The notes under the pieces: model-generated
What the model was told of the DNA's origin: nothing
Databases searched by the model: none
What the model saw: only the letters and a program-made list of their open reading frames with translations
Source of the DNA: Aeromonas lacus
GTDB taxonomy: Bacteria; Pseudomonadota; Gammaproteobacteria; Enterobacterales; Aeromonadaceae
Assembly (NCBI RefSeq): GCF_000764665.1
Contig: NZ_JRGM01000132.1
Location: forward strand, 1-64,000
DNA: 64,000 bases
Direction of reading: 5' to 3'
Part shown: positions 1 through 64,000 of the stretch, piece by piece
Layout: each line of letters starts with the position of its first letter
How positions within the stretch are numbered: position 1 is the first letter of the stretch
Program-made: the position numbers and the translations under genes

Positions 1-211
1 AGCTGATGGTCAATAGATCGTCGCAGCGGGTCAATGGAAGTCGGTCATCAAGGGTTGCCGCCGTTACTTCAGCCTTGGCATCTAATGGCACCTCGAGCTG
101 GTTAAACACGAACTCTTGTGCTTTTTCTTGCAAATAGGTGGTGACGTCCGAGGCGTGGCTGGAAGAGATGCTGCCAAAAAAGAGGCTGATGAGTAAAAGT
201 TGGTTAATCAT
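1..211 (-). CDS. flgA: FlgA, flagellar P-ring assembly chaperone (N-terminal part, cut by window edge)
   Basis: Only the first 70 codons are present; the gene runs off the left edge. The product begins with a hydrophobic signal peptide (MINQLLLISLFFGSISSSHA) followed by a region with the FlgA-like pattern of a short helix, a VPLDAKAEV-type strand and a Leu-Thr-Arg-Cys motif. FlgA is a periplasmic chaperone needed to polymerise FlgI into the P ring. It is divergent from cheV, the usual arrangement in polar-flagellum clusters. A sigma-54-type site lies about 110 bases upstream. The start is ATG at 211 after a GAG-containing ribosome site. Identity is inferred from the partial protein and the context. 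Confidence 0.85.
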   Translation of the reverse strand, partial: MINQLLLISLFFGSISSSHASDVTTYLQEKAQEFVFNQLEVPLDAKAEVTAATLDDRLPLTRCDDLLTIS

Positions 212-319
212 TTTTGCTCTTTGGTCGATAAGTTGTTCACGCATATCACCATATTTAACTATGATTGCTTCAGAATCTGTTCGTTGTCACATCGATAGTC
301 TGACGCAATCCATCACGCA

Positions 320-335
320 TGCATGATTAATGCCA
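320..335 (-). promoter_or_regulatory. sigma-54 (RpoN) promoter candidate for flgA
   Basis: Read on the minus strand the site is TGGCATTAATCATGCA, which keeps the GG-N10-GC spacing of sigma-54 promoters. It points towards flgA and would give a leader of about 100 bases. The match to the -12 element is ATGCA rather than TTGCA. Confidence 0.6.
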
Positions 336-355
336 AGCGTTTTTAGGGAGTGTTT

Positions 356-1267
356 ATGGCCAGTATCCTGGACTCGGTCAACCAACGTACCCAGCTAGTG
401 GGGCAAAACCGGCTGGAGTTGTTGTTGTTTCGTCTCAATGGACGTCAAAGATTTGGCATCAACGTATTCAAAGTGCGTGAAGTGTTGCAGTGTCCTCCCT
501 TGACTGTGATGCCCAAGCTGAACTCCTGCATTCGCGGGGTAGCGCACATTCGGGGTCAGACTATTTCGGTTATTGACCTGAGCATGGCGATGGGCAAACG
601 TCCCATTGAAGACCTGAGCAAGTGCTTCATTATTATCTCCGAGTACAACCGCTCCATTCAGGGTTTTCTGGTGCATTCGGTCGAGCGCATCATCAACATG
701 AACTGGGAATCAATTCTACCGCCGCCGAAGGGCGCTGGCCGTATCAACTACATGACGGCAGTTACCGAAGTGGACGGTGAGTTGGTTGAAATTCTCGACG
801 TTGAACGCATTCTCAACGAGATCTCTCCGGTCTCCACCGAGGTTAGTCAGGAGCTGGTTGAAGCGAGTGTCGAGCACCCAACTCTCGGACGCCCTGTGCT
901 GGTAGCCGATGACTCATCGGTTGCTCGCAAACAGGTTCAGCGTGCACTTGAGGCGATCGGGGTTGAGTGCGTATTGGCAAAAGATGGCCGTGAAGCATTG
1001 AACATGCTGCTCGAAATGACCAAGAATGGCCCGATTAAAGAGCAGATTGCTCTCGTCATTTCGGATATCGAGATGCCGGAGATGGATGGTTACACCTTCA
1101 CTGCCGAGATCCGCAATAATCCCAACCTCAAAGACTTGCATGTTATTCTGCACACATCCCTCAGTGGAGTATTCAACCAGGCAATGGTGCAGAAAGTGGG
1201 GGCCAACAATTTTATCGCCAAGTTCCAACCGGATGAATTGGCCAAGGCCGTACAAAACGCACTCTAA
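356..1267 (+). CDS. cheV: CheV, chemotaxis coupling protein (CheW-like plus receiver domain)
   Basis: A 303-residue two-domain protein. Residues about 10-160 form a CheW-like domain that couples chemoreceptors to the CheA kinase; residues about 178-300 form a response-regulator receiver with the acidic pair in VADDSS and a probable phospho-acceptor Asp237 in ISDIEMPEMDG. It acts in the cytoplasm in the chemotaxis array. GTG at 350 is in frame upstream, but AGGGAG at 345-350 is well placed for ATG 356, so that start is preferred. cheR follows after 17 bases, suggesting a shared transcript. The cheV-cheR pair next to flgB is typical of Vibrio and Aeromonas polar-flagellum loci. Confidence 0.95.
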   Translation: MASILDSVNQRTQLVGQNRLELLLFRLNGRQRFGINVFKVREVLQCPPLTVMPKLNSCIRGVAHIRGQTISVIDLSMAMGKRPIEDLSKCFIIISEYNRSIQGFLVHSVERIINMNWESILPPPKGAGRINYMTAVTEVDGELVEILDVERILNEISPVSTEVSQELVEASVEHPTLGRPVLVADDSSVARKQVQRALEAIGVECVLAKDGREALNMLLEMTKNGPIKEQIALVISDIEMPEMDGYTFTAEIRNNPNLKDLHVILHTSLSGVFNQAMVQKVGANNFIAKFQPDELAKAVQNAL

Positions 1268-1284
1268 TAAAGAAGAACAGCTGC

Positions 1285-2109
1285 ATGAAGACACTTTCGG
1301 ACGACTTATACAAACAGTTCAGCAATTTTCTGGCGGTACAGAGCGGAATCGTGCTGGGTGATAACAAACAGTATCTGGTGAAGAGCCGTCTTTCACCTTT
1401 GATGGCTCAGTTTGGCATCGAGAGTCTGTCTGACCTGGTTACCCGTGCAATGAGTGTGCGAGAGCGTGACCTGAAAATGGCGGTGGTAGATGCCATGACA
1501 ACCAACGAGACACTCTGGTTTCGTGACACCTATCCGTTCCAGTTGCTGACTGACAAGATTTTCCCAGAACTAGGTAAAAGTGGCCGCCCCGTCAAGATTT
1601 GGTCTGCGGCGTCATCATCTGGTCAGGAGCCGTACTCTATTGCCATGACGGCGCTGGAACAGCAGATGAAAAAACCTGGTACCCTGCCTGGCGGTGTACA
1701 GATCGTGGGTACAGATATTTCGACCACCATGCTCAACCAGTGCAAAGAGGGTGTATACGACAGCCTTGCTTTGGCGCGGGGCTTGTCACCTGAGCGCAAG
1801 AAAATGTTCTTTGAACCCTATGGTGACAATAAAATGCGGGTGGTGGAACGAGTCAGAAAATTGACCACTTTCCGTCCCTTGAATTTGCTCGAAAGCTACA
1901 GCTTGCTCGGTAAATTTGACATTATTTTCTGTCGTAATGTGTTGATTTATTTCGCTCCGGAAGTGAAGTCAAAGATCCTCAACCAGTTTGCTGCAAGCCT
2001 CAATCCGGGAGGATATCTGATGCTAGGGGCATCAGAGTCACTGGCCGGTTTGACTGATCGATTCGAGATGATCCGTTGCAATCCTGGGATTGTTTACAAG
2101 GTGAAATAA
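1285..2109 (+). CDS. cheR: CheR, chemoreceptor glutamate methyltransferase
   Basis: A 274-residue protein of normal CheR length. It transfers methyl groups from S-adenosylmethionine to glutamates of methyl-accepting chemotaxis proteins for adaptation. An N-terminal helical domain (residues about 1-75) is followed by the Rossmann methyltransferase domain with the SAM-binding stretch WSAASSSGQEPYSIA near residue 105 and FDIIFCRNVLIYF near residue 210, both hallmark CheR segments. It follows cheV closely and is followed by a strong terminator, so cheV-cheR is probably its own operon separate from flgB. Confidence 0.96.
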   Translation: MKTLSDDLYKQFSNFLAVQSGIVLGDNKQYLVKSRLSPLMAQFGIESLSDLVTRAMSVRERDLKMAVVDAMTTNETLWFRDTYPFQLLTDKIFPELGKSGRPVKIWSAASSSGQEPYSIAMTALEQQMKKPGTLPGGVQIVGTDISTTMLNQCKEGVYDSLALARGLSPERKKMFFEPYGDNKMRVVERVRKLTTFRPLNLLESYSLLGKFDIIFCRNVLIYFAPEVKSKILNQFAASLNPGGYLMLGASESLAGLTDRFEMIRCNPGIVYKVK

Positions 2110-2161
2110 GCTTTAAATCCGCACTCCTGGAGGATTGACAGAATACCGGCAATATCACGCC

Positions 2162-2192
2162 AGAGGGAGGCACAATGCCTCCCTCTTTATTT
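2162..2192 (+). terminator. Rho-independent terminator after cheR
   Basis: A perfect 10-bp stem, AGAGGGAGGC with GCCTCCCTCT, has a 5-base loop and is followed by TTATTT. It separates cheVR from the flgB transcript. Confidence 0.85.
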
Positions 2193-2317
2193 ACGTTAGA
2201 AGCACATTGGTTGATATCTGCGTGGGTTCTCCACAATCGTCAGCCTGTTTATTGGCGCGTTCCGTGCTTCCTGATAATGCAACCCCTTCTTGCCTACCTC
2301 TCATTACCGGTCTTTTG

Positions 2318-2333
2318 TGGCATATCTCTTGCT
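2318..2333 (+). promoter_or_regulatory. sigma-54 (RpoN) promoter for flgB operon
   Basis: TGGCATATCTCTTGCT matches the sigma-54 consensus TGGCAC-N5-TTGC with GG-N10-GC spacing. It lies 29 bases before the flgB ATG, giving a short leader, and is expected to be activated by FlrC or FlrA. Confidence 0.8.
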
Positions 2334-2362
2334 TGGAAACAGTATCAAGCAGGAGGTGAGCT

Positions 2363-2764
2363 ATGGCTCTTTCATTCGACAAGGCATTTGGTGTTCATCA
2401 ATACACGCTGGGGGTTCGTGCCAAGCGTGCAGAAGTGCTCTCCAGCAATATTGCCAATGCCGATACCCCTGGCTATAAGGCCAGAGATATCGACTTTGCA
2501 CAGGCATTGCAGGATGCGCAGCACCAACAACAGGGGTTTGGTCTGGCGACCACCAGCGAAAAGCACTTTGCCTTGAATATGGATGCGCCCGGTTCGGTTC
2601 AGTATCGCAACCCGCTGCAGCCTGATACTGGTGACGGCAATACGGTAGACGTGCAGCAGGAGCGAACAGAGTTTCTGCGTAATAGCCTCGAGTATCAGAC
2701 CTCTCTTGAATTCATGAATAGCAAGATCAGTGGCCTGCTCAAGGCGCTGAAAGGAGAACAGTGA
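2363..2764 (+). CDS. flgB: FlgB, flagellar proximal rod protein
   Basis: A 133-residue rod subunit with the conserved N-terminal motif in which [19 protein letters not shown] appears (residues about 26-45), characteristic of axial rod/hook proteins. It is secreted by the flagellar type III apparatus and forms the proximal rod in the periplasm. GGAGGTGAGCT before ATG 2363 is a strong ribosome site. It is the first gene behind a sigma-54 promoter and overlaps flgC by one base (TGATG). Confidence 0.97.
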
Positions 2765-3183
2765 TGAGTTTGTTCAAGGTCTTTGACATCGCCGGCTCGG
2801 CCATGAGCGCGCAGACCGTGCGGCTCAACACCGTTGCCAGCAATATGGCCAACGCAGATAGCGTCAGCTCCAGTGTGGAAAAAACTTACCATGCCCGGCG
2901 GCCAATTTTTGCCGCCCAGCTTGATCAGGCTATGTCTGATAATCAAGGCTCGGTTGGGGTCGAGGTGAAAGGCATTGTCGAGAGTAAGGCTCCACTGCTC
3001 AAGGAGTACAACCCCAATCACCCAATGGCGGATAAGGATGGCTTCATCTTCAAGCCAAACGTCAACATGGTTGAAGAGATGGCGGACATGATCAATGCCT
3101 CGCGCAGTTATCAAACGAACGTTCAGGTTGCAGACTCGGCCAAGAAAATGCTTCAGCAGACGCTGAATCTTGGCAAGTCCTGA
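2764..3183 (+). CDS. flgC: FlgC, flagellar proximal rod protein
   Basis: A 139-residue rod protein. The N-terminus contains the rod/hook signature ASNMANADSVSSS, and the C-terminus has the NMVEEMADMINASRSYQTNVQ helix that packs in the rod. The start is taken as ATG 2764, overlapping the flgB stop; an in-frame GTG at 2761 is less likely. Translational coupling to flgB is expected. flgD follows after 15 bases. Confidence 0.97.
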   Translation: MSLFKVFDIAGSAMSAQTVRLNTVASNMANADSVSSSVEKTYHARRPIFAAQLDQAMSDNQGSVGVEVKGIVESKAPLLKEYNPNHPMADKDGFIFKPNVNMVEEMADMINASRSYQTNVQVADSAKKMLQQTLNLGKS

Positions 3184-3198
3184 TAGGGGGAATGCAAC

Positions 3199-3933
3199 AT
3201 GGTTGATACAACCAACAGTGTGAATGGCATCAGCCGTACCACTAGTCAGACGACGGGTACGACAACAGCGCCCAAAAAGGAGTTGGATCAGGCAGCATTT
3301 TTGACGCTGCTGACCAAGCAACTTGCCTACCAGGACCCGTTCAAGCCGGTTGACAATGCGCAGATGCTCTCTCAAATGACCTCGATGTCGACATCTGAGG
3401 GTATCAGCAGTCTTTCTGCACAAATGAGCAATCTCAACACCCTGATGACCTCCAGCCAGGCGTTGCAGGCTTCTGCGCTGGTTGGCCAGAATGTATTGCT
3501 GCCGAGCAACGTTGGTTATCTGGAAAAGGATGGTTCCATTTCCGGTGTCGTTGCGGTGGGTCTTGAGAACAAGTATTCGAACGTCAAGATTACGGTAGAA
3601 GATGAGAAGGGACAGGTTATCAAGGAGTTTTCCCTGGAAGGGGAGCAACGAGGTAATGTGGAATTTAGTTGGGATGGCAAAGATAAAGATGGCAACCCGG
3701 CAAAAGCAGGCAAGTACGTCATCAAGGCCAACGGGGCAATGGATGGCAAGTCGGAAAGTATCACTGCGTTTACTTATGGCAAGGTTGATAGCGTGGTCCT
3801 GGGGAATGGTTCAAATCCGACCCAGCTCAATTTGAGAGGACTGGGCACAACAACCCTGAACAGCATCCTGCAAATTTCGGGAAGCAACCAAAACCAGAAA
3901 CCGTCAACGACCAAGTCGACAGCATCGATCTGA
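3199..3933 (+). CDS. flgD: FlgD, flagellar hook capping/scaffold protein
   Basis: A 244-residue hook-assembly scaffold. The conserved N-terminal region LDQAAFLTLLTKQLAYQDPFKP (residues about 32-53) is followed by the Met/Gln-rich hook-capping helix and then a FlgD Ig/Tudor-like domain containing FSWDGKDKDGNPAKAGKY near residues 155-172. FlgD sits at the hook tip so that FlgE subunits polymerise and is discarded later. The order flgC-flgD-flgE with 10-15-base gaps shows an operon. Confidence 0.97.
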   Translation: MVDTTNSVNGISRTTSQTTGTTTAPKKELDQAAFLTLLTKQLAYQDPFKPVDNAQMLSQMTSMSTSEGISSLSAQMSNLNTLMTSSQALQASALVGQNVLLPSNVGYLEKDGSISGVVAVGLENKYSNVKITVEDEKGQVIKEFSLEGEQRGNVEFSWDGKDKDGNPAKAGKYVIKANGAMDGKSESITAFTYGKVDSVVLGNGSNPTQLNLRGLGTTTLNSILQISGSNQNQKPSTTKSTASI

Positions 3934-3943
3934 GGAGCAATAT

Positions 3944-5308
3944 ATGTCATTTAACAATGCCTTGAGCGGTGTCAATGCGGCACAGAAAGACTTGAACGTC
4001 ACCGCCAACAACATTGCCAACGTCAACACCATGGGCTTTAAAGAGTCGCGTGCTGAATTTGCTGATGTCTATGCCAACTCAATCTTTGTCAATGGAAAGA
4101 CGCAGGTCGGTAATGGTGTCGCGACAGGAGCTGTTGCCCAGCAGTTCCATCAAGGGGCACTGCAATTTACCAGTAATGCGCTGGATTTGGCTATCCAGGG
4201 TAATGGCTTTTTTGTCACTTCGGATGGTTTGACCAACCTGGATCGCACCTACACCCGTGCAGGGGCTTTCAAGCTCAATGAAAACAGCTATATGGTCAAT
4301 AACCAAGGGGCCTATCTGCAAGGTTATGAGGTAAACGTCGATGGCACGCCGAAGGCGGTGAGCATCAACGCAACCAAACCGATCCAGATCCCTGATCGTG
4401 CAGGTGAGCCGACCAAGACCACTAAAATCGAAGCCAGTTTCAACCTCAAATCTGACTCAACCCCTCTGGCCGCCGGTGGTTCAGCTGCAGACCCTTCGTT
4501 TTTTGATCCAATCAACAATCCGAAGAGTTATGCCTCATCAACATCAGTTACGATCTATGACTCTTTGGGATCTCCTCATGTAATTACCCAATATTTTGTT
4601 AAAGAAGCTGATCCGGCTGATGTGACAAAGCCGGCAAGTCCGACGGCTTGGCGCATGTACATGTATGAGGGGAATAAACCAATAGATGTGGCTGGCGGTG
4701 TGGCAACCACGATGTCGGGAACCGTTACCAATGTTCCACCACTGGCAGCCCGCTTCACCTTTGGTGCCGATGGCAAGATGATCACCCCGACCACGCCTGC
4801 AGCAATCAAAACAATCCCCTTGGGTACCCCAGGCGCTGGCATTATCAACAATGGTGCAGATGGTACCCAGCAGGTAGATATTCAGCTCGGTACTGTAACC
4901 CAGTACTCTTCACCGTTTGAGGTGAACAAGTTGACGCAGGATGGTTCCACTGTCGGTCGCTTGACCAAGGTAGAGATCACACCGGACGGCATTGTTTCAG
5001 CTACTTACAGTAATGCGACGACTCTGAAGGTTGCCATGGTGGCTATGGCCAAATTTGCCAACTCGCAAGGGTTGACCCAGGTGGGTGATACCTCCTGGCG
5101 GCAGTCGCTGCTCTCCGGCGATGCTTTGCCGGGAACGCCCAATTCCGGGACATTCGGTACTGTCAAATCCTCGGCGCTGGAACAATCCAACGTGGATTTG
5201 ACCTCCGAGCTGGTGGATTTGATCACCGCCCAGCGTAACTTCCAGGCCAACTCCCGCTCCCTGGAGGTCAACAGCTCTCTGCAACAGACAATCCTGCAGA
5301 TCCGTTAA
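3944..5308 (+). CDS. flgE: FlgE, flagellar hook protein
   Basis: A 454-residue hook subunit. The N-terminal rod/hook motif NVTANNIANVNTMGFKESRAEF and a C-terminal coiled segment (SNVDLTSELVDLITAQRNFQANSR) form the helical core; the middle part forms the surface domains. A hairpin terminator follows at 5328-5351, and a new sigma-54 site precedes flgF, so flgE probably ends the first transcript at least partly. The start is ATG 3944 with GAGGAGCAATAT upstream. Confidence 0.97.
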   Translation: MSFNNALSGVNAAQKDLNVTANNIANVNTMGFKESRAEFADVYANSIFVNGKTQVGNGVATGAVAQQFHQGALQFTSNALDLAIQGNGFFVTSDGLTNLDRTYTRAGAFKLNENSYMVNNQGAYLQGYEVNVDGTPKAVSINATKPIQIPDRAGEPTKTTKIEASFNLKSDSTPLAAGGSAADPSFFDPINNPKSYASSTSVTIYDSLGSPHVITQYFVKEADPADVTKPASPTAWRMYMYEGNKPIDVAGGVATTMSGTVTNVPPLAARFTFGADGKMITPTTPAAIKTIPLGTPGAGIINNGADGTQQVDIQLGTVTQYSSPFEVNKLTQDGSTVGRLTKVEITPDGIVSATYSNATTLKVAMVAMAKFANSQGLTQVGDTSWRQSLLSGDALPGTPNSGTFGTVKSSALEQSNVDLTSELVDLITAQRNFQANSRSLEVNSSLQQTILQIR

Positions 5309-5327
5309 TTGATCTACTGACCATTGA

Positions 5328-5351
5328 AGAGGGGGACTGATGTCCCCCTCT
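5328..5351 (+). terminator. Hairpin terminator after flgE
   Basis: AGAGGGGGAC pairs perfectly with GTCCCCCTCT across a 4-base loop; the tail GTATTTCTG is only moderately T-rich, so read-through into flgF is possible. Confidence 0.65.
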
Positions 5352-5399
5352 GTATTTCTGAGTCCAGGCCCCCCGCGAGATCCCTTCAATTTTTCCTGT

Positions 5400-5415
5400 T
5401 GGCACTCAAATTGCA
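5400..5415 (+). promoter_or_regulatory. sigma-54 (RpoN) promoter for flgF operon
   Basis: TGGCACTCAAATTGCA is an exact match to TGGCAC-N5-TTGCA with GG-N10-GC spacing, 38 bases before the flgF ATG. It implies that flgFGHIJKL can be transcribed independently of flgBCDE. Confidence 0.9.
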
Positions 5416-5453
5416 GTTCCCTCAACAGAGTCATCTGTTTGACGGAGAATCCC

Positions 5454-6200
5454 ATGGATCACCTGCTTTACATCGCCATGTCCGGGGCCAAAGCGAACAT
5501 GAATAGCCTGGCTATTCGCAGTAATAACCTCGCCAACGCCAATACCACTGGCTTCAAGTCCGACTTTGAGCAGGCGCGCAGTATGCAAAGCTTTGGGGAA
5601 GGATTGCCCAGTCGGGTATTTGCTATGGCAGAGCGCCCTGGCCAGAACTTGCAGCATGGCATGTTGATGACAACGGGTCGGGATCTTGACGTGGCTGTCG
5701 ATGGACCTGGCTGGATTGCAGTGCAGGATCCCAAGGGGGGAGAAGCCTATACCCGCATGGGAAACTTGCAGGTGAATGCTACTGGCAATCTGCAGACCTC
5801 AACCGGGCTGAACGTGGTGGATGATGGTGGCCAGCCAATCGTGCTGCCAATGCCGATGGAGAAGCTTGAGATCAACCGTGATGGCACCATCAGCGGTCGT
5901 CCCGAAGGTGCTGCGGCCAACCTGTCTGAGGATTTTCAGCGGATCAAACTGGTTAACCCGGCTGCCAATGCGGTAGAGAAGGGGACCGATGGCCTGTTTC
6001 GCCGCAAGGATGGCCAAAATGAGCCAGCCTCAGCTGCTGTTGGTCTGATTGCCGGCTCTCTGGAAGGTAGCAACGTCAATGTGGTGGATGAGATGACCAA
6101 CCTCATTCAACTGCAGCGTCAGTTCGAAACCCAGATCAAGTTAATGAAAACGGCCGAAGAGAATGATGAGGCCCAAACCCAGTTGCTGCGTATCAGCTAA
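5454..6200 (+). CDS. flgF: FlgF, flagellar proximal rod protein
   Basis: A 248-residue rod protein. It begins MDHLLYIAMSGAKANMNSL and carries the axial-protein motif RSNNLANANTTGFK near residue 30; the C-terminus NVVDEMTNLIQLQRQFETQIK is the matching coiled segment. An open frame extends upstream to 5340, but it covers the sigma-54 promoter and terminator; ATG 5454 has GACGGAG upstream and gives normal family length. It heads the flgFGHIJKL run. Confidence 0.97.
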   Translation: MDHLLYIAMSGAKANMNSLAIRSNNLANANTTGFKSDFEQARSMQSFGEGLPSRVFAMAERPGQNLQHGMLMTTGRDLDVAVDGPGWIAVQDPKGGEAYTRMGNLQVNATGNLQTSTGLNVVDDGGQPIVLPMPMEKLEINRDGTISGRPEGAAANLSEDFQRIKLVNPAANAVEKGTDGLFRRKDGQNEPASAAVGLIAGSLEGSNVNVVDEMTNLIQLQRQFETQIKLMKTAEENDEAQTQLLRIS

Positions 6201-6214
6201 CCAAGGAGTTACCT

Positions 6215-7003
6215 ATGAATCCTGCACTTTGGATCAGCAAGACCGGGTTGGATGCTCAGCAGACCAATATTTCGGTCACCTCGAACAACCTGGCGAACGC
6301 CAGCACCGTGGGCTTTAAAAAGTCGCGGGCCATCTTTGAAGATCTTCTTTATCAGAATATCAACCAGCCCGGCGGCCGCTCCTCGGCAGATACCGAACGC
6401 CCGTCCGGCCTGATGCTGGGGGCCGGTGCCAAGGTGGTGGCGACCCAGAAAGATCACAGCCAGGGTAACGTGCAAACCACTGATAACTCCCTCGACCTGA
6501 TGATCAGTGGCCGCGGCTACTTTGAAGTGCAGTTGCCGGATGGCAGCTCTGCCTACACCCGCAATGGTCAATTCACCCTGAACAGCGAAGGGACCATCGT
6601 CACGCCCGGCAACGGTTACACCCTGCAACCGGAGATCCAGATCCCGGAAAATGCCCAGAGCGTGACGGTCGGCGAAGATGGCCAGGTATCTGTCCAGCTC
6701 AAGGGGGATGGCGCATCTCAAGTGGTCGGTCAGATTACCCTCTCCGATTTCGTCAACGCCAGCGGCCTGCAGCCGATGGGTGAAAACCTGTTTGTGGAAA
6801 CCCAGTCCAGTGGCGCAGCCATTCAGGGGACTGCGGGGGCCGACGGTATGGGCGTGGTGAAACAGGGGATGCTGGAAACCTCAAACGTCAACGTGACCGA
6901 GGAGCTGGTCAACCTTATTCAAGCCCAACGGGTTTACGAGATGAACTCCAAGGTGCTTTCGGCAGTGGACGGCATGATGTCCTTCCTTATCCAGCGTACC
7001 TAA
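6215..7003 (+). CDS. flgG: FlgG, flagellar distal rod protein
   Basis: A 262-residue distal rod subunit with the N-terminal SNNLANASTVGFKKSRA motif and the C-terminal TSNVNVTEELVNLIQAQRVYEMNS helix typical of FlgG. It forms the driveshaft that passes through the P and L rings. It lies 14 bases after flgF and 11 bases before flgH. The start ATG 6215 follows AAGGAG. Confidence 0.98.
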   Translation: MNPALWISKTGLDAQQTNISVTSNNLANASTVGFKKSRAIFEDLLYQNINQPGGRSSADTERPSGLMLGAGAKVVATQKDHSQGNVQTTDNSLDLMISGRGYFEVQLPDGSSAYTRNGQFTLNSEGTIVTPGNGYTLQPEIQIPENAQSVTVGEDGQVSVQLKGDGASQVVGQITLSDFVNASGLQPMGENLFVETQSSGAAIQGTAGADGMGVVKQGMLETSNVNVTEELVNLIQAQRVYEMNSKVLSAVDGMMSFLIQRT

Positions 7004-7014
7004 GTAGGAGGTGC

Positions 7015-7689
7015 ATGATGAAAGCCGTATGGATGCTGGGTTTGTTGGTACTGGGTGGTTGTACCTCGACCCCCAATACACCCAAACCCGATGATCCCGA
7101 GTTTTCTCCCGTTTACGGGGAGTCGGAGCCGGTCTCGGTGAGACCGACAGGGGCGATCTTTCAGCCGGAGCAGGTCAACGGCATCTATTCGGATATCAAG
7201 GCGCACAAGGTGGGCGACATCATCACCATCGAGCTGTCGGAGTCGACTTCCGCCTCCAAAAAGGCCAATACCCAGAGTGGCAAGGACAATAAGTTCAATC
7301 TGGACCCGGTCAAGCTGGGTGGTGTGCCAGTCACCGCCAGTCCCTATGATCTCTCGGCTTCCATTGGACAAGACAGCGCGTTCAAGGGGCAGGCCAAAGC
7401 GGATCAGAGCAACAGCCTGCAGGGCAATATTTCAGTTAGCGTGGCCAAGGTGCTGCCCAACGGTAATCTGCTGGTGCGCGGCGAGAAGTGGATCATGCTT
7501 AACAATGGTAACGAGTATATCCGGATCACCGGCCTTATCCGGCCAGAGGATGTGACCTCTGATAACAGCGTTTCATCCCAGAAAGTTGCCAATGCCCGTA
7601 TCTACTACGGTGGTACCGGTGATCTGGCCAATACCCAGGAACAGGGATGGTTGACCAGCTTTTTCAATGGTCCTTGGTGGCCGCTCTAG
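7015..7689 (+). CDS. flgH: FlgH, flagellar L-ring lipoprotein
   Basis: A 224-residue outer-membrane lipoprotein forming the L ring. The signal peptide ends in the lipobox LGGC (Cys about residue 17), followed by a short linker and the L-ring domain with [19 protein letters not shown] near residue 65. Two adjacent ATG codons (7015, 7018) follow AGTAGGAGG; the first is used here. It overlaps nothing but is only 8 bases from flgI. Confidence 0.97.
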
Positions 7690-7697
7690 GAGATGTT

Positions 7698-8795
7698 ATG
7701 AAGTCACTCCGTCTTGCCACACTCCTCTGCTGTCTGTTGCCGCTGGGCATGGCTCATGCCGCCCGGATCAAGGACATCAGCTCGGTTGAAGGGGTTCGCA
7801 CCAACCAGTTGATTGGTTACGGTCTGGTGGTCGGTTTGCCCGGTACTGGCGAGAAGAACAACGCCTTCACCGAGCAGACTTTCCGCACCATGCTCAACAA
7901 CTTTGGCATCAAGGTGCCGGACAACATCAAGCCCAAGATCAAGGATGTGGCGCCGGTGGCTATTCATGCCGACTTGCCGCCCTTTTCCAAGCCGGGCCAG
8001 ACCATTGATGTCACGGTTTCCGCGATTGGCGAGGCGAAAAGTCTGCGTGGCGGTACTCTGCTGCAGAGCTTCCTCAAGGGGCTTGATGGTCGGGTCTATG
8101 CGGTTGCCCAAGGCAGTCTGGTAGTCGGCGGTCTGGGCGCCGAAGGGGCGGATGGTTCCAAGGTGGTGATCAATACCCCGACCGTCGGGCGCATTGCCAA
8201 CGGGGCGACTGTCGAGCGGGAAGTACCCAATGCGTTCAGTCAAGGCGATACCATTACGTTCAATCTGAACCGTCCGGATTTTACTACTGCACGCCGACTG
8301 GCGGATGTGGTGAACGATCTGGTCGGCCCCAATACCGCGCAGGCACTCGACGCCACTTCGGTCAAGGTCTATGCGCCGCGTGATCCGGGTCAGCGGGTCT
8401 CCTATCTCGCGACCATCGAGAATCTGGAAGTTGATCCGGCCAATGAAGCAGCCAAGATCATCGTCAACTCCCGAACCGGCACCATTGTCATTGGCAGCGA
8501 AGTCAGGTTGAAACCGGCGGCCATCAGCCACGGCGGGTTGACCGTCACCATCGCGGAAAATCAGCAAGTCTCCCAGCCCAATCCGCTCTCTGGCGGGCAG
8601 ACCACCACCACCAACAGCTCGACCATCAACGTCAAGCAGGAGCAGGGGCGGATGTTCAAGTTTGATACCGGTGCCACGCTGGATGAGCTGGTTCGGGCCG
8701 TCAACCAGGTAGGGGTTGCTCCTGGTGACCTGATGGCCATCCTCGAGGCGCTGCAACAGGCTGGCGCTATCGAAGGACAGCTGGTCATATTGTAA
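7698..8795 (+). CDS. flgI: FlgI, flagellar P-ring protein
   Basis: A 365-residue periplasmic P-ring subunit. The Sec signal peptide ([19 protein letters not shown]) is followed by the highly conserved [25 protein letters not shown] region and, in the mid part, [15 protein letters not shown]. An open frame begins at 7647 inside flgH; ATG 7698 with TAGGAG upstream fits the signal peptide. FlgA, encoded at the left edge, would chaperone it. Confidence 0.98.
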
Positions 8796-8838
8796 CAAGC
8801 GGCAAGGGGTTGCCACGGGCGGCAAAGAGGTAAGCAAA

Positions 8839-9894
8839 ATGGCGGATTTTGACACTAACAGCGGTATCAATCTCGGGGTCGTGCAGGACGTCAAGAACCT
8901 GGATCGTCTCCGTCAGATGAGTAACAGCAAAGAGGGGCAGGCTGAAGCGCTCCGGAGTGCATCGCGCCAGTTCGAGTCAATTTTCACCCAGATGATCTTT
9001 CAGGGGATGCGGCAGGCCAATCAGGTGTTGACCAAGGATAGCCCGTTCAACAGCAGCTATACCCAGTTTTATGAGGGGATGCTGGATGAGCAGCGTGTTT
9101 CCGATATGACCAATAAAGGTGGGCTGGGGCTGGCTGATATGGTGGCCAAGCAGCTTTCACCAGCCACCTTTACCCATAAGGATGGACGGGTGCTCAAGAT
9201 GCCGCAGCGTACTGAACGTGCCTACAAACCCTATGAGCCGCCCACCGGGGCTGCCAATGATCTGATTGAAGCCTCTAAAGTTGGCAAGGATTTTGCTGAA
9301 AAGGGGATGGCAGAGGATAAACCTGCGCTCACCATGCCGGTACGCCCTCACCGTACCGTGCCGCCGATGGGCATTGCCGCCCAAGCTGCTGACGCAGCAG
9401 GTGGCAAAGAGTTTGATAGTCCGGAAGAGTTTGTGCAGCGCTTGATGCCACTAGCCAAGAAAGCGGCCGACAAGCTGGGGCTAAGTCCGGCGGTACTGGT
9501 GGCTCAGGCCGCGCTGGAAAGTGGCTGGGGCAAGCGGGTGATCAAGGATGGCGAGGGGAACGTAACTCACAACCTGTTTGGCATTAAGGCTGATCCCCGT
9601 TGGGAGGGGCCCAAGGCAGTGGTGAGTACGCTCGAGTATGAGGAAGGGGTTGCATCGCGCCAAAAAGCGGCCTTCCGCTCCTACGACTCTTTTGAAGAGA
9701 GCTTCAACGATTACGTGGATTTTCTCACCTCCGGCTCCCGTTACAAGGGGGCGTTGGCCAAGGTAGACAGTCCGGATCACTACTTTGAAGCGCTGCAAAA
9801 AGCCGGTTATGCCACTGATCCTCAATACGCCAACAAACTGAAACAGGTATTGCGCAGCGATGCGATTGCGCAATACAACGAGATGGAGCTGTAA
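8839..9894 (+). CDS. flgJ: FlgJ, rod scaffold and peptidoglycan hydrolase
   Basis: A 351-residue two-domain protein. Residues about 30-115 match the rod-binding scaffold domain (SRQFESIFTQMIFQGMRQAN and the FYEGMLDEQ region); residues about 190-350 form a glucosaminidase-type domain with VAQAALESGWGKRV, whose Glu is the likely catalytic acid, and HNLFGIKA. It bores through peptidoglycan for the growing rod. The dual-domain form is usual in gammaproteobacteria. AGAGG lies before ATG 8839. Confidence 0.97.
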   Translation: MADFDTNSGINLGVVQDVKNLDRLRQMSNSKEGQAEALRSASRQFESIFTQMIFQGMRQANQVLTKDSPFNSSYTQFYEGMLDEQRVSDMTNKGGLGLADMVAKQLSPATFTHKDGRVLKMPQRTERAYKPYEPPTGAANDLIEASKVGKDFAEKGMAEDKPALTMPVRPHRTVPPMGIAAQAADAAGGKEFDSPEEFVQRLMPLAKKAADKLGLSPAVLVAQAALESGWGKRVIKDGEGNVTHNLFGIKADPRWEGPKAVVSTLEYEEGVASRQKAAFRSYDSFEESFNDYVDFLTSGSRYKGALAKVDSPDHYFEALQKAGYATDPQYANKLKQVLRSDAIAQYNEMEL

Positions 9895-9897
9895 CAT

Positions 9898-11901
9898 ATG
9901 GCAAGCGATCTGCTTGGGATTGGTTCATCAGGTGTGCTGGCACAGCAACGCCTGCTGCAGAGCACCAGTAACAACATAGTGAACGTCAATAGCCAGGGCT
10001 ATGTGCGTGAGCGTACGCTGGTGTATACCAATTCTGTTGGTCTGGGTACTGGCGACATCAAGACCGAGCGGATCCTCAACAGCTATATGCAAGGGGAGGT
10101 GCGCCGTGATACCTCTGCCTACCATGCAGCCATGACCCACTATGATCAAATGTCCTCAGTGGACAGCTTGCTGGGTGATACCAGCAACAGCGTAGGGGCT
10201 GCTATCACCTCCTACTTCAAGGCATTTCACTCTGCCAACGAGTCTCCCGCCGACATTGGTGGCCGCAAGGTCGCCATGAGTGAGATGAGCGGTATGGTCA
10301 ACCGATTTCACACCCTCTCTGCCCAGTTCGACAAACAGAGTGACACCATCAACACCCGCATTGATGACGAGACCAAGCAGGTCAACAGCCTGCTTACCAG
10401 CATCAACGATCTGAACCAGGCCATTATACGGACCCAGGGCTCACCTGAAGAGAACCTGATGCTATTTGATCAGCGCGATGAGGCTATTCGCCAGCTCTCT
10501 GAAAAGATGGATATTCGCACTATCCCTCAGGCCAATGGCAGTGTGCTGGTCAACATGAGTACTGGCCACTCTCTGGTTCTTGATGGTGGGGTCGCACAGT
10601 TCAAACAGGTGGCTGGAGAGCCTGATTCGCGTAATCAGGAGCTGCAATTAACGCTGGGGGCCAATCAGACGCTGATCAACCATGACACCTTTGGTGGCGC
10701 CATGGGCGGGCTTTTCAAGGCGCGTACAGATCTGGAACCGACCAAGCGTGAGTTGGGGCAGCTTTCCGTTGCTATGGCCGATGCTATGAACCAGCAAAAC
10801 CGGCTGGGGATGGATCTGGATAACGAGCTCGGTAGCGATATTTTCACCCTGCCAACCAGCAAGGGTCTGCCATACAGCACCAACGGAGGAACCTCTGGGG
10901 CTACAGTCAGTTTTGTACCCGGCAAGGGAGCAGAGGTGACTCCCTTTGATTACGAGATCCGTTTCAGCAGCGCTACCGGTTACGAAGTCTTTTCACTGGA
11001 CAAGGATGGCAATGCAACTTCGGTTGCAACGGGGACTATGCCACCTGCCACTTTCCAGATCCCGGGCCACGGTATTTCAGTGGATCTGACCGGAGCACCA
11101 GTTACAGGCGACAAGCTGTTGTTGCAACCGACCAAGAGTGCGGCGGCCGGTCTTGCGCAAAATATCACTCGGCCGGAAGATTTGGCCCTGGCTTCTCCGC
11201 TAAAAGCGCAAAAGGACACAGATAATAAAGGTTCTGCAGATATCAAGTTGGGTGGCGTATTCAATACAGGTACAGGGTCAGGTTTTGGCACCAATAGCCT
11301 GAGCGCGACGGCACCTCAGGTAGTCAAGATCGATGCCAGTGGTAACTATCAGGTATTTCAATCCGATGGTACTACCTTGATAGGCACTGCCCCCGCGAGC
11401 AGTAAGGGGCAGAATCTGATGTCTGCTATCGTCAACCCTTTCCCTGCTGGGTCTGCAGTCTATGCCAATCCAAAACAGACTCCTGGTTACGAGTTCAGCA
11501 TCACCGGCACGGTCAAGGCGGGCGACAACTTTACGCTTGGCTACAACAGCAACGGCTTTGCCGATAACAGCAATGGCTTGGCTCTGGCCGAGCTGCAAAA
11601 CAAGGATCTGGTGCGCAAGAGCACCAATGGTGGTACCACCAACGACAAGATGACTTTCAATGAAGCCTACTCAGGGCTGGTTATGTCGGTGGGTAACAAT
11701 ACCAGCCAGGCTAAGACCTTGCTCAAGGCCAATGAGTCCAAACTGATTCAGAGTTCCGGTATTTACGAGAGTGTCTCCGGGGTTAACCTGGAAGAGGAGG
11801 CGGCCAATCTGATCCGGTTTCAGCAATCCTATGCGGCATCGGCCCAGATCGTCAGTACCGCCAAAACTATTTTCGACACACTGCTCTCTTCCGTGAGGTA
11901 A
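9898..11901 (+). CDS. flgK: FlgK, hook-filament junction protein 1
   Basis: A 667-residue hook-associated protein, longer than the roughly 550 residues of enterobacterial FlgK because of an enlarged central surface domain. The N-terminal STSNNIVNVNSQGYVRERT and C-terminal SGVNLEEEAANLIRFQQSYAASAQI segments are the conserved axial coils. It joins the hook to the filament. It begins 3 bases after flgJ with GGAG about nine bases before ATG, and flgL follows after 4 bases. Confidence 0.97.
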   Translation: MASDLLGIGSSGVLAQQRLLQSTSNNIVNVNSQGYVRERTLVYTNSVGLGTGDIKTERILNSYMQGEVRRDTSAYHAAMTHYDQMSSVDSLLGDTSNSVGAAITSYFKAFHSANESPADIGGRKVAMSEMSGMVNRFHTLSAQFDKQSDTINTRIDDETKQVNSLLTSINDLNQAIIRTQGSPEENLMLFDQRDEAIRQLSEKMDIRTIPQANGSVLVNMSTGHSLVLDGGVAQFKQVAGEPDSRNQELQLTLGANQTLINHDTFGGAMGGLFKARTDLEPTKRELGQLSVAMADAMNQQNRLGMDLDNELGSDIFTLPTSKGLPYSTNGGTSGATVSFVPGKGAEVTPFDYEIRFSSATGYEVFSLDKDGNATSVATGTMPPATFQIPGHGISVDLTGAPVTGDKLLLQPTKSAAAGLAQNITRPEDLALASPLKAQKDTDNKGSADIKLGGVFNTGTGSGFGTNSLSATAPQVVKIDASGNYQVFQSDGTTLIGTAPASSKGQNLMSAIVNPFPAGSAVYANPKQTPGYEFSITGTVKAGDNFTLGYNSNGFADNSNGLALAELQNKDLVRKSTNGGTTNDKMTFNEAYSGLVMSVGNNTSQAKTLLKANESKLIQSSGIYESVSGVNLEEEAANLIRFQQSYAASAQIVSTAKTIFDTLLSSVR

Positions 11902-11905
11902 CGTC

Positions 11906-13114
11906 ATGCGCATTACGACCAACATGATCTACGACCGGAATATCTATTCCCTCAACAGTGCCAACGAGCGGCTTAATACCGCTTATCAGCAGCTGCAGAC
12001 CGGCAATAAATTCCAGACTGCCGGGGAAGACCCGGCTGGTATGAGCCAAAAGATGGCGTTGACCAAGGAGATCGACCTTTTCAAGCAGTATGGGGTCAAC
12101 GGTAGCCTGCTGGAGAACAGCCTCGGTCATGAAGAGACGGTATTGGACTCTTTGAATACCGCGATGCTTAGTGCGCAAACCCTGATCCAGAAGTCACACA
12201 ATGGCTCCATCAGCATGGATGACCGCAAAGCCATCGCCAGTGAGCTGGAAGGGTTGCAGCAACAGATGTTTGACCTGATGAACAGCAAGAACTCTCAGGG
12301 GGAATATATCTTTGGCGGCAACCAGAGCAAGACCCAGCCCTATGTGAGAGATACCAACGGCAAGTTCATCTATCAGGGGGATACCGGGCAGCGCGAGATC
12401 CAGGTCTCGCCGACCGTCAAGATTGCGGCCAATGACTCGGGCCAGGATCTCTTCGAGATTGTGGCAACCAGACGAACTGCCAGCGCGGGGACAGCCAATA
12501 TAAAGGTTGGCATCGCGGATCAGGGTAACTTTGATAACTTTTTCCAGTCAAACTACAACTCGGCGCTGGCCAGCAATGACTACACCGTTTCCACCACAAT
12601 AGGACCTCCCGATACCTATCAGATCAAGGATTCCGGTGGGACAACACTGCAGACGGGTGATTACAAACCAGGCACCGCGATCCCGTTCAACGGTCTTGAG
12701 TTGACACTTGATTTGCCTGCGGGTGGCGCCACGCAACAGTTTTCGCTCAATCCGCCAAAGAATGACAACATTCTCAATGGAATGTCCGACTTCATCAACG
12801 CGCTGCGTGATCCGACCATCTCTGCGGATACCTTCGAGGATAAGGTGGCTGATGCAACCGTCCATATGAAAAACGCCAGGTTGAACATGGATCACGGGAT
12901 GGGCGAGCTGGGTGGCCGAATGAACAGCCTTGAGCAGGTGATGAGCTCCAACGAGGGGTTGAGCACACTGAATACCGCGGCGAGGGCCAAGGTTTCCGAG
13001 GCCGATCTCTACGAGGTGATATCAACACTGTCGAAAGAGGATGCGGCGCTGAGTGCCTCACAACTCTCCTTCAGCAAGATAAGCAGGCTTACCCTGTTTG
13101 ATTACATCCGCTAA
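11906..13114 (+). CDS. flgL: FlgL, hook-filament junction protein 2
   Basis: A 402-residue flagellin-like junction protein. The N-terminus MRITTNMIYDRNIYSLNSA and the segment ERLNTAYQQLQTGNKFQTAGEDPAGM match the flagellin/FlgL N-domain; the C-terminal coil ends LSFSKISRLTLFDYIR. It is the last gene of the flagellar run and is followed by a strong terminator. No flagellin gene follows in the window. Confidence 0.97.
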   Translation: MRITTNMIYDRNIYSLNSANERLNTAYQQLQTGNKFQTAGEDPAGMSQKMALTKEIDLFKQYGVNGSLLENSLGHEETVLDSLNTAMLSAQTLIQKSHNGSISMDDRKAIASELEGLQQQMFDLMNSKNSQGEYIFGGNQSKTQPYVRDTNGKFIYQGDTGQREIQVSPTVKIAANDSGQDLFEIVATRRTASAGTANIKVGIADQGNFDNFFQSNYNSALASNDYTVSTTIGPPDTYQIKDSGGTTLQTGDYKPGTAIPFNGLELTLDLPAGGATQQFSLNPPKNDNILNGMSDFINALRDPTISADTFEDKVADATVHMKNARLNMDHGMGELGGRMNSLEQVMSSNEGLSTLNTAARAKVSEADLYEVISTLSKEDAALSASQLSFSKISRLTLFDYIR

Positions 13115-13120
13115 ATGTAT

Positions 13121-13144
13121 AAAAGGCCCCTCTGGGGCCTTTTT
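13121..13144 (+). terminator. Rho-independent terminator after flgL
   Basis: AAAAGGCCCC and GGGGCCTTTT form a 10-bp stem around TCT, 6 bases after the flgL stop. It closes the flagellar operon. Confidence 0.9.
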
Positions 13145-13300
13145 GCATATGGGCTATCCCATTGTTGAGCCATGATTGGGTCAGTAATTGTAACAAGCTG
13201 TTACCTATGGCGGTTTCTGGCTAAACCGGGGTTGACCTTGTTGTGTGATTGGACAATTATGCCGCCCGCACAACAAAAGCGTTGTGCAAGTTTAATTGCA

Positions 13301-13455
13301 GCATCTCGTTAGGCGAGGCTCCTGTATAAACACAGGCCACTGATCTCACGACGTCCAGAGACGCCCAAGATCAGGACAGTTTTCATCGGATTAAGGTGTA
13401 AACCCAAGTGGCTTCCGGCATGCCGGATACGTTATGCAGTGCTAAAGCTGGTACG
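13301..13455 (+). promoter_or_regulatory. M-box (ykoK leader) Mg2+ riboswitch upstream of mgtE
   Basis: The stretch contains the conserved M-box blocks in the right order: CGTTAGGCGAGGCTCCTGTA (13308-13327), ACACAGGCCACTG, ACGTCCAGAGACGCCCAAGA with the downstream AGGACAG, CATCGGATTAAGGTGTAA, and the terminal CAGTGCTAAAGCTGGTACG. This class binds Mg2+ and typically switches off Mg2+ transporter genes when the ion is abundant. It lies about 130 bases before mgtE. A following hairpin (13464-13485, ATGA..CGCC with GGCGTCAT) may belong to the expression platform; it lacks a long T-run. Recognition is by motif recall, not by covariance search. Confidence 0.9.
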
Positions 13456-13588
13456 TGGGGATGATGACACGCCGAACGGCGTCATTTCCTGCCTATTACT
13501 CGTCAATCAAATTGCTGTTTTCTTTCAGATAGCGAACGGATCTCCGCTCGCGCTCAGGCTTGCCTGAAATCACATGGGATTATTTGTG

Positions 13589-14932
13589 ATGAAGAAAACA
13601 CACACCATTCTCAACCGTCATCAACTGCTCGATCTCGCCAGCCTGCAGGGCTGGCTGGAACACAATCTGGATCCGGTTCAGCGCGCCGATCAACTGCTGA
13701 CTCTGCGCCCGGAAGAGCTCAACTGCATCTTTGATACCTTGCCTGTGCCGCAGGGGGCTGAACTTATCGCCTCTCTCTCGGCAGAGAGTGCCGGTCGTCT
13801 GTTGCAGCGCATGCATGGCAGCATCGTTACAGTCTTGCAAGAGGCCATTCCCCGCCGCGAAATGGTGGCTATCCTGCGCAAGCTCGGCCGTCAGGATCGC
13901 ACCATGCTGTTGGCACGTTTCCCGACCCAGGCCCAAGCCATGTACTACTCCCTGCTCGACTGGCCTACCGAGTCGGTCGGGGCCAACATGCGTCATGAAT
14001 ACCTGGCCGTGAGCGAACAGGACACCGTGGGCAAGGCCAAGCAGCTGATCCACGATGCCTGGGACAATGCCCAGCTGTTTCGCCACATCTATGTGGTCAA
14101 CGCGGATGGGCGTCTGCAGGGGAGCATCTCGCTCAAGACTTTGCTGATCGCTGACCCGCTGGCCAGCGTCGCGACCCTGATGGACCGTGAAACGGTGCGG
14201 ATCAACGCCCGGGCGGATCAGGAGCTGGCAGCGCGCCTGCTGATTGACCGTGACTTGTCGGTGTTGCCGGTCGAGGATCAGGGGAGGCTGGTCGGTATTT
14301 TCCACGTTGATGATGCAGCCGATATCCTGGAGCTCGAATCCACCGAGGATGCCGAGATGCAGGGTGGTTCATCGCCGCTGGATACCCCCTACCTGCAGGC
14401 AACTCCCTGGCAGTTGTGGCGCAAACGGGTGGGCTGGTTGCTCATTCTGTTTGTGGCCGAAGCCTACACCGGCACCGTGCTGCGGGCGTTTGAGGAGCAG
14501 CTGGAAGCGGCCATCGCGCTGGCGTTCTTTATCCCACTGCTGATCGGTACCGGTGGTAACAGCGGTACCCAGATCACCACCACCATAGTGCGTGCCATGG
14601 CGGTCGGGGAGGTGAGTCTGCGCAACCTCGGTACCGTACTGAAGAAAGAGATTTCCACCGGTCTGCTTATCTCGGCGGCTATTGCGCTGGCGGCCTGGGT
14701 GCGGGCCTGGAGCCTTGGGGTGGGGCCCCAGATTGGCATGGTAGTTACTCTGACCATCATCGCAATCGTGCTCTGGAGTGCCACCGTGGCGTCGGTTATC
14801 CCCATGGTGCTGCGCCGCTTCCGTATCGACCCGGCGGTCGTATCGGCTCCCTTTATTGCGACGCTGGTGGATGGTACCGGTCTTATCATCTACTTCGAGA
14901 TTGCCAAGATGCTGCTGCCCGAACTGCAGTAA
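13589..14932 (+). CDS. mgtE: MgtE, Mg2+ channel/transporter
   Basis: A 447-residue MgtE-family channel. It has an N-terminal superhelical domain (residues about 20-130), a CBS-domain pair (about 135-250) that senses cytosolic Mg2+, a connecting helix, and a membrane domain from about residue 285 with five hydrophobic segments, including the conserved FFIPLLIGTGGNSGTQ ion-path motif near residue 315. ATG 13589 has GGGA 8 bases upstream; an in-frame ATG at 13574 would add five residues. Control by the M-box leader supports the function. Linkage of mgtE to polar flagellar genes is, from memory, a known feature of Aeromonas. Confidence 0.95.
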   Translation: MKKTHTILNRHQLLDLASLQGWLEHNLDPVQRADQLLTLRPEELNCIFDTLPVPQGAELIASLSAESAGRLLQRMHGSIVTVLQEAIPRREMVAILRKLGRQDRTMLLARFPTQAQAMYYSLLDWPTESVGANMRHEYLAVSEQDTVGKAKQLIHDAWDNAQLFRHIYVVNADGRLQGSISLKTLLIADPLASVATLMDRETVRINARADQELAARLLIDRDLSVLPVEDQGRLVGIFHVDDAADILELESTEDAEMQGGSSPLDTPYLQATPWQLWRKRVGWLLILFVAEAYTGTVLRAFEEQLEAAIALAFFIPLLIGTGGNSGTQITTTIVRAMAVGEVSLRNLGTVLKKEISTGLLISAAIALAAWVRAWSLGVGPQIGMVVTLTIIAIVLWSATVASVIPMVLRRFRIDPAVVSAPFIATLVDGTGLIIYFEIAKMLLPELQ

Positions 14933-14950
14933 GTCAGAACCTGAGAACGC

Positions 14951-14978
14951 AAAAGGCAGCCAATGGGCTGCCTTTTTT
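14951..14978 (+). terminator. Rho-independent terminator after mgtE
   Basis: AAAAGGCAGCC and GGCTGCCTTTTTT form a hairpin 18 bases after the mgtE stop, between the convergent genes mgtE and ppx. Confidence 0.9.
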
Positions 14979-14995
14979 ACATCTCTCTTTCCGGG

Positions 14996-16486
14996 TCAGC
15001 CGAGCTGGAACAACAGGGGCCAGCCCTGCTCCTGGCAATAACGATGTTCCTTTTCCAGATTCTGCATCAAGAGACGGTTCTCCTCGCACCAGTCGATCGG
15101 CAGGGTCACTACCAGCTGATCGCCTTGTACCGCGACTTTCCACTCAGGCAGCAGGTTGTCCTGGCGCTTGTGGTGCGCGGCCACCGCGAGGCGCAGGATG
15201 CGGATGCAGCGCAGCACGGTTTGCATGTCGTGGTTGGGCAGGGGCGGCAGCTCGGCGAGCTTGAGCCCCTTGCGCTGAAAGCGTACCAGCGCGGCCAGCA
15301 ATGCCTGATCGTCCTGGTTGAAGCCGGGCAGGTCGGTGTGTTGCAGGATATAGGCGGAGTGGCGGTGGATACCGCTGTAGTTGATGGCAAGGCCAATTTC
15401 GTGCAGCCGTGCCGCCCAGCCGAGGATGGCGCGATAGGGTTCAACCTCCATCTGCCAGGGCTCTTGCAAGGCATCAAACAGAGTCAGCACACTCTGCTCC
15501 ACCCGGGCGGCTTGTTTGCGGTCCATCCGGTAGTGGGTGCCTAGCGCTTGTGCCGTCCGTTCGCGGATATCGTGGTGTTGCAAGCGCTCCTCGAACTCAT
15601 ACAGCAATCCTTCACGCAGGGCGCCGTCGGAGTAGTCGAGCCGCTCGATGGGCAGCGAGGTAAACAGGCCGAGCAGGATGGCAACCGCGGCGGCAAACAC
15701 CTCCAGACGCTCCTCGGTGAGCCCGACCAGTTTTAGGTTATCGACCCGCTTGTGTTCGATCATCAGAGCCTTGAGGCGCTCCAACCCCTCCAGCGTAATA
15801 CTGCCGTCAGTCAGCCCCTCACCCTGCAGCACGTCGCGCACGGTGCGGATCGAACCTGAGCTGCCAAGACAGCTCTGCCAGCCCAGCTTGCGGTACTGGT
15901 TGACGATGGGGGCGAGCTGGTGCTGCGCTTCCAGCACGGCATTGGTGAAGTGCTTGTCGCTCAGCTTGCCGCTGGCAAAGAAGCTCTGGGTAAAGCTGAC
16001 GCAGCCCATCTTGCGGCTGGTGAGGGCCTTGTGTTCAAACCCTTCACCGATGATGAGCTCGGTGCTGCCGCCGCCGATATCGATGACCAGTACCTGGCCC
16101 TCGATATGCTGGGTATGGGCGACCCCCTGATAGATGAGCCGGGCTTCTTCCTGCCCGCTGATGATCTCGATGGGGTGGTTGAGCACCTTGGCTGCTTCGC
16201 TGACGAACTCGCGCGCGTTGCTGGCACGGCGCAATGTGTAGGTGCCGGCGATGCGGATCTGATCCGGTTTGATGTTGGTGAGCCGCTCGGCAAAGAGTGA
16301 CAGACAGGCGAGGCCGCGTTCCATCGCCTCCGGGCTCATTCGTTTCTGCTCATCCATCCCTTCCGCCAGCCGGACCCGCTCCTTGATGCGATCGACGATG
16401 CGAAAACGCCCTTCGCTCAGATGGGCGATCACCATATGAAAACTGTTGGAGCCGAGATCGACGGCGGCGTAGAGGCTATTGTCCAT
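14996..16486 (-). CDS. ppx: Ppx, exopolyphosphatase
   Basis: A 496-residue Ppx/GppA phosphatase that releases orthophosphate from polyphosphate ends. The ASKHA-fold ATPase-like motifs are visible: [16 protein letters not shown] at residues 8-23, [12 protein letters not shown] near 120, and [14 protein letters not shown] near 145. The C-terminal half has the HD-like domain with a [19 protein letters not shown] segment. The gene starts inside the end of ppk (11-base overlap), so the two are co-transcribed and translationally coupled. GppA has similar motifs, but coupling to ppk favours Ppx. Confidence 0.96.
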
Positions 16487-18545
16487 TGTTTGACTCGATA
16501 CGTTTGAGATAGTCGTAAATCGCGACCTGAGAGCGGATTTTGCGGCGGTTGCCCCGTTTCACATATTCGTTCTTCTGGTCGGCATCGATAACCCGCGCCT
16601 TGCAGGTATCACTCAGTTGTAGCTCGAGAATATCCATGATGCGCTGCTTGAGCCGCTCGTCATAGATGGGGGTGCCCACCTCGATCCGGCCGTCAATATT
16701 GCGGCTCATCCAGTCGGCACTGGAGATATAGAGCTGGGGGTTGCCCTTGTTGTGGAACACCATTACCCGCGGGTGCTCGAGGAAGCGGTCGATGATGCTG
16801 ATCACCTTGATGTTGTCACTGAGGCCCGGCACGCCCGGGCGCAGGGCGCACATGCCGCGGATGATCATCTGGATCGGCACCCCGGCCTGACCGGCGGCAT
16901 AGAGCCGGTTGATGAGATCCCTGTCCACCAGGTTGTTGATCTTGAGGGTAATGCCGCTCGGTTGCCCCGCCTTGGCGTTGGAGAGCTCGTTGTCGATGAG
17001 ACGATAGAGCTGACGCCGGCTGTTGATGGGGGAGACCAGCAGGTGGTTGAACTTGTAGCGTCGGTAGGGGTATTCGATGTACTCGAACACGCTCTCCACC
17101 TCGGCGGTGATGTCCGGGTGGCGGGTCAGCAGCGAGAAGTCGGTATAGATCTTGGCGGTCTTCTCGTTGAAGTTGCCGGTCCCGATATGGGCGTAGCGCA
17201 CCGCCTCGCCATTTTCGTGGCGGGTAATGAGGCAGAGCTTGGAGTGGATCTTGAGGCTCGGCACCCCGAACACCACCTTGACCCCGGCATCGGTCAGGAT
17301 GTTGGCCCAGTCGATATTGGCCGCTTCGTCGAAACGGGCGCGCAGCTCCACCACCACGGTCACCTTCTTGCCGTTGTTGGCGGCATCGATAAGGGAGTGG
17401 ATGATGCGCGACTTCTTGGCGACCCGGTAGATATTGATGCGAATGGCGCTGACCGCCGGATCGAACGCCGCCTGACGCACCAGCTCGGTGAAGTGGTGGA
17501 ACTTGTGGTACGGGTAGTAGAGCAGGATGTCCTGCTTGGTGATGGCATCGAAGGCATTGACGAAGCCGTCAAAGTCGCGGCAATCGATGGCCGGCAGCTT
17601 GGGGTTTTCCAGATAGTCGCGGCCCACGTTGGGGAAGCCGATGAAATCTTTGAAGTTGTGATAGCGCCCGCCCGGCATGATGGCGTCGTAGGAGCTGATC
17701 TGCAGCTTGAGCTTGAGGAAGCTTATCATCGCTGCCGGCATCTCCCGCTCGTAGACGAAACGCACCGGCATGGCGGTGAGACGCTGTTTCAAGCCGTCAC
17801 TCATCTTGTCGACCAGGCTCAAGTCCAGCTGGTCGGAGAGGTCATATTCGGCATCCCGGGTCAGCTTCACCGCATAGGCGGCAATCTCGTCGTAGTCGAA
17901 GAAGCCTTTGAAGATCTCGTCCAGACAGAAGCGGATGACATTGTCCAGAATGATGATCTGCTTCTTGCGGCGGGTCCCTTCCGGCGGCAGCTGGAAGAAA
18001 CGGGGCAGGTCATCGGTCGGCACTTCCACCAGCGCATACTGGATCACCTGGCCATTCTTTTTCATCTCGATGGCCAGATAAGTGTGCTCGTCTTTCAGGA
18101 ACTTGACCGGGTTGACCTCCTTGTTGAGCAGGATCGGGATGATGTGGCGCAGCACTTTTTCCCGAAAGAACACCCGCAGCCACTTCTGGATAGCATCGGA
18201 GAGCTGGTTTTCGTTGACCAGAAAGATGTTGTGGCGAGCCAGGGCGATCAGCAGCTCCTTGTAGGTGTTGTCGAATGCCTCGCCAAGGGCCATCACCTTC
18301 TGCTGGATGGCGCGCAGCAGCACCTTGGCTTCATCGCCGCCGCCATGTACTTCGTTGATCAGAATGCGGCGCTTGACGTCCGACACCCGAACTTTAAAAA
18401 ACTCATCCTGGTTGGAGGAGAAGATCCCCAAAAAGCGGACCCGCTCGATGAGGGGGACCGTCTTGTCCATCGCTTCTTGCAACACCCGTTCATTGAATGA
18501 GAGCCAGCTCAGCTCTTTCTCTTCATACAGCTTGTCGGTGCTCAT
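16476..18545 (-). CDS. ppk: Ppk, polyphosphate kinase 1
   Basis: A 689-residue PPK1, almost the same length as the E. coli enzyme. It polymerises the ATP gamma-phosphate into polyphosphate at the membrane. The N-terminal [17 protein letters not shown] and [13 protein letters not shown] segments and the later [11 protein letters not shown] and [14 protein letters not shown] regions (containing the catalytic His residues of the phospholipase-D-like fold) are hallmarks. An open frame extends 26 codons further upstream, but ATG 18545 gives the family N-terminus [15 protein letters not shown] Pho box lies about 60 bases upstream, pointing to PhoB control. Confidence 0.97.
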
Positions 18546-18602
18546 GTTATGCCTCTGGTCTCTAATCAGTTCGCCTCTGCGCGGCAGGTATGACGTGAAT
18601 AT

Positions 18603-18620
18603 ATGACAGAAAAGTGACAG
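18603..18620 (-). promoter_or_regulatory. Pho box (PhoB operator) upstream of ppk
   Basis: On the minus strand the sequence is CTGTCACTTTTCTGTCAT: two near-consensus CTGTCAT half-sites separated by 4 bases, an 11-bp repeat. This is the classic PhoB-binding layout and it sits between gcvR and ppk, directed at ppk. Confidence 0.85.
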
Positions 18621-18625
18621 CAATA

Positions 18626-19138
18626 TTACTCGGGCATCGCCTCGTCAATATCGACCACCAGATCATCGGAGAGAGACTCCAGCGCAGAGACAAGGCTCTC
18701 CATCTCCAGCCCGTCTGGCAGGGCAACCAGTGCATGGGCGTAGAAGAGCGATGCGCCGGAGTGGGGGGCCGGTTCACAGCCGGTGGTGAGATCGGCCACA
18801 TTGATATCAAGTTGCCGCAGGATGCTGGCCACTTCGTGGACGATGCCGGGGCGATCATTGCCGGTGACCGTCATCATCACCTGATGGGCCGGTTCGGCGG
18901 TGGGGGTCCCTTCGGCAAAACTGATGGTGAGGCCGGGCAGCAGGGCCAGCGCTTCGCACAGGCTGCGGTAGTGCTCCTCGGGCACGGCCACATGGAGGAT
19001 GCCGGCAAACTGGCCTGCCAGCTCGCTCATGGCACTGCCCAGCCAGTTGCCCTGCTCGCGACTGATGACGGCAGCCAGACTCTCGACGATACCTGGTTTG
19101 TCTGCACCGATCACGGTGACCACCAATTGCTTTTGCAT
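18626..19138 (-). CDS. gcvR: GcvR-like ACT-domain protein (glycine cleavage system regulator)
   Basis: A 170-residue protein made of two ACT domains: residues about 1-80 ([21 protein letters not shown]) and about 90-165 ([20 protein letters not shown]). This fits GcvR, which binds glycine and antagonises GcvA in control of the glycine cleavage operon. An in-frame ATG at 19171 exists, but AAGGAGAGCAGG directly before ATG 19138 supports the shorter form. It sits upstream of ppk on the same strand, but ppk has its own Pho-type promoter. The family assignment is good; the exact regulatory target is inferred. Confidence 0.85.
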
Positions 19139-19328
19139 CCTGCTCTCCTTGGAATTGGGTTTCTCCAGCATTGTGCCTGCTGTGGCTGGTCATATGAAGC
19201 CCCGCCCGCTGGCAAATGGATAAAAAGCAGGGACTTTTACACTTTCCATACGCTTGCCTGCTGCCTTGCGCGACGCTGGCTGTGGTAAAGTGTTTCCCCT
19301 TTCGTGTTGTGAACTGGATTGTGCTCTC

Positions 19329-20216
19329 ATGAATACCCTCGTCCTGTCGGGATTACTGCTGCTGGCCCTGCTGGTGCTGGCGATTTTCTGGAGCAGAAAC
19401 AAGGAGCAGAAGCAGCTGCCCTACGATCTGCAGGAGACTCTCTTCACTCCGGCCGAACGCTCTTTTCTCGGGGTTCTGGATCTGGCAGTAGGCGACAAGG
19501 CCAGAGTGCTGGCCAAGGTGCGGGTGGCCGATGTGCTGACCCCGCAAGCCGGGCTTGGCAAGAGCAAGTGGCAGCAACATTTCAACAAGATCAGCGGCAA
19601 GCATTTTGACTATCTGCTCTGCCATCCGACCGACCTCTCGTTTATCTGTGCCATCGAGCTGGATGACAGCTCTCACCGTCATCAGAAGCGCAAGGCGCGT
19701 GATCTCTTTCTGAAAACTGCCTGCGACAGCGCCGGTCTGCCCCTGCTGCAAATTCCGGCCAGCAGCGGTTATCAGGTGGAAGAGCTGCGCGAACAGATTC
19801 TGCCGTTGCTGGTCAAAACCAGCGAGCCGGTGGTTGATGATCTGCTGCCGGGCCAGCGGCGCGAACCCACTTTCAACCCTCTGTTGCTGGACGGGGTCGA
19901 TCTTGGCACGCCGCTCCGCGGTGGCTCGCCACAGGCAACAGTTCGCCCGGTCGATGAAGAGCCACTTCACTTCCCAAATCTGGAGAGCCCTGCGCCGAGC
20001 GTTGCAGTTCCCGTGATGGAGCCGGAGCTTGCTGACAACCTGTTTGCCGATCCGTCTGAAGACGAGGATGAAGAGGTGCACCACTGTCCTCGCTGCGATG
20101 CGCCGCTGGTGGAGCGTGAAGCCAAGAAAGGGCCCCATGCCGGCCGCCTCTTTCTGGCCTGCAGCCGTTTTCCCGAGTGCCGCTACGCCACCCCGCGCCA
20201 CCATATCCACCCTTAA
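19329..20216 (+). CDS. Membrane-anchored DUF2726 protein with C-terminal zinc finger
   Basis: A 295-residue protein of unknown function. An N-terminal membrane helix (residues about 4-20) precedes a DUF2726 domain (about 35-165; FNKISGKHFDYLLCHPTDLSFICAIELDD), a fold related to restriction-endonuclease-like nucleases. A low-complexity acidic linker (residues about 195-260, with SEDEDEE) leads to a C4 zinc finger (CPRCDAPL...CSRFPEC) like that of topoisomerase I. The combination suggests nucleic-acid binding at the membrane, but no function is known to me. It precedes flrA with a strong inverted repeat between them and is probably monocistronic. Confidence 0.8.
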   Translation: MNTLVLSGLLLLALLVLAIFWSRNKEQKQLPYDLQETLFTPAERSFLGVLDLAVGDKARVLAKVRVADVLTPQAGLGKSKWQQHFNKISGKHFDYLLCHPTDLSFICAIELDDSSHRHQKRKARDLFLKTACDSAGLPLLQIPASSGYQVEELREQILPLLVKTSEPVVDDLLPGQRREPTFNPLLLDGVDLGTPLRGGSPQATVRPVDEEPLHFPNLESPAPSVAVPVMEPELADNLFADPSEDEDEEVHHCPRCDAPLVEREAKKGPHAGRLFLACSRFPECRYATPRHHIHP

Positions 20217-20230
20217 ACTGCTGCATCTGA

Positions 20231-20260
20231 GTGATACCGCCGCCGGCAAGGCGGTATCAC
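20231..20260 (+). terminator. Strong hairpin after the DUF2726 gene
   Basis: GTGATACCGCC and GGCGGTATCAC form a perfect 11-bp stem with an 8-base loop. No T-run follows, so it may act as a weak terminator or 3'-end stabiliser. Confidence 0.5.
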
Positions 20261-20348
20261 CTGAATATTCCCTTCGAAAAAAATGCCGTAGCCATTTCGT
20301 TTATCCCCGTTTTATGTCGATACACTTAGCCTGAATACGACAGTTTTT

Positions 20349-20378
20349 GACAAAGTGTCGGAATTTTGGCACTTTGTC
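20349..20378. repeat. Inverted repeat upstream of flrA
   Basis: GACAAAGTG and CACTTTGTC are perfect 9-bp arms around a 12-base centre; with one mismatch the arms extend to 11 bp. It lies about 80 bases before the flrA start and could be an operator for a dimeric regulator. Confidence 0.6.
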
Positions 20379-20404
20379 TGTCTGAAATAAAATAAGTGAT
20401 ATAT

Positions 20405-20424
20405 GTTTTATATCTATATAAAAC
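20405..20424. repeat. AT-rich inverted repeat in the flrA leader
   Basis: GTTTTATA-TCTA-TATAAAAC, 8-bp perfect arms with a 4-base loop, lies 35 bases before the flrA ATG. It may be an operator, a promoter element or a leader hairpin. Confidence 0.5.
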
Positions 20425-20458
20425 AATGAATTATATTCGGTCGTCGCGAGGGATTGAT

Positions 20459-21880
20459 ATGGTGGAGATGGGCGTGTTGATTGTTGATGCCGATGCGCAG
20501 CGGCGTCAGCAGTTGGGAACAGTGCTCTCGTTTATGGGGATCCCGTGGCAAGAGGTCGCTGAAGGCGATCTGGATGTCGCCATCGACTCCTCCGGCCCCC
20601 TGCAAGGTGTGCTGGCCGGAGAACTCGGCGCCCGTGTTCTGCCGGATCTGCTGGCCGCATTCCCCCGAACCCCCTTTATCTCTCTGGTCGAGGCCGACCT
20701 GCCCAACAGCAACTTCATCGGGGTTGCCGAGGCGCCGTTTACCTATGAGTCGCTGACTCGCCACCTGCACTTCTGTCAGGCGTTTGTTTCTCTGCATCCC
20801 CGTCAGCAGACCCATGACAAGGGGCAGGCTCTGCTGCGCCTGCTGGTGGGCAAGGGGAAGGGGATCCAGGAGGTGCGTCGCCTCATCAGCCAGGTTGCCG
20901 AGACCGATGCCAACGTGCTGATCCTCGGGGAGTCGGGTACCGGTAAAGAGGTGGTGGCGCGCGCCATTCACGAACTCTCTGCCCGCAGCCAGGGGCCGTT
21001 CGTGCCCATCAACTGCGGTGCTATTCCGGCGGAGCTCTTGGAGAGCGAGCTGTTTGGTCACGAGAAGGGGGCCTTTACCGGTGCTATCGCCGCGCGGCGT
21101 GGCCGTTTTGAGCTGGCGCAGGGGGGCACTCTGTTCCTCGACGAGATTGGCGACATGCCGATGCCGATGCAGGTCAAGCTGTTGCGGGTGTTGCAGGAGC
21201 GGCTCTTTGATCGGGTGGGTGGTGGTAAGCCCATTCAGGCCGATGTGCGTATCATCGCCGCGACTCACCGGGATCTGGAGGCGCTGATCCGCACCCAGGG
21301 TTTTCGTGAAGATCTCTACTATCGCCTCAACGTCTTCCCCATCGAGACCCCGCCGCTGCGGGATCGCATCGACGATATTCCCCTGCTGCTGCAGGAGCTG
21401 CTCAACCGTCATGCCGAACAGCACCACAGCACCATCCGTCTGACCCAGCGGGCGATGGAGTCGCTGATGCAGTATCCCTGGCCGGGCAACGTGCGTGAGC
21501 TTTCCAACCTGCTGGAGAGACTGCTTATTCTCTATCCGCAGCAAATTGTCGATGTGGCCGATCTGCCGAGCCGCTACCGCTTGCTGCCAAGCGAGCCACG
21601 GGATGAGCGGCTGACCGAGATGGACGAGCGCGATGCGCTGGCCGCGGTGTTTCAGGATCCACCGGAGATCGACCATCCGCTTTCCTCGCCCCGTACCATG
21701 CAGCTGCCGGAGGAGGGGGTCAATCTCAAGGAGATGCTGGCCGACCTCGAAGTGGAGCTGATCCGCCAGGCACTGGAGTCGCAGGACGGGGTGGTGGCCC
21801 GCGCCGCCGATCTGCTTGGCATGCGCCGTACTACCCTGGTCGAGAAGATGAAAAAGTACGGGATGAGCAAGGACGTCTGA
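20459..21880 (+). CDS. flrA: FlrA, sigma-54-dependent master regulator of polar flagella
   Basis: A 473-residue FleQ/FlrA-type enhancer-binding protein. The N-terminal receiver-like domain (residues 1-120; [13 protein letters not shown]) lacks a recognisable phospho-acceptor Asp, as in FleQ/FlrA. The AAA+ domain (about 150-385) has the Walker A GESGTGKE, the sigma-54-contacting GAFTGA loop and [12 protein letters not shown]. The C-terminal Fis-type helix-turn-helix contains [22 protein letters not shown]. An upstream in-frame ATG at 20396 exists, but GAGGGA before ATG 20459 and the family N-terminus favour this start. It heads flrA-flrB-flrC. Confidence 0.95.
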
Positions 21881-21905
21881 GGGTCAAAGCCTTGACGCAA
21901 AGCGG

Positions 21906-21929
21906 TAATCTATTGGTTTTAATAGATTA
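21906..21929. repeat. Inverted repeat between flrA and flrB
   Basis: TAATCTATT and AATAGATTA form perfect 9-bp arms around GGTTTT, 25 bases after the flrA stop. It could be a weak terminator or a binding site in the flrBC promoter region. A degenerate sigma-54-like site (TGGCATGGAAATTGAA, GC replaced by GA) follows at 21936-21951. Confidence 0.5.
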
Positions 21930-21952
21930 ATTTAGTGGCATGGAAATTGAAT

Positions 21953-21985
21953 AACCTGACCAGGTCGCCAGTTTGAGGTCAGGTT
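21953..21985 (+). promoter_or_regulatory. Inverted repeat enclosing the flrB ribosome-binding site
   Basis: AACCTGACC (21953-21961) and GGTCAGGTT (21977-21985) are perfect 9-bp arms; the second arm overlaps the GAGGTCAGG ribosome site of flrB and ends one base before its ATG. In RNA the stem would hide the ribosome site. Confidence 0.55.
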
Positions 21986-21986
21986 T

Positions 21987-23021
21987 ATGACAGCCCAACA
22001 GCAGGATATCCCACTCCAGTCTCACGAAGTGAGCCAGCTTTACGCCATCTTCAAGGCGCTCCCGACCGGGGTGCTGTTGCTTGATGGCACTGGCATCATC
22101 ACCCGTGCCAATCCGGCGGCGATAGACCTGCTGGGGGAGCCGCTGGAGGGGGAACTCTGGCGTCACGTCATCACCCGCTGCTTCGAGCCGCGCGAGGATG
22201 ATGGTCACGAGATCTCCCTGCGCGATGGCCGCCGGGTCCAACTCTCGACCCAACCGCTGCAGGATCAGGCGGGCCAGCTGGTTTTTATCAACGATTTGAC
22301 CGAAACCCGTCAGCTGCAGGATCGCATCAACCACATGAAGCGGTTGTCGGCCCTTGGCAATATGGCCGCTTCGCTGGCCCATCAGATCCGCACCCCGCTC
22401 TCGGCCGCCATGCTCTATGCTGCCAACTTGGCCAACCGCACCCTCAAACCCGAATCCCGCACCCAGTTTCAGCAAAAGCTGATGGCCCGGCTGCAGGACT
22501 TGGAGAAGCAGATCAACGACATCCTGCTGTTTGCCCGCAATGGCGACAATCAGGTGGTTACCCCCATCTCGGTACAGGGTCTGCTGGCTGAAGTACATGC
22601 GGGGGCAGAGGCGTTCTGCACCCAGCAGGGGTGCGAGCTGCACATGGAGGCGCCGGAGCCCGATCTCTGCCTGTTGGCCAACAGCAGTGCGCTCTCCGGA
22701 GCCATCAACAATCTCATCGCCAACGCCCAGCAGGCGGGGGCAACGTCGCTTTTGGTGAGTGCAGTGCGCAGCGGTGCCCGCGTCGAGATGCGGGTGATCG
22801 ACAATGGCAAGGGGATGCCGGCTCACCTGCTCAGCCAGATTTTCGAGCCCTTCTTTACCACTCGCTCCCAGGGCACCGGCCTTGGGTTGGCGGTGGTGCA
22901 ATCCGTCGTGCGTGCCCATCAGGGCGAGGTCGGTGTGGCCTCGGTTCCCGGAGAGGGCACCTGTTTTACTCTGTCGTTCCCCCTGCATCAGCAGCAGGTA
23001 CAGCTTGGAGGTGCAGCATGA
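21987..23021 (+). CDS. flrB: FlrB, flagellar two-component sensor kinase
   Basis: A 344-residue cytoplasmic histidine kinase without membrane segments. A PAS domain (residues about 18-110; AIFKALPTGVLLLDGTGIITRANPAA) precedes the HisKA domain with MAASLAHQIRTPLSAAMLYA (phospho-accepting His about residue 131) and an HATPase domain with NLIANAQQAG and FEPFFTTRSQGTGLGLAVVQ. It phosphorylates FlrC to turn on class III flagellar genes. Its ribosome site lies in an inverted repeat. Its stop overlaps a small ORF that leads to flrC. Confidence 0.95.
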   Translation: MTAQQQDIPLQSHEVSQLYAIFKALPTGVLLLDGTGIITRANPAAIDLLGEPLEGELWRHVITRCFEPREDDGHEISLRDGRRVQLSTQPLQDQAGQLVFINDLTETRQLQDRINHMKRLSALGNMAASLAHQIRTPLSAAMLYAANLANRTLKPESRTQFQQKLMARLQDLEKQINDILLFARNGDNQVVTPISVQGLLAEVHAGAEAFCTQQGCELHMEAPEPDLCLLANSSALSGAINNLIANAQQAGATSLLVSAVRSGARVEMRVIDNGKGMPAHLLSQIFEPFFTTRSQGTGLGLAVVQSVVRAHQGEVGVASVPGEGTCFTLSFPLHQQQVQLGGAA

Positions 23022-23101
23022 GCCTTGTTCAGGTGCTGTGCCGGCCGAGAGGGAGCCATATCAATGCGGCCAGGTTGGCTGTCGTGGGAGGTGTAGCATG
23101 A
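23018..23101 (+). CDS. Possible 27-residue peptide ORF bridging flrB and flrC
   Basis: ATGA at 23018 overlaps the flrB stop, and the ORF ends in the ATGA at 23098-23101 that is also the flrC start. Its ribosome site GGAGGTGCAGC nearly repeats the one of flrC (GGAGGTGTAGC). The peptide, beginning MSLVQVLCRPRGSHI, resembles nothing I know and has no clear domain. It may carry ribosomes from flrB to flrC by translational coupling rather than encode a functional product, or be a remnant of a duplicated start region. Confidence 0.35.
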   Translation: MSLVQVLCRPRGSHINAARLAVVGGVA

Positions 23102-24441
23102 CTCAGGCCCGGATCCTGGTAGTGGAAGATGACAATGGCCTGCGCGAAGCGCTGGTCGATACCCTGTTGCTTGGCGGCTATGAGTGTCGTGAGGTAGACA
23201 GCGGCGAGCGGGCCTTGCTGGCCCTCTCCCGTCAGCCGTTTGACATGGTGATCTCCGATATTCAGATGGGAGGGATGGATGGCCTGACCCTGTTGGCCAC
23301 CATACGCCAGCAGTATCCGCAGGTGCCGGTACTCCTGATGACTGCCTACGCCAACATCGACGGCGCGGTGCGCGCCATGCGGGAAGGCGCCATCGACTAT
23401 CTGGCCAAGCCCTTTTCGCCCGAGGTGCTGCTCAATCAGGTGAGCCGCTATGTACCGGCCCAGAAGGTAGAAAAACGTGCCGTAGTCTATGGCGATCCCA
23501 AGAGCGCCGAGCTGTTCCAGCTGGCGACCCGGGTGGCCAGAAGCGAGGCCACCGTGATGGTGACAGGCCCGAGTGGTACGGGGAAAGAGGTACTGGCCCG
23601 CTACATCCACGACAACTCCAACCGCGCCGAGCAGCCCTTTATCGCCATCAACTGCGCCGCCATTCCGGAGAACATGCTGGAGGCGACCCTGTTTGGCTAC
23701 GAGAAGGGGGCTTTCACCGGTGCGGTGCAGGGGTGCCCCGGCAAGTTCGAGCAGGCGCAGGGGGGCACCCTGCTGCTTGACGAGATCACCGAGATGGATC
23801 TGGGGCTGCAGGCCAAGTTGTTGCGGGTGCTGCAGGAGAAAGAGGTGGAGCGGCTCGGCAGCCGCAAGATGATCCCGCTAGATGTGCGGGTCATCGCCAC
23901 CAGCAACCGGGATCTCAAGAAGGCGGTGCAGGATGGTCTGTTCCGCGAAGATCTCTACTACCGTCTCAACGTCTTTCCGCTGCGCTGGTCTGCCCTGTGC
24001 GAGCGGCCCGGAGACATCTTGCCGTTGGCTGAACATCTGCTGGCCCTGCATGCCAGCCAGCAAGGGCTGCCAGCCCCGCAGCTGGAGCCGCAGGCGCGCG
24101 AGCGGCTGCTCTCTCACCCCTGGCCCGGCAACGTGCGGGAGCTGGACAATGTGGTACAGCGGGCGCTGATCCTCAGCCCTGATGGAGTGATCGATTGCAG
24201 CCACCTCATTCTGGAAGAGGTGGACGAGCAGGAAATGGAGTTTGCCGTCGCAGAGCGCGCTTATGGCGGTGATCGTCTCGGCAGCGAACTCAAGCAGCAG
24301 GAGCACCAGATCATTCTCGACACCTTGCAAGAGTGCAACGGCAGTCGCAAGGATGTGGCCGACCGGCTCGGGATCAGCCCGCGAACTCTGCGCTACAAGC
24401 TGGCCCAGATGCGGGATGCCGGCATCGACTTGCCCGCCTGA
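23098..24441 (+). CDS. flrC: FlrC, sigma-54-dependent flagellar response regulator
   Basis: A 447-residue NtrC-type regulator. The receiver domain (residues 1-120) has ARILVVEDDNG and phospho-acceptor Asp54 in VISDIQMGGMDG. The AAA+ domain (about 135-360) has GPSGTGKE, GAFTGAVQG and GGTLLLDEITEMD; the C-terminal Fis-type HTH contains VADRLGISPRTLRYKL. Phosphorylated by FlrB, it activates sigma-54 promoters of hook, rod and filament genes, probably including those before flgB and flgF here. The open frame extends upstream inside flrB; ATG 23098 after GGGAGGTGTAGC is the start. Confidence 0.96.
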   Translation: MTQARILVVEDDNGLREALVDTLLLGGYECREVDSGERALLALSRQPFDMVISDIQMGGMDGLTLLATIRQQYPQVPVLLMTAYANIDGAVRAMREGAIDYLAKPFSPEVLLNQVSRYVPAQKVEKRAVVYGDPKSAELFQLATRVARSEATVMVTGPSGTGKEVLARYIHDNSNRAEQPFIAINCAAIPENMLEATLFGYEKGAFTGAVQGCPGKFEQAQGGTLLLDEITEMDLGLQAKLLRVLQEKEVERLGSRKMIPLDVRVIATSNRDLKKAVQDGLFREDLYYRLNVFPLRWSALCERPGDILPLAEHLLALHASQQGLPAPQLEPQARERLLSHPWPGNVRELDNVVQRALILSPDGVIDCSHLILEEVDEQEMEFAVAERAYGGDRLGSELKQQEHQIILDTLQECNGSRKDVADRLGISPRTLRYKLAQMRDAGIDLPA

Positions 24442-24597
24442 GTCAGGCAGGAGCCTCAATAGGGGGAAGTATCACTGTGTGGGAACCGTCATGGTCTTGA
24501 TGGCGGCTCTCGATTATCATAGGGCCCTTGGCGTTTTGAGCCGGGGCCTTGTTTTTATTGGTAAAACAGGGAATCGCGCCGTTATAAAGGGACCCTT

Positions 24598-25359
24598 ATG
24601 ATCTCTCATCGAAAATTGGAAACCGTACTCAACCACCTGCTTGAGCCCCACGCCATCAAGGATTACTGCCCCAATGGTCTGCAAATTGAGGGGCGCGAGC
24701 GCATTCGCAAGGTGGTGACCGGCGTGACCGCCAGTCAGGCCCTTATCGACGCCGCCGTGGCTGCCGATGCCGATGCCATTCTGGTTCACCACGGCTACTT
24801 CTGGAGCGGTGAACCGGCCCAGATCACCGGCATGAAGCAGCGCCGCATCAAGACCCTGCTGGCCCACGATATCAACCTGTTTGCCTACCACCTGCCGCTC
24901 GATGTCCATCCCGAGGTGGGCAACAACGCCCAGCTCGCCAAGCTGCTCGACATCAAGGTGCGCCGTGGTCTGGAGCCGTGGAACAGCAAGAGCGTCGCCA
25001 TGGTTGGCAAGCTGGAAGAGCCGATGAGCGGCAGCGATTTTGCCAAGCTGATTGCCGAGCGTCTCGGTCGTGAGCCGCTCCACTGCGGCGACAGCGGCCC
25101 CGAACTTATCCGTTCAGTGGCCTGGTGCACCGGCGGCGGCCAGAGCTACATCAATCTGGCGGCGGAGCAGGGCATCGATGCCTTTATCTCCGGCGAAGCC
25201 TCCGAGCAGACCATTCACACCGCCCGCGAGATGGGGATGCACTTCTACGCTGCCGGTCATCACGCTACCGAACGCTACGGCGTCAAGGCGCTGGGAGAGT
25301 GGCTGGCGACCGTGCACGGGCTGGATGTCACCTTTATCGATATCGACAATCCGGTCTGA
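24598..25359 (+). CDS. ybgI: Nif3/YbgI-family metal-binding protein
   Basis: A 253-residue member of the Nif3-like (GTP cyclohydrolase I type 2 homologue) family. The pattern VHHGYFWSG (residues about 63-71) and the C-terminal GHHATERYGVKALGEWL provide the conserved His/Glu dinuclear metal ligands; CPNGLQIEG near residue 25 is also diagnostic. The physiological reaction is unsettled. The 156 bases between flrC and this gene show no feature beyond the AAGGGACC ribosome site. It ends near a hairpin shared with the convergent purN. Confidence 0.93.
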   Translation: MISHRKLETVLNHLLEPHAIKDYCPNGLQIEGRERIRKVVTGVTASQALIDAAVAADADAILVHHGYFWSGEPAQITGMKQRRIKTLLAHDINLFAYHLPLDVHPEVGNNAQLAKLLDIKVRRGLEPWNSKSVAMVGKLEEPMSGSDFAKLIAERLGREPLHCGDSGPELIRSVAWCTGGGQSYINLAAEQGIDAFISGEASEQTIHTAREMGMHFYAAGHHATERYGVKALGEWLATVHGLDVTFIDIDNPV

Positions 25360-25420
25360 TTAGCCGCGTAGTGGCGTAATCGGAGATGAACGTGGTCATT
25401 GCGTTGATCTATGGAAATGA

Positions 25421-25444
25421 CAAGGGAGGCCTGGGCCTCCCTTG
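25421..25444. terminator. Hairpin between ybgI and purN (convergent)
   Basis: CAAGGGAGGCC and GGCCTCCCTTG form an 11-bp perfect stem with a 2-base loop, followed by TTACATTTT. It probably terminates both converging transcripts. Confidence 0.7.
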
Positions 25445-25471
25445 TTACATTTTGCTTGCTGTGGTTAGCGG

Positions 25472-26110
25472 TTACTCGCAGGCATAGCCAGCCGGGCCAA
25501 GTTGCTTGCCATCGAGAAAGGCTGATGCATCTCGCATCTGCAAGCGCCCTTCACAGAACCACTGCACCACCAGTGGGTAGATGCTGTGCTCCTGCACCTG
25601 TACCCGTGCCGCTACCTCGTCAGCATCATCGCCTTCGAAGATGGGGACGTGCGCCTGCAGGATCACCGGGCCACCATCGAGCTCTTCGGTCACGAAGTGA
25701 ACGCTGGCGCCATGCTCGCTGTCACCAGCATCGATAGCGCGCTGGTGGGTGTGCAGCCCCTGATATTTCGGCAGCAGGGAGGGGTGGATATTGATCATCC
25801 GTCCGGCGAAGTGGCGCACCAGATCACCGCTCAATATGCGCATAAAGCCGGCCAGTACCACCAGATCCGGCTGATAGTCAGCCATCAGCGCCAGCAGGGC
25901 GGCGTCATACTCCTCCCGGCTGGCAAACTGCTGCTGGCTGAGGGTGGTGGTAGCCACCCCTGCCTCTTGTGCGCGGATCAGGCCATAGGCATCGGCCTTG
26001 TTGCTGATGACGCCGACCACCTCACCGGCAATCTTGCCGCTGGCACAGTGGTCGAGGATTGCCTGCAGATTGCTGCCGCTGCCGGAGATTAGGACGAGGA
26101 CCCGCATCAT
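25472..26110 (-). CDS. purN: PurN, phosphoribosylglycinamide formyltransferase
   Basis: A 212-residue enzyme of de novo purine synthesis that transfers a formyl group from 10-formyl-THF to GAR. Family marks include [18 protein letters not shown] at the N-terminus, LAGFMRILS near residue 88, the catalytic [20 protein letters not shown] segment (His about 108) and [13 protein letters not shown]. It overlaps the purM stop by 4 bases (ATGA) and forms the purMN operon. Confidence 0.97.
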
Positions 26111-27144
26111 TTGATGACGACCTGCTCCTCACCGTCGGCTGCCTTGGCGATATGACCGATGTGCCATGCGTTCTCGCCTTCCGCCTTGAGCAGGGTCAGC
26201 GCCTTCTCCAGCTGGTTGGCGGGCAGGGCGATGATCATGCCGACGCCGCAGTTGAAGGTACGATACATCTCGTGACGGGTGACGTTGCCTGCCTGCTGCA
26301 GCCAGCTGAACACTGCCGGCCACTGCCAGCTCTGCTCGTCTATCACTGCCTGGGTGTTGGCGGGCAGTACGCGCGGGATGTTCTCCCAGAAGCCACCACC
26401 TGTGATGTGGGAGAGAGCGTGGATCTCGCACTCCTTGATGAGCTTGAGCACAGGTTTCACATAGATGCGGGTCGGCTCCAGCAGGGCGTTGGCCAGGGTG
26501 GTGTCACCCAGCGGCTGATGAACGTCTGCCTTGGAGACCTCGAGAATTTTGCGGATCAGGGAGAAACCGTTGGAGTGGGGGCCGCTGGCGGCCAGCGCGA
26601 TCAGGGCATCCCCTTCACCCACCTTGCTGCCGTCGATGATTTCGCTCTTTTCCACCACACCGACGCAGAAACCGGCGATGTCGTAGTCTTCCCCTTCATA
26701 CATACCCGGCATCTCGGCGGTCTCGCCGCCCACCAGAGCACAGCCGGACTGCTCGCAACCGGCACCGATCCCGGTGACCACGGCTGCCGCGGTGTCCACA
26801 TCCAGCTTGCCAGTGGCGTAGTAGTCGAGGAAGAAGAGGGGCTCGGCACCCTGTACGATCAGGTCGTTGACGCACATGGCCACCAGATCGATACCCACGG
26901 TGTCATGTTTTTTCAGATCGATGGCGAGGCGCAGCTTGGTGCCCACACCGTCGGTGCCGGAAACCAGCACCGGCTCCTTGTAGCCCGCAGGGATTTGACA
27001 CAAGGCCCCAAAGCCGCCAAGACCACCAAGGACTTCAGGACGACGAGTGCGCTTTGACACGCCCTTGATACGTTCAACCAGTGCATTGCCGGCATCAATA
27101 TCCACGCCAGCATCCTTGTAGCTCAGTGAGGTTTTGTCAGTCAC
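26107..27144 (-). CDS. purM: PurM, phosphoribosylformylglycinamidine cyclo-ligase
   Basis: A 345-residue AIR synthetase, standard length, which closes the imidazole ring in purine synthesis using ATP. It begins [20 protein letters not shown] with a GTG start, as in E. coli. [14 protein letters not shown] and [13 protein letters not shown] are conserved nucleotide/substrate segments, and [16 protein letters not shown] lies in the C-terminal half. It is divergent from upp; a PurR-like operator lies in the shared upstream region. Confidence 0.98.
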
Positions 27145-27219
27145 GAGTAGTCCCCGTCATGTGAGAAGTGGAGGGTAAAATTCGGGGCGTATTCTAACAG
27201 TGGCGGTCAAAAACCAGAA

Positions 27220-27235
27220 AGGAAATCGTTTGCGC
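27220..27235. promoter_or_regulatory. PurR-like operator between purM and upp
   Basis: AGGAAATCGTTTGCGC matches the PurR palindrome (ANGNAANCGNTTGCNT) at all fixed positions except the last. It overlaps a second inverted repeat, TTTGCGC-GTTTTT-GCGCAAA (27229-27248). Repression of purMN is expected; an effect on upp is possible. Confidence 0.7.
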
Positions 27236-27319
27236 GTTTTTGCGCAAAACTGCTCTACAAGCGGCGGCTTTTGTTGTATGATTCCGCGATTTTTTTGCGG
27301 CAGGTTAGAGGAGATAATA

Positions 27320-27946
27320 ATGAAAGTCGTTGAAGTCAAACACCCCCTGGTCAAACACAAGATCGGTCTGATGCGTGAAGGCGATATCAGCACCAAGCGT
27401 TTCCGTGAACTGGCCAAAGAAGTGGGCAGTTTGTTGACCTATGAAGCTACCTCTGACTTCGAAACCGAGAAGGTTATCATCGATGGCTGGAATGGGCCAG
27501 TAGAAGTTGACCAGATCAAGGGCAAGAAGGTAACCGTCGTACCGATCCTGCGTGCCGGTCTTGGCATGATGGATGGCGTGCTGGAGCACATGCCAAGCGC
27601 CCGCGTCAGCGTGGTTGGTATCTACCGCGATGAAGAGACCCTGCAGCCGGTTCCCTACTTCGAGAAGATCGTCAGCAACATCGAAGAGCGTCTGGCGCTG
27701 GTCATCGACCCTATGCTGGCCACCGGCGGCTCCATGATCGCCACCATCGATCTGCTGAAAAAGAAAGGCTGCCAGTCCATCAAGGTGCTGGTGCTGGTTG
27801 CCGCACCAGAAGGGATCAAGGCGCTGGAAGCCGCTCACCCGGACGTGGAGCTGTTCTGTGCCTCCATCGATCAGGGCCTGAACGAGAAAGGCTACATCGT
27901 GCCGGGTCTGGGCGATGCTGGCGACAAGATCTTCGGTACCAAGTAA
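27320..27946 (+). CDS. upp: Upp, uracil phosphoribosyltransferase
   Basis: A 208-residue enzyme, the same length as E. coli Upp, that converts uracil and PRPP to [15 protein letters not shown] (residues about 74-85) and the PRPP-binding segment [17 protein letters not shown] are conserved, as is the C-terminal [17 protein letters not shown]. The frame is open upstream to 27200, but AGAGGAGATAATA before ATG 27320 and family length fix the start. Divergent from purM, it groups purine synthesis with pyrimidine salvage. Confidence 0.98.
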
Positions 27947-27986
27947 GTTGCTGTGACACGCCGCCTCTGCCGAGGTGGCTGACGGA

Positions 27987-28006
27987 GCCGGCGTCCTGCC
28001 GGCTTC
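27987..28006 (+). terminator. Possible terminator after upp
   Basis: AGCCGGC and GCCGGCT pair across a short loop about 40 bases after the upp stop; the tail TCGCTGTTTAT is not strongly T-rich. Confidence 0.4.
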
Positions 28007-28092
28007 GCTGTTTATGGCCTTTGTCCCAGCCTTGCCGCAGGACGCGCCTTGCCGCTACCATAAGCACCATCTCCCATTTCGAGACTCTGTTC

Positions 28093-29112
28093 ATGTTCAA
28101 ACGTGTTGTGACCGCCCTCTGCTGCGGCTTGTCATTCATTGCCTCGGCCGCTCAGGTGACCGACCTCTATCAGGGCAAGGCCCCGACCACCGGCGACATG
28201 GTGGCTGCTCAGGGTCAGGCGCTGGGCGAGGTGTTGATCAAGGTGACCGGCAAGCGGGATATTCTGACCCAGCCTGCCGTGGTCAAGGCGCTGGCTGCGC
28301 CGGGCGACTATGTAAAGAGCTATGGCTATCAGGATGTGGATTCGGTCAAGTATCTGAAGGCCGAGTTCAAGAGCGACAAGGTCAACAGCCTGGTCTCCGA
28401 GAGCAAATTCGCCCTGCTTGGCCCAGCTCGTCCCCAGATGGCCCTCTGGCTGGTGGTGGATCAGGGTGAGCGCCATCTGCTGGCAGACCAGTCTACCGAT
28501 GGCTGGGCACAGGCACTGCGCGAACAGACCCTGGCGCTGGGGCTGCCGGTCAGCATTCCCCTGATGGATCTCGACGACAACATGGCGGTCAGTGCCACCG
28601 ATGTGTGGGGCCGTTTTGCTGATCCCATCCTCAAGGCGAGCCAGCGCTATGGCGCCGAAATGGTGGTGCTGGGCAAGCTGACCCCGGAAGGGGACAAGTG
28701 GAGCATCGACTGGGGACTCTACGGTCCCAAGGCCGCGGGTGAAGTGGCCGAACTGACCCGAGGCAACAGCACGGGTACACAGGCCGAAGTGGCACAAGGG
28801 CTTGCCGATACCTTGGCGACCTGGCTGGTGAAAAACTACGGTGCCCGCATCTCGGGCCCGGCAACCAGTCAGACTCTGGTGGTGGATGGTCTCTCCGATG
28901 TGGATAGCATGATCGCCGTGCAGAAGATGCTGCAGGGGATGGCCAACGTCAGCAAGGTGGAGATCGGCAAGCTGGAAGGCAATCAGGTCACCTTCAACTT
29001 CACCCTGCAGGGGGAGCAGAGCGAGTTGGTGCGAGCCCTGCAGTTGGAGAGCCGCTTGCACAAGGTTGACGATAATGGCAGCAATCTGCGTTACCAATGG
29101 TCGCAGCCCTGA
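28093..29112 (+). CDS. DUF2066 periplasmic protein of unknown function
   Basis: A 339-residue protein. A short signal peptide (MFKRVVTALCCGLSFIASAA) precedes a DUF2066-like region beginning QVTDLYQGKAPTTGDM and including GQALGEVLIKVTGKRDIL (residues about 42-59). The C-terminal part has a repeated ligand-binding-like fold (VDGLSDVDSMIAVQKML). It is directly upstream of hda, as in several gammaproteobacteria. ATG 28093 is chosen because it begins the signal peptide, although the ribosome site is weak. Its function is unknown to me. Confidence 0.8.
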   Translation: MFKRVVTALCCGLSFIASAAQVTDLYQGKAPTTGDMVAAQGQALGEVLIKVTGKRDILTQPAVVKALAAPGDYVKSYGYQDVDSVKYLKAEFKSDKVNSLVSESKFALLGPARPQMALWLVVDQGERHLLADQSTDGWAQALREQTLALGLPVSIPLMDLDDNMAVSATDVWGRFADPILKASQRYGAEMVVLGKLTPEGDKWSIDWGLYGPKAAGEVAELTRGNSTGTQAEVAQGLADTLATWLVKNYGARISGPATSQTLVVDGLSDVDSMIAVQKMLQGMANVSKVEIGKLEGNQVTFNFTLQGEQSELVRALQLESRLHKVDDNGSNLRYQWSQP

Positions 29113-29131
29113 TTTCACAAGGCTTTTGTCT

Positions 29132-29154
29132 ACCGCCCGGCTTGTCCGGGCGGT
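29132..29154 (+). terminator. Hairpin between the DUF2066 gene and hda
   Basis: ACCGCCCGG and CCGGGCGGT form a perfect 9-bp stem with a 5-base loop, followed by TCTCT. It probably ends the DUF2066 transcript. Confidence 0.6.
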
Positions 29155-29214
29155 TCTCTATCTGCCATTGCGATGGTACACTTAGCCACAAATGTCACAG
29201 TCAAAGCCCAACGA

Positions 29215-29916
29215 GTGAAGCAACCGGCCCAACTGTCCCTAGCCGTACAACTACCGGATGATGAAACCTTCGTCAGTTTTTATCCCGGCACCAATGCTCA
29301 TCTGATCACCGCCCTCAAGAATGCGGCCATCGGTCAGGGGTCGCCTTTCCTCTATTTCTGGGGAGCCAAGGGCTCCGGACGCTCTCATCTGCTCCACGCT
29401 ACCTGTGCCGAGGTCAATGCCCGCGATGCGGCGGCGGCCTATCTCTCCCTCGATCAGTTTGAACAGCTCGACCCCAGCATGCTTGATGCCCTCGAAAGCC
29501 TGCCGCTGGTCTGCCTCGACAGCATTGAGGCCATCGCCGGCAATGCCGTGTGGGAGCGGGCGCTGTTTGATTTCTACAATCGCTGGCAGGAGAAAGGGGA
29601 AGGGACGCTGATCGTCACCGGTTGCAGCGCGCCGCGCAAACTGGGGCTGCAGCTGCCGGATCTTGCCTCGCGCCTCGACTGGGGGGTGAGTTTCCACCTT
29701 GAAGAGCTGGATGATGAAGGCAAGCTCAGTGCCCTGCAGCTGCGTGCCGAGCTGCGGGGCTTCAAACTTCCCATCGATGTGGGCCGCTTCCTGCTCAACC
29801 GCCTCTCGCGCGACATGCGCACTCTGCTCACCACTCTCAATCAGCTCGACAACGCTTCATTTCGCGCCAAGCGCAAGCTCACCATCCCCTTTGTAAAAGA
29901 GATCTTGGAGCTCTGA
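29215..29916 (+). CDS. hda: Hda, DnaA inactivator (regulatory inactivation of DnaA)
   Basis: A 233-residue DnaA-paralogue lacking the DNA-binding domain. With the beta clamp it stimulates hydrolysis of DnaA-ATP after initiation. The clamp-binding N-terminus is visible as QPAQLSLAVQLPDDETF; the P-loop is GAKGSGRSHLLHA, and the sensor II-like C-terminus ends RKLTIPFVKEILEL. GTG 29215 gives the family N-terminus MKQPAQLSL and the standard 233-residue length; ATG 29173 in frame would add 14 residues. Confidence 0.95.
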   Translation: MKQPAQLSLAVQLPDDETFVSFYPGTNAHLITALKNAAIGQGSPFLYFWGAKGSGRSHLLHATCAEVNARDAAAAYLSLDQFEQLDPSMLDALESLPLVCLDSIEAIAGNAVWERALFDFYNRWQEKGEGTLIVTGCSAPRKLGLQLPDLASRLDWGVSFHLEELDDEGKLSALQLRAELRGFKLPIDVGRFLLNRLSRDMRTLLTTLNQLDNASFRAKRKLTIPFVKEILEL

Positions 29917-29967
29917 GCCATTGGGTGTGCTTGAGCCTCAGCGGCGCTGATACAACGGACAAAAAGA

Positions 29968-29992
29968 AACCCCGGCTTCAGGCCGGGGTTTT
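29968..29992. terminator. Bidirectional terminator between hda and aceA
   Basis: AACCCCGGC and GCCGGGGTT form a 9-bp stem with TT on one side and AAAAAG on the other, suited to both convergent genes. Confidence 0.85.
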
Positions 29993-30027
29993 GCTATCTC
30001 AAGGACTCTCTCAAAGAGTTCTGCCTA

Positions 30028-31341
30028 TCAGTGGAACTGATCTTCTTCAGTAGAGCCGGTCAGCGCGGTCACCGAGGATTGGCCACCCTGAATGACGGTG
30101 GTCACCTTGTCAAAGTAACCGGTACCCACCTCCTGCTGGTGTGCCACGAAGGTGTAGCCACGGCTGGCGGCGGCAAATTCCGGCTCTTGCACCATCTCGA
30201 CGTAGTGCTTCATCCCTTCGCCACGGGCGTACTGGTAGGCCAGTTCGTACATGTGGAACCACATGTTGTGGATACCCGCGAGGGTGATGAACTGGTACTT
30301 GTAGCCCATGTCGGAGAGCTCCTGCTGGAATCGGGCGATGGTGGCATCGTCCAGATTCTTCTTCCAGTTGAAGCTCGGGGAGCAGTTGTAGGCCAGGATA
30401 CGATCCGGGAACTTGGCCTTGATCGCTTCGGCAAACTTGCGCGCTTCGTCCAGATCCGGCTTGGCGGTTTCACACCACACCATGTCGGCATAAGGGGCGT
30501 AAGCCAGACCGCGAGCAATGGCCTGATCGATACCGGCACGTACCTTGTAGAACCCTTCGGCTGTGCGCTCGCCAGTCAGGAAGTCTGCATCGTACGGGTC
30601 AGCGTCGGTGGTCAACAGGTCAGCGGCGTTGGCATCGGTACGGGCTATCACTAGCGTGGTTGTGCCGCAGACATCGGCTGCCAGACGGGCGGCAACCAGC
30701 TTCTGCACCGCTTCCTGAGTCGGTACCAGCACCTTGCCACCCATATGGCCGCACTTCTTGACGGAAGCCAGCTGATCTTCGAAGTGCACGCCAGCGGCGC
30801 CCGCTTCAATCATTCCCTTCATCAGTTCGAAGGCGTTCAGCACACCGCCGAAACCGGCTTCCGCATCGGCCACGATAGGCAGGAAGTAATCGATAAAGCC
30901 CTCATCCTGTGGCCCTACTTTGTTGGCCCACTGGATCTGGTCGGCACGGGCGAAAGAGTTGTTGATGCGCTCCACCACGGATGGTACGGAGTTGGCCGGG
31001 TAGAGGGACTGATCCGGATACATGGTGGAGGACAAGTTGTTGTCCGCCGCCACCTGCCAGCCGGAGAGGTAAATCGCCTCGATCCCCGCCTTGGCCTGCT
31101 GCACCGCCTGACCACCGGTCAGGGCGCCGAGGCAGTTGACGTAGCCTTTCTTGGCGTCGCCGTGGATCAGACCCCACAGCTTGTCGGCACCGCGCTGTGC
31201 CAGGGTGTGTACCGGCTGCAAGCTGCCGCGCAGGTTTACCACATCTTCGGCGCTGTAGCCGCGCTTGATCCCTTTCCAGCGGGGGTTTTCCGCCCAGTCT
31301 TTCTCGATAGCCTGGATCTGTTGCTCACGGGTCAGTGCCAT
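30028..31341 (-). CDS. aceA: AceA, isocitrate lyase
   Basis: A 437-residue isocitrate lyase, which splits isocitrate into glyoxylate and succinate. The signature [13 protein letters not shown] (residues about 192-204) holds the catalytic Cys; [11 protein letters not shown] lies in the C-terminal half. The frame is open upstream to 31368, but GAGGGAACTGAT before ATG 31341 ([10 protein letters not shown]) is preferred. It follows aceB by about 70 bases on the same strand, giving the glyoxylate shunt operon aceBA. No aceK is present downstream. Confidence 0.98.
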
Positions 31342-31414
31342 ATCAGTTCCCTCTTTCATTGATTTCACGTTTCCATTGACTTGTTATTGGCGAGCCCCGC
31401 CCGGGGCCCGGAGT

Positions 31415-33022
<1,608 letters not shown>

Positions 33023-33705
33023 AAGGTTCACTCCTTTGAGAATTACATTTTGAACTTACTAACTACGACTAAAGTCGAATCCCTGTTCCTGAAACGTTCC
33101 CGCAACAACGGGATAACACGATTGATAAGGTGCGAAATATTGTCGATTACGTCAACAGTTTTTTTTAAACGCTTGTTTGGGGGTGATATTTAAGTTGATG
33201 TTTTTAATTGAGTTATTGGATTGGTATAAAAGCTCTACACAGATGGTTATGCTCCTGGTTTTTCTGTCCGGACGATGGCTCATCCGGTCACTCTTCTTGT
33301 CATGCGATTCGTAACTTATTACGTAATAAAATTACAAATGCAAAAACAAATCCCGACCTTACTCCAGGCTTTTGAAAAACAGCTGTATGAAGTGCGTTTA
33401 AATATTTCAATCAATAGACTGGTGGCGTTGATGCTGGATAGTGAACGTTCGTTTAAAACTGCCATACCTTCGCAGGGCTCTGTTGGCGCTGACGGCTTGC
33501 CGCATTGAAAGTGGAGCGCAATAACGTAGGTTTGTATCAGCTGATGGGGATCAACCCGGCGGGGAGTGGTGGTTAAACAGTAGTCAATTACACTGCGTAA
33601 TCATGTTTTGGTAGTGGTTTGTCGTTTTTTTAAGGTGGTACGTCTTAAGAGGCAGAAAACGGACAAAAGAGGGCAAAGAGAGGAGAAAATCGCCCGCAGG
33701 CGGGC
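33023..33705. other. Gene-poor, AT-rich region upstream of aceB
   Basis: About 680 bases with no convincing intact gene and lower GC than its surroundings. It should hold the aceBA promoter (minus strand). Inside lie a perfect 14-bp palindrome TTATTACGTAATAA (33316-33329), an ORF at 33275-33508 (77 codons, no clear ribosome site), and a stretch at 33493-33576 in another frame that looks like the end of a Fis-type HTH (RLAALKVERNNVGLYQLMGI). These may be remains of a decayed regulator gene. Confidence 0.4.
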
Positions 33706-33849
33706 TCAGTAGTCATCGTCAGGTTCGGCCAGATCGATGACATCAAGCTGGATGACCAGCTCTTCCTCTTCACCTTGCGGGGTGCAGGAGGTGTCGTGAG
33801 GAACAGGGTAGAGCGGAATGAGCGGGGTGAAATCGGTGGTCTGGTTCAT
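33706..33849 (-). CDS. Small acidic protein of unknown function
   Basis: A 47-residue ORF from ATG 33849 with GGGAGCAAGC just upstream, a good ribosome site. The product begins MNQTTDFTPLIPLYPVPHD and ends in an acidic tail (EEEELVIQLDVIDLAEPDDDY). The frame stays open to 34053, but the upstream part looks like non-coding sequence. No domain or membrane segment is visible. It could be a genuine genus-specific small protein; the ribosome site is the main support. Confidence 0.45.
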   Translation of the reverse strand: MNQTTDFTPLIPLYPVPHDTSCTPQGEEEELVIQLDVIDLAEPDDDY

Positions 33850-34073
33850 GCTTGCTCCCGTATTGAATGCAAGCCGGCCAGTGATCCCTTCACTTGTGCC
33901 TCCACCTCCCTGTCTTGATACCGGCGGAAAGTTGCGCATATTAATGATCGCATCAAAAAGATTCAAGCGATTCTGTACATTTTTTGTTCCTGACTCTGAT
34001 GGCGTTGGTTGCGTCGGGCAGAAAAGGGGGGGAAAGCGGGAGAGGGAAGGCAATTCAGAGCAAAAACGGGAGT

Positions 34074-34108
34074 AAAAAAATAGCCCAGTCGTTTGACTGG
34101 GCTATTTT
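34074..34108 (-). terminator. Terminator of the tRNA-Pro gene
   Basis: AATAGCCCAGTC and GACTGGGCTATT form a perfect 12-bp stem; on the minus strand it is followed by a run of seven T, directly downstream of the tRNA. Confidence 0.9.
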
Positions 34109-34118
34109 CGGGGAATGA

Positions 34119-34195
34119 TGGTCGGCGTGAGAGGATTTGAACCTCCGACCCCTGACACCCCATGACAGTGCGCTACCTGGCTGCGCTACACGCCG
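34119..34195 (-). tRNA. proL: tRNA-Pro (anticodon GGG)
   Basis: On the minus strand the 77-base sequence folds as a cloverleaf: acceptor arms CGGCGTG/CACGCCG, D-stem GCGC/GCGC, anticodon stem CTGTC/GTCAG with the loop ATGGGGT (anticodon GGG), T-stem GGAGG/CCTCT region with TTCAAAT, and an encoded 3' CCA. The mismatch in the anticodon stem is also present in the E. coli proL tRNA. Confidence 0.95.
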
Positions 34196-34391
34196 ACAAG
34201 GTCAGTCTGAGCTGACGGGGAGGAAGTCTAATGATCTGCACTCATGGGTGCAACTCCTTTTTTATCATAGAGATGCCGACTGCTTCTTTATTGCTCAGCC
34301 AAGATGCGGCTTGGGCGGAGGAGGGAGTTTTGGCATAATCGCCGCCCCGCAGCAGCCACTATTTATGCAAGATATTCATAATATCGGCTGA

Positions 34392-34988
<597 letters not shown>

Positions 34989-34995
34989 GCCGGTC

Positions 34996-35033
34996 AGCGG
35001 CGGGATGTACTAACCCGCCGCTTGCCATTTTTA
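34996..35033 (+). terminator. Terminator after tadA
   Basis: AGCGGCGGG and CCCGCCGCT form a 9-bp stem followed by TGCCATTTTT, a few bases after the tadA stop. Confidence 0.75.
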
Positions 35034-35127
35034 TAACCACTTTAAAAACAATCAGTTATTAAGCCTTCACTCCTTATCTCCCCTTGTATTCCGACCCCCT
35101 GTTTATCCTGCTTATTTAAGGTGGCGG

Positions 35128-35161
35128 GTGTAACAAAACTGTCATGCAACCGCCATATAAT
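35128..35161 (+). promoter_or_regulatory. Pho box and -10 of the pstCAB-phoU promoter
   Basis: Seven-base units GTGTAAC (35128), CTGTCAT (35139) and CCGCCAT (35150) are spaced exactly 11 bp apart, the PhoB pattern. A perfect -10, TATAAT, lies at 35156-35161 with no -35, as expected for a PhoB-activated promoter. The pstC start is 33 bases further on. Confidence 0.85.
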
Positions 35162-35193
35162 GCCGCCAAGCCTAGCTTACATTGAGGTTTTGC

Positions 35194-37431
35194 ATGTCAT
35201 CGGAATCATTACACCTGGGTATGGCGGGGAGTCGAAAACGCCGCATCAAGGACAAATTGGCCAAGTACGGCGTCACCACGGGTGGGGCGCTGGTGCTGGT
35301 GGCGCTACTGCTTATCTTCTTTTACCTGCTCTACGTGGTGAAGCCCATCTTCAATGGCGCCACGATGGAGCCGACCGCCTCGTTTACCCTGCCGACAAGC
35401 GGCAAGACCGCCTGGCTCGGGGTAGAAGAGCAGAACGAGATCGGTTATCGCTTCAGCGACAACGGACAGGTCAACTTCTTCGCCGTGCAGGGCGATGGCA
35501 AGATCAAGGTCGGTCAATCCCTCGGTCAGGCTGAGGTGGCCGGTGACGTCACTGCCGTGGCGCCGCCCGCGCCGGGTCAGAAGCTGATTGCCTATGGTTT
35601 TGCCGACGGCAAGGCGCAAGTGGTACAGCCCTCCTTCAAGGTTTCCTATCCCAACGATGTGCGCGTCATTGAGCCAAGCCTCCAGTACCCCTTCGGCGAA
35701 GAGCCGGTGGTAGTGGATCCCGAGGGCAAGGCGCTCAAGACCATGGTGTTTGAAGCCACCAAGGACAAGATGGCCGCTGCCGCCGTGACCGAAGATGGTC
35801 GCGGCGTGATGACGGTGATGAGCGGTGAGGAGAACTTCCTCTCCGGCGAGATCGAGTGGAGTGCCCAGAACTACACCATTCCCTCCCTGCCGCGCCATGT
35901 GGATCAGATGCTGCTCACCCCCAACCTGCGCATCCTGTTCGTGCGCGAGGGCAACCGCCTCTCTGTCTACGACATCCAGAACCTGAGCGATATCTCGGTA
36001 CGCAACGTGCTGGAGATCAACGCCCCGAATGCCAACGTGACCCGGGTCGAGCTGCTCTCCGGCGCCTCTTCCCTGCTGGTGGGCAACGACAATGGCGTTA
36101 TCTCCCAGTGGTTTGAAGTGGCAAAGGATGGCAAACGCCAGTTCACTCAGATCCGTGACTTCAAGGGTGATGGCGCCGTGGCGCAGCTCACCCCGGAGCA
36201 CTTTCGCAAGGGCTTTATCAGTGCCGACAAGGATGGCACCGTCAGCTTCTTCCACGCCACCGGCGAGACCAAGCTGCTGAGCGAGCATGTCGATGGCGGC
36301 GCCTTCTCTGCGCTGGCCATTTCGCCGCGCCACAACCTGCTGCTGACCCAGCAGGGCGATGCGTTCAAGCTGTTTGCGGTGGAGAACGAGCACCCCGAGG
36401 TGACCTGGTCTGCCCTGTGGCAACAGGTGTGGTACGAAGGGTATCCGGAGCCCCAGTATGTGTGGCAATCCACCTCCGCCAGCAACGACTTTGAAGCCAA
36501 GCTGAGCCTGGTGCCGCTGGTATTCGGTACCTTGAAAGCCTCCTTCTATGCCATGGTGTTTGCGGTGCCGCTCGGTGTTGCGGGCGCCATCTACACCGCC
36601 TACTTCATGTCGGCGGGGCTGCGCAAATATGTCAAACCGACCGTCGAGATCATGGCGGCCCTGCCGACCGTTATCCTCGGCTTCCTGGCAGGCCTCTGGC
36701 TGGCGCCCATCATAGAGGGCTCCCTGCCCGGCGTGGTGTTGCTGCTTATTCTGCTGCCAGCGGGAATGCTGCTGACCGCGCTGGTGTGGAACTACCTGCC
36801 GGAGCGCAGCCGCACCTGGCTGCCGGAGGGGTGGCACGCCATCCTGCTGATCCCGGTGCTGCTCTTCATCGGTTGGGGAGCGTTCGCGCTGAGCCCGCTC
36901 ATCGAGAATGCCTTTATGCACGGTGATTCGCGCATCTGGCTGACCCACGACATGGGCATCAAGTTCGACCAGCGCAACTCGCTGGTGGTCGGCATCGCCA
37001 TGGGCTTTGCAGTCATTCCGACCATCTTCTCCATCGCCGAAGACGCGGTCTTCTCGGTACCCAAGCACCTGACCCAGGGCTCGCTGGCCCTCGGTGCCAC
37101 GCCGTGGCAGACCCTGAGCCGGGTGGTGATCCTCACCGCCAGCCCGGGCATCTTCTCGGCGGTGATGATGGGCCTTGGCCGCGCCGTGGGCGAGACCATG
37201 ATCGTGCTGATGGCCACCGGCAACACCCCCATCATGGACTTCTCCATGTTCCAGGGGTTGCGTACCCTCGCCGCCAACATTGCGGTAGAGATGCCGGAGT
37301 CGGAAGTGGGCAGCTCCCACTATCGGGTGCTGTTCCTCGCAGCCTTCGTCCTGTTCGTGTTCACCTTCTTGTTCAACACCCTGGCCGAGTTTATCCGTCA
37401 GCGGTTGCGTGAAAAATACAGCTCTCTGTAA
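35194..37431 (+). CDS. pstC: PstC-type phosphate ABC transporter permease with large extracytoplasmic domain
   Basis: A 745-residue permease, more than twice the length of E. coli PstC. After one membrane helix (residues about 29-50) comes a soluble region of roughly 380 residues, probably periplasmic and with repeat-like beta structure, then the permease block from about residue 435 (LVPLVFGTLKASFYAMVFAV) with the EAA-type loop QGSLALGATPWQTLSRVVI. It forms the channel with PstA. No pstS gene is in the window. The Pho box upstream supports phosphate control. ATG 35194 after GAGG is used. Confidence 0.93.
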   Translation: MSSESLHLGMAGSRKRRIKDKLAKYGVTTGGALVLVALLLIFFYLLYVVKPIFNGATMEPTASFTLPTSGKTAWLGVEEQNEIGYRFSDNGQVNFFAVQGDGKIKVGQSLGQAEVAGDVTAVAPPAPGQKLIAYGFADGKAQVVQPSFKVSYPNDVRVIEPSLQYPFGEEPVVVDPEGKALKTMVFEATKDKMAAAAVTEDGRGVMTVMSGEENFLSGEIEWSAQNYTIPSLPRHVDQMLLTPNLRILFVREGNRLSVYDIQNLSDISVRNVLEINAPNANVTRVELLSGASSLLVGNDNGVISQWFEVAKDGKRQFTQIRDFKGDGAVAQLTPEHFRKGFISADKDGTVSFFHATGETKLLSEHVDGGAFSALAISPRHNLLLTQQGDAFKLFAVENEHPEVTWSALWQQVWYEGYPEPQYVWQSTSASNDFEAKLSLVPLVFGTLKASFYAMVFAVPLGVAGAIYTAYFMSAGLRKYVKPTVEIMAALPTVILGFLAGLWLAPIIEGSLPGVVLLLILLPAGMLLTALVWNYLPERSRTWLPEGWHAILLIPVLLFIGWGAFALSPLIENAFMHGDSRIWLTHDMGIKFDQRNSLVVGIAMGFAVIPTIFSIAEDAVFSVPKHLTQGSLALGATPWQTLSRVVILTASPGIFSAVMMGLGRAVGETMIVLMATGNTPIMDFSMFQGLRTLAANIAVEMPESEVGSSHYRVLFLAAFVLFVFTFLFNTLAEFIRQRLREKYSSL

Positions 37432-37441
37432 GGACCAAGGA

Positions 37442-39097
37442 ATGACAATGGGTAAGTGGTTTAAATCAGGGGCCCCGTGGATCTGGATGACCGGCGGCGC
37501 CGTCAGCCTGAGTCTGGTCGCGGTACTGGGGCTGTTGCTGCTCATCGGCTGGCGTGGTCTGGTCTACTTCTGGCCTCACCCCATCTATGAGTGGCAGCTG
37601 GAAGATGCGAGCGGCAACAAGAGCGTGCTGATCGGTGAAATCAACGATCGCGAGCTGGTGCCGGTGGAGCGCCTGCGCGCCGCAGGCCTGCCGCTCAAGG
37701 GTGAGGAGCGCGAGCTGCTGACCCGCTATCTGGTCAAGACCGGCAACCGCGAGTTTGTCGATCTGGACTTCCGCTGGGTGCTGGAGACCGACATCAAGTC
37801 CCAGAGCCAGCCGGTTGAGCTCGCCATGATTGAGCGCGCCACCAACGGCAACTTCTACGGCTACATCAGCTCGGTCAAAGAGGATGGGCGCGAGATCACC
37901 ACGGATCTGCACGCCGCTCTGCAGCGGGTGCTGGCGCGGGCCAATGGCCTCTCCGAACAGGCTAACGATCTGCAAAAAGGGGACATCGGCAGCATCAACT
38001 ATCAGCTGGAGCGGCTGCGCCTCAAAGAGCGCAAGGCCGAGCTTGAGAATAACCTGACCGATCAGCTCAAAGCCCAGCTGGCGAGCGAGCGTCAGGCTCT
38101 CAACGATCGCTATCAGGTGCTGGAGAAGGAGCTCTTCTCCCTGCGCAGTCAGGCCGATCGCGACAGCATCACCGTCAAGGATATGCGTGGCGAGCTGGTG
38201 ACCATGCCGATGTCCAAGGTACTGGATGTGGTGTGGCCCAACGACATGAGTCTATTGGCCAAGGTAGGTTACTGGTTCCACCAGATCGGCAAGTTTGTCT
38301 CCGACGATCCCCGTGAAGCCAACACCGAGGGCGGGGTATTCCCGGCCATCTTCGGCACCGTCTTCATGGTGTTCCTGATGGCTATCATCGTGACCCCGCT
38401 CGGCGTGATTGCGGCGGTCTACCTGCACGAGTATGCCGGCAAGAACAGCCTGACCAAGCTTATCCGCATCGCAGTGATCAACTTGGCGGGCGTGCCCTCC
38501 ATCGTTTACGGCGTGTTTGGTCTGGGTTTCTTCGTCTATACCCTGGGGGGCAGCATCGACCGCCTCTTCTATCCGGAAGCGCTGCCGAGCCCGACCTTTG
38601 GCTCACCCGGCGTTATCTGGTCGGCGCTTACCCTGGCCATCCTGACCCTGCCGGTGGTGATCGTCTCCACCGAAGAGGGGCTGGCGCGGATCCCGAGCAC
38701 CATCCGTCAGGGCTCGTTGGCACTGGGTGCCACCCAGGCCGAGACCCTGTGGCGTATCGTGCTGCCGATGGCGAGCCCGGCCATCATGACCGGCCTTATT
38801 CTGGCGATTGCCCGTGCGGCCGGTGAAGTGGCACCGCTGATGTTGGTGGGGGTGGTGAAACTGGCACCGACCCTGCCGATGGATGGCAACTTCCCGTATC
38901 TGCATGTGGAGCGCAAGTTCATGCACCTGGGCTTCCACATCTATGACGTCGGCTTCCAGAGCCCCAACGTCGAGGCGGCGCGCCCTCTGGTCTACGCCAC
39001 CTCTTTCCTGCTGGTGACGGTGATCGTCGGCCTCAACCTGACGGCTATCGGTATTCGCAACCACCTGCGCGAGAAATTCCGGTCGCTGGAACATTGA
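37442..39097 (+). CDS. pstA: PstA-type phosphate ABC transporter permease with enlarged N-terminal region
   Basis: A 551-residue permease. One N-terminal helix (residues about 15-36) is followed by about 230 residues, partly coiled coil (KERKAELENNLTDQLKAQL), probably outside the membrane, and then the permease block from about residue 293 with the EAA-type loop IRQGSLALGATQAETLWRIVLPMASP. It pairs with the equally enlarged PstC. The start lies 10 bases after pstC; ATG 37442 or 37448 are both possible with AAGGACCAAGGA. Confidence 0.93.
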   Translation: MTMGKWFKSGAPWIWMTGGAVSLSLVAVLGLLLLIGWRGLVYFWPHPIYEWQLEDASGNKSVLIGEINDRELVPVERLRAAGLPLKGEERELLTRYLVKTGNREFVDLDFRWVLETDIKSQSQPVELAMIERATNGNFYGYISSVKEDGREITTDLHAALQRVLARANGLSEQANDLQKGDIGSINYQLERLRLKERKAELENNLTDQLKAQLASERQALNDRYQVLEKELFSLRSQADRDSITVKDMRGELVTMPMSKVLDVVWPNDMSLLAKVGYWFHQIGKFVSDDPREANTEGGVFPAIFGTVFMVFLMAIIVTPLGVIAAVYLHEYAGKNSLTKLIRIAVINLAGVPSIVYGVFGLGFFVYTLGGSIDRLFYPEALPSPTFGSPGVIWSALTLAILTLPVVIVSTEEGLARIPSTIRQGSLALGATQAETLWRIVLPMASPAIMTGLILAIARAAGEVAPLMLVGVVKLAPTLPMDGNFPYLHVERKFMHLGFHIYDVGFQSPNVEAARPLVYATSFLLVTVIVGLNLTAIGIRNHLREKFRSLEH

Positions 39098-39158
39098 TAG
39101 GCCAGCCACCACAGAGACGGGCAGGGGACAGGTTCCTTGCCAGCCAAGCGTTCCGGCC

Positions 39159-39179
39159 GCGGGCGATGAGATTGCCCGC
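39159..39179 (+). repeat. Hairpin in the pstA-pstB gap
   Basis: GCGGGC and GCCCGC pair across GATGAGATT in the 109-base gap between pstA and pstB. It may adjust relative expression or mRNA stability. Confidence 0.4.
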
Positions 39180-39206
39180 CGCCACCGACAGATTTTGAGG
39201 TAACAG

Positions 39207-40025
39207 ATGATCAACGTAACGACCGCAGCGACCCAACACACCGCGACCGACCTGCTCAACCTGAGCCCGGAGCAGACCGCGCTGGAGGTGAAGGATCTCA
39301 ACCTGTACTACGGCAGCAAACAGGCGCTGTTCAACGTCAACATGAAGATCCCCAAAGGTCAGGTAACCGCCTTTATCGGCCCCTCCGGCTGCGGTAAATC
39401 GACTCTGCTGCGCTGCATCAACCGGATGAACGATCTGGTGGAAATTTGCCGCATCGACGGCGAGATCCAGCTGCACGGTCAAAACATCTATGACAAGAGC
39501 GTCGATGTCTCCGCCCTGCGCCGCCGGGTGGGCATGGTGTTCCAGCGCCCCAACCCCTTCCCCAAGTCCATCTACGAGAACGTGGTCTACGGCCTGCGTC
39601 TGCAGGGGATCAACGATCGCCGCACCCTGGACGATGCCGCCGAGCGCTCTTTGCGCGGCGCGGCGCTGTGGGATGAGGTGAAGGATCGTCTGCACGACAA
39701 CGCCTTCGGTCTTTCCGGTGGTCAGCAGCAGCGTCTGGTGATTGCCCGTGCCATCGCCATCGAGCCGGAAGTGCTGCTGCTCGATGAACCTACCTCGGCG
39801 CTTGACCCGATTTCCACCCTCACCATCGAGGAGTTGATCAACGAGCTCAAGAGCCAGTTCACCGTGGTGATCGTGACCCACAACATGCAGCAGGCGGCGC
39901 GGGTGTCGGATCAGACCGCCTTCATGTACATGGGCGAGCTTATCGAGTACTCGGATACCAACACCATCTTCACCACCCCGGCCAAGAAGAAGACCGAAGA
40001 CTACATCACCGGTCGCTATGGTTAA
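39207..40025 (+). CDS. pstB: PstB, phosphate ABC transporter ATPase
   Basis: A 272-residue ATPase that powers phosphate import. Walker [10 protein letters not shown] (residues about 57-65), signature LSGGQQQR, Walker [13 protein letters not shown] and the switch His in VTHNMQQA are all intact; [14 protein letters not shown] is typical of PstB. It follows pstA in the operon; TTGAGGTAACAG precedes ATG 39207. Confidence 0.98.
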
Positions 40026-40037
40026 GGAGAGGAGAGG

Positions 40038-40079
40038 ATGAACCACCACAAACAGATTGGCAGTCAATTCAACGGCTAA
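40038..40079 (+). CDS. Upstream mini-ORF resembling the phoU start
   Basis: ATG 40038 follows the very strong ribosome site AAGGAGAGGAGAGG, 12 bases after pstB, and encodes MNHHKQIGSQFNG before TAA. The second Met of PhoU starts [13 protein letters not shown]: 7 of 13 residues and 28 of 39 bases agree. The mini-ORF is in the same frame as phoU (81 bases between the two aligned ATG codons). It may be a relic of a start-region duplication or a leader peptide. Confidence 0.4.
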   Translation: MNHHKQIGSQFNG

Positions 40080-40109
40080 GGCATAATCGGAGCATCAAGG
40101 ATTATTTGT

Positions 40110-40820
40110 ATGGACAATATGAACCTCAATAAACATATCTCCGGTCAGTTCAATGCCGAGCTCGAGAGTGTGCGCAACCAGGTGCTGGTGATGGGCGGCA
40201 TGGTGGAGCAGCAGCTCACCGACGCCATCGCGGCGATCCACGATCAGGATCTGGAGGCGGCGCGCAAAATCGTGGCCAACGACCACAAGGTCAACGCCAT
40301 GGAAGTGGCGATCGACGAGGAGTGCACCCGCATCATCGCCAAGCGCCAGCCGACCGCCTCCGACCTGCGACTGGTGATGGCCATCATCAAGACCATCACC
40401 GATCTGGAGCGCATTGGCGATGTGGCGGACAAGATCGCCCGCATGCTGACCGACAACGCCAACAAGCCGCAGCCGCCGCTGGTGTCGCTGGAGAACATGG
40501 GCCGCCGTACCATCAAGATGCTGCACGACGTGCTCGATGCCTTCGCCCGCATGGATCTGGATGCAGCGCTGGCGGTCTACAAGGAAGATGACAAGGTGGA
40601 TCGGGAGTACGAGTCCATCATCCGCGAGCTGATGACCTACATGATGGAAGACCCGCGCACCATACCGCAGGTGCTCAACGTCCTGTGGGCGGCGCGGGCC
40701 ATCGAGCGGGTGGGCGATCGCTGCCAGCACATCTGCGAGTACATCGTCTACTACGTCAAGGGCAAGGATGTGCGCCACACCAAGGCGGACGATCTGGGCA
40801 CCCTGCTGGGCAAGGGCTAA
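40110..40820 (+). CDS. phoU: PhoU, phosphate signalling regulator
   Basis: A 236-residue protein of two PhoU helical-bundle domains (residues about 20-110 and 120-215). Metal-binding E/D-containing motifs appear, for example [14 protein letters not shown] and [15 protein letters not shown]. PhoU links the Pst transporter to the PhoR kinase so that the Pho regulon is off at high phosphate. It is the last gene of pstCAB-phoU and is followed by a terminator. AAGGATT lies before ATG 40110; an alternative ATG is at 40119. Confidence 0.97.
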
Positions 40821-40833
40821 ACAGAAAGTGAAT

Positions 40834-40859
40834 AAAAAGGCGCGTCAGGCGCCTTTTTT
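40834..40859 (+). terminator. Rho-independent terminator after phoU
   Basis: AAAAAGGCGC and GCGCCTTTTTT form a hairpin with a long T-tail 13 bases after phoU. Confidence 0.92.
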
Positions 40860-40920
40860 GTTGCATAACTGGTCGGAGTAAGATAAAGCCCCCAACTGGC
40901 TGTTTTCTGATAGAATACTC

Positions 40921-41012
40921 CCCCTGTGTGAGTCCCGGATGGACTCACGGTCCGGTCTCCCGGGCCCAGTTTGCCGTCTTGTGCTAAGGCGGGCGTAGCA
41001 ATTAGGTTAATC
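40921..41012 (+). promoter_or_regulatory. Structured 5' leader of the ytfL-like gene
   Basis: An extended -10 (TGATAGAAT, 40908-40916) places transcription start near 40922. The leader then holds three successive hairpins: GTGAGTCC/GGACTCAC (40928-40948, perfect 8 bp), GGTCCGG/CCGGGCC (40949-40966, 7 bp with one wobble), and GCCGTCTT with AAGGCGGGC (about 40973-40994, one bulge). I do not recognise a known riboswitch class. Confidence 0.5.
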
Positions 41013-42335
41013 ATGAGTTTTGCCGATAGTTTGTTCTTTCTGATGCTGCTGGTTGGCGGCAGTGTGTTCTTCTCCCTCTCCGAGATCTCCCTCGCGGCCT
41101 CCCGCAAAATCAAATTGCAGGTGATGGCTGACGAAGGTAATCGTCAGGCCGAAAAGGTGCTGGCACTGCAGGCCCAGCCGGGCAATTTCTTTACCGTGGT
41201 ACAGATTGGCCTCAATACCGTCGCCATTCTGGGCGGTATCTTGGGTGAGTCTGCCCTCAACCCCGCCATCAAGGGGATTGTCTCCGAGTTCTATCAGGGC
41301 CCCTGGCTTGGCGAGATCAGCTCCGGAGCGTCCTTCGTGTTCGTCACCGGTATGTTTATCCTGATCGCCGACTTGATGCCCAAGCGCCTCGCCATGATCA
41401 TGCCCGAGCAGATCGCCGTGGTGGTGGTGCGTCCCATGCTCTTCTTTGTCACCGTGCTGATGCCGCTGGTGTGGATCTTCAACGGACTGGCCAACGCCCT
41501 GTTCCGCCTGATGCGGGTCTCCACCGTGCGCAACGACGAGATCACCTCGGACGATATCTATGCAGTGATGGATGCCGGTGCCGAAGCGGGGGTTATCCAG
41601 CGCGAGGAGCACCAGCTCATCGAGAACGTGTTCGAGCTGCAGTCCCTTGGCGTCACCTCCGCCATGACGGCCCGCGAGAGCCTCATCTACTTCACCCTGC
41701 AAGAGAGTGAAGAGAGCATCAAGGCCAAGATCGCCGAGCACCCGCACAACAAGTTTCTGGTCTGTGACCACAACCTCGACAGCATCAAGGGTTTTGTCGA
41801 TGCCAAAGAGCTGCTGATCCGCGTCATCAGCGGTCAGAGCATTGATCTCATCGGTGGCAATCTGGTGCAGAACGTCATCATCATTCCCGATACCCTCAAC
41901 CTCTATGAGGCGATGGAGTACTTCAAGAACCACAGAGGCGACTTTGCCGTGGTAATGAACGAGTACGCGCTGGTGGTGGGTATCGTCACCATGAACGACC
42001 TGATGAGTACCGTCATGGGCGAATGGGCCACTCACGTGGTGGAAGAGCAGATTGTGCAGCGTGACGAGAGTTCCTGGCTGGTGGACGGGGTGACCCCCAT
42101 CTCCGACGTGATGCGTGCCTTCGATATCGAAGAGTTCCCGGACGATCAGAACTACGAGACCATCGCCGGTTTCATCATGTACATGCTGCGCAAGATCCCC
42201 AAACGAACCGATTCGGTCAAATATGCAGGTTACAAGTTCGAAGTGGTGGATATCGACAGCTACAAGATCGATCAGCTGCTGGTTACCCGGATTGAACCCG
42301 CCGTCGTTACCGACAAGCTTGCTCAGGATGCGTAA
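41013..42335 (+). CDS. ytfL: YtfL/PaeA-like CNNM-family inner-membrane transporter
   Basis: A 440-residue protein with a DUF21/CNNM membrane domain (residues about 1-190; SEISLAASRKIKLQVMADEG), a CBS-domain pair (about 205-335; NEYALVVGIVTMNDLMSTVMG) and a C-terminal CorC_HlyC domain ending in KYAGYKFEVVDIDSYKIDQLLVTRIE. The sequence follows E. coli YtfL (PaeA), reported as a putrescine/cadaverine exporter, very closely. Related families carry Mg2+ or Co2+, so the substrate is not certain. ATG 41013 begins the membrane domain; a structured leader precedes it. Confidence 0.93.
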   Translation: MSFADSLFFLMLLVGGSVFFSLSEISLAASRKIKLQVMADEGNRQAEKVLALQAQPGNFFTVVQIGLNTVAILGGILGESALNPAIKGIVSEFYQGPWLGEISSGASFVFVTGMFILIADLMPKRLAMIMPEQIAVVVVRPMLFFVTVLMPLVWIFNGLANALFRLMRVSTVRNDEITSDDIYAVMDAGAEAGVIQREEHQLIENVFELQSLGVTSAMTARESLIYFTLQESEESIKAKIAEHPHNKFLVCDHNLDSIKGFVDAKELLIRVISGQSIDLIGGNLVQNVIIIPDTLNLYEAMEYFKNHRGDFAVVMNEYALVVGIVTMNDLMSTVMGEWATHVVEEQIVQRDESSWLVDGVTPISDVMRAFDIEEFPDDQNYETIAGFIMYMLRKIPKRTDSVKYAGYKFEVVDIDSYKIDQLLVTRIEPAVVTDKLAQDA

Positions 42336-42353
42336 AAGGAGCTTTCAGGAGTC

Positions 42354-42896
42354 ATGAAAATGCAGTCTCATTCCCGTGCGATCGCCTGTGTGGCGCTCGC
42401 TCTGGCACTCGGCGCTTGTAGCCAGAGTGCACCGCGCAAGGCAACCGTTACTGCCAAACCGGTGGCGACAAAGCCTGCCGTAGTTGTGCCGCAGCCGGAT
42501 CCCGATGCGGTGGTGCAGAGCGCCGTGGCTGAGCCCAGCCCGGTGTTTGACGAGGAGTACCACGGGCCGGAGCAGGGATCGCTGGAGTCGGTGACCGCCC
42601 TGTTTGCCCGTGGCTACATCGAGTCGGCCATGCGTGAAACCATGCTGGCGGCGGTGAAGAATGACTATCCGCTGCTCGGTATGCGAGATGTGCGGCTGAC
42701 CGATCCGGTCTACAAGTTCCTCACCTCTGCCCATGCCACCACCACGGCGCACGACTACCTCTATGCCGGTGTGCAGCGTCGCCTGGGCCGCCCGCTCAGC
42801 CCTGCCCAGTGGGAGCAGATCTGGCGCCGCTTGCCGCAGGATGGTCGGGTCTCCGACTGGGTAAAACAGATCAAGCGGGTACTGGCTGGACATTAA
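42354..42896 (+). CDS. Putative lipoprotein of unknown function
   Basis: A 180-residue protein. The signal peptide ends in the lipobox LGAC (Cys about residue 22). A Pro/Ala/Val-rich linker (residues about 25-60) leads to a globular C-terminal domain of about 110 residues with no motif I recognise. Ser follows the Cys, so outer-membrane sorting is likely. AAGGAGCTTTCAGGAG precedes the start, 18 bases after ytfL, suggesting co-transcription. Confidence 0.75.
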   Translation: MKMQSHSRAIACVALALALGACSQSAPRKATVTAKPVATKPAVVVPQPDPDAVVQSAVAEPSPVFDEEYHGPEQGSLESVTALFARGYIESAMRETMLAAVKNDYPLLGMRDVRLTDPVYKFLTSAHATTTAHDYLYAGVQRRLGRPLSPAQWEQIWRRLPQDGRVSDWVKQIKRVLAGH

Positions 42897-42920
42897 GTGG
42901 CCAGTTCACCATATCGCCAC

Positions 42921-42946
42921 AAAAGGCCACCTTCGGGTGGCCTTTT
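42921..42946 (+). terminator. Rho-independent terminator after the lipoprotein gene
   Basis: AAAAGGCCACC and GGTGGCCTTTT form a stem with a TTCG loop. Confidence 0.9.
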
Positions 42947-43031
42947 GCATTTCTGCGTTTGTCTCGCCGTACGCATTCTGATTTCTGCTGATACGGATTG
43001 CCGTCAGTGGCACTTTGTTTTATCTTGTTTT

Positions 43032-43055
43032 GGCCATCTAAACATCTGAATGTTT
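43032..43055 (+). promoter_or_regulatory. Possible MetJ operator (tandem 8-mers)
   Basis: Three adjacent 8-mers, GGCCATCT, AAACATCT and GAATGTTT, match the met box AGACGTCT at 5, 6 and 4 positions. MetJ binds such tandem boxes, and the downstream gene encodes a homocysteine methyltransferase. The match is weak. Confidence 0.35.
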
Positions 43056-43169
43056 TTATGGCTAAGGTGTCAGGTGCTTCACCCGGATGAAGCCGGACGA
43101 TCTGCTGCGATTCTGCGCGAAACCGCAGATCAGCAAGACACATACGCAAATAACAAAGAGACACGACAG

Positions 43170-44072
43170 ATGGAAACCAGGGAATTGTGGGTGCTGGATG
43201 GGGGCATGGGGCGCGAGTTGGCACGGCGGGGGGCTCCGTTTCGTCAGCCGGAGTGGTCGGCGCTGGCCTTGATGGAGGCGCCAGAGACGGTGCGTGACGT
43301 GCATCAGGCCTATGTGGCGAGCGGTGCCCGGGTCATCACCACCAACAGCTATGCGCTGGTGCCGTTTCATATCGGCGATGAGCGTTTCTTTGCCGAAGGG
43401 GAGGGGCTGGCAGCGCTGGCTGGCCAACTGGCCCGCGAGGTGGCTGACGAACAGAAGGGCGCCGTGCAGGTGGCGGGTTCCCTACCACCGCTGTTTGGCT
43501 CTTACCGCGCCGATCTGTTCAAGGCGGACAAGGTGAGCGAGCTGGCGACCCCGCTTATCCGGGCGCTATCCCCTCATGTGGATATCTGGCTGGCCGAGAC
43601 CATGAGCCTGATCGCCGAGCCACAGGCCCTGAAAGCGCTGCTGCCGAAAGATGGCAAGCCGTTCTGGGTCTCCTTCACCCTGGAAGATGAGGCGCCGGGC
43701 AACGAGCCGCGACTGCGCTCCGGCGAGCGGGTGGCCGATGCGGTGACCGCGCTGGCATCGGCCGGGGTGGACGCCATCCTGTTCAACTGCTGTCAGCCCG
43801 AGGTTATTGAAGGGGCCCTCGAAGTTGCCCGCGCCCGCTTGCAGGCTGTGGGCCGCACCGATATTCGCCTCGGTGCCTATGCCAACGCCTTCCCGCCGCA
43901 ACCCAAAGAGGCCACCGCCAACGATGGGTTGGATGAGATCCGCACCGATCTGGGGCCGCTGGATTACCTTGGCTGGGCCGAGCGCTGGCGTGCGGCCGGG
44001 GCGAATTTGATCGGCGGTTGCTGCGGTATCGGCCCCGAGCATATTCAGGCGCTGAGCAGCCGGTTGCGCTAA
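43170..44072 (+). CDS. Homocysteine S-methyltransferase family protein (MmuM-like)
   Basis: A 300-residue TIM-barrel methyltransferase. Zinc-binding Cys residues appear in FNCCQPE (residues about 208-214) and the C-terminal IGGCCGIGPEHI; the N-terminus has LDGGMGREL and TNSYAL. Such enzymes methylate homocysteine to methionine with S-methylmethionine or SAM. The frame is open upstream to 43050, but the family N-terminus METRELWVLDGGMG begins at 43170. The next gene is a transporter 9 bases downstream, so the pair may salvage methyl compounds. The substrate is not provable here. Confidence 0.85.
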   Translation: METRELWVLDGGMGRELARRGAPFRQPEWSALALMEAPETVRDVHQAYVASGARVITTNSYALVPFHIGDERFFAEGEGLAALAGQLAREVADEQKGAVQVAGSLPPLFGSYRADLFKADKVSELATPLIRALSPHVDIWLAETMSLIAEPQALKALLPKDGKPFWVSFTLEDEAPGNEPRLRSGERVADAVTALASAGVDAILFNCCQPEVIEGALEVARARLQAVGRTDIRLGAYANAFPPQPKEATANDGLDEIRTDLGPLDYLGWAERWRAAGANLIGGCCGIGPEHIQALSSRLR

Positions 44073-44081
44073 GGAGTCCCG

Positions 44082-45497
44082 ATGAAAGAGAACAAGATTG
44101 GGCTCTGGTCTCTCACCGCGCTGGTGTTCAGCTCAATGGTGGGGGCAGGGATCTTCAGCCTGCCGCAGAATATGGCCGAGGTGGCTGGGGCACGCGCTGT
44201 GCTGATCGGCTGGGGCGTGACGGGGGTGGGCATAGTGGCGCTCGCCATGAGTTTTCTCTATCTGTCGCGGTTAAGGCCGGATCTCGATGGCGGCATCTAC
44301 AGCTATGCCCGCGCCGGCTTTGGCGATCTGGTGGGTTTCTTCTCCGCATGGGGCTATTGGCTCTGTGCCACCATCGGCGTGGTGGGTTATCTGGTCATTG
44401 CCTTTGCGGCGCTGGGCAGTTTTATCGATACCCCCGAGCAGATCTGGTTTGGTGACGGCAATACCCTGGCGGCTTTTGTTGGCGAGTCCTGCATCCTCTG
44501 GGCGGTGCACCTGCTGGTGGCCCGTGGCGTGCAGCAGGCGGCGCTGTTTAATCTGGTGGCGACTCTGGCCAAGAGCCTGCCGCTGCTGCTGTTTATCCTG
44601 TTCGCCTGCTACTGGTTCGACCCGGTCACCTTCGCGGCGGATCAGCAGGGCAGCACTCTGGCGGTGCCGGTCTCCGAGCAGGTGCGCAACACCATGCTGA
44701 TCACCCTCTGGGTCTTTACCGGCATCGAGGGGGCGGCGGTGCTGTCGGCCCGCGCCAGAAACCGGCGGGATGTAGGCACGGCCACCGTGCTTGGGGTCGT
44801 GTTGGCGCTGCTGCTCTATGTGCTTATCTCGGTGCTGGCGCTGGGGATATTGAGTCGCCCTGAACTCGCGGCCCTGCCCAACCCCTCCATGGCAGGGCTG
44901 ATGGCCCAGATGACCGGTTCCTGGGGCAAGCTGCTGATAAGCATCGGTCTTATCGTCTCGGTGCTCGCCTCCTACGTGAGCTGGACGCTGTTCTCGGCCG
45001 AGGTACCCTTTAGCGCGGCCCGCCACGGCGCGTTTCCTGCCATCTTCCGGCGCCAGAACAGCAACGGCACTCCCATCGCATCGCTCTGGCTCACCAGCCT
45101 GACGGTGCAGACATGCCTGCTGCTGGTGTGGCTGCTCGGCAAGGGCTACACCAGCCTGCTGCTTATCTCCACCTCGATGATCCTGGTGCCCTACCTGCTG
45201 ATCGGCCTGTTCCTGCTCAAGCTCTCGTTCCGCAGGAAGGGTGAGGGTGGGCAGGGCTTAGGCCTGATGCGGGCGGTGGCACTGGTGGCGAGCGGTTACG
45301 GATTCTGGCTGCTCTATGCCGCCGGGGTGGAGTATCTATTGCTCTCCTTGCTGCTCTACGGGCCGGGCTTGCTGTTGTTTCTCTACAGCCGCCGTCAGCT
45401 GGGTGCAGGTCTTTGCCTGAGCGGTCGCGAACGGCTGTTGGCCGGAGTGACCTTGCTAAGCCTGATCCCCGCCGTCTGGTCGTTTACCCATCTCTGA
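44082..45497 (+). CDS. APC-family basic amino acid/polyamine antiporter
   Basis: A 471-residue inner-membrane protein with about 12 hydrophobic helices. The N-terminus GLWSLTALVFSSMVGAGIFSLPQN holds the APC substrate-binding Gly motif on helix 1; TLWVFTGIEGAAVLSARARNR is typical of the arginine/ornithine antiporter branch (ArcD-like). It lies 9 bases after the methyltransferase gene. The homology suggests arginine/ornithine or a similar cationic amino acid; the neighbour would also allow S-methylmethionine. The substrate is undecided. Confidence 0.85.
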   Translation: MKENKIGLWSLTALVFSSMVGAGIFSLPQNMAEVAGARAVLIGWGVTGVGIVALAMSFLYLSRLRPDLDGGIYSYARAGFGDLVGFFSAWGYWLCATIGVVGYLVIAFAALGSFIDTPEQIWFGDGNTLAAFVGESCILWAVHLLVARGVQQAALFNLVATLAKSLPLLLFILFACYWFDPVTFAADQQGSTLAVPVSEQVRNTMLITLWVFTGIEGAAVLSARARNRRDVGTATVLGVVLALLLYVLISVLALGILSRPELAALPNPSMAGLMAQMTGSWGKLLISIGLIVSVLASYVSWTLFSAEVPFSAARHGAFPAIFRRQNSNGTPIASLWLTSLTVQTCLLLVWLLGKGYTSLLLISTSMILVPYLLIGLFLLKLSFRRKGEGGQGLGLMRAVALVASGYGFWLLYAAGVEYLLLSLLLYGPGLLLFLYSRRQLGAGLCLSGRERLLAGVTLLSLIPAVWSFTHL

Positions 45498-45520
45498 TAT
45501 CTAAGATGTGACTGACCATA

Positions 45521-45549
45521 AAAGAGAGCGCAACTGTGGCGCTCTCTTT
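45521..45549 (+). terminator. Terminator between the antiporter and hydroxylase genes
   Basis: AAAGAGAGCGC and GCGCTCTCTTT form an 11-bp stem; suitable for both convergent transcripts. Confidence 0.85.
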
Positions 45550-45600
45550 GTTATCAGGGACTTGTTATCAGGGCCGGGAGTTGCTATTCGAGGTGAAGGC

Positions 45601-46440
45601 TTAGCGGCTGGCTGGCCCGGCCGGTTTGCCAAACAGCACGGCGAGTTTTTGTCGCCACGGCAGGCCACGGGCGTCACGCAGCATGTCGCGCCATTCGTGG
45701 AAGGTGAGGGTGAGGGGGTTGAAGCTGTGGATCGGTTTGGTGATGCCAAAGCAGCACGGCTCGGCAGGGTCCTCCTCGACAAAGGTACCAAACAGCCGAT
45801 CCCAGATGATCAGCACCCCGGCGAAGTTGCGGTCGATGTACTTGGCGTTGCTGGCGTGGTGCACCCGGTGGTGGGAGGGGGTGTTGAAGACCCACTCCAG
45901 CCAGCCGAGCTTGCCCACCACTTGGGTGTGGACGAAGAACTGAAAGCCCAGGCTCAGCAACACGGTGGCGACCACCGCCTCGGGCGGGAAGCCGATGACA
46001 ATCATCGGGATCCAGAACAGCCACATGCCGGAGATCGGATACATCAGGCTCTGGCGAAAGGCGGTGGAGAGATTGAGCCGCTCCGAACTGTGGTGCACCA
46101 CATGGGAGGCCCACAGCCAGCGCACATGGTGGCTGGTGAAGTGGAACAGCCAGTAGCAGAGATCCTGCAGCAGGAAGAGCAGCAATACGCTCCAGAAATT
46201 CAGCTCGATATCGAACAGTCGCCAGCTCCAGAGGGTGTCATACAGATAAGCGATGGCAATGGCTGCCAGCGCATCGCCCCCCTGATGCATCAGGGCCAGG
46301 GTGGCATTGGCCAGCAGATCTTTCCACTGGTAGGTGGCGGTGGAAAAGGCCACCCCATGCTTGCGCAGATAGACCATCTCCCAGCCGACAAACGCCAGAA
46401 AGAGGGGGGATAGGTAGAGCAGGATCAGTTGCACATCCAT
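45601..46440 (-). CDS. Fatty acid hydroxylase / sterol desaturase family membrane protein
   Basis: A 279-residue protein with several membrane helices and the diiron His-box pattern of the family: HFTSHH, HVVHHS and HHRVHH (residues about 107-205). Members oxidise lipid acyl chains or sterols at the membrane; bacterial members of this type are mostly uncharacterised. The frame is open to 46506; ATG 46440 (MDVQLILLYLSPLFLAF) begins directly before the first helix, with only a weak ribosome site. It stands alone. Confidence 0.85.
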   Translation of the reverse strand: MDVQLILLYLSPLFLAFVGWEMVYLRKHGVAFSTATYQWKDLLANATLALMHQGGDALAAIAIAYLYDTLWSWRLFDIELNFWSVLLLFLLQDLCYWLFHFTSHHVRWLWASHVVHHSSERLNLSTAFRQSLMYPISGMWLFWIPMIVIGFPPEAVVATVLLSLGFQFFVHTQVVGKLGWLEWVFNTPSHHRVHHASNAKYIDRNFAGVLIIWDRLFGTFVEEDPAEPCCFGITKPIHSFNPLTLTFHEWRDMLRDARGLPWRQKLAVLFGKPAGPASR

Positions 46441-46573
46441 GAGCCGGTATCCATTCAGAGCAATTGCTCTCCAGCATAAAGGATGAACGCAATATTTCAT
46501 TAACATTTTCAGCGCGTGAGGACTGGTAATCGGGAGAGGGGGCTCAGCCTCCTCTCCCGTGGTACGGCACTGG

Positions 46574-47317
46574 TTACAGCACCTGACTCAGGAACTGGCG
46601 CAGGCGCGGGGAGGGGGGGGTGTCGAAAAACTCCGTTGGTTTCTCGTCTACCAGCAGTTCGCCACTCTCCATAAAGAGCACCCGATCCGCCACTTCCCGG
46701 GCAAAGCCCATCTCGTGGGTCACCACTACCATGGTCATCCCTTCGCGGGCCAGCCCCTTCATGACGTCCAGCACCTCCCCAACCATCTCGGGGTCGAGCG
46801 CACTGGTGGGCTCGTCGAAGAGCATGATGCGCGGCTGCATGGCGAGCGCCCTCGCGATGGCCACCCGCTGCTGCTGACCACCGGAGAGCTGGGAGGGGTA
46901 GCTGCCCGCCTTGGCCGAGAGCCCCACTTTGAGCAGCAGGGCCTTGGCGCGATCTTCGGCCTCCTTGCGTGACAGTCCCCGCACCTTTTGCGGGGCGAGG
47001 CAGATGTTCTCCAGCACAGTCAGGTGGGGAAAGAGGTTGAAGGACTGGAACACCATGCCCACCTCTTCCCGCAGCTTGTTGACATCGCCCGGCTGGGTCA
47101 GGCAGATGCCATCCACCACGATATCGCCGTCGTTGATGGTCTCCAGCTGGTTGAGGGTGCGCAGAAAGGTGGACTTGCCGGAGCCGCTGGGGCCGACGAT
47201 CACCACCACTTCCCCTTCGGCGACCTCGGTGCTGACGTTTTTCAGGGCATGCACTTCGCTGCCGTAGAACTTCTCTACACCGGTCGCCTTGATGATGGGA
47301 TCAATTGCTTTTCGCAT
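46574..47317 (-). CDS. glnQ: Polar amino acid ABC transporter ATPase (GlnQ-like)
   Basis: A 247-residue ATPase with Walker [29 protein letters not shown], signature LSGGQQQR and [14 protein letters not shown], all characteristic of the polar amino-acid importers (GlnQ/HisP/ArtP). It overlaps the permease gene by 17 bases, so the operon order is binding protein-permease-ATPase. The amino acid is probably glutamine or another polar one; the symbol is by family, not proven. Confidence 0.9.
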
Positions 47318-48293
47318 ATTTCACCTCGAGACGGCGCACCAGGAAGGAGAGGGTACCGGTCAGCACCAGATAGAGCAGGGCGACGGTGAACCACACCTCG
47401 AACGGGCTGAAGGTGGAGCTGACCACCTCGCGTCCTGCCTTGGTCAGGTCGGTGATGGAGATAACCGATACCAGCGAGGAGTCCTTGATCAGGTTGATGA
47501 ACTGACCTGCCAGCGGCGGCAGCACCCGCTTGAACGCCTGCGGCAGGATGACGTAACGCATGGTCTGGGCCGAGGTGAGGCCCAGACTGCGCCCCGCCTC
47601 CATCTGCCCCTTGTGGATGGAGCTGATGCCGGCGCGCACGATCTCCGCCACATAGGCGCCGGTAAAGACGGCCAGTGCCGCGACCCCGGCAGTAAAGCGA
47701 TCGAGGTTCAGCACTGTGCCGATAAAGAAGTAGACGATGAAGATCTGCACCAGCAGCGGGGTGCCGCGAATGAGCTCCACATAGGTGACGGCCAGATTGC
47801 GCAGGGCCGGGTTGGGGGAGAGTCGGGCCAGTCCGGCCAGGGTGCCGAGCAAAATGGCGAAGATACCCGCCACCAGCGAGAGCTTGATGGTCATCCAGAC
47901 GCCCCAGGCGATGGGGCCGGCGGTCCAGCTCAGCTGGATATCGAGGGCATCACCACGAAAGACGGTATCCCCTTCGCTGACCTGCACACCGCTGGTCGCG
48001 ATGGGTTGGCGCTGGTTGGGGTCGAGATCGTTTTGCAGGAACAGTTTGCCTTTCTCTGCGGCAGTGGTGCCGGCTACCACTGTGCCGTCAAACTCGGCGT
48101 AATTCTTCTGTTCGGCTTGATAGGCGATGTACTGGGGAATGCGTTCCCAGCGCCAGGTGTAGTCAACGGATTGCACCGCCTTGTAGATGCCGAACACGGC
48201 CACCAGCAGCATCAGCAAAAAGACGCCGTGCCAGAGTAGCGGGTTGGGCTGTTTTTCCATCTGTCTTGTCGGTTTGGGTGTGTGCACAGTCAC
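47301..48293 (-). CDS. Polar amino acid ABC transporter permease with inserted periplasmic region
   Basis: A 330-residue permease. A first helix (residues about 18-40) is followed by an extra region of about 90 residues with no membrane segment before the usual His/Glu/Gln/Arg permease domain starts near residue 130; the EAA loop is [27 protein letters not shown]. The start is GTG 48293 behind AGAGG; GTG 48287 is also possible. A hairpin lies between it and the binding-protein gene. Confidence 0.88.
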
Positions 48294-48327
48294 AACCTCT
48301 TCTCGTTATTGTGTGGGGTGTTGCGAG

Positions 48328-48349
48328 AGGGGGCGGCAAGGCGCCCCCT
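48328..48349 (-). terminator. Intercistronic hairpin between binding-protein and permease genes
   Basis: AGGGGGCG and CGCCCCCT pair across 6 bases just after the binding-protein stop. Such hairpins reduce read-through so that the binding protein is made in excess. Confidence 0.6.
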
Positions 48350-48356
48350 TTTGAGG

Positions 48357-49157
48357 TTATTTGAGCTGACTCAGCCAGGCGTTGGATTCGAACCACTTCT
48401 TGTAGAGGCGGTCGTAGCTGCCGTCGCCCTTGATCTGGCGCAGGTAGTTGTTGAACCAGTTGAGGGTGTCCTGATCCCCTTTGCGGATGGCCCAGGCCAG
48501 CGGCTCGAAGGTGAACGGCTTGTCGAGGTGTACCACGGCGCCCTGGTTCTGGGAGGCGAAGATGGCGTTGTAGGGCAGGTCGTAGACGAAGGCATCGACC
48601 TTGCCGTTGATCACTTCCAGCTTGGCGTCATCCTGGGTCTCAAACTGCAGCAGGGTGGCTTTCGGGATGAGGCGCTTGACCGCCTGCTCGCCAGTAGTGC
48701 CGAGCTTGACCGCAATCTTGTATTTCGGGTCGTTGAGGTCGGTGAAGGATTTGATCTCGGCGGCCTTGTCCTTGCGCACAACGATGGTCTGCCCGACCAC
48801 GATATAGGGCTCGGCAAAGTTGACGCGCAGGTTGCGCTGCGGGGTGACGGTCATGCCGCCCATGATGACGTCGAACTTGTTGGTCAAGAGCGCGGGAATG
48901 ATACCGTCCCATGCGGTGTTGACGAACTCGACCTTCACGCCCATCTCTTTGGCGACCATCTTGGCGAGATCCACGTCAAAGCCGATGTATTGGCCCTGCT
49001 TGTTGGTCATCTCGAAAGGTTGATAGCCCGCATCAAAGCCAACCCGCAGCACGCCGCGTTCGAGCACGGCATCCAGGGTGGAAGTAGGGGCAGGGGTCGG
49101 GGCCGCCGTGGCGATCCCGCAAAACAGCAGGGTAGAAAGAATCAGTTTTTTGATCAT
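48357..49157 (-). CDS. Periplasmic polar amino acid-binding protein
   Basis: A 266-residue solute-binding protein (SBP_bac_3). Signal peptide MIKKLILSTLLFCGIATAA; then GVLRVGFDAGYQPFEM, GFDVDLAKMVAKEMGVK and the paired lobe-2 segment KIAVKLGTTGEQAVKR, as in GlnH/HisJ-type proteins. The frame is open upstream to 49352 but codes nothing family-like; ATG 49157 begins the signal peptide. It is first in the transporter operon. The ligand is probably a polar amino acid. Confidence 0.92.
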   Translation of the reverse strand: MIKKLILSTLLFCGIATAAPTPAPTSTLDAVLERGVLRVGFDAGYQPFEMTNKQGQYIGFDVDLAKMVAKEMGVKVEFVNTAWDGIIPALLTNKFDVIMGGMTVTPQRNLRVNFAEPYIVVGQTIVVRKDKAAEIKSFTDLNDPKYKIAVKLGTTGEQAVKRLIPKATLLQFETQDDAKLEVINGKVDAFVYDLPYNAIFASQNQGAVVHLDKPFTFEPLAWAIRKGDQDTLNWFNNYLRQIKGDGSYDRLYKKWFESNAWLSQLK

Positions 49158-49655
49158 AAGTGACGTCTCTGTCGGTGTTGTGTTCGGCCTTGAACCTGAT
49201 CCCGTGCGACTCCGTGGCACAAGAGACTGCTGCATCCGGCAACAGGCAAGACAGGATGAATGTCTTGGGTCGGGGGAAAGCCCCATATGGGATGCTATGA
49301 ATCGAAATTGAGCGAAAAATGTACCAAAAACCAATTGTGTCAGAATACTCAATAGGTTAGAGGTGCTTTTCGCTCACCGCTTCACTCATAAAATCACACG
49401 AAAACAACATATCTATCTAACGTGGCCGGTTCAAGCCCAAATTGTGTTCAATACCTTTTGTTACATATATGGGGTTCGCTTGTGGCTTGTTTTGTACTCT
49501 GGCTGTTTCAGTTCCTGCGGTGGTGCGATCCCGGCAGGGCAAGCAGGTCACAGAGACAGTAAACAATATGTTTTTATTGTGAAAATAGTCAGTCCCCTCT
49601 GGGTCTTGGCAAACGCTTCTCATATACTCAGTTACCTTCTGAAACTGGTTCTTGT
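49158..49655. other. Intergenic region between divergent binding-protein and GGDEF genes
   Basis: About 500 bases of AT-richer sequence that must hold two divergent promoters. ORFs at 49363-49677 (+) and 49417-49668 (-) are read as chance: both lack a convincing ribosome site and overlap the start of the GGDEF gene. No clear operator, riboswitch or repeat was found. Confidence 0.5.
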
Positions 49656-50792
49656 ATGGCGCTCTCACTGCTGCTGAAACTGGATGTGTTCACCCTGATG
49701 CTGATGGCGCTGGGTGGCTACAGTCTTGGCTTTATCACCCTCTCCATCATCTGGTCTACCCACAGGGAGATCCCCGGTATCGGTTACTGGTGGTGGTCTG
49801 CACTCTGTGCGCTGGTGGCCCAGACGCTCTTCTCATTGCAGGCATTTTTCCCCAGCCCATCTGGCATCTGGCTGGCCAACACCCTGATCACGCTCTGCAT
49901 CGCGCTGATGCCGCTGGCGCTGCAGCGCTTTTTCGGCCAGCCCCCGAACTGGCGTGCAGGTGTGCTCTTCATGCTGGTCTATCTGCTGATCCTGAGCTGG
50001 TGCATTGTGAAGGGGGGGATGGAGTCCCGGGTGATGCTGGCTTGTCTGAGCTACATGGTGCTGGGGGCGGTGATCGTCTATCTGGTCTGGCGTCACGGCT
50101 ATCCCTACTATTTGCCGGCGGTGATGGTCTTTACCGTGGTCAACATCCTGCTCTACGCCTTCTACCTGATGCGGCTCTGGTTCCTGTGGCAGGACAACGT
50201 GCAGATGCTGATGGATAAGAGCGGGGTCAATGTGCTGCCCTTCCTCTCCATGCTGATGGGGAGTTATCTCTCCACCTTCGGGGTGCTGCTGCTCTGTACC
50301 CAGTACCGGGCGCTGGCGCTGCACCAGCAGGCGAGTCACGACCCTCTCACCGGCCTGCTCAACCGGCGCGGCTTTATGGAGCAGCTGAAACAGCAAAAGT
50401 TGGGTGACGGCGGCGCGCTTGCCGTGCTCGACATCGATGATTTCAAGCAGATCAATGATATACATGGTCACGAGGTGGGTGATCGGGTACTGGCCGAGCT
50501 CGGCGCCTATCTGGGTTGCCAGCCCGATCTGGTGTGCAGCCGTTTCGGTGGCGAGGAGTTTGTGCTGCTCTTCTCGCAGCCCGGTGTGCTGGCCCTGCAA
50601 CGCTGCGAGGGATTACTGGAGGCGGTCGCGAACCGCGACATGGGCGGCCTCTCCATCACGGTCAGCATGGGACTCTCCCACTGGCACGGGGAGTGGCACT
50701 TTGATCCCCTGTTCACTCAGGCCGACCATGCACTCTATTGCGCCAAGCGGCAGGGCAAGAACCGGGTCTGTCAGGCTGGCCGGGAGGCGTAA
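49656..50792 (+). CDS. Membrane-bound diguanylate cyclase (GGDEF protein)
   Basis: A 378-residue protein. About six hydrophobic helices fill residues 5-205, followed by a GGDEF domain (about 215-375) beginning HDPLTGLLNRRGF. The active motif is intact as RFGGEEF near residue 300. The usual inhibitory-site Arg (RxxD before the motif) is not present: the sequence reads CQPDLVCSRF. It probably makes cyclic di-GMP in response to a membrane signal and may affect motility. It is convergent with uhpC. Confidence 0.93.
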   Translation: MALSLLLKLDVFTLMLMALGGYSLGFITLSIIWSTHREIPGIGYWWWSALCALVAQTLFSLQAFFPSPSGIWLANTLITLCIALMPLALQRFFGQPPNWRAGVLFMLVYLLILSWCIVKGGMESRVMLACLSYMVLGAVIVYLVWRHGYPYYLPAVMVFTVVNILLYAFYLMRLWFLWQDNVQMLMDKSGVNVLPFLSMLMGSYLSTFGVLLLCTQYRALALHQQASHDPLTGLLNRRGFMEQLKQQKLGDGGALAVLDIDDFKQINDIHGHEVGDRVLAELGAYLGCQPDLVCSRFGGEEFVLLFSQPGVLALQRCEGLLEAVANRDMGGLSITVSMGLSHWHGEWHFDPLFTQADHALYCAKRQGKNRVCQAGREA

Positions 50793-50811
50793 CCTCCAGC
50801 CTGTCTGGCAA

Positions 50812-52146
50812 TCATATTGTGTCGGCAGGTTGGGTGCGCGGTGCCTGCGCCTTGAGAAAGGGGAGCAGCAGCAGGGCCGAGACGCCCGCCGCCACCGAGA
50901 TCACCACGAAGAAGCCGTTCCAGTGCCAGATCTCCATCACCTTGGCCAGCGGATAACCCGAAAGCGCCGCCCCCATGTAGGCAAACAGGCCGACAAAGCC
51001 GGTGGCCGCTCCCGCCGAGTTTTTGTGGGAGCACTCCGCTGCCGCCATGCCGATCAGCATCTGGGGGCCGAACACGAAAAAGCCGATGGTAAAGAAGCAG
51101 GCTGCCTGCATCACGTAGCTGAAGAAGGGCATCAGCCAGAGCGATCCCACCGCCAGCAGGATCCCCACCGCAAAGATGAGGTTCATCGGACCGCGGTTGC
51201 CGTTGAACAGCTTGTCCGATCCCCAACCCGCCACCAGTGCGCCGATAAAGCCCCCCACCTCGAACATGGAGATGGCCGAGTTGGCGCTCATCAGATTGAA
51301 GCCGCGCTGCTCGGTCATGTAGAGGTTGCCCCAGTCGTTGATGGCGGTGCGCACCACATAGACCAGCACGTAACAGCAGGCCAGCAGCCAGATATAGGGG
51401 TTGCCCAGCACGTATTTACGCAAGATCTGGCGATGGGAGAGCCCCGCATCCTGAGTCTGCTGGGCCAGCTCCATCGCATCCTTGCGCCACTCGCCCACCG
51501 ACGGCAGCCCCATGGCAGCCGGGGTATCCCGCAGCCGCCAGCAGAGCAGCAGACCGGCCGCAATGGCGATAAGACCGGGCACTATCATGCCGTAGCGCCA
51601 GCCATGTTGCAGGGCCAGGGTGCTGACGATAAGGGGAATGAGCGCCCCGCCAGCGTTGTGGGCGGTGTTCCAGGCCGACCACCAGACACCCCGCTCACTG
51701 CGCGAATACCAGCTGGTGAGCAGCTTGGAGCAGGGGGGCCAACCCCAGCCCTGAAAGAAGGCGTTGGCCACCCAGAGGGCGGCAAACATCCAGAGAGCGG
51801 ACGAGAGGCCGAACAGGATATTGATGACGCCGGTGGCCATCAGCCCGATCCCCATGAAGTAGCGCGGGTTGGCGCGGTCGCTGATGATGCCGGAGAAGAA
51901 CTTGGAGCAGCCGTAGGTGATGTAGAACAGGGTCCAGAGCATGCCGATGTCGGACTTGTCCAGCATCCCGCTCGCCAGCATGTCCGGCATGGCGAAGTTG
52001 AAGCTTTTGCGGGTGAAGTAGAAGACCGCATAGCCCAGATACATGGTGAGCAGCAGATGCAGCCGCCAGTGACGATAGGTGGCGTCGATCTCGGCTTGCT
52101 CGCGGATCGGCGGTTGCGCCGGTGCGCTTCTCATAAAGCTCAGCAT
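50812..52146 (-). CDS. uhpC: UhpC, membrane sensor of external hexose phosphate
   Basis: A 444-residue major-facilitator protein very similar along its length to E. coli UhpC (e.g. LGYAVFYFTRKSFN, FYITYGCSKFFSGIISDR, GSDKLFNGNRGPMNLIFA, MLIGMAAAECSHKNSAGAATGFVGLFAYMG). UhpC binds external glucose-6-phosphate and activates the kinase UhpB. It follows uhpB by 27 bases. The transporter gene uhpT, normally next, is not there; an unrelated GGDEF gene lies beyond. GGGAGG precedes ATG 52146. Confidence 0.92.
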   Translation of the reverse strand: MLSFMRSAPAQPPIREQAEIDATYRHWRLHLLLTMYLGYAVFYFTRKSFNFAMPDMLASGMLDKSDIGMLWTLFYITYGCSKFFSGIISDRANPRYFMGIGLMATGVINILFGLSSALWMFAALWVANAFFQGWGWPPCSKLLTSWYSRSERGVWWSAWNTAHNAGGALIPLIVSTLALQHGWRYGMIVPGLIAIAAGLLLCWRLRDTPAAMGLPSVGEWRKDAMELAQQTQDAGLSHRQILRKYVLGNPYIWLLACCYVLVYVVRTAINDWGNLYMTEQRGFNLMSANSAISMFEVGGFIGALVAGWGSDKLFNGNRGPMNLIFAVGILLAVGSLWLMPFFSYVMQAACFFTIGFFVFGPQMLIGMAAAECSHKNSAGAATGFVGLFAYMGAALSGYPLAKVMEIWHWNGFFVVISVAAGVSALLLLPFLKAQAPRTQPADTI

Positions 52147-52173
52147 GGGGTTCCTCCCTGATGAAGGATGAGG

Positions 52174-53694
52174 TTACTCATGGCTCTCCTCCCGCTTGCG
52201 GCAGGGGAGATTGACTGTCAACTGGGTGCCGTGGACACAGGAGAGCTGCAAGGTGCCTCCCAGCGCCCGCACCCGCTCGCGAATACCGAGCAGGCCATAG
52301 CCCTGCGCCGCGCGGCTTTGCGGCAGGCCGCGACCATCATCCTCCAGCACCAGCTGCAGCTGTTCTTCACCGTGCCGCGTCCGGATCGTCACCGAGTGGG
52401 CGTTGGCATGTTTGACCACGTTGTTGAGCCCCTCCTGACAGACCCGAAACAGGGTGACCCGCTGGGCATCGGAGAGATCGCTGTCCGCCAGCTGCCACTC
52501 CAGCCGGGTGACGATGCCGTGGCGCTCCAGCTCCAGCTCTCTGAGCAGTGCCCGCACCGCCTGCTCCAGGGTCATGTCGTCGAGCTGGCGCGGGCGCAGG
52601 CGACCGAGCAGACCGCGCACCGCGTCGTAGATGCCAAGGGAGAGGGTATCGATCAGGGCGCTGCTCTGGCCCACCCCCGCATTGTCGGGGGCGAGGCGGC
52701 GCACTATGCCGGCCTGGGTACGAATGGCGGTGATGGTCTGGCCGATGTCGTCGTGCAGTTCGCGCGCCACCTCCTTGCGGATGCTCTCCTCGGTCTCCAG
52801 CAGCCGCTCGGTGAGTTGGCGATTGTGGGCAAGCTGGCGGGTCAGCGCCTGATTGAGCTCGCGCTGGCGCTGGATCCCGGCGCCCAGCAGCAGGCCAGTG
52901 AGACTCTGGGCCAGCAGGGAGAGCAGCAAATCGAGGGGGTGGTCATGCCAGGCCTGGCTTGCCAGCAGGGCGATGGTGTTCATCAGAGTGGCGAGCAGCG
53001 CCCCCTGCCAGCCGTAGCGCCACGCCATGGCGATGATGGGGATGGCCAGACAAAACGGGGTGAAGCGCACCAGCGAGTTGGGCAGCCCCAGCTGCAGCCA
53101 GAGGCTCAGCACGAACAACAGCAGATACCAGACCAGATGGCGAAAGCGCCAGTCTACCGGCTGATCCACCAGCGCAGGGCCGAGCGGCACCCAAGTGGCG
53201 CGGGTAAGGTAGTGCCAGATCAGCATGCAGGTGGAGGTGAGGGTGAGGCCGCCGGTGAGGGTGAGCAGCAGTGCCGAGAGGCCATCTTCCCCGGCCAGAT
53301 GCCAGAGCAGTGCTTGCAGCAGCGCCGCCGTCGTGACGGTGGCGAGCAGCAGCAACAGTTGCTGCCAGTCGTTGCGTACCTGCTGGCGACGGGCAATCAG
53401 CAGCGGCAACAGAGTCAGCAGACTGCCTGCGACCAGCCACGGCCAGTGGGGCAACCCCACCTCCTGATTGAGCCAGTAGAGCAGCAGCCCTTCGCACAGC
53501 AGCAGCGGCGGCCAGTAGTGGCCGGGACTTTGCAGCAGCAAGCCGAGGCGCAGGCCGAAGGGGAACAGCAGCACCGCCAGCGCTGGGCCACCCGCCAGAT
53601 GCAGGCTGATGCTCCACAGGCAAAACCAGCCGGCGGCAAAGATGAAGCAGGCCGCCAGCGCGATGGCGACATAGCTGGCAAGACGGTGGATCAC
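52174..53694 (-). CDS. uhpB: UhpB, membrane histidine kinase
   Basis: A 506-residue kinase. The first about 280 residues form a MASE1-like membrane region of about eight helices; then a HisKA_3 domain with [20 protein letters not shown] (phospho-accepting His about residue 317) and an HATPase domain with [14 protein letters not shown] and [14 protein letters not shown]. With UhpC it senses sugar phosphate and phosphorylates UhpA. ATG overlaps the uhpA stop by 4 bases (ATGA), so translation is coupled. Confidence 0.93.
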
Positions 53695-54281
53695 CAGCTA
53701 TCCAGCATGCGGTGGGCCAGCTCGACGTTGTTGCTGACCTTGAGCTTGTCCATCAGGTTGGCGCGGTGCACATGCACCGTCTTGGGGGAGAGGCCGAGTT
53801 GCTCGGCGATGCTCTTCACCTCCAGCCCCTGCGCCAGTAACTGGGCAATCTCCCGCTCCCGATTGGTGAGGGGATCCCGGCTGCTGCTGGCCAGCTTCTG
53901 GGCGATGTCGGGGGTGAGGTAGCAACCGCCGAGCGCGGCGGTGCGCACCGCGGCGATCAGCTCGTCCGGGCTGCAGCGTTTGGAGAGAAATCCCTTGGCA
54001 CCGGTTTGCAGCGCCTGCTCGATGAGGGCGGGGCTGTCGTGTACCGAGAGCATCACCACCGCCAGACCGGAGGGGAGCTGCTTGAGCAGATCCAGTCCCG
54101 ACTGGTCGGGCATCGAGATGTCGCAGACGCAGACCCGGGCGCCACTGCCGGGCAGGCCGGCCAGCGCCTCGCTGGCGGAGCCAAATTCGGCGACCACCTG
54201 CAGGTCGGGCTCCAGATTGAGCAGTTGGGCAAAACCGGAACGGACGATCTGGTGATCGTCGATGAGGGCAATGTTTATCAT
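53691..54281 (-). CDS. uhpA: UhpA, response regulator
   Basis: A 196-residue NarL/UhpA regulator. The receiver begins [21 protein letters not shown] with phospho-acceptor Asp in [11 protein letters not shown] (about residue 54); the LuxR-type HTH is [43 protein letters not shown]. It activates hexose-phosphate uptake genes. It heads uhpABC. Its usual target uhpT is not adjacent and so must be elsewhere or absent. Confidence 0.93.
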
Positions 54282-54462
54282 GATGTCAGCCTGAAATTCG
54301 GTGCGTCATGACCATGACGCGGCCAACAAGATACCTGCCCCCCGAGTCAGGCTCAAGGGGCGGGGGGGAATAGGGGAAAAATCGACCCGATAAGCAGGGG
54401 AAGCTTGATCGGGATCAGGCTATGCGGGCTGGCCTTCCGGGTTGGCCTTTCCGCAACCGGGA

Positions 54463-54858
54463 TCAGCGGTGCAGCTCGCCGGCACGCTCTGGCTGGTAGA
54501 CCACCTCAAGGATCTCCACCTCGATGGTGCGACCGGCCGGGCCCGGCCAAGCGATGCTGTCGCCCACTTTCAGACCAAGCAGGGCGCTGCCCACCGGTGC
54601 CAGCACCGAGATGTTGCTCTCGTCGCCCTTGGCATCGCGCGGGTAGACCAGGGTGAGGCAGAACTCGTTGCCGCTGCTCTGCATCTTGAAGCGTACCTTG
54701 CTGTTCATGGTGACGACATCGGGCGGCATGTCGGCCGGCTCGCGGATTTCGGCGCGATCCAGCTCCTCTTGCAGGGCAAGGTGTTGGGGATGGTTGCCGA
54801 GCAGTTGTTCAATCCGATCCAGATCAAGGCTGGAGATAACGAGATGCGGTTGTTTCAT
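54463..54858 (-). CDS. rnk: Rnk, regulator of nucleoside diphosphate kinase
   Basis: A 131-residue GreA/GreB-like protein. An N-terminal helical part (residues about 1-50) precedes the FKBP-like C-terminal domain with VYPRDAKGDESNISVLAPVGSALLGLKVGD, the pattern of Rnk. Rnk binds RNA polymerase and competes with Gre factors in E. coli. A short inverted repeat GATAA/TTATC lies just upstream of the start. It appears monocistronic. Confidence 0.92.
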   Translation of the reverse strand: MKQPHLVISSLDLDRIEQLLGNHPQHLALQEELDRAEIREPADMPPDVVTMNSKVRFKMQSSGNEFCLTLVYPRDAKGDESNISVLAPVGSALLGLKVGDSIAWPGPAGRTIEVEILEVVYQPERAGELHR

Positions 54859-55071
54859 AAGATAATCCTTATCAATAGCTTACAGGGCCAAGCCCACTCA
54901 CGCAGGCTGGCCATCACAAGGGTGTCGAGAGATCGAGAAAGTGCCATGCCCCCAAGCGACTCGCGGCCGAAGGAGCGAGGCGGGGGCTCAGCAGGGTGTG
55001 AGCTTGTGAGAGGAAATAGTGAATCTTTTCATGGGGCTACCATAACCATTCTGGACGGCTTTGGCAATTAT

Positions 55072-55089
55072 CCTGACAAGTTTGTCAGG
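55072..55089 (-). repeat. Palindrome overlapping the stop of the solute-binding-like gene
   Basis: CCTGACAA and TTGTCAGG pair around 2 bases and include the TGA stop (minus strand) at 55085-55087. It may act as a 3'-end hairpin; there is no T-run. Confidence 0.4.
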
Positions 55090-55816
55090 GTGCCTGGTAA
55101 TCGTACTGCTTGATGATGCGGGCCAGACTGCCGTCATCGCGCATGGCGGCGATGGTGTCGCGCCAGCGTGTTGCCTCTTTGGCTGGAAAATGGGGACTGG
55201 CCGCCAGGTAGAGCGCAGCCTGTTTCAGCGTTTCGCCGCGAACCAGATCCGCCAGCGGCAAGCCTGCCTGCAGCTGGTTGTAGCGGGCGCTGTTCCAGGC
55301 CACTGCCCAGCCCTGAATACGGCCCCGAGCCAGCTTGCTGGCGTTGTTGACCTCTTCGGCCACCTCTTCCTGTTTGATCCGTTTGAACGGGAGCAGCAGG
55401 CTCTGGCCATAGGAGCTGCGCATCACGCCGATGGTGAGGCCGGGCAGTTCACCGGTTGTCAGCGGTTGGGGATGGTGCTGACGATGAGTCACCAGCACAA
55501 AGGCCTCGTCCAGCAAGGGGGTAATCCAGAGAAACAGTGGCTCGCGCTGGGGGCTTCTCACCGGCGGCACCAGCAGCACATCCTGCCGGTGCTGGGTCTG
55601 ACTCAGGGCGCGAGCCAGCGGCATCAGCTCGATGGTCAGTGGCTCCTTGAGGCGACGGGCCGCCTCCTCCAGCACCTCGATGGCCATGCCGCTCGGGGCG
55701 CCCTGGTGAGAGCGGATCACGTAAGGGGGAATTTCGGCCGCGACCACCACCATGGCCCGGGCGTGAAAGGCTGGCAGGAGCGAGGTGCAGAGCAGCAGGA
55801 GCAAGGGGAGACGCAT
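55085..55816 (-). CDS. Periplasmic solute-binding-like protein (SBP_bac_3 fold)
   Basis: A 243-residue protein with a signal peptide (MRLPLLLLLCTSLLPAFHARA) and the general layout of type-II periplasmic binding proteins: AAEIPPYVIRSHQGAPSGMAIEVLEEAARRL and a C-terminal AIIxQYDY-like end (IIKQYDYQ). No transporter genes adjoin it, so it may be a stand-alone sensor or orphan binding protein, as many such genes in Aeromonas and Vibrio. The frame is open to 55891; ATG 55816 begins the signal peptide. Confidence 0.8.
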   Translation of the reverse strand: MRLPLLLLLCTSLLPAFHARAMVVVAAEIPPYVIRSHQGAPSGMAIEVLEEAARRLKEPLTIELMPLARALSQTQHRQDVLLVPPVRSPQREPLFLWITPLLDEAFVLVTHRQHHPQPLTTGELPGLTIGVMRSSYGQSLLLPFKRIKQEEVAEEVNNASKLARGRIQGWAVAWNSARYNQLQAGLPLADLVRGETLKQAALYLAASPHFPAKEATRWRDTIAAMRDDGSLARIIKQYDYQAP

Positions 55817-55892
55817 GGCAGACCTGATCCGGGATGAGTACACAGAGTGTAACATCCCGCAGAGACAAGTCAGCCCACTATGGAGCTTCATC

Positions 55893-56576
55893 TCAATCGA
55901 AGAAGTCCCGCAGATCGAGCGTTTGATACCCCTCCAGCTGCTGCCAGGGCAAATTCTTGGGCAGCGTTTTTAGGGTCACCTCCATCCGGTAGCTGCGATA
56001 GCCATCGAGGCTCGCCGACTCCACCACCAGCGGCAGCTGCCAGCGACTCGACCAGAGGATACGGGTGCGCTGGTTGCCCTCGCGTTTTTCATACCAGCGC
56101 GCCTGTTCGGGGGCGCTTTCATCGAGGGGGGTCATCTCCTGCAACAGGGCTGGGTTGATGAGGTGGCGGATCCGCGGCCAGTCTGGTTTGAAAGCCACAT
56201 GACCGTACTCCTCCTCCGGTACCTCCACCAGCTGGTTGTGCCAGCTGTCGGCGTAGCGCAGTTGCAGCATGCCCTGCTGGTCGAGGGTTATCCAGCGCGC
56301 CGCCATCTGGTGGGTAAAGTGCTTGTGGCCCGGGGTGGCATCGTGGGTGGCGTGGTAGGCGCGGGCAAGGGGCAGCGGAATGAGCCGCTGGCTCCACACC
56401 TGATCGCCAACCCGCAGCCACTTCTCCTGCCACTGGCTCTCCTTGCTGATGCCGTCGCTGCTGGTCACCCTCTCCTGATAGCGGATGCGGGCGGCCAGAT
56501 CGGGGACTTCATCGGCAAGGAGGGGAAATGAGAGGCTGCTGGCGAGCAGCCACAGCGGAAGTAAATATCGCATCAT
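55893..56576 (-). CDS. Secreted protein of unknown function
   Basis: A 227-residue protein with a signal peptide (about residues 1-21, ending LLADE). The mature part is rich in Trp, Arg and His (HATHDATPGHKHFTHQM) and predicted largely beta; the segment RILWSSRWQLPLVVESASLDGYRSYRMEV recalls periplasmic lipoprotein-type folds that contact lipids, but I cannot assign a family. It lies between the alkaline phosphatase gene and the binding-like gene, on the same strand. Confidence 0.7.
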   Translation of the reverse strand: MMRYLLPLWLLASSLSFPLLADEVPDLAARIRYQERVTSSDGISKESQWQEKWLRVGDQVWSQRLIPLPLARAYHATHDATPGHKHFTHQMAARWITLDQQGMLQLRYADSWHNQLVEVPEEEYGHVAFKPDWPRIRHLINPALLQEMTPLDESAPEQARWYEKREGNQRTRILWSSRWQLPLVVESASLDGYRSYRMEVTLKTLPKNLPWQQLEGYQTLDLRDFFD

Positions 56577-56594
56577 GGGGGATCGCTCGAACGA

Positions 56595-56623
56595 GCAGGG
56601 CCCGGCACCGCGCCGGGCCCTGC
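56595..56623 (-). terminator. Strong hairpin after the alkaline phosphatase pair
   Basis: GCAGGGCCCGGC and GCCGGGCCCTGC form a perfect 12-bp GC-rich stem directly after the phosphatase stop. The T-tail is weak. Confidence 0.7.
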
Positions 56624-56626
56624 CGT

Positions 56627-58033
56627 TTACAGGCCGAGCGCCTCCTTCAGCTTGCCGAACACCCGGGTGTTATCCAGCGTCCCCTTGAAGCGAGTGCTGC
56701 CGGCGCCGTCGGCAAACAGCATGACATCGCCGCCGCCGTGGGTCTCTGAGCCGAGCTTGACCCCGGTCTCCTGCAGGTAGTCGTCCGCCATCACCTGATC
56801 GCTGGTGAGGGTGGGGCGCACGTCGGGGCGGTTGGGGCCGTTGCCGAACACCAGGGTTGTGAACGGCTTGCCATCCACGTCGTTCTGGGTCGAGCCATCG
56901 CCATTTTTCACCAGATCCAGCACCTTGTTGCCCTTGGCCGAGTAGCCGTTGATGGTCATGGTGTGGTCATGGTCGGCGGTGACCACGATCAGGGTATCTT
57001 TCAGGTCTACCTTGCCGAGCGCCGTTTTGACCGCGTCGTCCAGCGCCACCGCGTCGGTGAGCGAGCGCTTGGCATTGGTGCCGTGCAGGGCGTGATCGAT
57101 GCGGCCCCCTTCCACCATCAGGAAGTAGCCCTGGCTGTTCTGGCTGAGCAGATCGATCGCCTTGGCGGTCATCTCGGAGAGCGACGGCTGGGTATTGGCC
57201 GCCCCCTTGGCGACGCGGTCCAGCTCGTAGTCGAGGTGGGATTTGGTGCTGAACAGGCCGATGAGCTTGCCGCTATCGACCTTGGCGAGATCGGTGCGGG
57301 TGGTGACGTAGCGATAGCCCCGGGCGGTCAGCTCGGCGGTAAGATCCCGCCCGTCGGCGCGGCCCCCCTTGTTGCTGGTGCTGTTGTAGGGCGTCCAGTG
57401 GTTGGCGCCGCCCCCCATCAGCACGTCGACCCCGTTCCCCAGAGCCTGGTTGAAGCCGGCGCCGCCCGGTACCGCCTGCGCGGCGATGGCATAGGCGGCA
57501 TCCCGATGGCAGATGTGGGAGTAGGTGGCGGCCGGAGTGGCATGGGTTAGCTCGGTGGTAGTGACGGCACCCACCGACTTGCCCGCTGCTTTGGCCAGCT
57601 CGAGAATGGTGGACACCGGCTTGCCGTTGTCGCTGGCGCAGTTGTTGACGCCCTTGTTGCCGTTGGCGTCCTTGCCGGGGGCGACGGCTTTGGTGTCGCT
57701 ACTCATGGCGATCACCTCGTTGTTCATCTTGACCCCGGTGGTATAGGCCGCCATGGAGGGGGCCGAGTCGGTGGTCTGGGCATCGTTGGAGAAGGTCTTG
57801 ATGCGGGCACTGCGGGCCAGCTTCATTATCTCCAGATTGCCCTCTTCCCCCACCTTGTAGAGGCGGGTGGCGGTGAGTACGGTGGGGCCCATGCCGTCAC
57901 CGATAAAGAGGATGACGTTCTTGGCATCGGCGGCCTGTGCCTGGGTCGCGCCACAGAGGGCGGCCAGCAGGGCCGTGCTGATCAGGGTTTTATGCAGGTT
58001 CTGCTTCATGGATTGGTTGGTGGCTCTTTTCAT
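56627..58033 (-). CDS. phoA: Alkaline phosphatase, secreted
   Basis: A 468-residue alkaline phosphatase. The Sec signal (KTLISTALLAALCGATQAQAA) is followed by NVILFIGDGMG (metal Asp), the nucleophile in TDSAPSMAAY, MVEGGRIDHALHGTNA, TADHDHTMTINGY and THGGGDVMLF, the full set of metal-ligand motifs. It releases phosphate from organic esters in the periplasm. The gene starts 12 bases after its paralogue with AAGGAG before ATG 58033. Both genes are probably transcribed from the Pho-box promoter at 59.5 kb. Confidence 0.93.
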   Translation of the reverse strand: MKRATNQSMKQNLHKTLISTALLAALCGATQAQAADAKNVILFIGDGMGPTVLTATRLYKVGEEGNLEIMKLARSARIKTFSNDAQTTDSAPSMAAYTTGVKMNNEVIAMSSDTKAVAPGKDANGNKGVNNCASDNGKPVSTILELAKAAGKSVGAVTTTELTHATPAATYSHICHRDAAYAIAAQAVPGGAGFNQALGNGVDVLMGGGANHWTPYNSTSNKGGRADGRDLTAELTARGYRYVTTRTDLAKVDSGKLIGLFSTKSHLDYELDRVAKGAANTQPSLSEMTAKAIDLLSQNSQGYFLMVEGGRIDHALHGTNAKRSLTDAVALDDAVKTALGKVDLKDTLIVVTADHDHTMTINGYSAKGNKVLDLVKNGDGSTQNDVDGKPFTTLVFGNGPNRPDVRPTLTSDQVMADDYLQETGVKLGSETHGGGDVMLFADGAGSTRFKGTLDNTRVFGKLKEALGL

Positions 58034-58044
58034 GGGAATGCTCC

Positions 58045-59442
58045 TTACAGCCCGGCCGCAGCCTTGACCTTGCCGAACACGGCGGTGTTGTCGAGTGAGC
58101 CGTGGAAGCTATCCGCTCCCCGGCCGATGGCGCCGAGGAAAACGTCGGTGCCGCCGTGGGTCTCGTTGCCGATTTCACCCACCTTGACCACCACCTCCTG
58201 GTGGTAGTCGTTGGCGGAGACGGTGGCGTCATCCAGCGGTGCCACGCTGCTGCGCGGCCCGTCCACCCGGTTGTAGCCGTTGCCAAAGCCGATGATGGTG
58301 TAGGGCATGCCGTCGGCATCCTTGCTCGGTTCACCAGTTTCGTAGTTCTTCACCAGCCCGAGCACCCCGGGGTTGTCGGCGGTGGTCTTACCGGTACGCT
58401 TGGCGTAGCCGTTGAGTACCAGGGTGTGGTCATGGTCGGCGGTGACCACGATCAGGGTGTTTTTCAGCTCGGGATCGGTTTTCTTCACCTCGTCGAGGGT
58501 CGCCTTGATGGCGTTGTCAAAGGCGAGGGTGTCCTGCAAGGCTCGCTTGGCGTTGGTGTCGTGCAGGGCGTGGTCGATGCGGCCCCCTTCCACCATCAGG
58601 AAATAACCCTGCTTCTTGTCTTTGAGCTGCTTGATGGCGGCCTGGGTCATCTGGGCCAGGGAGGGCTCGCTGGCGGGGCGGTCCAGGTCATATCTCATGT
58701 GGCTTGCACCAAACAGCCCCAGCAGCGGCTTGCCCGCGTCGGCCTTGTTCAGCTCGTCCAGATTGCTGGCAAACTGGTAACCCTTGGCCTGCATCTCGGA
58801 GATGAGGTTGCGGCCATCCTCGCGCTTGCCCTTGTCGGCTTTAGGCAGGAAGAAGCTGCTGCCGCCGCCGAGCACCACGTCCACCCCCCCTTTGAGGGCG
58901 CTGTTGTAACCGGCGCCACCGGGTACCAGCTGGGCGGCGATATCGGCTTCCAGATCCCGGTTGCAGAGGTGGGCATAGGTGGCAGCCGGGGTGGCGTGAG
59001 TCACCCGGGTGGTGGTGACCACCCCGGTACCGCGGCCGGCGGCCTTGGCCAGTTCCAGCAGGGTGGTGACCGGCTTGCCGGCGCTCTTGCTGCAGTTGCT
59101 CTCCTGAGTGGCGTTGCTGTCCATGCTGATAACGCCGTTGTTGCTCTTGACCCCGGTCATGTAGGCGGACATGGAGGGAGCCGAGTCGGTCACCTGAGAG
59201 TCGTGGGAGAAGGTCTTGATGAAGGCCGTCTCCGGCAGGGTATCGATGGTGAGGCTGCCCTCTTCACCGACACCGTAGATGCGGGCGGCGGTCAGGGTGT
59301 TGAGCCCCATGCCGTCGCCAAGGAAGAAGATCACGTTCCGGGCGCCAGAGCCGGGTTTGTTCTCCTGCGAGTTGTTTTTTGAGTTGCAGCCGGCGACCAG
59401 TGCGGCCCCCATCATCACTGCAACACCTGCCATTTTTTTCAT
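58045..59442 (-). CDS. Alkaline phosphatase, lipoprotein form
   Basis: A 465-residue alkaline phosphatase paralogue. It has a lipoprotein signal with lipobox VAGC (Cys about residue 19) rather than a cleavable Sec signal, so it should be membrane-anchored. The motifs NVIFFLGDGMG, TDSAPSMSAY, MVEGGRIDHALHDTNA and TADHDHTLVLNGY are intact. It is the first of two tandem phosphatase genes, with AAGGAGCGAAACTCG before ATG 59442 and a four-unit Pho box about 50 bases upstream. Confidence 0.93.
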   Translation of the reverse strand: MKKMAGVAVMMGAALVAGCNSKNNSQENKPGSGARNVIFFLGDGMGLNTLTAARIYGVGEEGSLTIDTLPETAFIKTFSHDSQVTDSAPSMSAYMTGVKSNNGVISMDSNATQESNCSKSAGKPVTTLLELAKAAGRGTGVVTTTRVTHATPAATYAHLCNRDLEADIAAQLVPGGAGYNSALKGGVDVVLGGGSSFFLPKADKGKREDGRNLISEMQAKGYQFASNLDELNKADAGKPLLGLFGASHMRYDLDRPASEPSLAQMTQAAIKQLKDKKQGYFLMVEGGRIDHALHDTNAKRALQDTLAFDNAIKATLDEVKKTDPELKNTLIVVTADHDHTLVLNGYAKRTGKTTADNPGVLGLVKNYETGEPSKDADGMPYTIIGFGNGYNRVDGPRSSVAPLDDATVSANDYHQEVVVKVGEIGNETHGGTDVFLGAIGRGADSFHGSLDNTAVFGKVKAAAGL

Positions 59443-59488
59443 CGAGTTTCGCTCCTTGTAAAACCTGAGCGCAGCCTAGAGGTCGCAG

Positions 59489-59528
59489 ATGACACTTTTA
59501 GTGAGGGTGAATGACAATCCGGTGAAAG
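59489..59528 (-). promoter_or_regulatory. Pho box of the alkaline phosphatase operon
   Basis: On the minus strand four 7-base units, CTTTCAC, TTGTCAT, CCTCACT and GTGTCAT, begin exactly 11 bp apart. This phasing and the TGTCAT cores fit tandem PhoB sites; the box lies 47-86 bases before the first phosphatase gene. The remaining sequence to 59774 holds no other feature I can assign except the ylqF leader. Confidence 0.85.
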
Positions 59529-59774
59529 TGATATCTGAATGTGATGTTGTATCAATCACTTATCTATCAATAATCGGGCTCTGCAGCGCAGCCTGACAAG
59601 GCTGACAAACGGGAGGAAATCTGGCCGGTTTAGGGCTAGCTGGCTAGAATAGCCTGTCAAATCGGGGCGGGTGCAGGTAAAATGCGCCCCCTTGCGACGC
59701 CCTGCGTCCACCACCGCTCGCCGCTCGCTTCATTGCAAGCCCGCGCCCGCAGTCCCTAGATGAGAGTAACGGAT

Positions 59775-60725
59775 ATGTCCATCAACTGGTTCCCCGGTCA
59801 CATGCACAAGGCCCGCAAAGAGATTGCCGAGGTCATGCCCCAGGTCGATGTCATCATCGAAATGCTCGACGCCCGCATCCCCTTCTCCAGCGAAAACCCG
59901 CTGGTGCCCGAGCTGCGTGGCGATACTCCGGTGATCAAGGTGCTCAACAAGGCGGATCTCGCTGACCCCGAGATCACCGAGCTGTGGGTGGCCCACATGG
60001 AAAAGGAGAAGGGGATCAAGGCGTTGCCCCTGACCCAGCAGGAGCCGGAGAAGATCAAGCAACTGCTGACCCTCTGCCACGAGATGCTGCCGGAGCGCAA
60101 TCTGGAGCTGCGCGGCGTGCGCGCCATGATCATGGGCATTCCCAACGTGGGCAAATCCACACTGATCAACACCCTGGCGGGGCGCATCATCGCCCGCACC
60201 GGCAACGAGGCGGGGGTGACCAAGTCCCAGCAGCGGATCAAGCTCGACAACCACGTCATCCTGACCGATACCCCGGGTTTCTTGTGGCCCAAGCTCAACC
60301 CGCCCTCCTGCGGTTATCGGCTGGCCATCACGGCGGCCATCAAGGATACCGTTTATGACTACGCGGATATCGCCATGTTCGCCGCCGATTACTTCCTCAA
60401 GGCGTATCCGGAGCGGATCAAGGCGCGCTATCAGATTGAAGAGCTGCCCGAGACCGAGATCGAGCTGCTAGATCTGATCGCCCGCCAGCGCGGCTTTATG
60501 CGCAAGGGGGGGCTGGCGGATCTGCACAAGGCGTCCGAGATCCTGGTCAACGAATTCCGCTCGGGGATGCTGGGCCGTATCTCGCTGGAGACCCCGGAGA
60601 TGGTGAGCGTCGAAATCGTGGAGGCCGATGCCGAGGCCGAGCAGAAGGCCAAAGAGAAGGCGGAGCGTGAAGAGGAGCGCCAGGCGCGGGCCCGTCGCAA
60701 GTACGCCAAGAAGCGTCAGCGCTAA
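59775..60725 (+). CDS. ylqF: YlqF/RbgA-type ribosome biogenesis GTPase
   Basis: A 316-residue circularly permuted GTPase: the G4 motif NKADLADPE (residues about 58-66) comes before the G1 P-loop GIPNVGKST (about 122-130) and the G3 DTPG. In Bacillus, RbgA acts in late assembly of the 50S subunit. The C-terminal tail is a charged, coiled-coil-like region (AEAEQKAKEKAEREEERQARARRKYAKKRQ). ATG 59775 begins the family N-terminus SINWFPGHMHKA; an ATG at 59760 would add five residues. Confidence 0.93.
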   Translation: MSINWFPGHMHKARKEIAEVMPQVDVIIEMLDARIPFSSENPLVPELRGDTPVIKVLNKADLADPEITELWVAHMEKEKGIKALPLTQQEPEKIKQLLTLCHEMLPERNLELRGVRAMIMGIPNVGKSTLINTLAGRIIARTGNEAGVTKSQQRIKLDNHVILTDTPGFLWPKLNPPSCGYRLAITAAIKDTVYDYADIAMFAADYFLKAYPERIKARYQIEELPETEIELLDLIARQRGFMRKGGLADLHKASEILVNEFRSGMLGRISLETPEMVSVEIVEADAEAEQKAKEKAEREEERQARARRKYAKKRQR

Positions 60726-60748
60726 CCGGCATTGGGTTCGGTGTTAAA

Positions 60749-60776
60749 GAAGAGGCGGCCCACGGGGCCGCCTCTT
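60749..60776 (+). terminator. Hairpin terminator after ylqF
   Basis: AAGAGGCGGCC and GGCCGCCTCTT form an 11-bp stem, followed by CTGTTTAT. Confidence 0.75.
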
Positions 60777-61020
60777 CTGTTTATGGCCGCCAAAGCGAGA
60801 CAAGGCAGCGCGAAGAGGTTGATTTTCAACTAGCCATATCCCGGTTTTATGGCCAAATCTCTCGTTAATCAAAAGGATACCGCTGGCGTTAAATGGGGGC
60901 ATATCTCGCAGCAATCACTGCGTGCAACAAAACCTTGCGACTTGGCTATAGCGCCGATTGACAATGGATTTGGCAGTGGCATGATGCGCTCGCATTTTGA
61001 CTCTCCTCACGGTTCTACCC

Positions 61021-62169
61021 ATGACCACATACACCCGGCCAGTGCTGTTACTGCTCTGTGGCCTGTTGCTGCTGACCCTCTCCATCGCGGTGCTCAATAC
61101 TCTGGTGCCGCTCTGGCTGGCCCATGACAATCTGCCGACCTGGCAGGTAGGCATGGTCGGCTCCTCCTATTTCAGCGGCAACCTGCTGGGGACCCTGCTG
61201 GCGGGCACCCTGATCAAGCGCTTTGGCTTCAACCGCAGTTACTACCTCTCCTCCGTTATCTTTGCCGCAGGTTGTGTCGGGCTCGGCATTACCCTCGGTT
61301 TCTGGAGCTGGCTCGCCTGGCGATTCATTGCCGGCATCGGCTGCGCCATGATCTGGGTGGTGGTGGAGAGCGCGCTGATGTGCAGCGGCAACGCGCACAA
61401 TCGGGGGCGACTGCTGGCCGCCTACATGATGGTCTACTACCTGGGGACTGTGCTTGGGCAGCTGCTGGTCAGCAAGCTGCCGACCGGCCTGATGGACGTG
61501 CTGCCCTGGGCAACCGGACTGGTATTGGCGGCGATTCTGCCGCTCTTGTTCACCCGCATCGTCAGTGAGCACAGCGAAGCACAGGGAACGACCCGGGTCT
61601 GGCCGATGCTGCAGCTGCGTCAGGCGCGGCTCGGGGTCGATGGCTGCATCATCTCCGGCATCGTGCTGGGGTCGCTCTATGGCCTGATGCCGCTCTACCT
61701 CAATCATCAGGGGGTGAGCGATGGGGAGATCGGCTACTGGATGGCGGTGATGGTAAGTGCCGGCATCCTGGGGCAGTGGCCGGTCGGCCGTCTGGCGGAT
61801 CGCTTCGGGCGTCTGCCGGTACTGCGGGTGCAGGTGATGGTGGTGATCCTGGGTTGCGCAGCCATGCTGGGCGGCGTGGCGATGGGGCCGGCCCTCTTTA
61901 TCCTGGGCGCTGCCGGTTTTACCCTCTATCCGGTGGCCATGGCGTGGGCCTGCGAGAAGGTCGAACACCATCAGCTGGTGGCCATGAATCAGGCTCTGCT
62001 GCTGAGCTATACCATCGGCAGCCTGCTCGGCCCAGCCTATACTGCGCTCCTGATGCAGCACCTTTCGGATAACTTGCTCTTCATCATGATCGCCGGCGTG
62101 TCGCTTATCTATCTGCTGATGCTGCTGCGACCCATGGGGAAACATCCGACGCCGGTGGCCCACGCCTGA
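61021..62169 (+). CDS. ycaD: YcaD-like major facilitator transporter
   Basis: A 382-residue MFS protein, exactly the length of E. coli YcaD and similar throughout ([97 protein letters not shown]). Twelve membrane helices are expected. The substrate is unknown. ATG 61021 matches the YcaD N-terminus; the frame is open to 60997. The 240 bases before it show nothing recognisable. Confidence 0.92.
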
Positions 62170-62247
62170 ACGAGAGCGGCAGCAGGGCGACATCCTCGCT
62201 TCCCGATAAGGGATAAAGACGGCGCAATGAGGCGCGATATAACGCAG

Positions 62248-62268
62248 AGGCGGCCCCAGGGCCGCCTT
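62248..62268 (+). terminator. Hairpin between ycaD and the deacetylase gene
   Basis: AGGCGGCCC and GGGCCGCCTT form a 9-bp stem with a 2-base loop; probably bidirectional as the genes converge. Confidence 0.65.
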
Positions 62269-62305
62269 GTTGCTGCCTGCAACGGTGGTTATCGGAGATT
62301 AACGG

Positions 62306-63202
62306 CTAGCCGTAACGCTTGTTCGCCTCTTCAAACAAGGACATATGCAGCGGGATCAGCTGCTGCCAGTCGCGCCGGTAGCCACCACCCGGTACTGCCG
62401 CAATGGGCAAGCCGTGCTGCCGGGCGCAGTCAAATACCATGGCATCGCGCAGGCGTACCCCCTCATCGCTCAAGGCGAGATAGCCAAGCTCGTCGCCCCG
62501 GTGTACGTCCACGCCAGCCTGATAGAGGATGAGGTCAGGGGTGTAGAGCCGCAGCGCCAGGTTGAGCGCCTCCGCCAGCGTGGTGAGGTAGGCATCGTCC
62601 TGCATGCCGCTTGGCAGGGCGAAATCCATGTGGGAGGCGGGTTTGTGACGGGGGAAGTTGTGCTCCCCGTGCAGGGATAGGGTGATAATATCGCGCCGCC
62701 CTTGGCACAGGGCGGCACTGCCATCCCCTTGATGGACATCGAGATCGATGATCAGTACCTGCTCGCAGCGCCCTTCGTCCAGGCAGGTCTGGGCGGCGAT
62801 CACCAGATCGTTGAAGAGACAAAAGCCGCTGCCAATATTCCGGTGGGCGTGGTGATAGCCACCGGAGATCTGCAGGCCGCAACCCTGCTCCAGGGCGTTG
62901 CGGCTGGCGGCAATGGTGGCACCCACCGAGCGCAAGGTGCGTTCAATCAGCAAGGGAGACCAGGGAAAACCAAGTTGACGGATGGCGCTCGCATCGAGGG
63001 TGCCGGTGAGGGCCGCCTCCACATAGGCTGCATCATGCACTCTCTCTATCTGCGCACGACTGGCGGGCGCGGCCTCTGCCAGCGGATAACCGAGGCTGTC
63101 CAGCTGCTCAAACAGCGCCTGATACTTGGCCAGCGGGAAGCGATGGTGCTCTGGCAGGGCCAGGGCAGAGTAGAGGGGGTGATAGAAGATGCACAGTGAC
63201 AT
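62306..63202 (-). CDS. Histone deacetylase-family (acetoin/polyamine deacetylase-like) hydrolase
   Basis: A 298-residue metal-dependent amidohydrolase of the arginase/deacetylase fold. The active-site pattern is present: GGYHHA (proton-relay His pair, residues about 138-143), IIDLDVHQGDG (zinc Asp/His) and YQAGVDVHRGDELG (second zinc Asp). Bacterial members remove acetyl groups from small amines or lysine; the substrate is unknown. The frame is open to 63283; ATG 63202 begins MSLCIFYHPLYSALALPEHHRFP, the family start. Confidence 0.88.
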   Translation of the reverse strand: MSLCIFYHPLYSALALPEHHRFPLAKYQALFEQLDSLGYPLAEAAPASRAQIERVHDAAYVEAALTGTLDASAIRQLGFPWSPLLIERTLRSVGATIAASRNALEQGCGLQISGGYHHAHRNIGSGFCLFNDLVIAAQTCLDEGRCEQVLIIDLDVHQGDGSAALCQGRRDIITLSLHGEHNFPRHKPASHMDFALPSGMQDDAYLTTLAEALNLALRLYTPDLILYQAGVDVHRGDELGYLALSDEGVRLRDAMVFDCARQHGLPIAAVPGGGYRRDWQQLIPLHMSLFEEANKRYG

Positions 63203-63226
63203 GACGGCAGGGCCTTTGCAGATATG

Positions 63227-63250
63227 AAAAAGGGGAGCCTGGCTCCCCTT
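63227..63250 (-). terminator. Terminator between the DUF2057 and deacetylase genes
   Basis: AAGGGGAGCC and GGCTCCCCTT form a perfect 10-bp stem with a single-base loop; on the minus strand it is followed by a T-run. Confidence 0.85.
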
Positions 63251-63283
63251 GTCTCTCCCGGCGATGCGGGATGGATCATCCAA

Positions 63284-63943
63284 TTACTGCTGCTGGATAA
63301 CCCAGATCTGGAACGCTTTGCGGGTCTCCGCATCGGCCTTGTTGTACCAGTTTTGCAGCTGGGTCAGGGCTTCCGGGTTGCTCTCGGCCTTGTTCGGAGC
63401 GGCCTGAACCGGTGCACTGGCCGCGGCCATGACGGCAGCAGAGGAGATGGCGACAGTCTTGGGCTGGTTGAATGCCTTGCCCATGTTGATCAGCTCTTGC
63501 TGGTAGTCACGAGTCAGCTGGAAGCCTTCAACTTTCGGCATCACGAACTGCTCGCTGGCCAGGGTCTGACCGCTGGCGGCGTCTTTCAGAGCAACTTTCT
63601 GATCCTTGACGAACTGCTTGGCTTCCATTTCATTGCGGGGCTTTTTGAAGTCCAGCACCAGCTTCTGGTTGTCGGCGGCAGTAAAGTTGAGCACCAGTGG
63701 TTCGGCAGTTACCAGCTTGATGTCGTTGCGGCTGGAGTAGTTCCCTTCAAAAGCAACAACCAGCTGATGCTTGCCAGCGCTGAGCGGGAAAGTGCTGGTT
63801 TTGTCGAGCAGCTTGGGATTGATAGGTTGGCCGTCGATCAGCTGGGCAACATAAGGGGCACTTACTTCGACCTGGGTATTGGCCAGGGCGCTACCCGCAA
63901 ACAACAGACCAGCCAGTGCCGGTACCAGAACAGTCAGTTTCAT
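63284..63943 (-). CDS. yccT: DUF2057 (YccT-family) periplasmic protein
   Basis: A 219-residue protein with a signal peptide (MKLTVLVPALAGLLFAGSALA) and a DUF2057 domain (residues about 25-140; APYVAQLIDGQ, KHQLVVAFEGNYSSRNDIKLVTAEPLVLNF). E. coli YccT (CsgI) interferes with curli assembly; whether that holds here is unknown. The C-terminal tail LTQLQNWYNKADAETRKAFQIW is typical of marine/Aeromonas members. GGAGAT precedes ATG 63943. Confidence 0.85.
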   Translation of the reverse strand: MKLTVLVPALAGLLFAGSALANTQVEVSAPYVAQLIDGQPINPKLLDKTSTFPLSAGKHQLVVAFEGNYSSRNDIKLVTAEPLVLNFTAADNQKLVLDFKKPRNEMEAKQFVKDQKVALKDAASGQTLASEQFVMPKVEGFQLTRDYQQELINMGKAFNQPKTVAISSAAVMAAASAPVQAAPNKAESNPEALTQLQNWYNKADAETRKAFQIWVIQQQ

Positions 63944-64000
63944 TTCATCTCCTTGAACAGTCAGACGATTGCCTGCTGAAAACAGGGGCTCATTTTTACA

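Follow-up and report, generated by a model that had tools for sequence, protein, structure and literature searches.

The short open reading frame (mini-ORF) that separates pstB from phoU in Aeromonas lacus is almost certainly, as comparison with related genomes indicates, a decayed tandem copy of the junction between the pstB stop and the phoU start, and in most of the Aeromonas genomes examined phoU is preceded by at least one degenerate copy of its own start. The encoded peptide is not under purifying selection. As the position of the stop is kept and the sequence that follows it is conserved, termination on the mini-ORF, and not its peptide, may be the working part. We tentatively propose a translated relay, in which a terminating ribosome would open the phoU start, and give this model a little less than an even chance.

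Results

The pstB-phoU junction

All positions refer to the window, i.e. the whole stretch of 64,000 nucleotides that was analysed, and the features of the junction are listed in Table 1. That pstB and phoU share one transcript is assumed from the gene order. As an earlier sequence-only reading of this DNA had noted, the mini-ORF directly follows pstB; in the lineage of the window it begins 12 nt after the pstB stop. Its codons are ATG-AAC-CAC-CAC-AAA-CAG-ATT-GGC-AGT-CAA-TTC-AAC-GGC-TAA, and the distance from its ATG (40038) to Met4 of phoU (40119) is 81 bases.

Table 1. Features of the pstB-phoU junction in the window
Feature	Positions	Strand	Remarks
pstB	39207..40025	+	NCBIfam TIGR00972, E 2.7e-127
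Mini-ORF ribosome site AAGGAGAGGAGAGG	40024..40037	+	overlaps the pstB stop; predicted anti-SD duplex -9.2 kcal/mol
Mini-ORF MNHHKQIGSQFNG*	40038..40079	+	13 codons; almost certainly a tandem copy of the start of phoU that has been truncated
Mini-ORF stop	40077..40079	+	30 nt 5' of the phoU ATG; with the preceding Gly, a very probable copy of the pstB last codon and stop
Conserved arm GGCATAATCGGAG	40080..40092	+	pairing possible with phoU codons 10-16
phoU ribosome site AAGGA	40097..40101	+	in the predicted stem's loop; anti-SD duplex predicted at -5.2 kcal/mol
phoU, 236 aa	40110..40820	+	NCBIfam NF008332, E 1.3e-129
Second arm CTCCGGTCAGTTCAATGCC	40139..40157	+	inside phoU codons 10-16

Two further claims of the earlier reading, namely that the mini-ORF is in frame with phoU and that its ribosome site is better than that of phoU itself, are correct for the window, where only the TAA of the mini-ORF lies in between and the predicted anti-SD duplex is the stronger one, but neither can be generalised to the genus. 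Among 30 genomes with a corresponding ORF the frame of phoU is kept in 25 and left in 5, and the mini-ORF site is predicted to bind the anti-SD more strongly than the phoU site in 18 and more weakly in 8. The in-frame relation is incidental, and an in-frame link or read-through into phoU is rejected since the frame is kept in just 25/30 genomes; likewise, a very strong mini-ORF ribosome site is not general in the genus.

Upstream of the junction, PstC (35182-37431, 749 aa) and PstA (37409-39097, 562 aa) each have a large N-terminal region outside their best NCBIfam-matched stretch (residues 520-741 and 294-554, respectively).

Origin of the mini-ORF

Aligned to phoU from Met4, the mini-ORF agrees at 7 of 13 residues and 28 of 39 bases, exactly as reported earlier. 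This similarity exceeds chance: 28/39 is the top score of an upstream mini-ORF against the start of its own gene among 398 long ORFs, 371 of them with some upstream mini-ORF, from the window and 400 kb of the relative G016 (97% identical to the window over the junction), and the next score is 23/39. Moreover, A. allosaccharophila and A. rivipollensis carry a full unit of exactly 81 nt, which opens with the Gly codon and the stop of pstB and aligns to their phoU start without gaps, 66 of 81 positions being identical (alignment score 117, with shuffled maxima of 58 and 49 in the two relatives). In the unit alignments the left border of the duplicated unit is the Gly-stop end of pstB, GGY TAA. 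Since full units start with the pstB Gly and stop, the Gly-TAA of the mini-ORF is very probably a copy of pstB's own end, and since they measure 81 nt in the relatives, the 81-base spacing in the window corresponds to the unit length. About 27 nt of the 5' side of the unit are missing in the window lineage (54 vs 81 nt), and therefore the pstB stop and its AAGGAG adjoin the mini-ORF ATG. The proposal, put forward from the window alone, of a tandem duplication of the phoU start with subsequent truncation is thus borne out by the full unit in relatives and by arrays of up to three copies; ungapped similarity beyond chance goes along with shared unit borders, outgroups lack the copy and copy number varies within the clade.

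Short tandem repeats and slippage duplications in bacterial genomes consist of head-to-tail copies, and their arrays grow and shrink. The Aeromonas unit resembles them in both respects, but unlike ordinary slippage repeats it spans a stop, a ribosome site and a start, i.e. a full copy is a ready-made mini-cistron. Among the papers found for Aeromonas together with phoU none, judged by title and the opening of the abstract, gives an account of this element.

Copy number across Aeromonas

The pstB-phoU junction was found in 37/37 Aeromonas genomes (one genome per species), and a search with the unit core, which also matched 22 of 1850 shuffled gaps, counted no copy in 6, one in 26, two in 4 and three in 1 of them. 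A. tecta has, by eye, an apparent extra truncated second copy outside this count. The history of copy number takes 8 changes on the pstB+phoU tree, several nodes of which have low support. All three root genomes are without a copy and have a gap of 31-32 nt with a partly similar short block; our reading is that the unit was probably gained once after the root split and lost at least twice (rivuli clade, cavernicola), an alternative being a possible loss of the copy in the root clade.

The second and third copies of G020 are identical at 40 of 42 positions, and the first unit of G004 (L183) and the A. finlandensis unit (L012) are identical at 41 of 42, the species being distant on the tree. Copies therefore seem to arise and move, and the latter near-identity suggests that a short region was exchanged between species. 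G010 has two unit types, one each of which is kept by its relatives G018/G023 and G022.

Codon usage of the mini-ORF

The earlier reading had also considered a leader peptide and had suggested searching the junctions of other Aeromonas genomes for synonymous-biased changes. The comparison speaks against the peptide. In 29 of the 31 copy-bearing genomes, the two frameshifted ones being dropped, changes in the mini-ORF distribute over codon positions 1, 2 and 3 as 29:35:17 on the species tree and as 17:22:14 on the unit's own tree, i.e. they fall mostly on positions 1 and 2, and phoU codons 17-236 show 53:24:579 (28 genomes, a genome with truncated phoU being dropped as well). Alleles one step apart differ by 2 synonymous vs 6 non-synonymous changes. 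Moreover, the ORF is frameshifted in two genomes (G017 and G036) and absent or unrecognisable in six, with no recognisable copy in G006, G024 and G019 and none in the three root genomes. A leader peptide under selection is rejected on the codon-position counts, and for the peptide the outcome that the earlier reading had named as its refutation is what the comparison shows.

A sequence-sensing leader peptide, which would stall ribosomes on a signal, is thus largely refuted by the comparison and very improbable. The good ribosome site and the location of a short ORF ahead of a regulator gene would suit it, but the peptide changes freely, the frame is broken in G017 and G036, copy number runs from 0 to 3, and neither the conserved peptide with synonymous-biased changes nor the alternative, covarying hairpins overlapping the ORF that mark an attenuator-type leader were found. 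The candidate attenuator stem 1:2, formed by the 3' half of the mini-ORF and the block behind it, was rejected: none of its 11 pairs shows changes in both partners, its score is equalled or exceeded by 241 of 500 shuffles, and only 4 pairs remain in the consensus fold, at -3.1 kcal/mol (26 of 27 distinct alignment rows, leaving out G016, which differs by one base outside the stem).

Retention of an ORF that ends close to phoU

An ATG-initiated ORF with its stop 29-31 nt before phoU is present in 30 genomes (30/31 with the unit), in G036 via a start in another frame. A bridging ORF, defined, after the data had been seen, by an ATG, at least 8 codons and an end within 32 nt of phoU, occurs in 34/34 genomes with a gap above 40 nt (7.5 expected by shuffling), and in 32/34 a ribosome site is predicted for it as well, at -4 kcal/mol or below (3.2 expected); the bridging ORF of cavernicola has no predicted ribosome site. 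Common descent accounts for most of this retention. The informative cases are the five genomes with a frameshifted or lost copy, cavernicola among them, which still have a bridging ORF at single-genome chances of 0.12-0.40. In a neutral simulation that ignores insertions and deletions, the probability of retention in at least 29 of 34 genomes was 0.33, 0.18 and 0.013 at 1.3, 1.7 and 2.5 changes per site, and the observed rate of the mini-ORF is 1.5 changes per site on its own tree and 2.25 on the species tree. As a sign of selection on the ORF, its retention is suggestive only.

A conserved block and the start of phoU

Across 31 genomes, the 30-nt block from the mini-ORF stop to the phoU ATG shows 26 changes over 31 alignment columns, compared to 81 changes in 36 columns for the mini-ORF. 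Pairing is possible between the first 13 nt of this block, immediately 3' of the stop, and phoU codons 10-16, and the predicted stem would bracket the phoU ribosome site and ATG. Ten of 12 named stem pairs are formed in 31/31 copy-bearing genomes and the other two in 24 and 30; covariation was not seen among these 31 genomes, in which the pairs hardly vary. The third positions of phoU codons 11-16 are unchanged across 30 genomes (mean for six codons, 17.2 changes), and six-codon windows with zero changes number 1/168 in phoU and 1/227 in pstB (2/395). Third-position changes amount to 10 in phoU codons 2-9 and, in an earlier count, to 9 in codons 2-16 as a whole; the codon-by-codon look at the phoU start was made after the pairing was found. 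In 60 phoU genes of other genera codons 11-16 change at near the usual rate (66 vs 84), and all six Aeromonas genomes without a copy have changes in both the block and the stretch of codons 11-16. These comparisons support a nucleotide-level constraint at phoU codons 11-16 that would be particular to Aeromonas. Another stretch with 0 third-position changes in 30 Aeromonas genomes is pstB codons 39-44 (39321-39338).

The difference in pairing between genomes with and without a copy varies with the boundaries chosen for the arm. When the slices are narrow, the pairing ranks at 0.019 or lower among other pstB/phoU windows in 29/31 copy-bearing genomes, the two remaining ones having been cut one base off (duplex -14.4 when recomputed), and the six genomes without a copy give duplexes of -5.0 to -10.5. 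When they are wider and uniform, the copy-bearing genomes have duplexes between -12.2 and -14.5 kcal/mol and the six others between -7.2 and -13.3, e.g. -13.3 in G027 (-12.2 with another wide cut), -12.0 in rivuli and -11.8 in G029; of the 31 copy-bearing genomes, 5 or 3 then have ranks up to 0.02, and 15 or 12 have ranks up to 0.05. A pairing exclusive to copy-bearing genomes, at first taken as clear, is weakened by these wider slices, and about two independent losses and one gain underlie the association between the stem and the copy.

In energy, the folding of the region is unremarkable (mean z of -0.53; +0.99, +0.45 and -0.40 as z values for folds of the window sequence). In partition-function calculations the modelled cost of opening the phoU start with the copy falls from 7.9 to 4.0 kcal/mol when a ribosome is placed at the mini-ORF stop and stays at 7.9 kcal/mol when it is placed 30 nt upstream; genomes without a copy have opening costs of 6.5 and 5.8 kcal/mol. 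The modelled gain is 3.8 vs 2.5 for shuffled arms (median fraction 0.13), with small values in G007 (0.3), fluvialis (0.9) and G012 (1.2). Inside full upstream units, arm-to-start pairing lay below 0.05 of shuffles in 0 of 14 cases, the lowest value being 0.06.

Discussion

Comparison of the genomes points strongly to a tandem duplication of an 81-nt piece in the ancestor of most Aeromonas. The copied piece began with the last codon and stop of pstB, took in the ribosome site of phoU and ended near phoU codon 15, and the array later grew and shrank, between 0 and 3 copies. The stop 30 nt before the phoU ATG lies at about the distance of the pstB stop (31-32 nt) in the copy-free root genomes, which this duplication may have preserved. 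We suggest that the copy adjoining phoU acts as a translational relay: a ribosome that leaves pstB, or that binds the mini-ORF site, would translate 13-25 codons and stop just 5' of the arm GGCAUAAUCGGAG, thereby blocking its pairing with phoU codons 10-16; with the arm kept unpaired, the phoU ribosome site and start codon would be exposed, and PhoU output would be tied to translation of the operon, the peptide itself being irrelevant. In this form, as a possible effect of ribosome termination, the earlier idea that the mini-ORF influences phoU translation survives, and the role of the peptide is dropped. Our confidence in the relay, formerly an even chance, was lowered to slightly below that by the weaker pairing contrast in wider slices. 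The same weakening made us still more sceptical of an extended reading, now improbable to us, in which one duplication across stop, ribosome site and start builds the relay at a stroke and Aeromonas tunes PhoU dosage via 0-3 of the 81-nt units, with a co-evolving stem over the phoU start.

It is quite conceivable, if on balance doubtful, that the mini-ORF is a neutral relic, i.e. that slippage made tandem copies which drift and recombine, that the mini-ORF has no role and that ribosomes on it are noise. Such a relic agrees with codon patterns that fit no peptide constraint, with a rate of 2.25 changes per site near the third-position rate of phoU (2.63 per codon), with 0-3 copies and 8 changes on the tree, with frameshift or loss of the mini-ORF in several lineages, with a simulation of retention that does not decide against neutrality and with a pairing contrast that varies with the slice. 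It is at odds with the stop 29-31 nt before phoU behind an upstream ATG in 30/31 unit-bearing genomes, with the bridging ORF in all five frameshifted or lost cases, although this was a post hoc observation, and with the synonymous freeze of codons 11-16 in Aeromonas but not in the genes of other genera. This freeze, together with the low number of changes in the block relative to the mini-ORF and the 10 of 12 pairs formed in 31/31 genomes, would also be compatible with an RNA or DNA element (a structure, a binding site or a determinant of RNA stability) made up of the 30-nt block and phoU codons 10-16, next to which the mini-ORF would be passive. We consider such an element unlikely: the block starts exactly at the mini-ORF stop, block and codons 11-16 are changed in the six copy-free genomes, a search of 39700-40500 for known RNA families gave no hit in Rfam at E values up to 1, and 39800-40920 has no sigma-70-like site on its + strand.

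Among studied systems, mgtQ, an 8-codon ORF between mgtC and mgtB of Salmonella (PMC8092293), comes closest, and the mini-ORF shares with it the arrangement of a short ORF, with its ribosome site, that sits between neighbouring genes of an operon. Translation of mgtQ releases the ribosome site of the downstream gene from a stem (PMC8092293), which for the mini-ORF is proposed only; mgtQ requires particular acidic codons, whereas the codons of the mini-ORF vary freely; and the alternative stem-loops of mgtQ were shown by mutation, whereas here stem 1:2 failed and the opening of a stem is a prediction. The parts of PMC8092293 consulted do not describe mgtQ as a copy of the start of the downstream gene, which the mini-ORF almost certainly is.

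Translational coupling in operons, whether through termination and re-initiation or through a ribosome that opens a structure (PMC5972666, PMC7538156), likewise involves a stop shortly upstream of a start that has a ribosome site of its own, and an upstream ribosome that may help the downstream start. A difference is that the mini-cistron here would bridge a gap that was widened by the duplication itself. Intercistronic distances in E. coli are below 30 nt in more than 75% of cases and post-termination ribosomes move more than 40 nt, according to a review (PMC5972666). That re-initiation is a major route of coupling has been disputed (PMC7538156), and for this reason we favour the opening step within the relay.

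If the relay holds, it suggests a route to a regulatory short ORF, in that a gene start is duplicated together with the preceding stop and yields a mini-cistron that keeps the old stop-to-start spacing. The 37 species with 0, 1, 2 or 3 copies form a series that may be regarded as a natural experiment on translational coupling in a phosphate-sensing operon.

Junctions outside the genus

phoU is present in 71/75 genomes of the family. A copy was found in 0/33 junctions of other Aeromonadaceae, the gaps of which are too short (33 of the 34 non-Aeromonas genomes with phoU; the set excludes the remaining genome, in which the match was 48%, as well as the second matches of two genomes). Nor was a copy of the phoU start found in 67 junctions (L083-L149) taken from the 80 top-ranking loci of a larger collection, 4 of these junctions being on the same contigs as in the Aeromonadaceae set; their pstB-phoU gaps range from 8 to 169 nt, and the 11 gaps of at least 54 nt were read by eye. 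Among these long gaps outside Aeromonas an ATG bridge occurs in 3/11 and is absent from 8/11. In five Enterobacterales (L105, L109, L114, L115 and L146) the pstB-phoU junction contains inserts of more than 100 nt that are not copies of the phoU start; some of them are visibly palindromic and REP/BIME-like.
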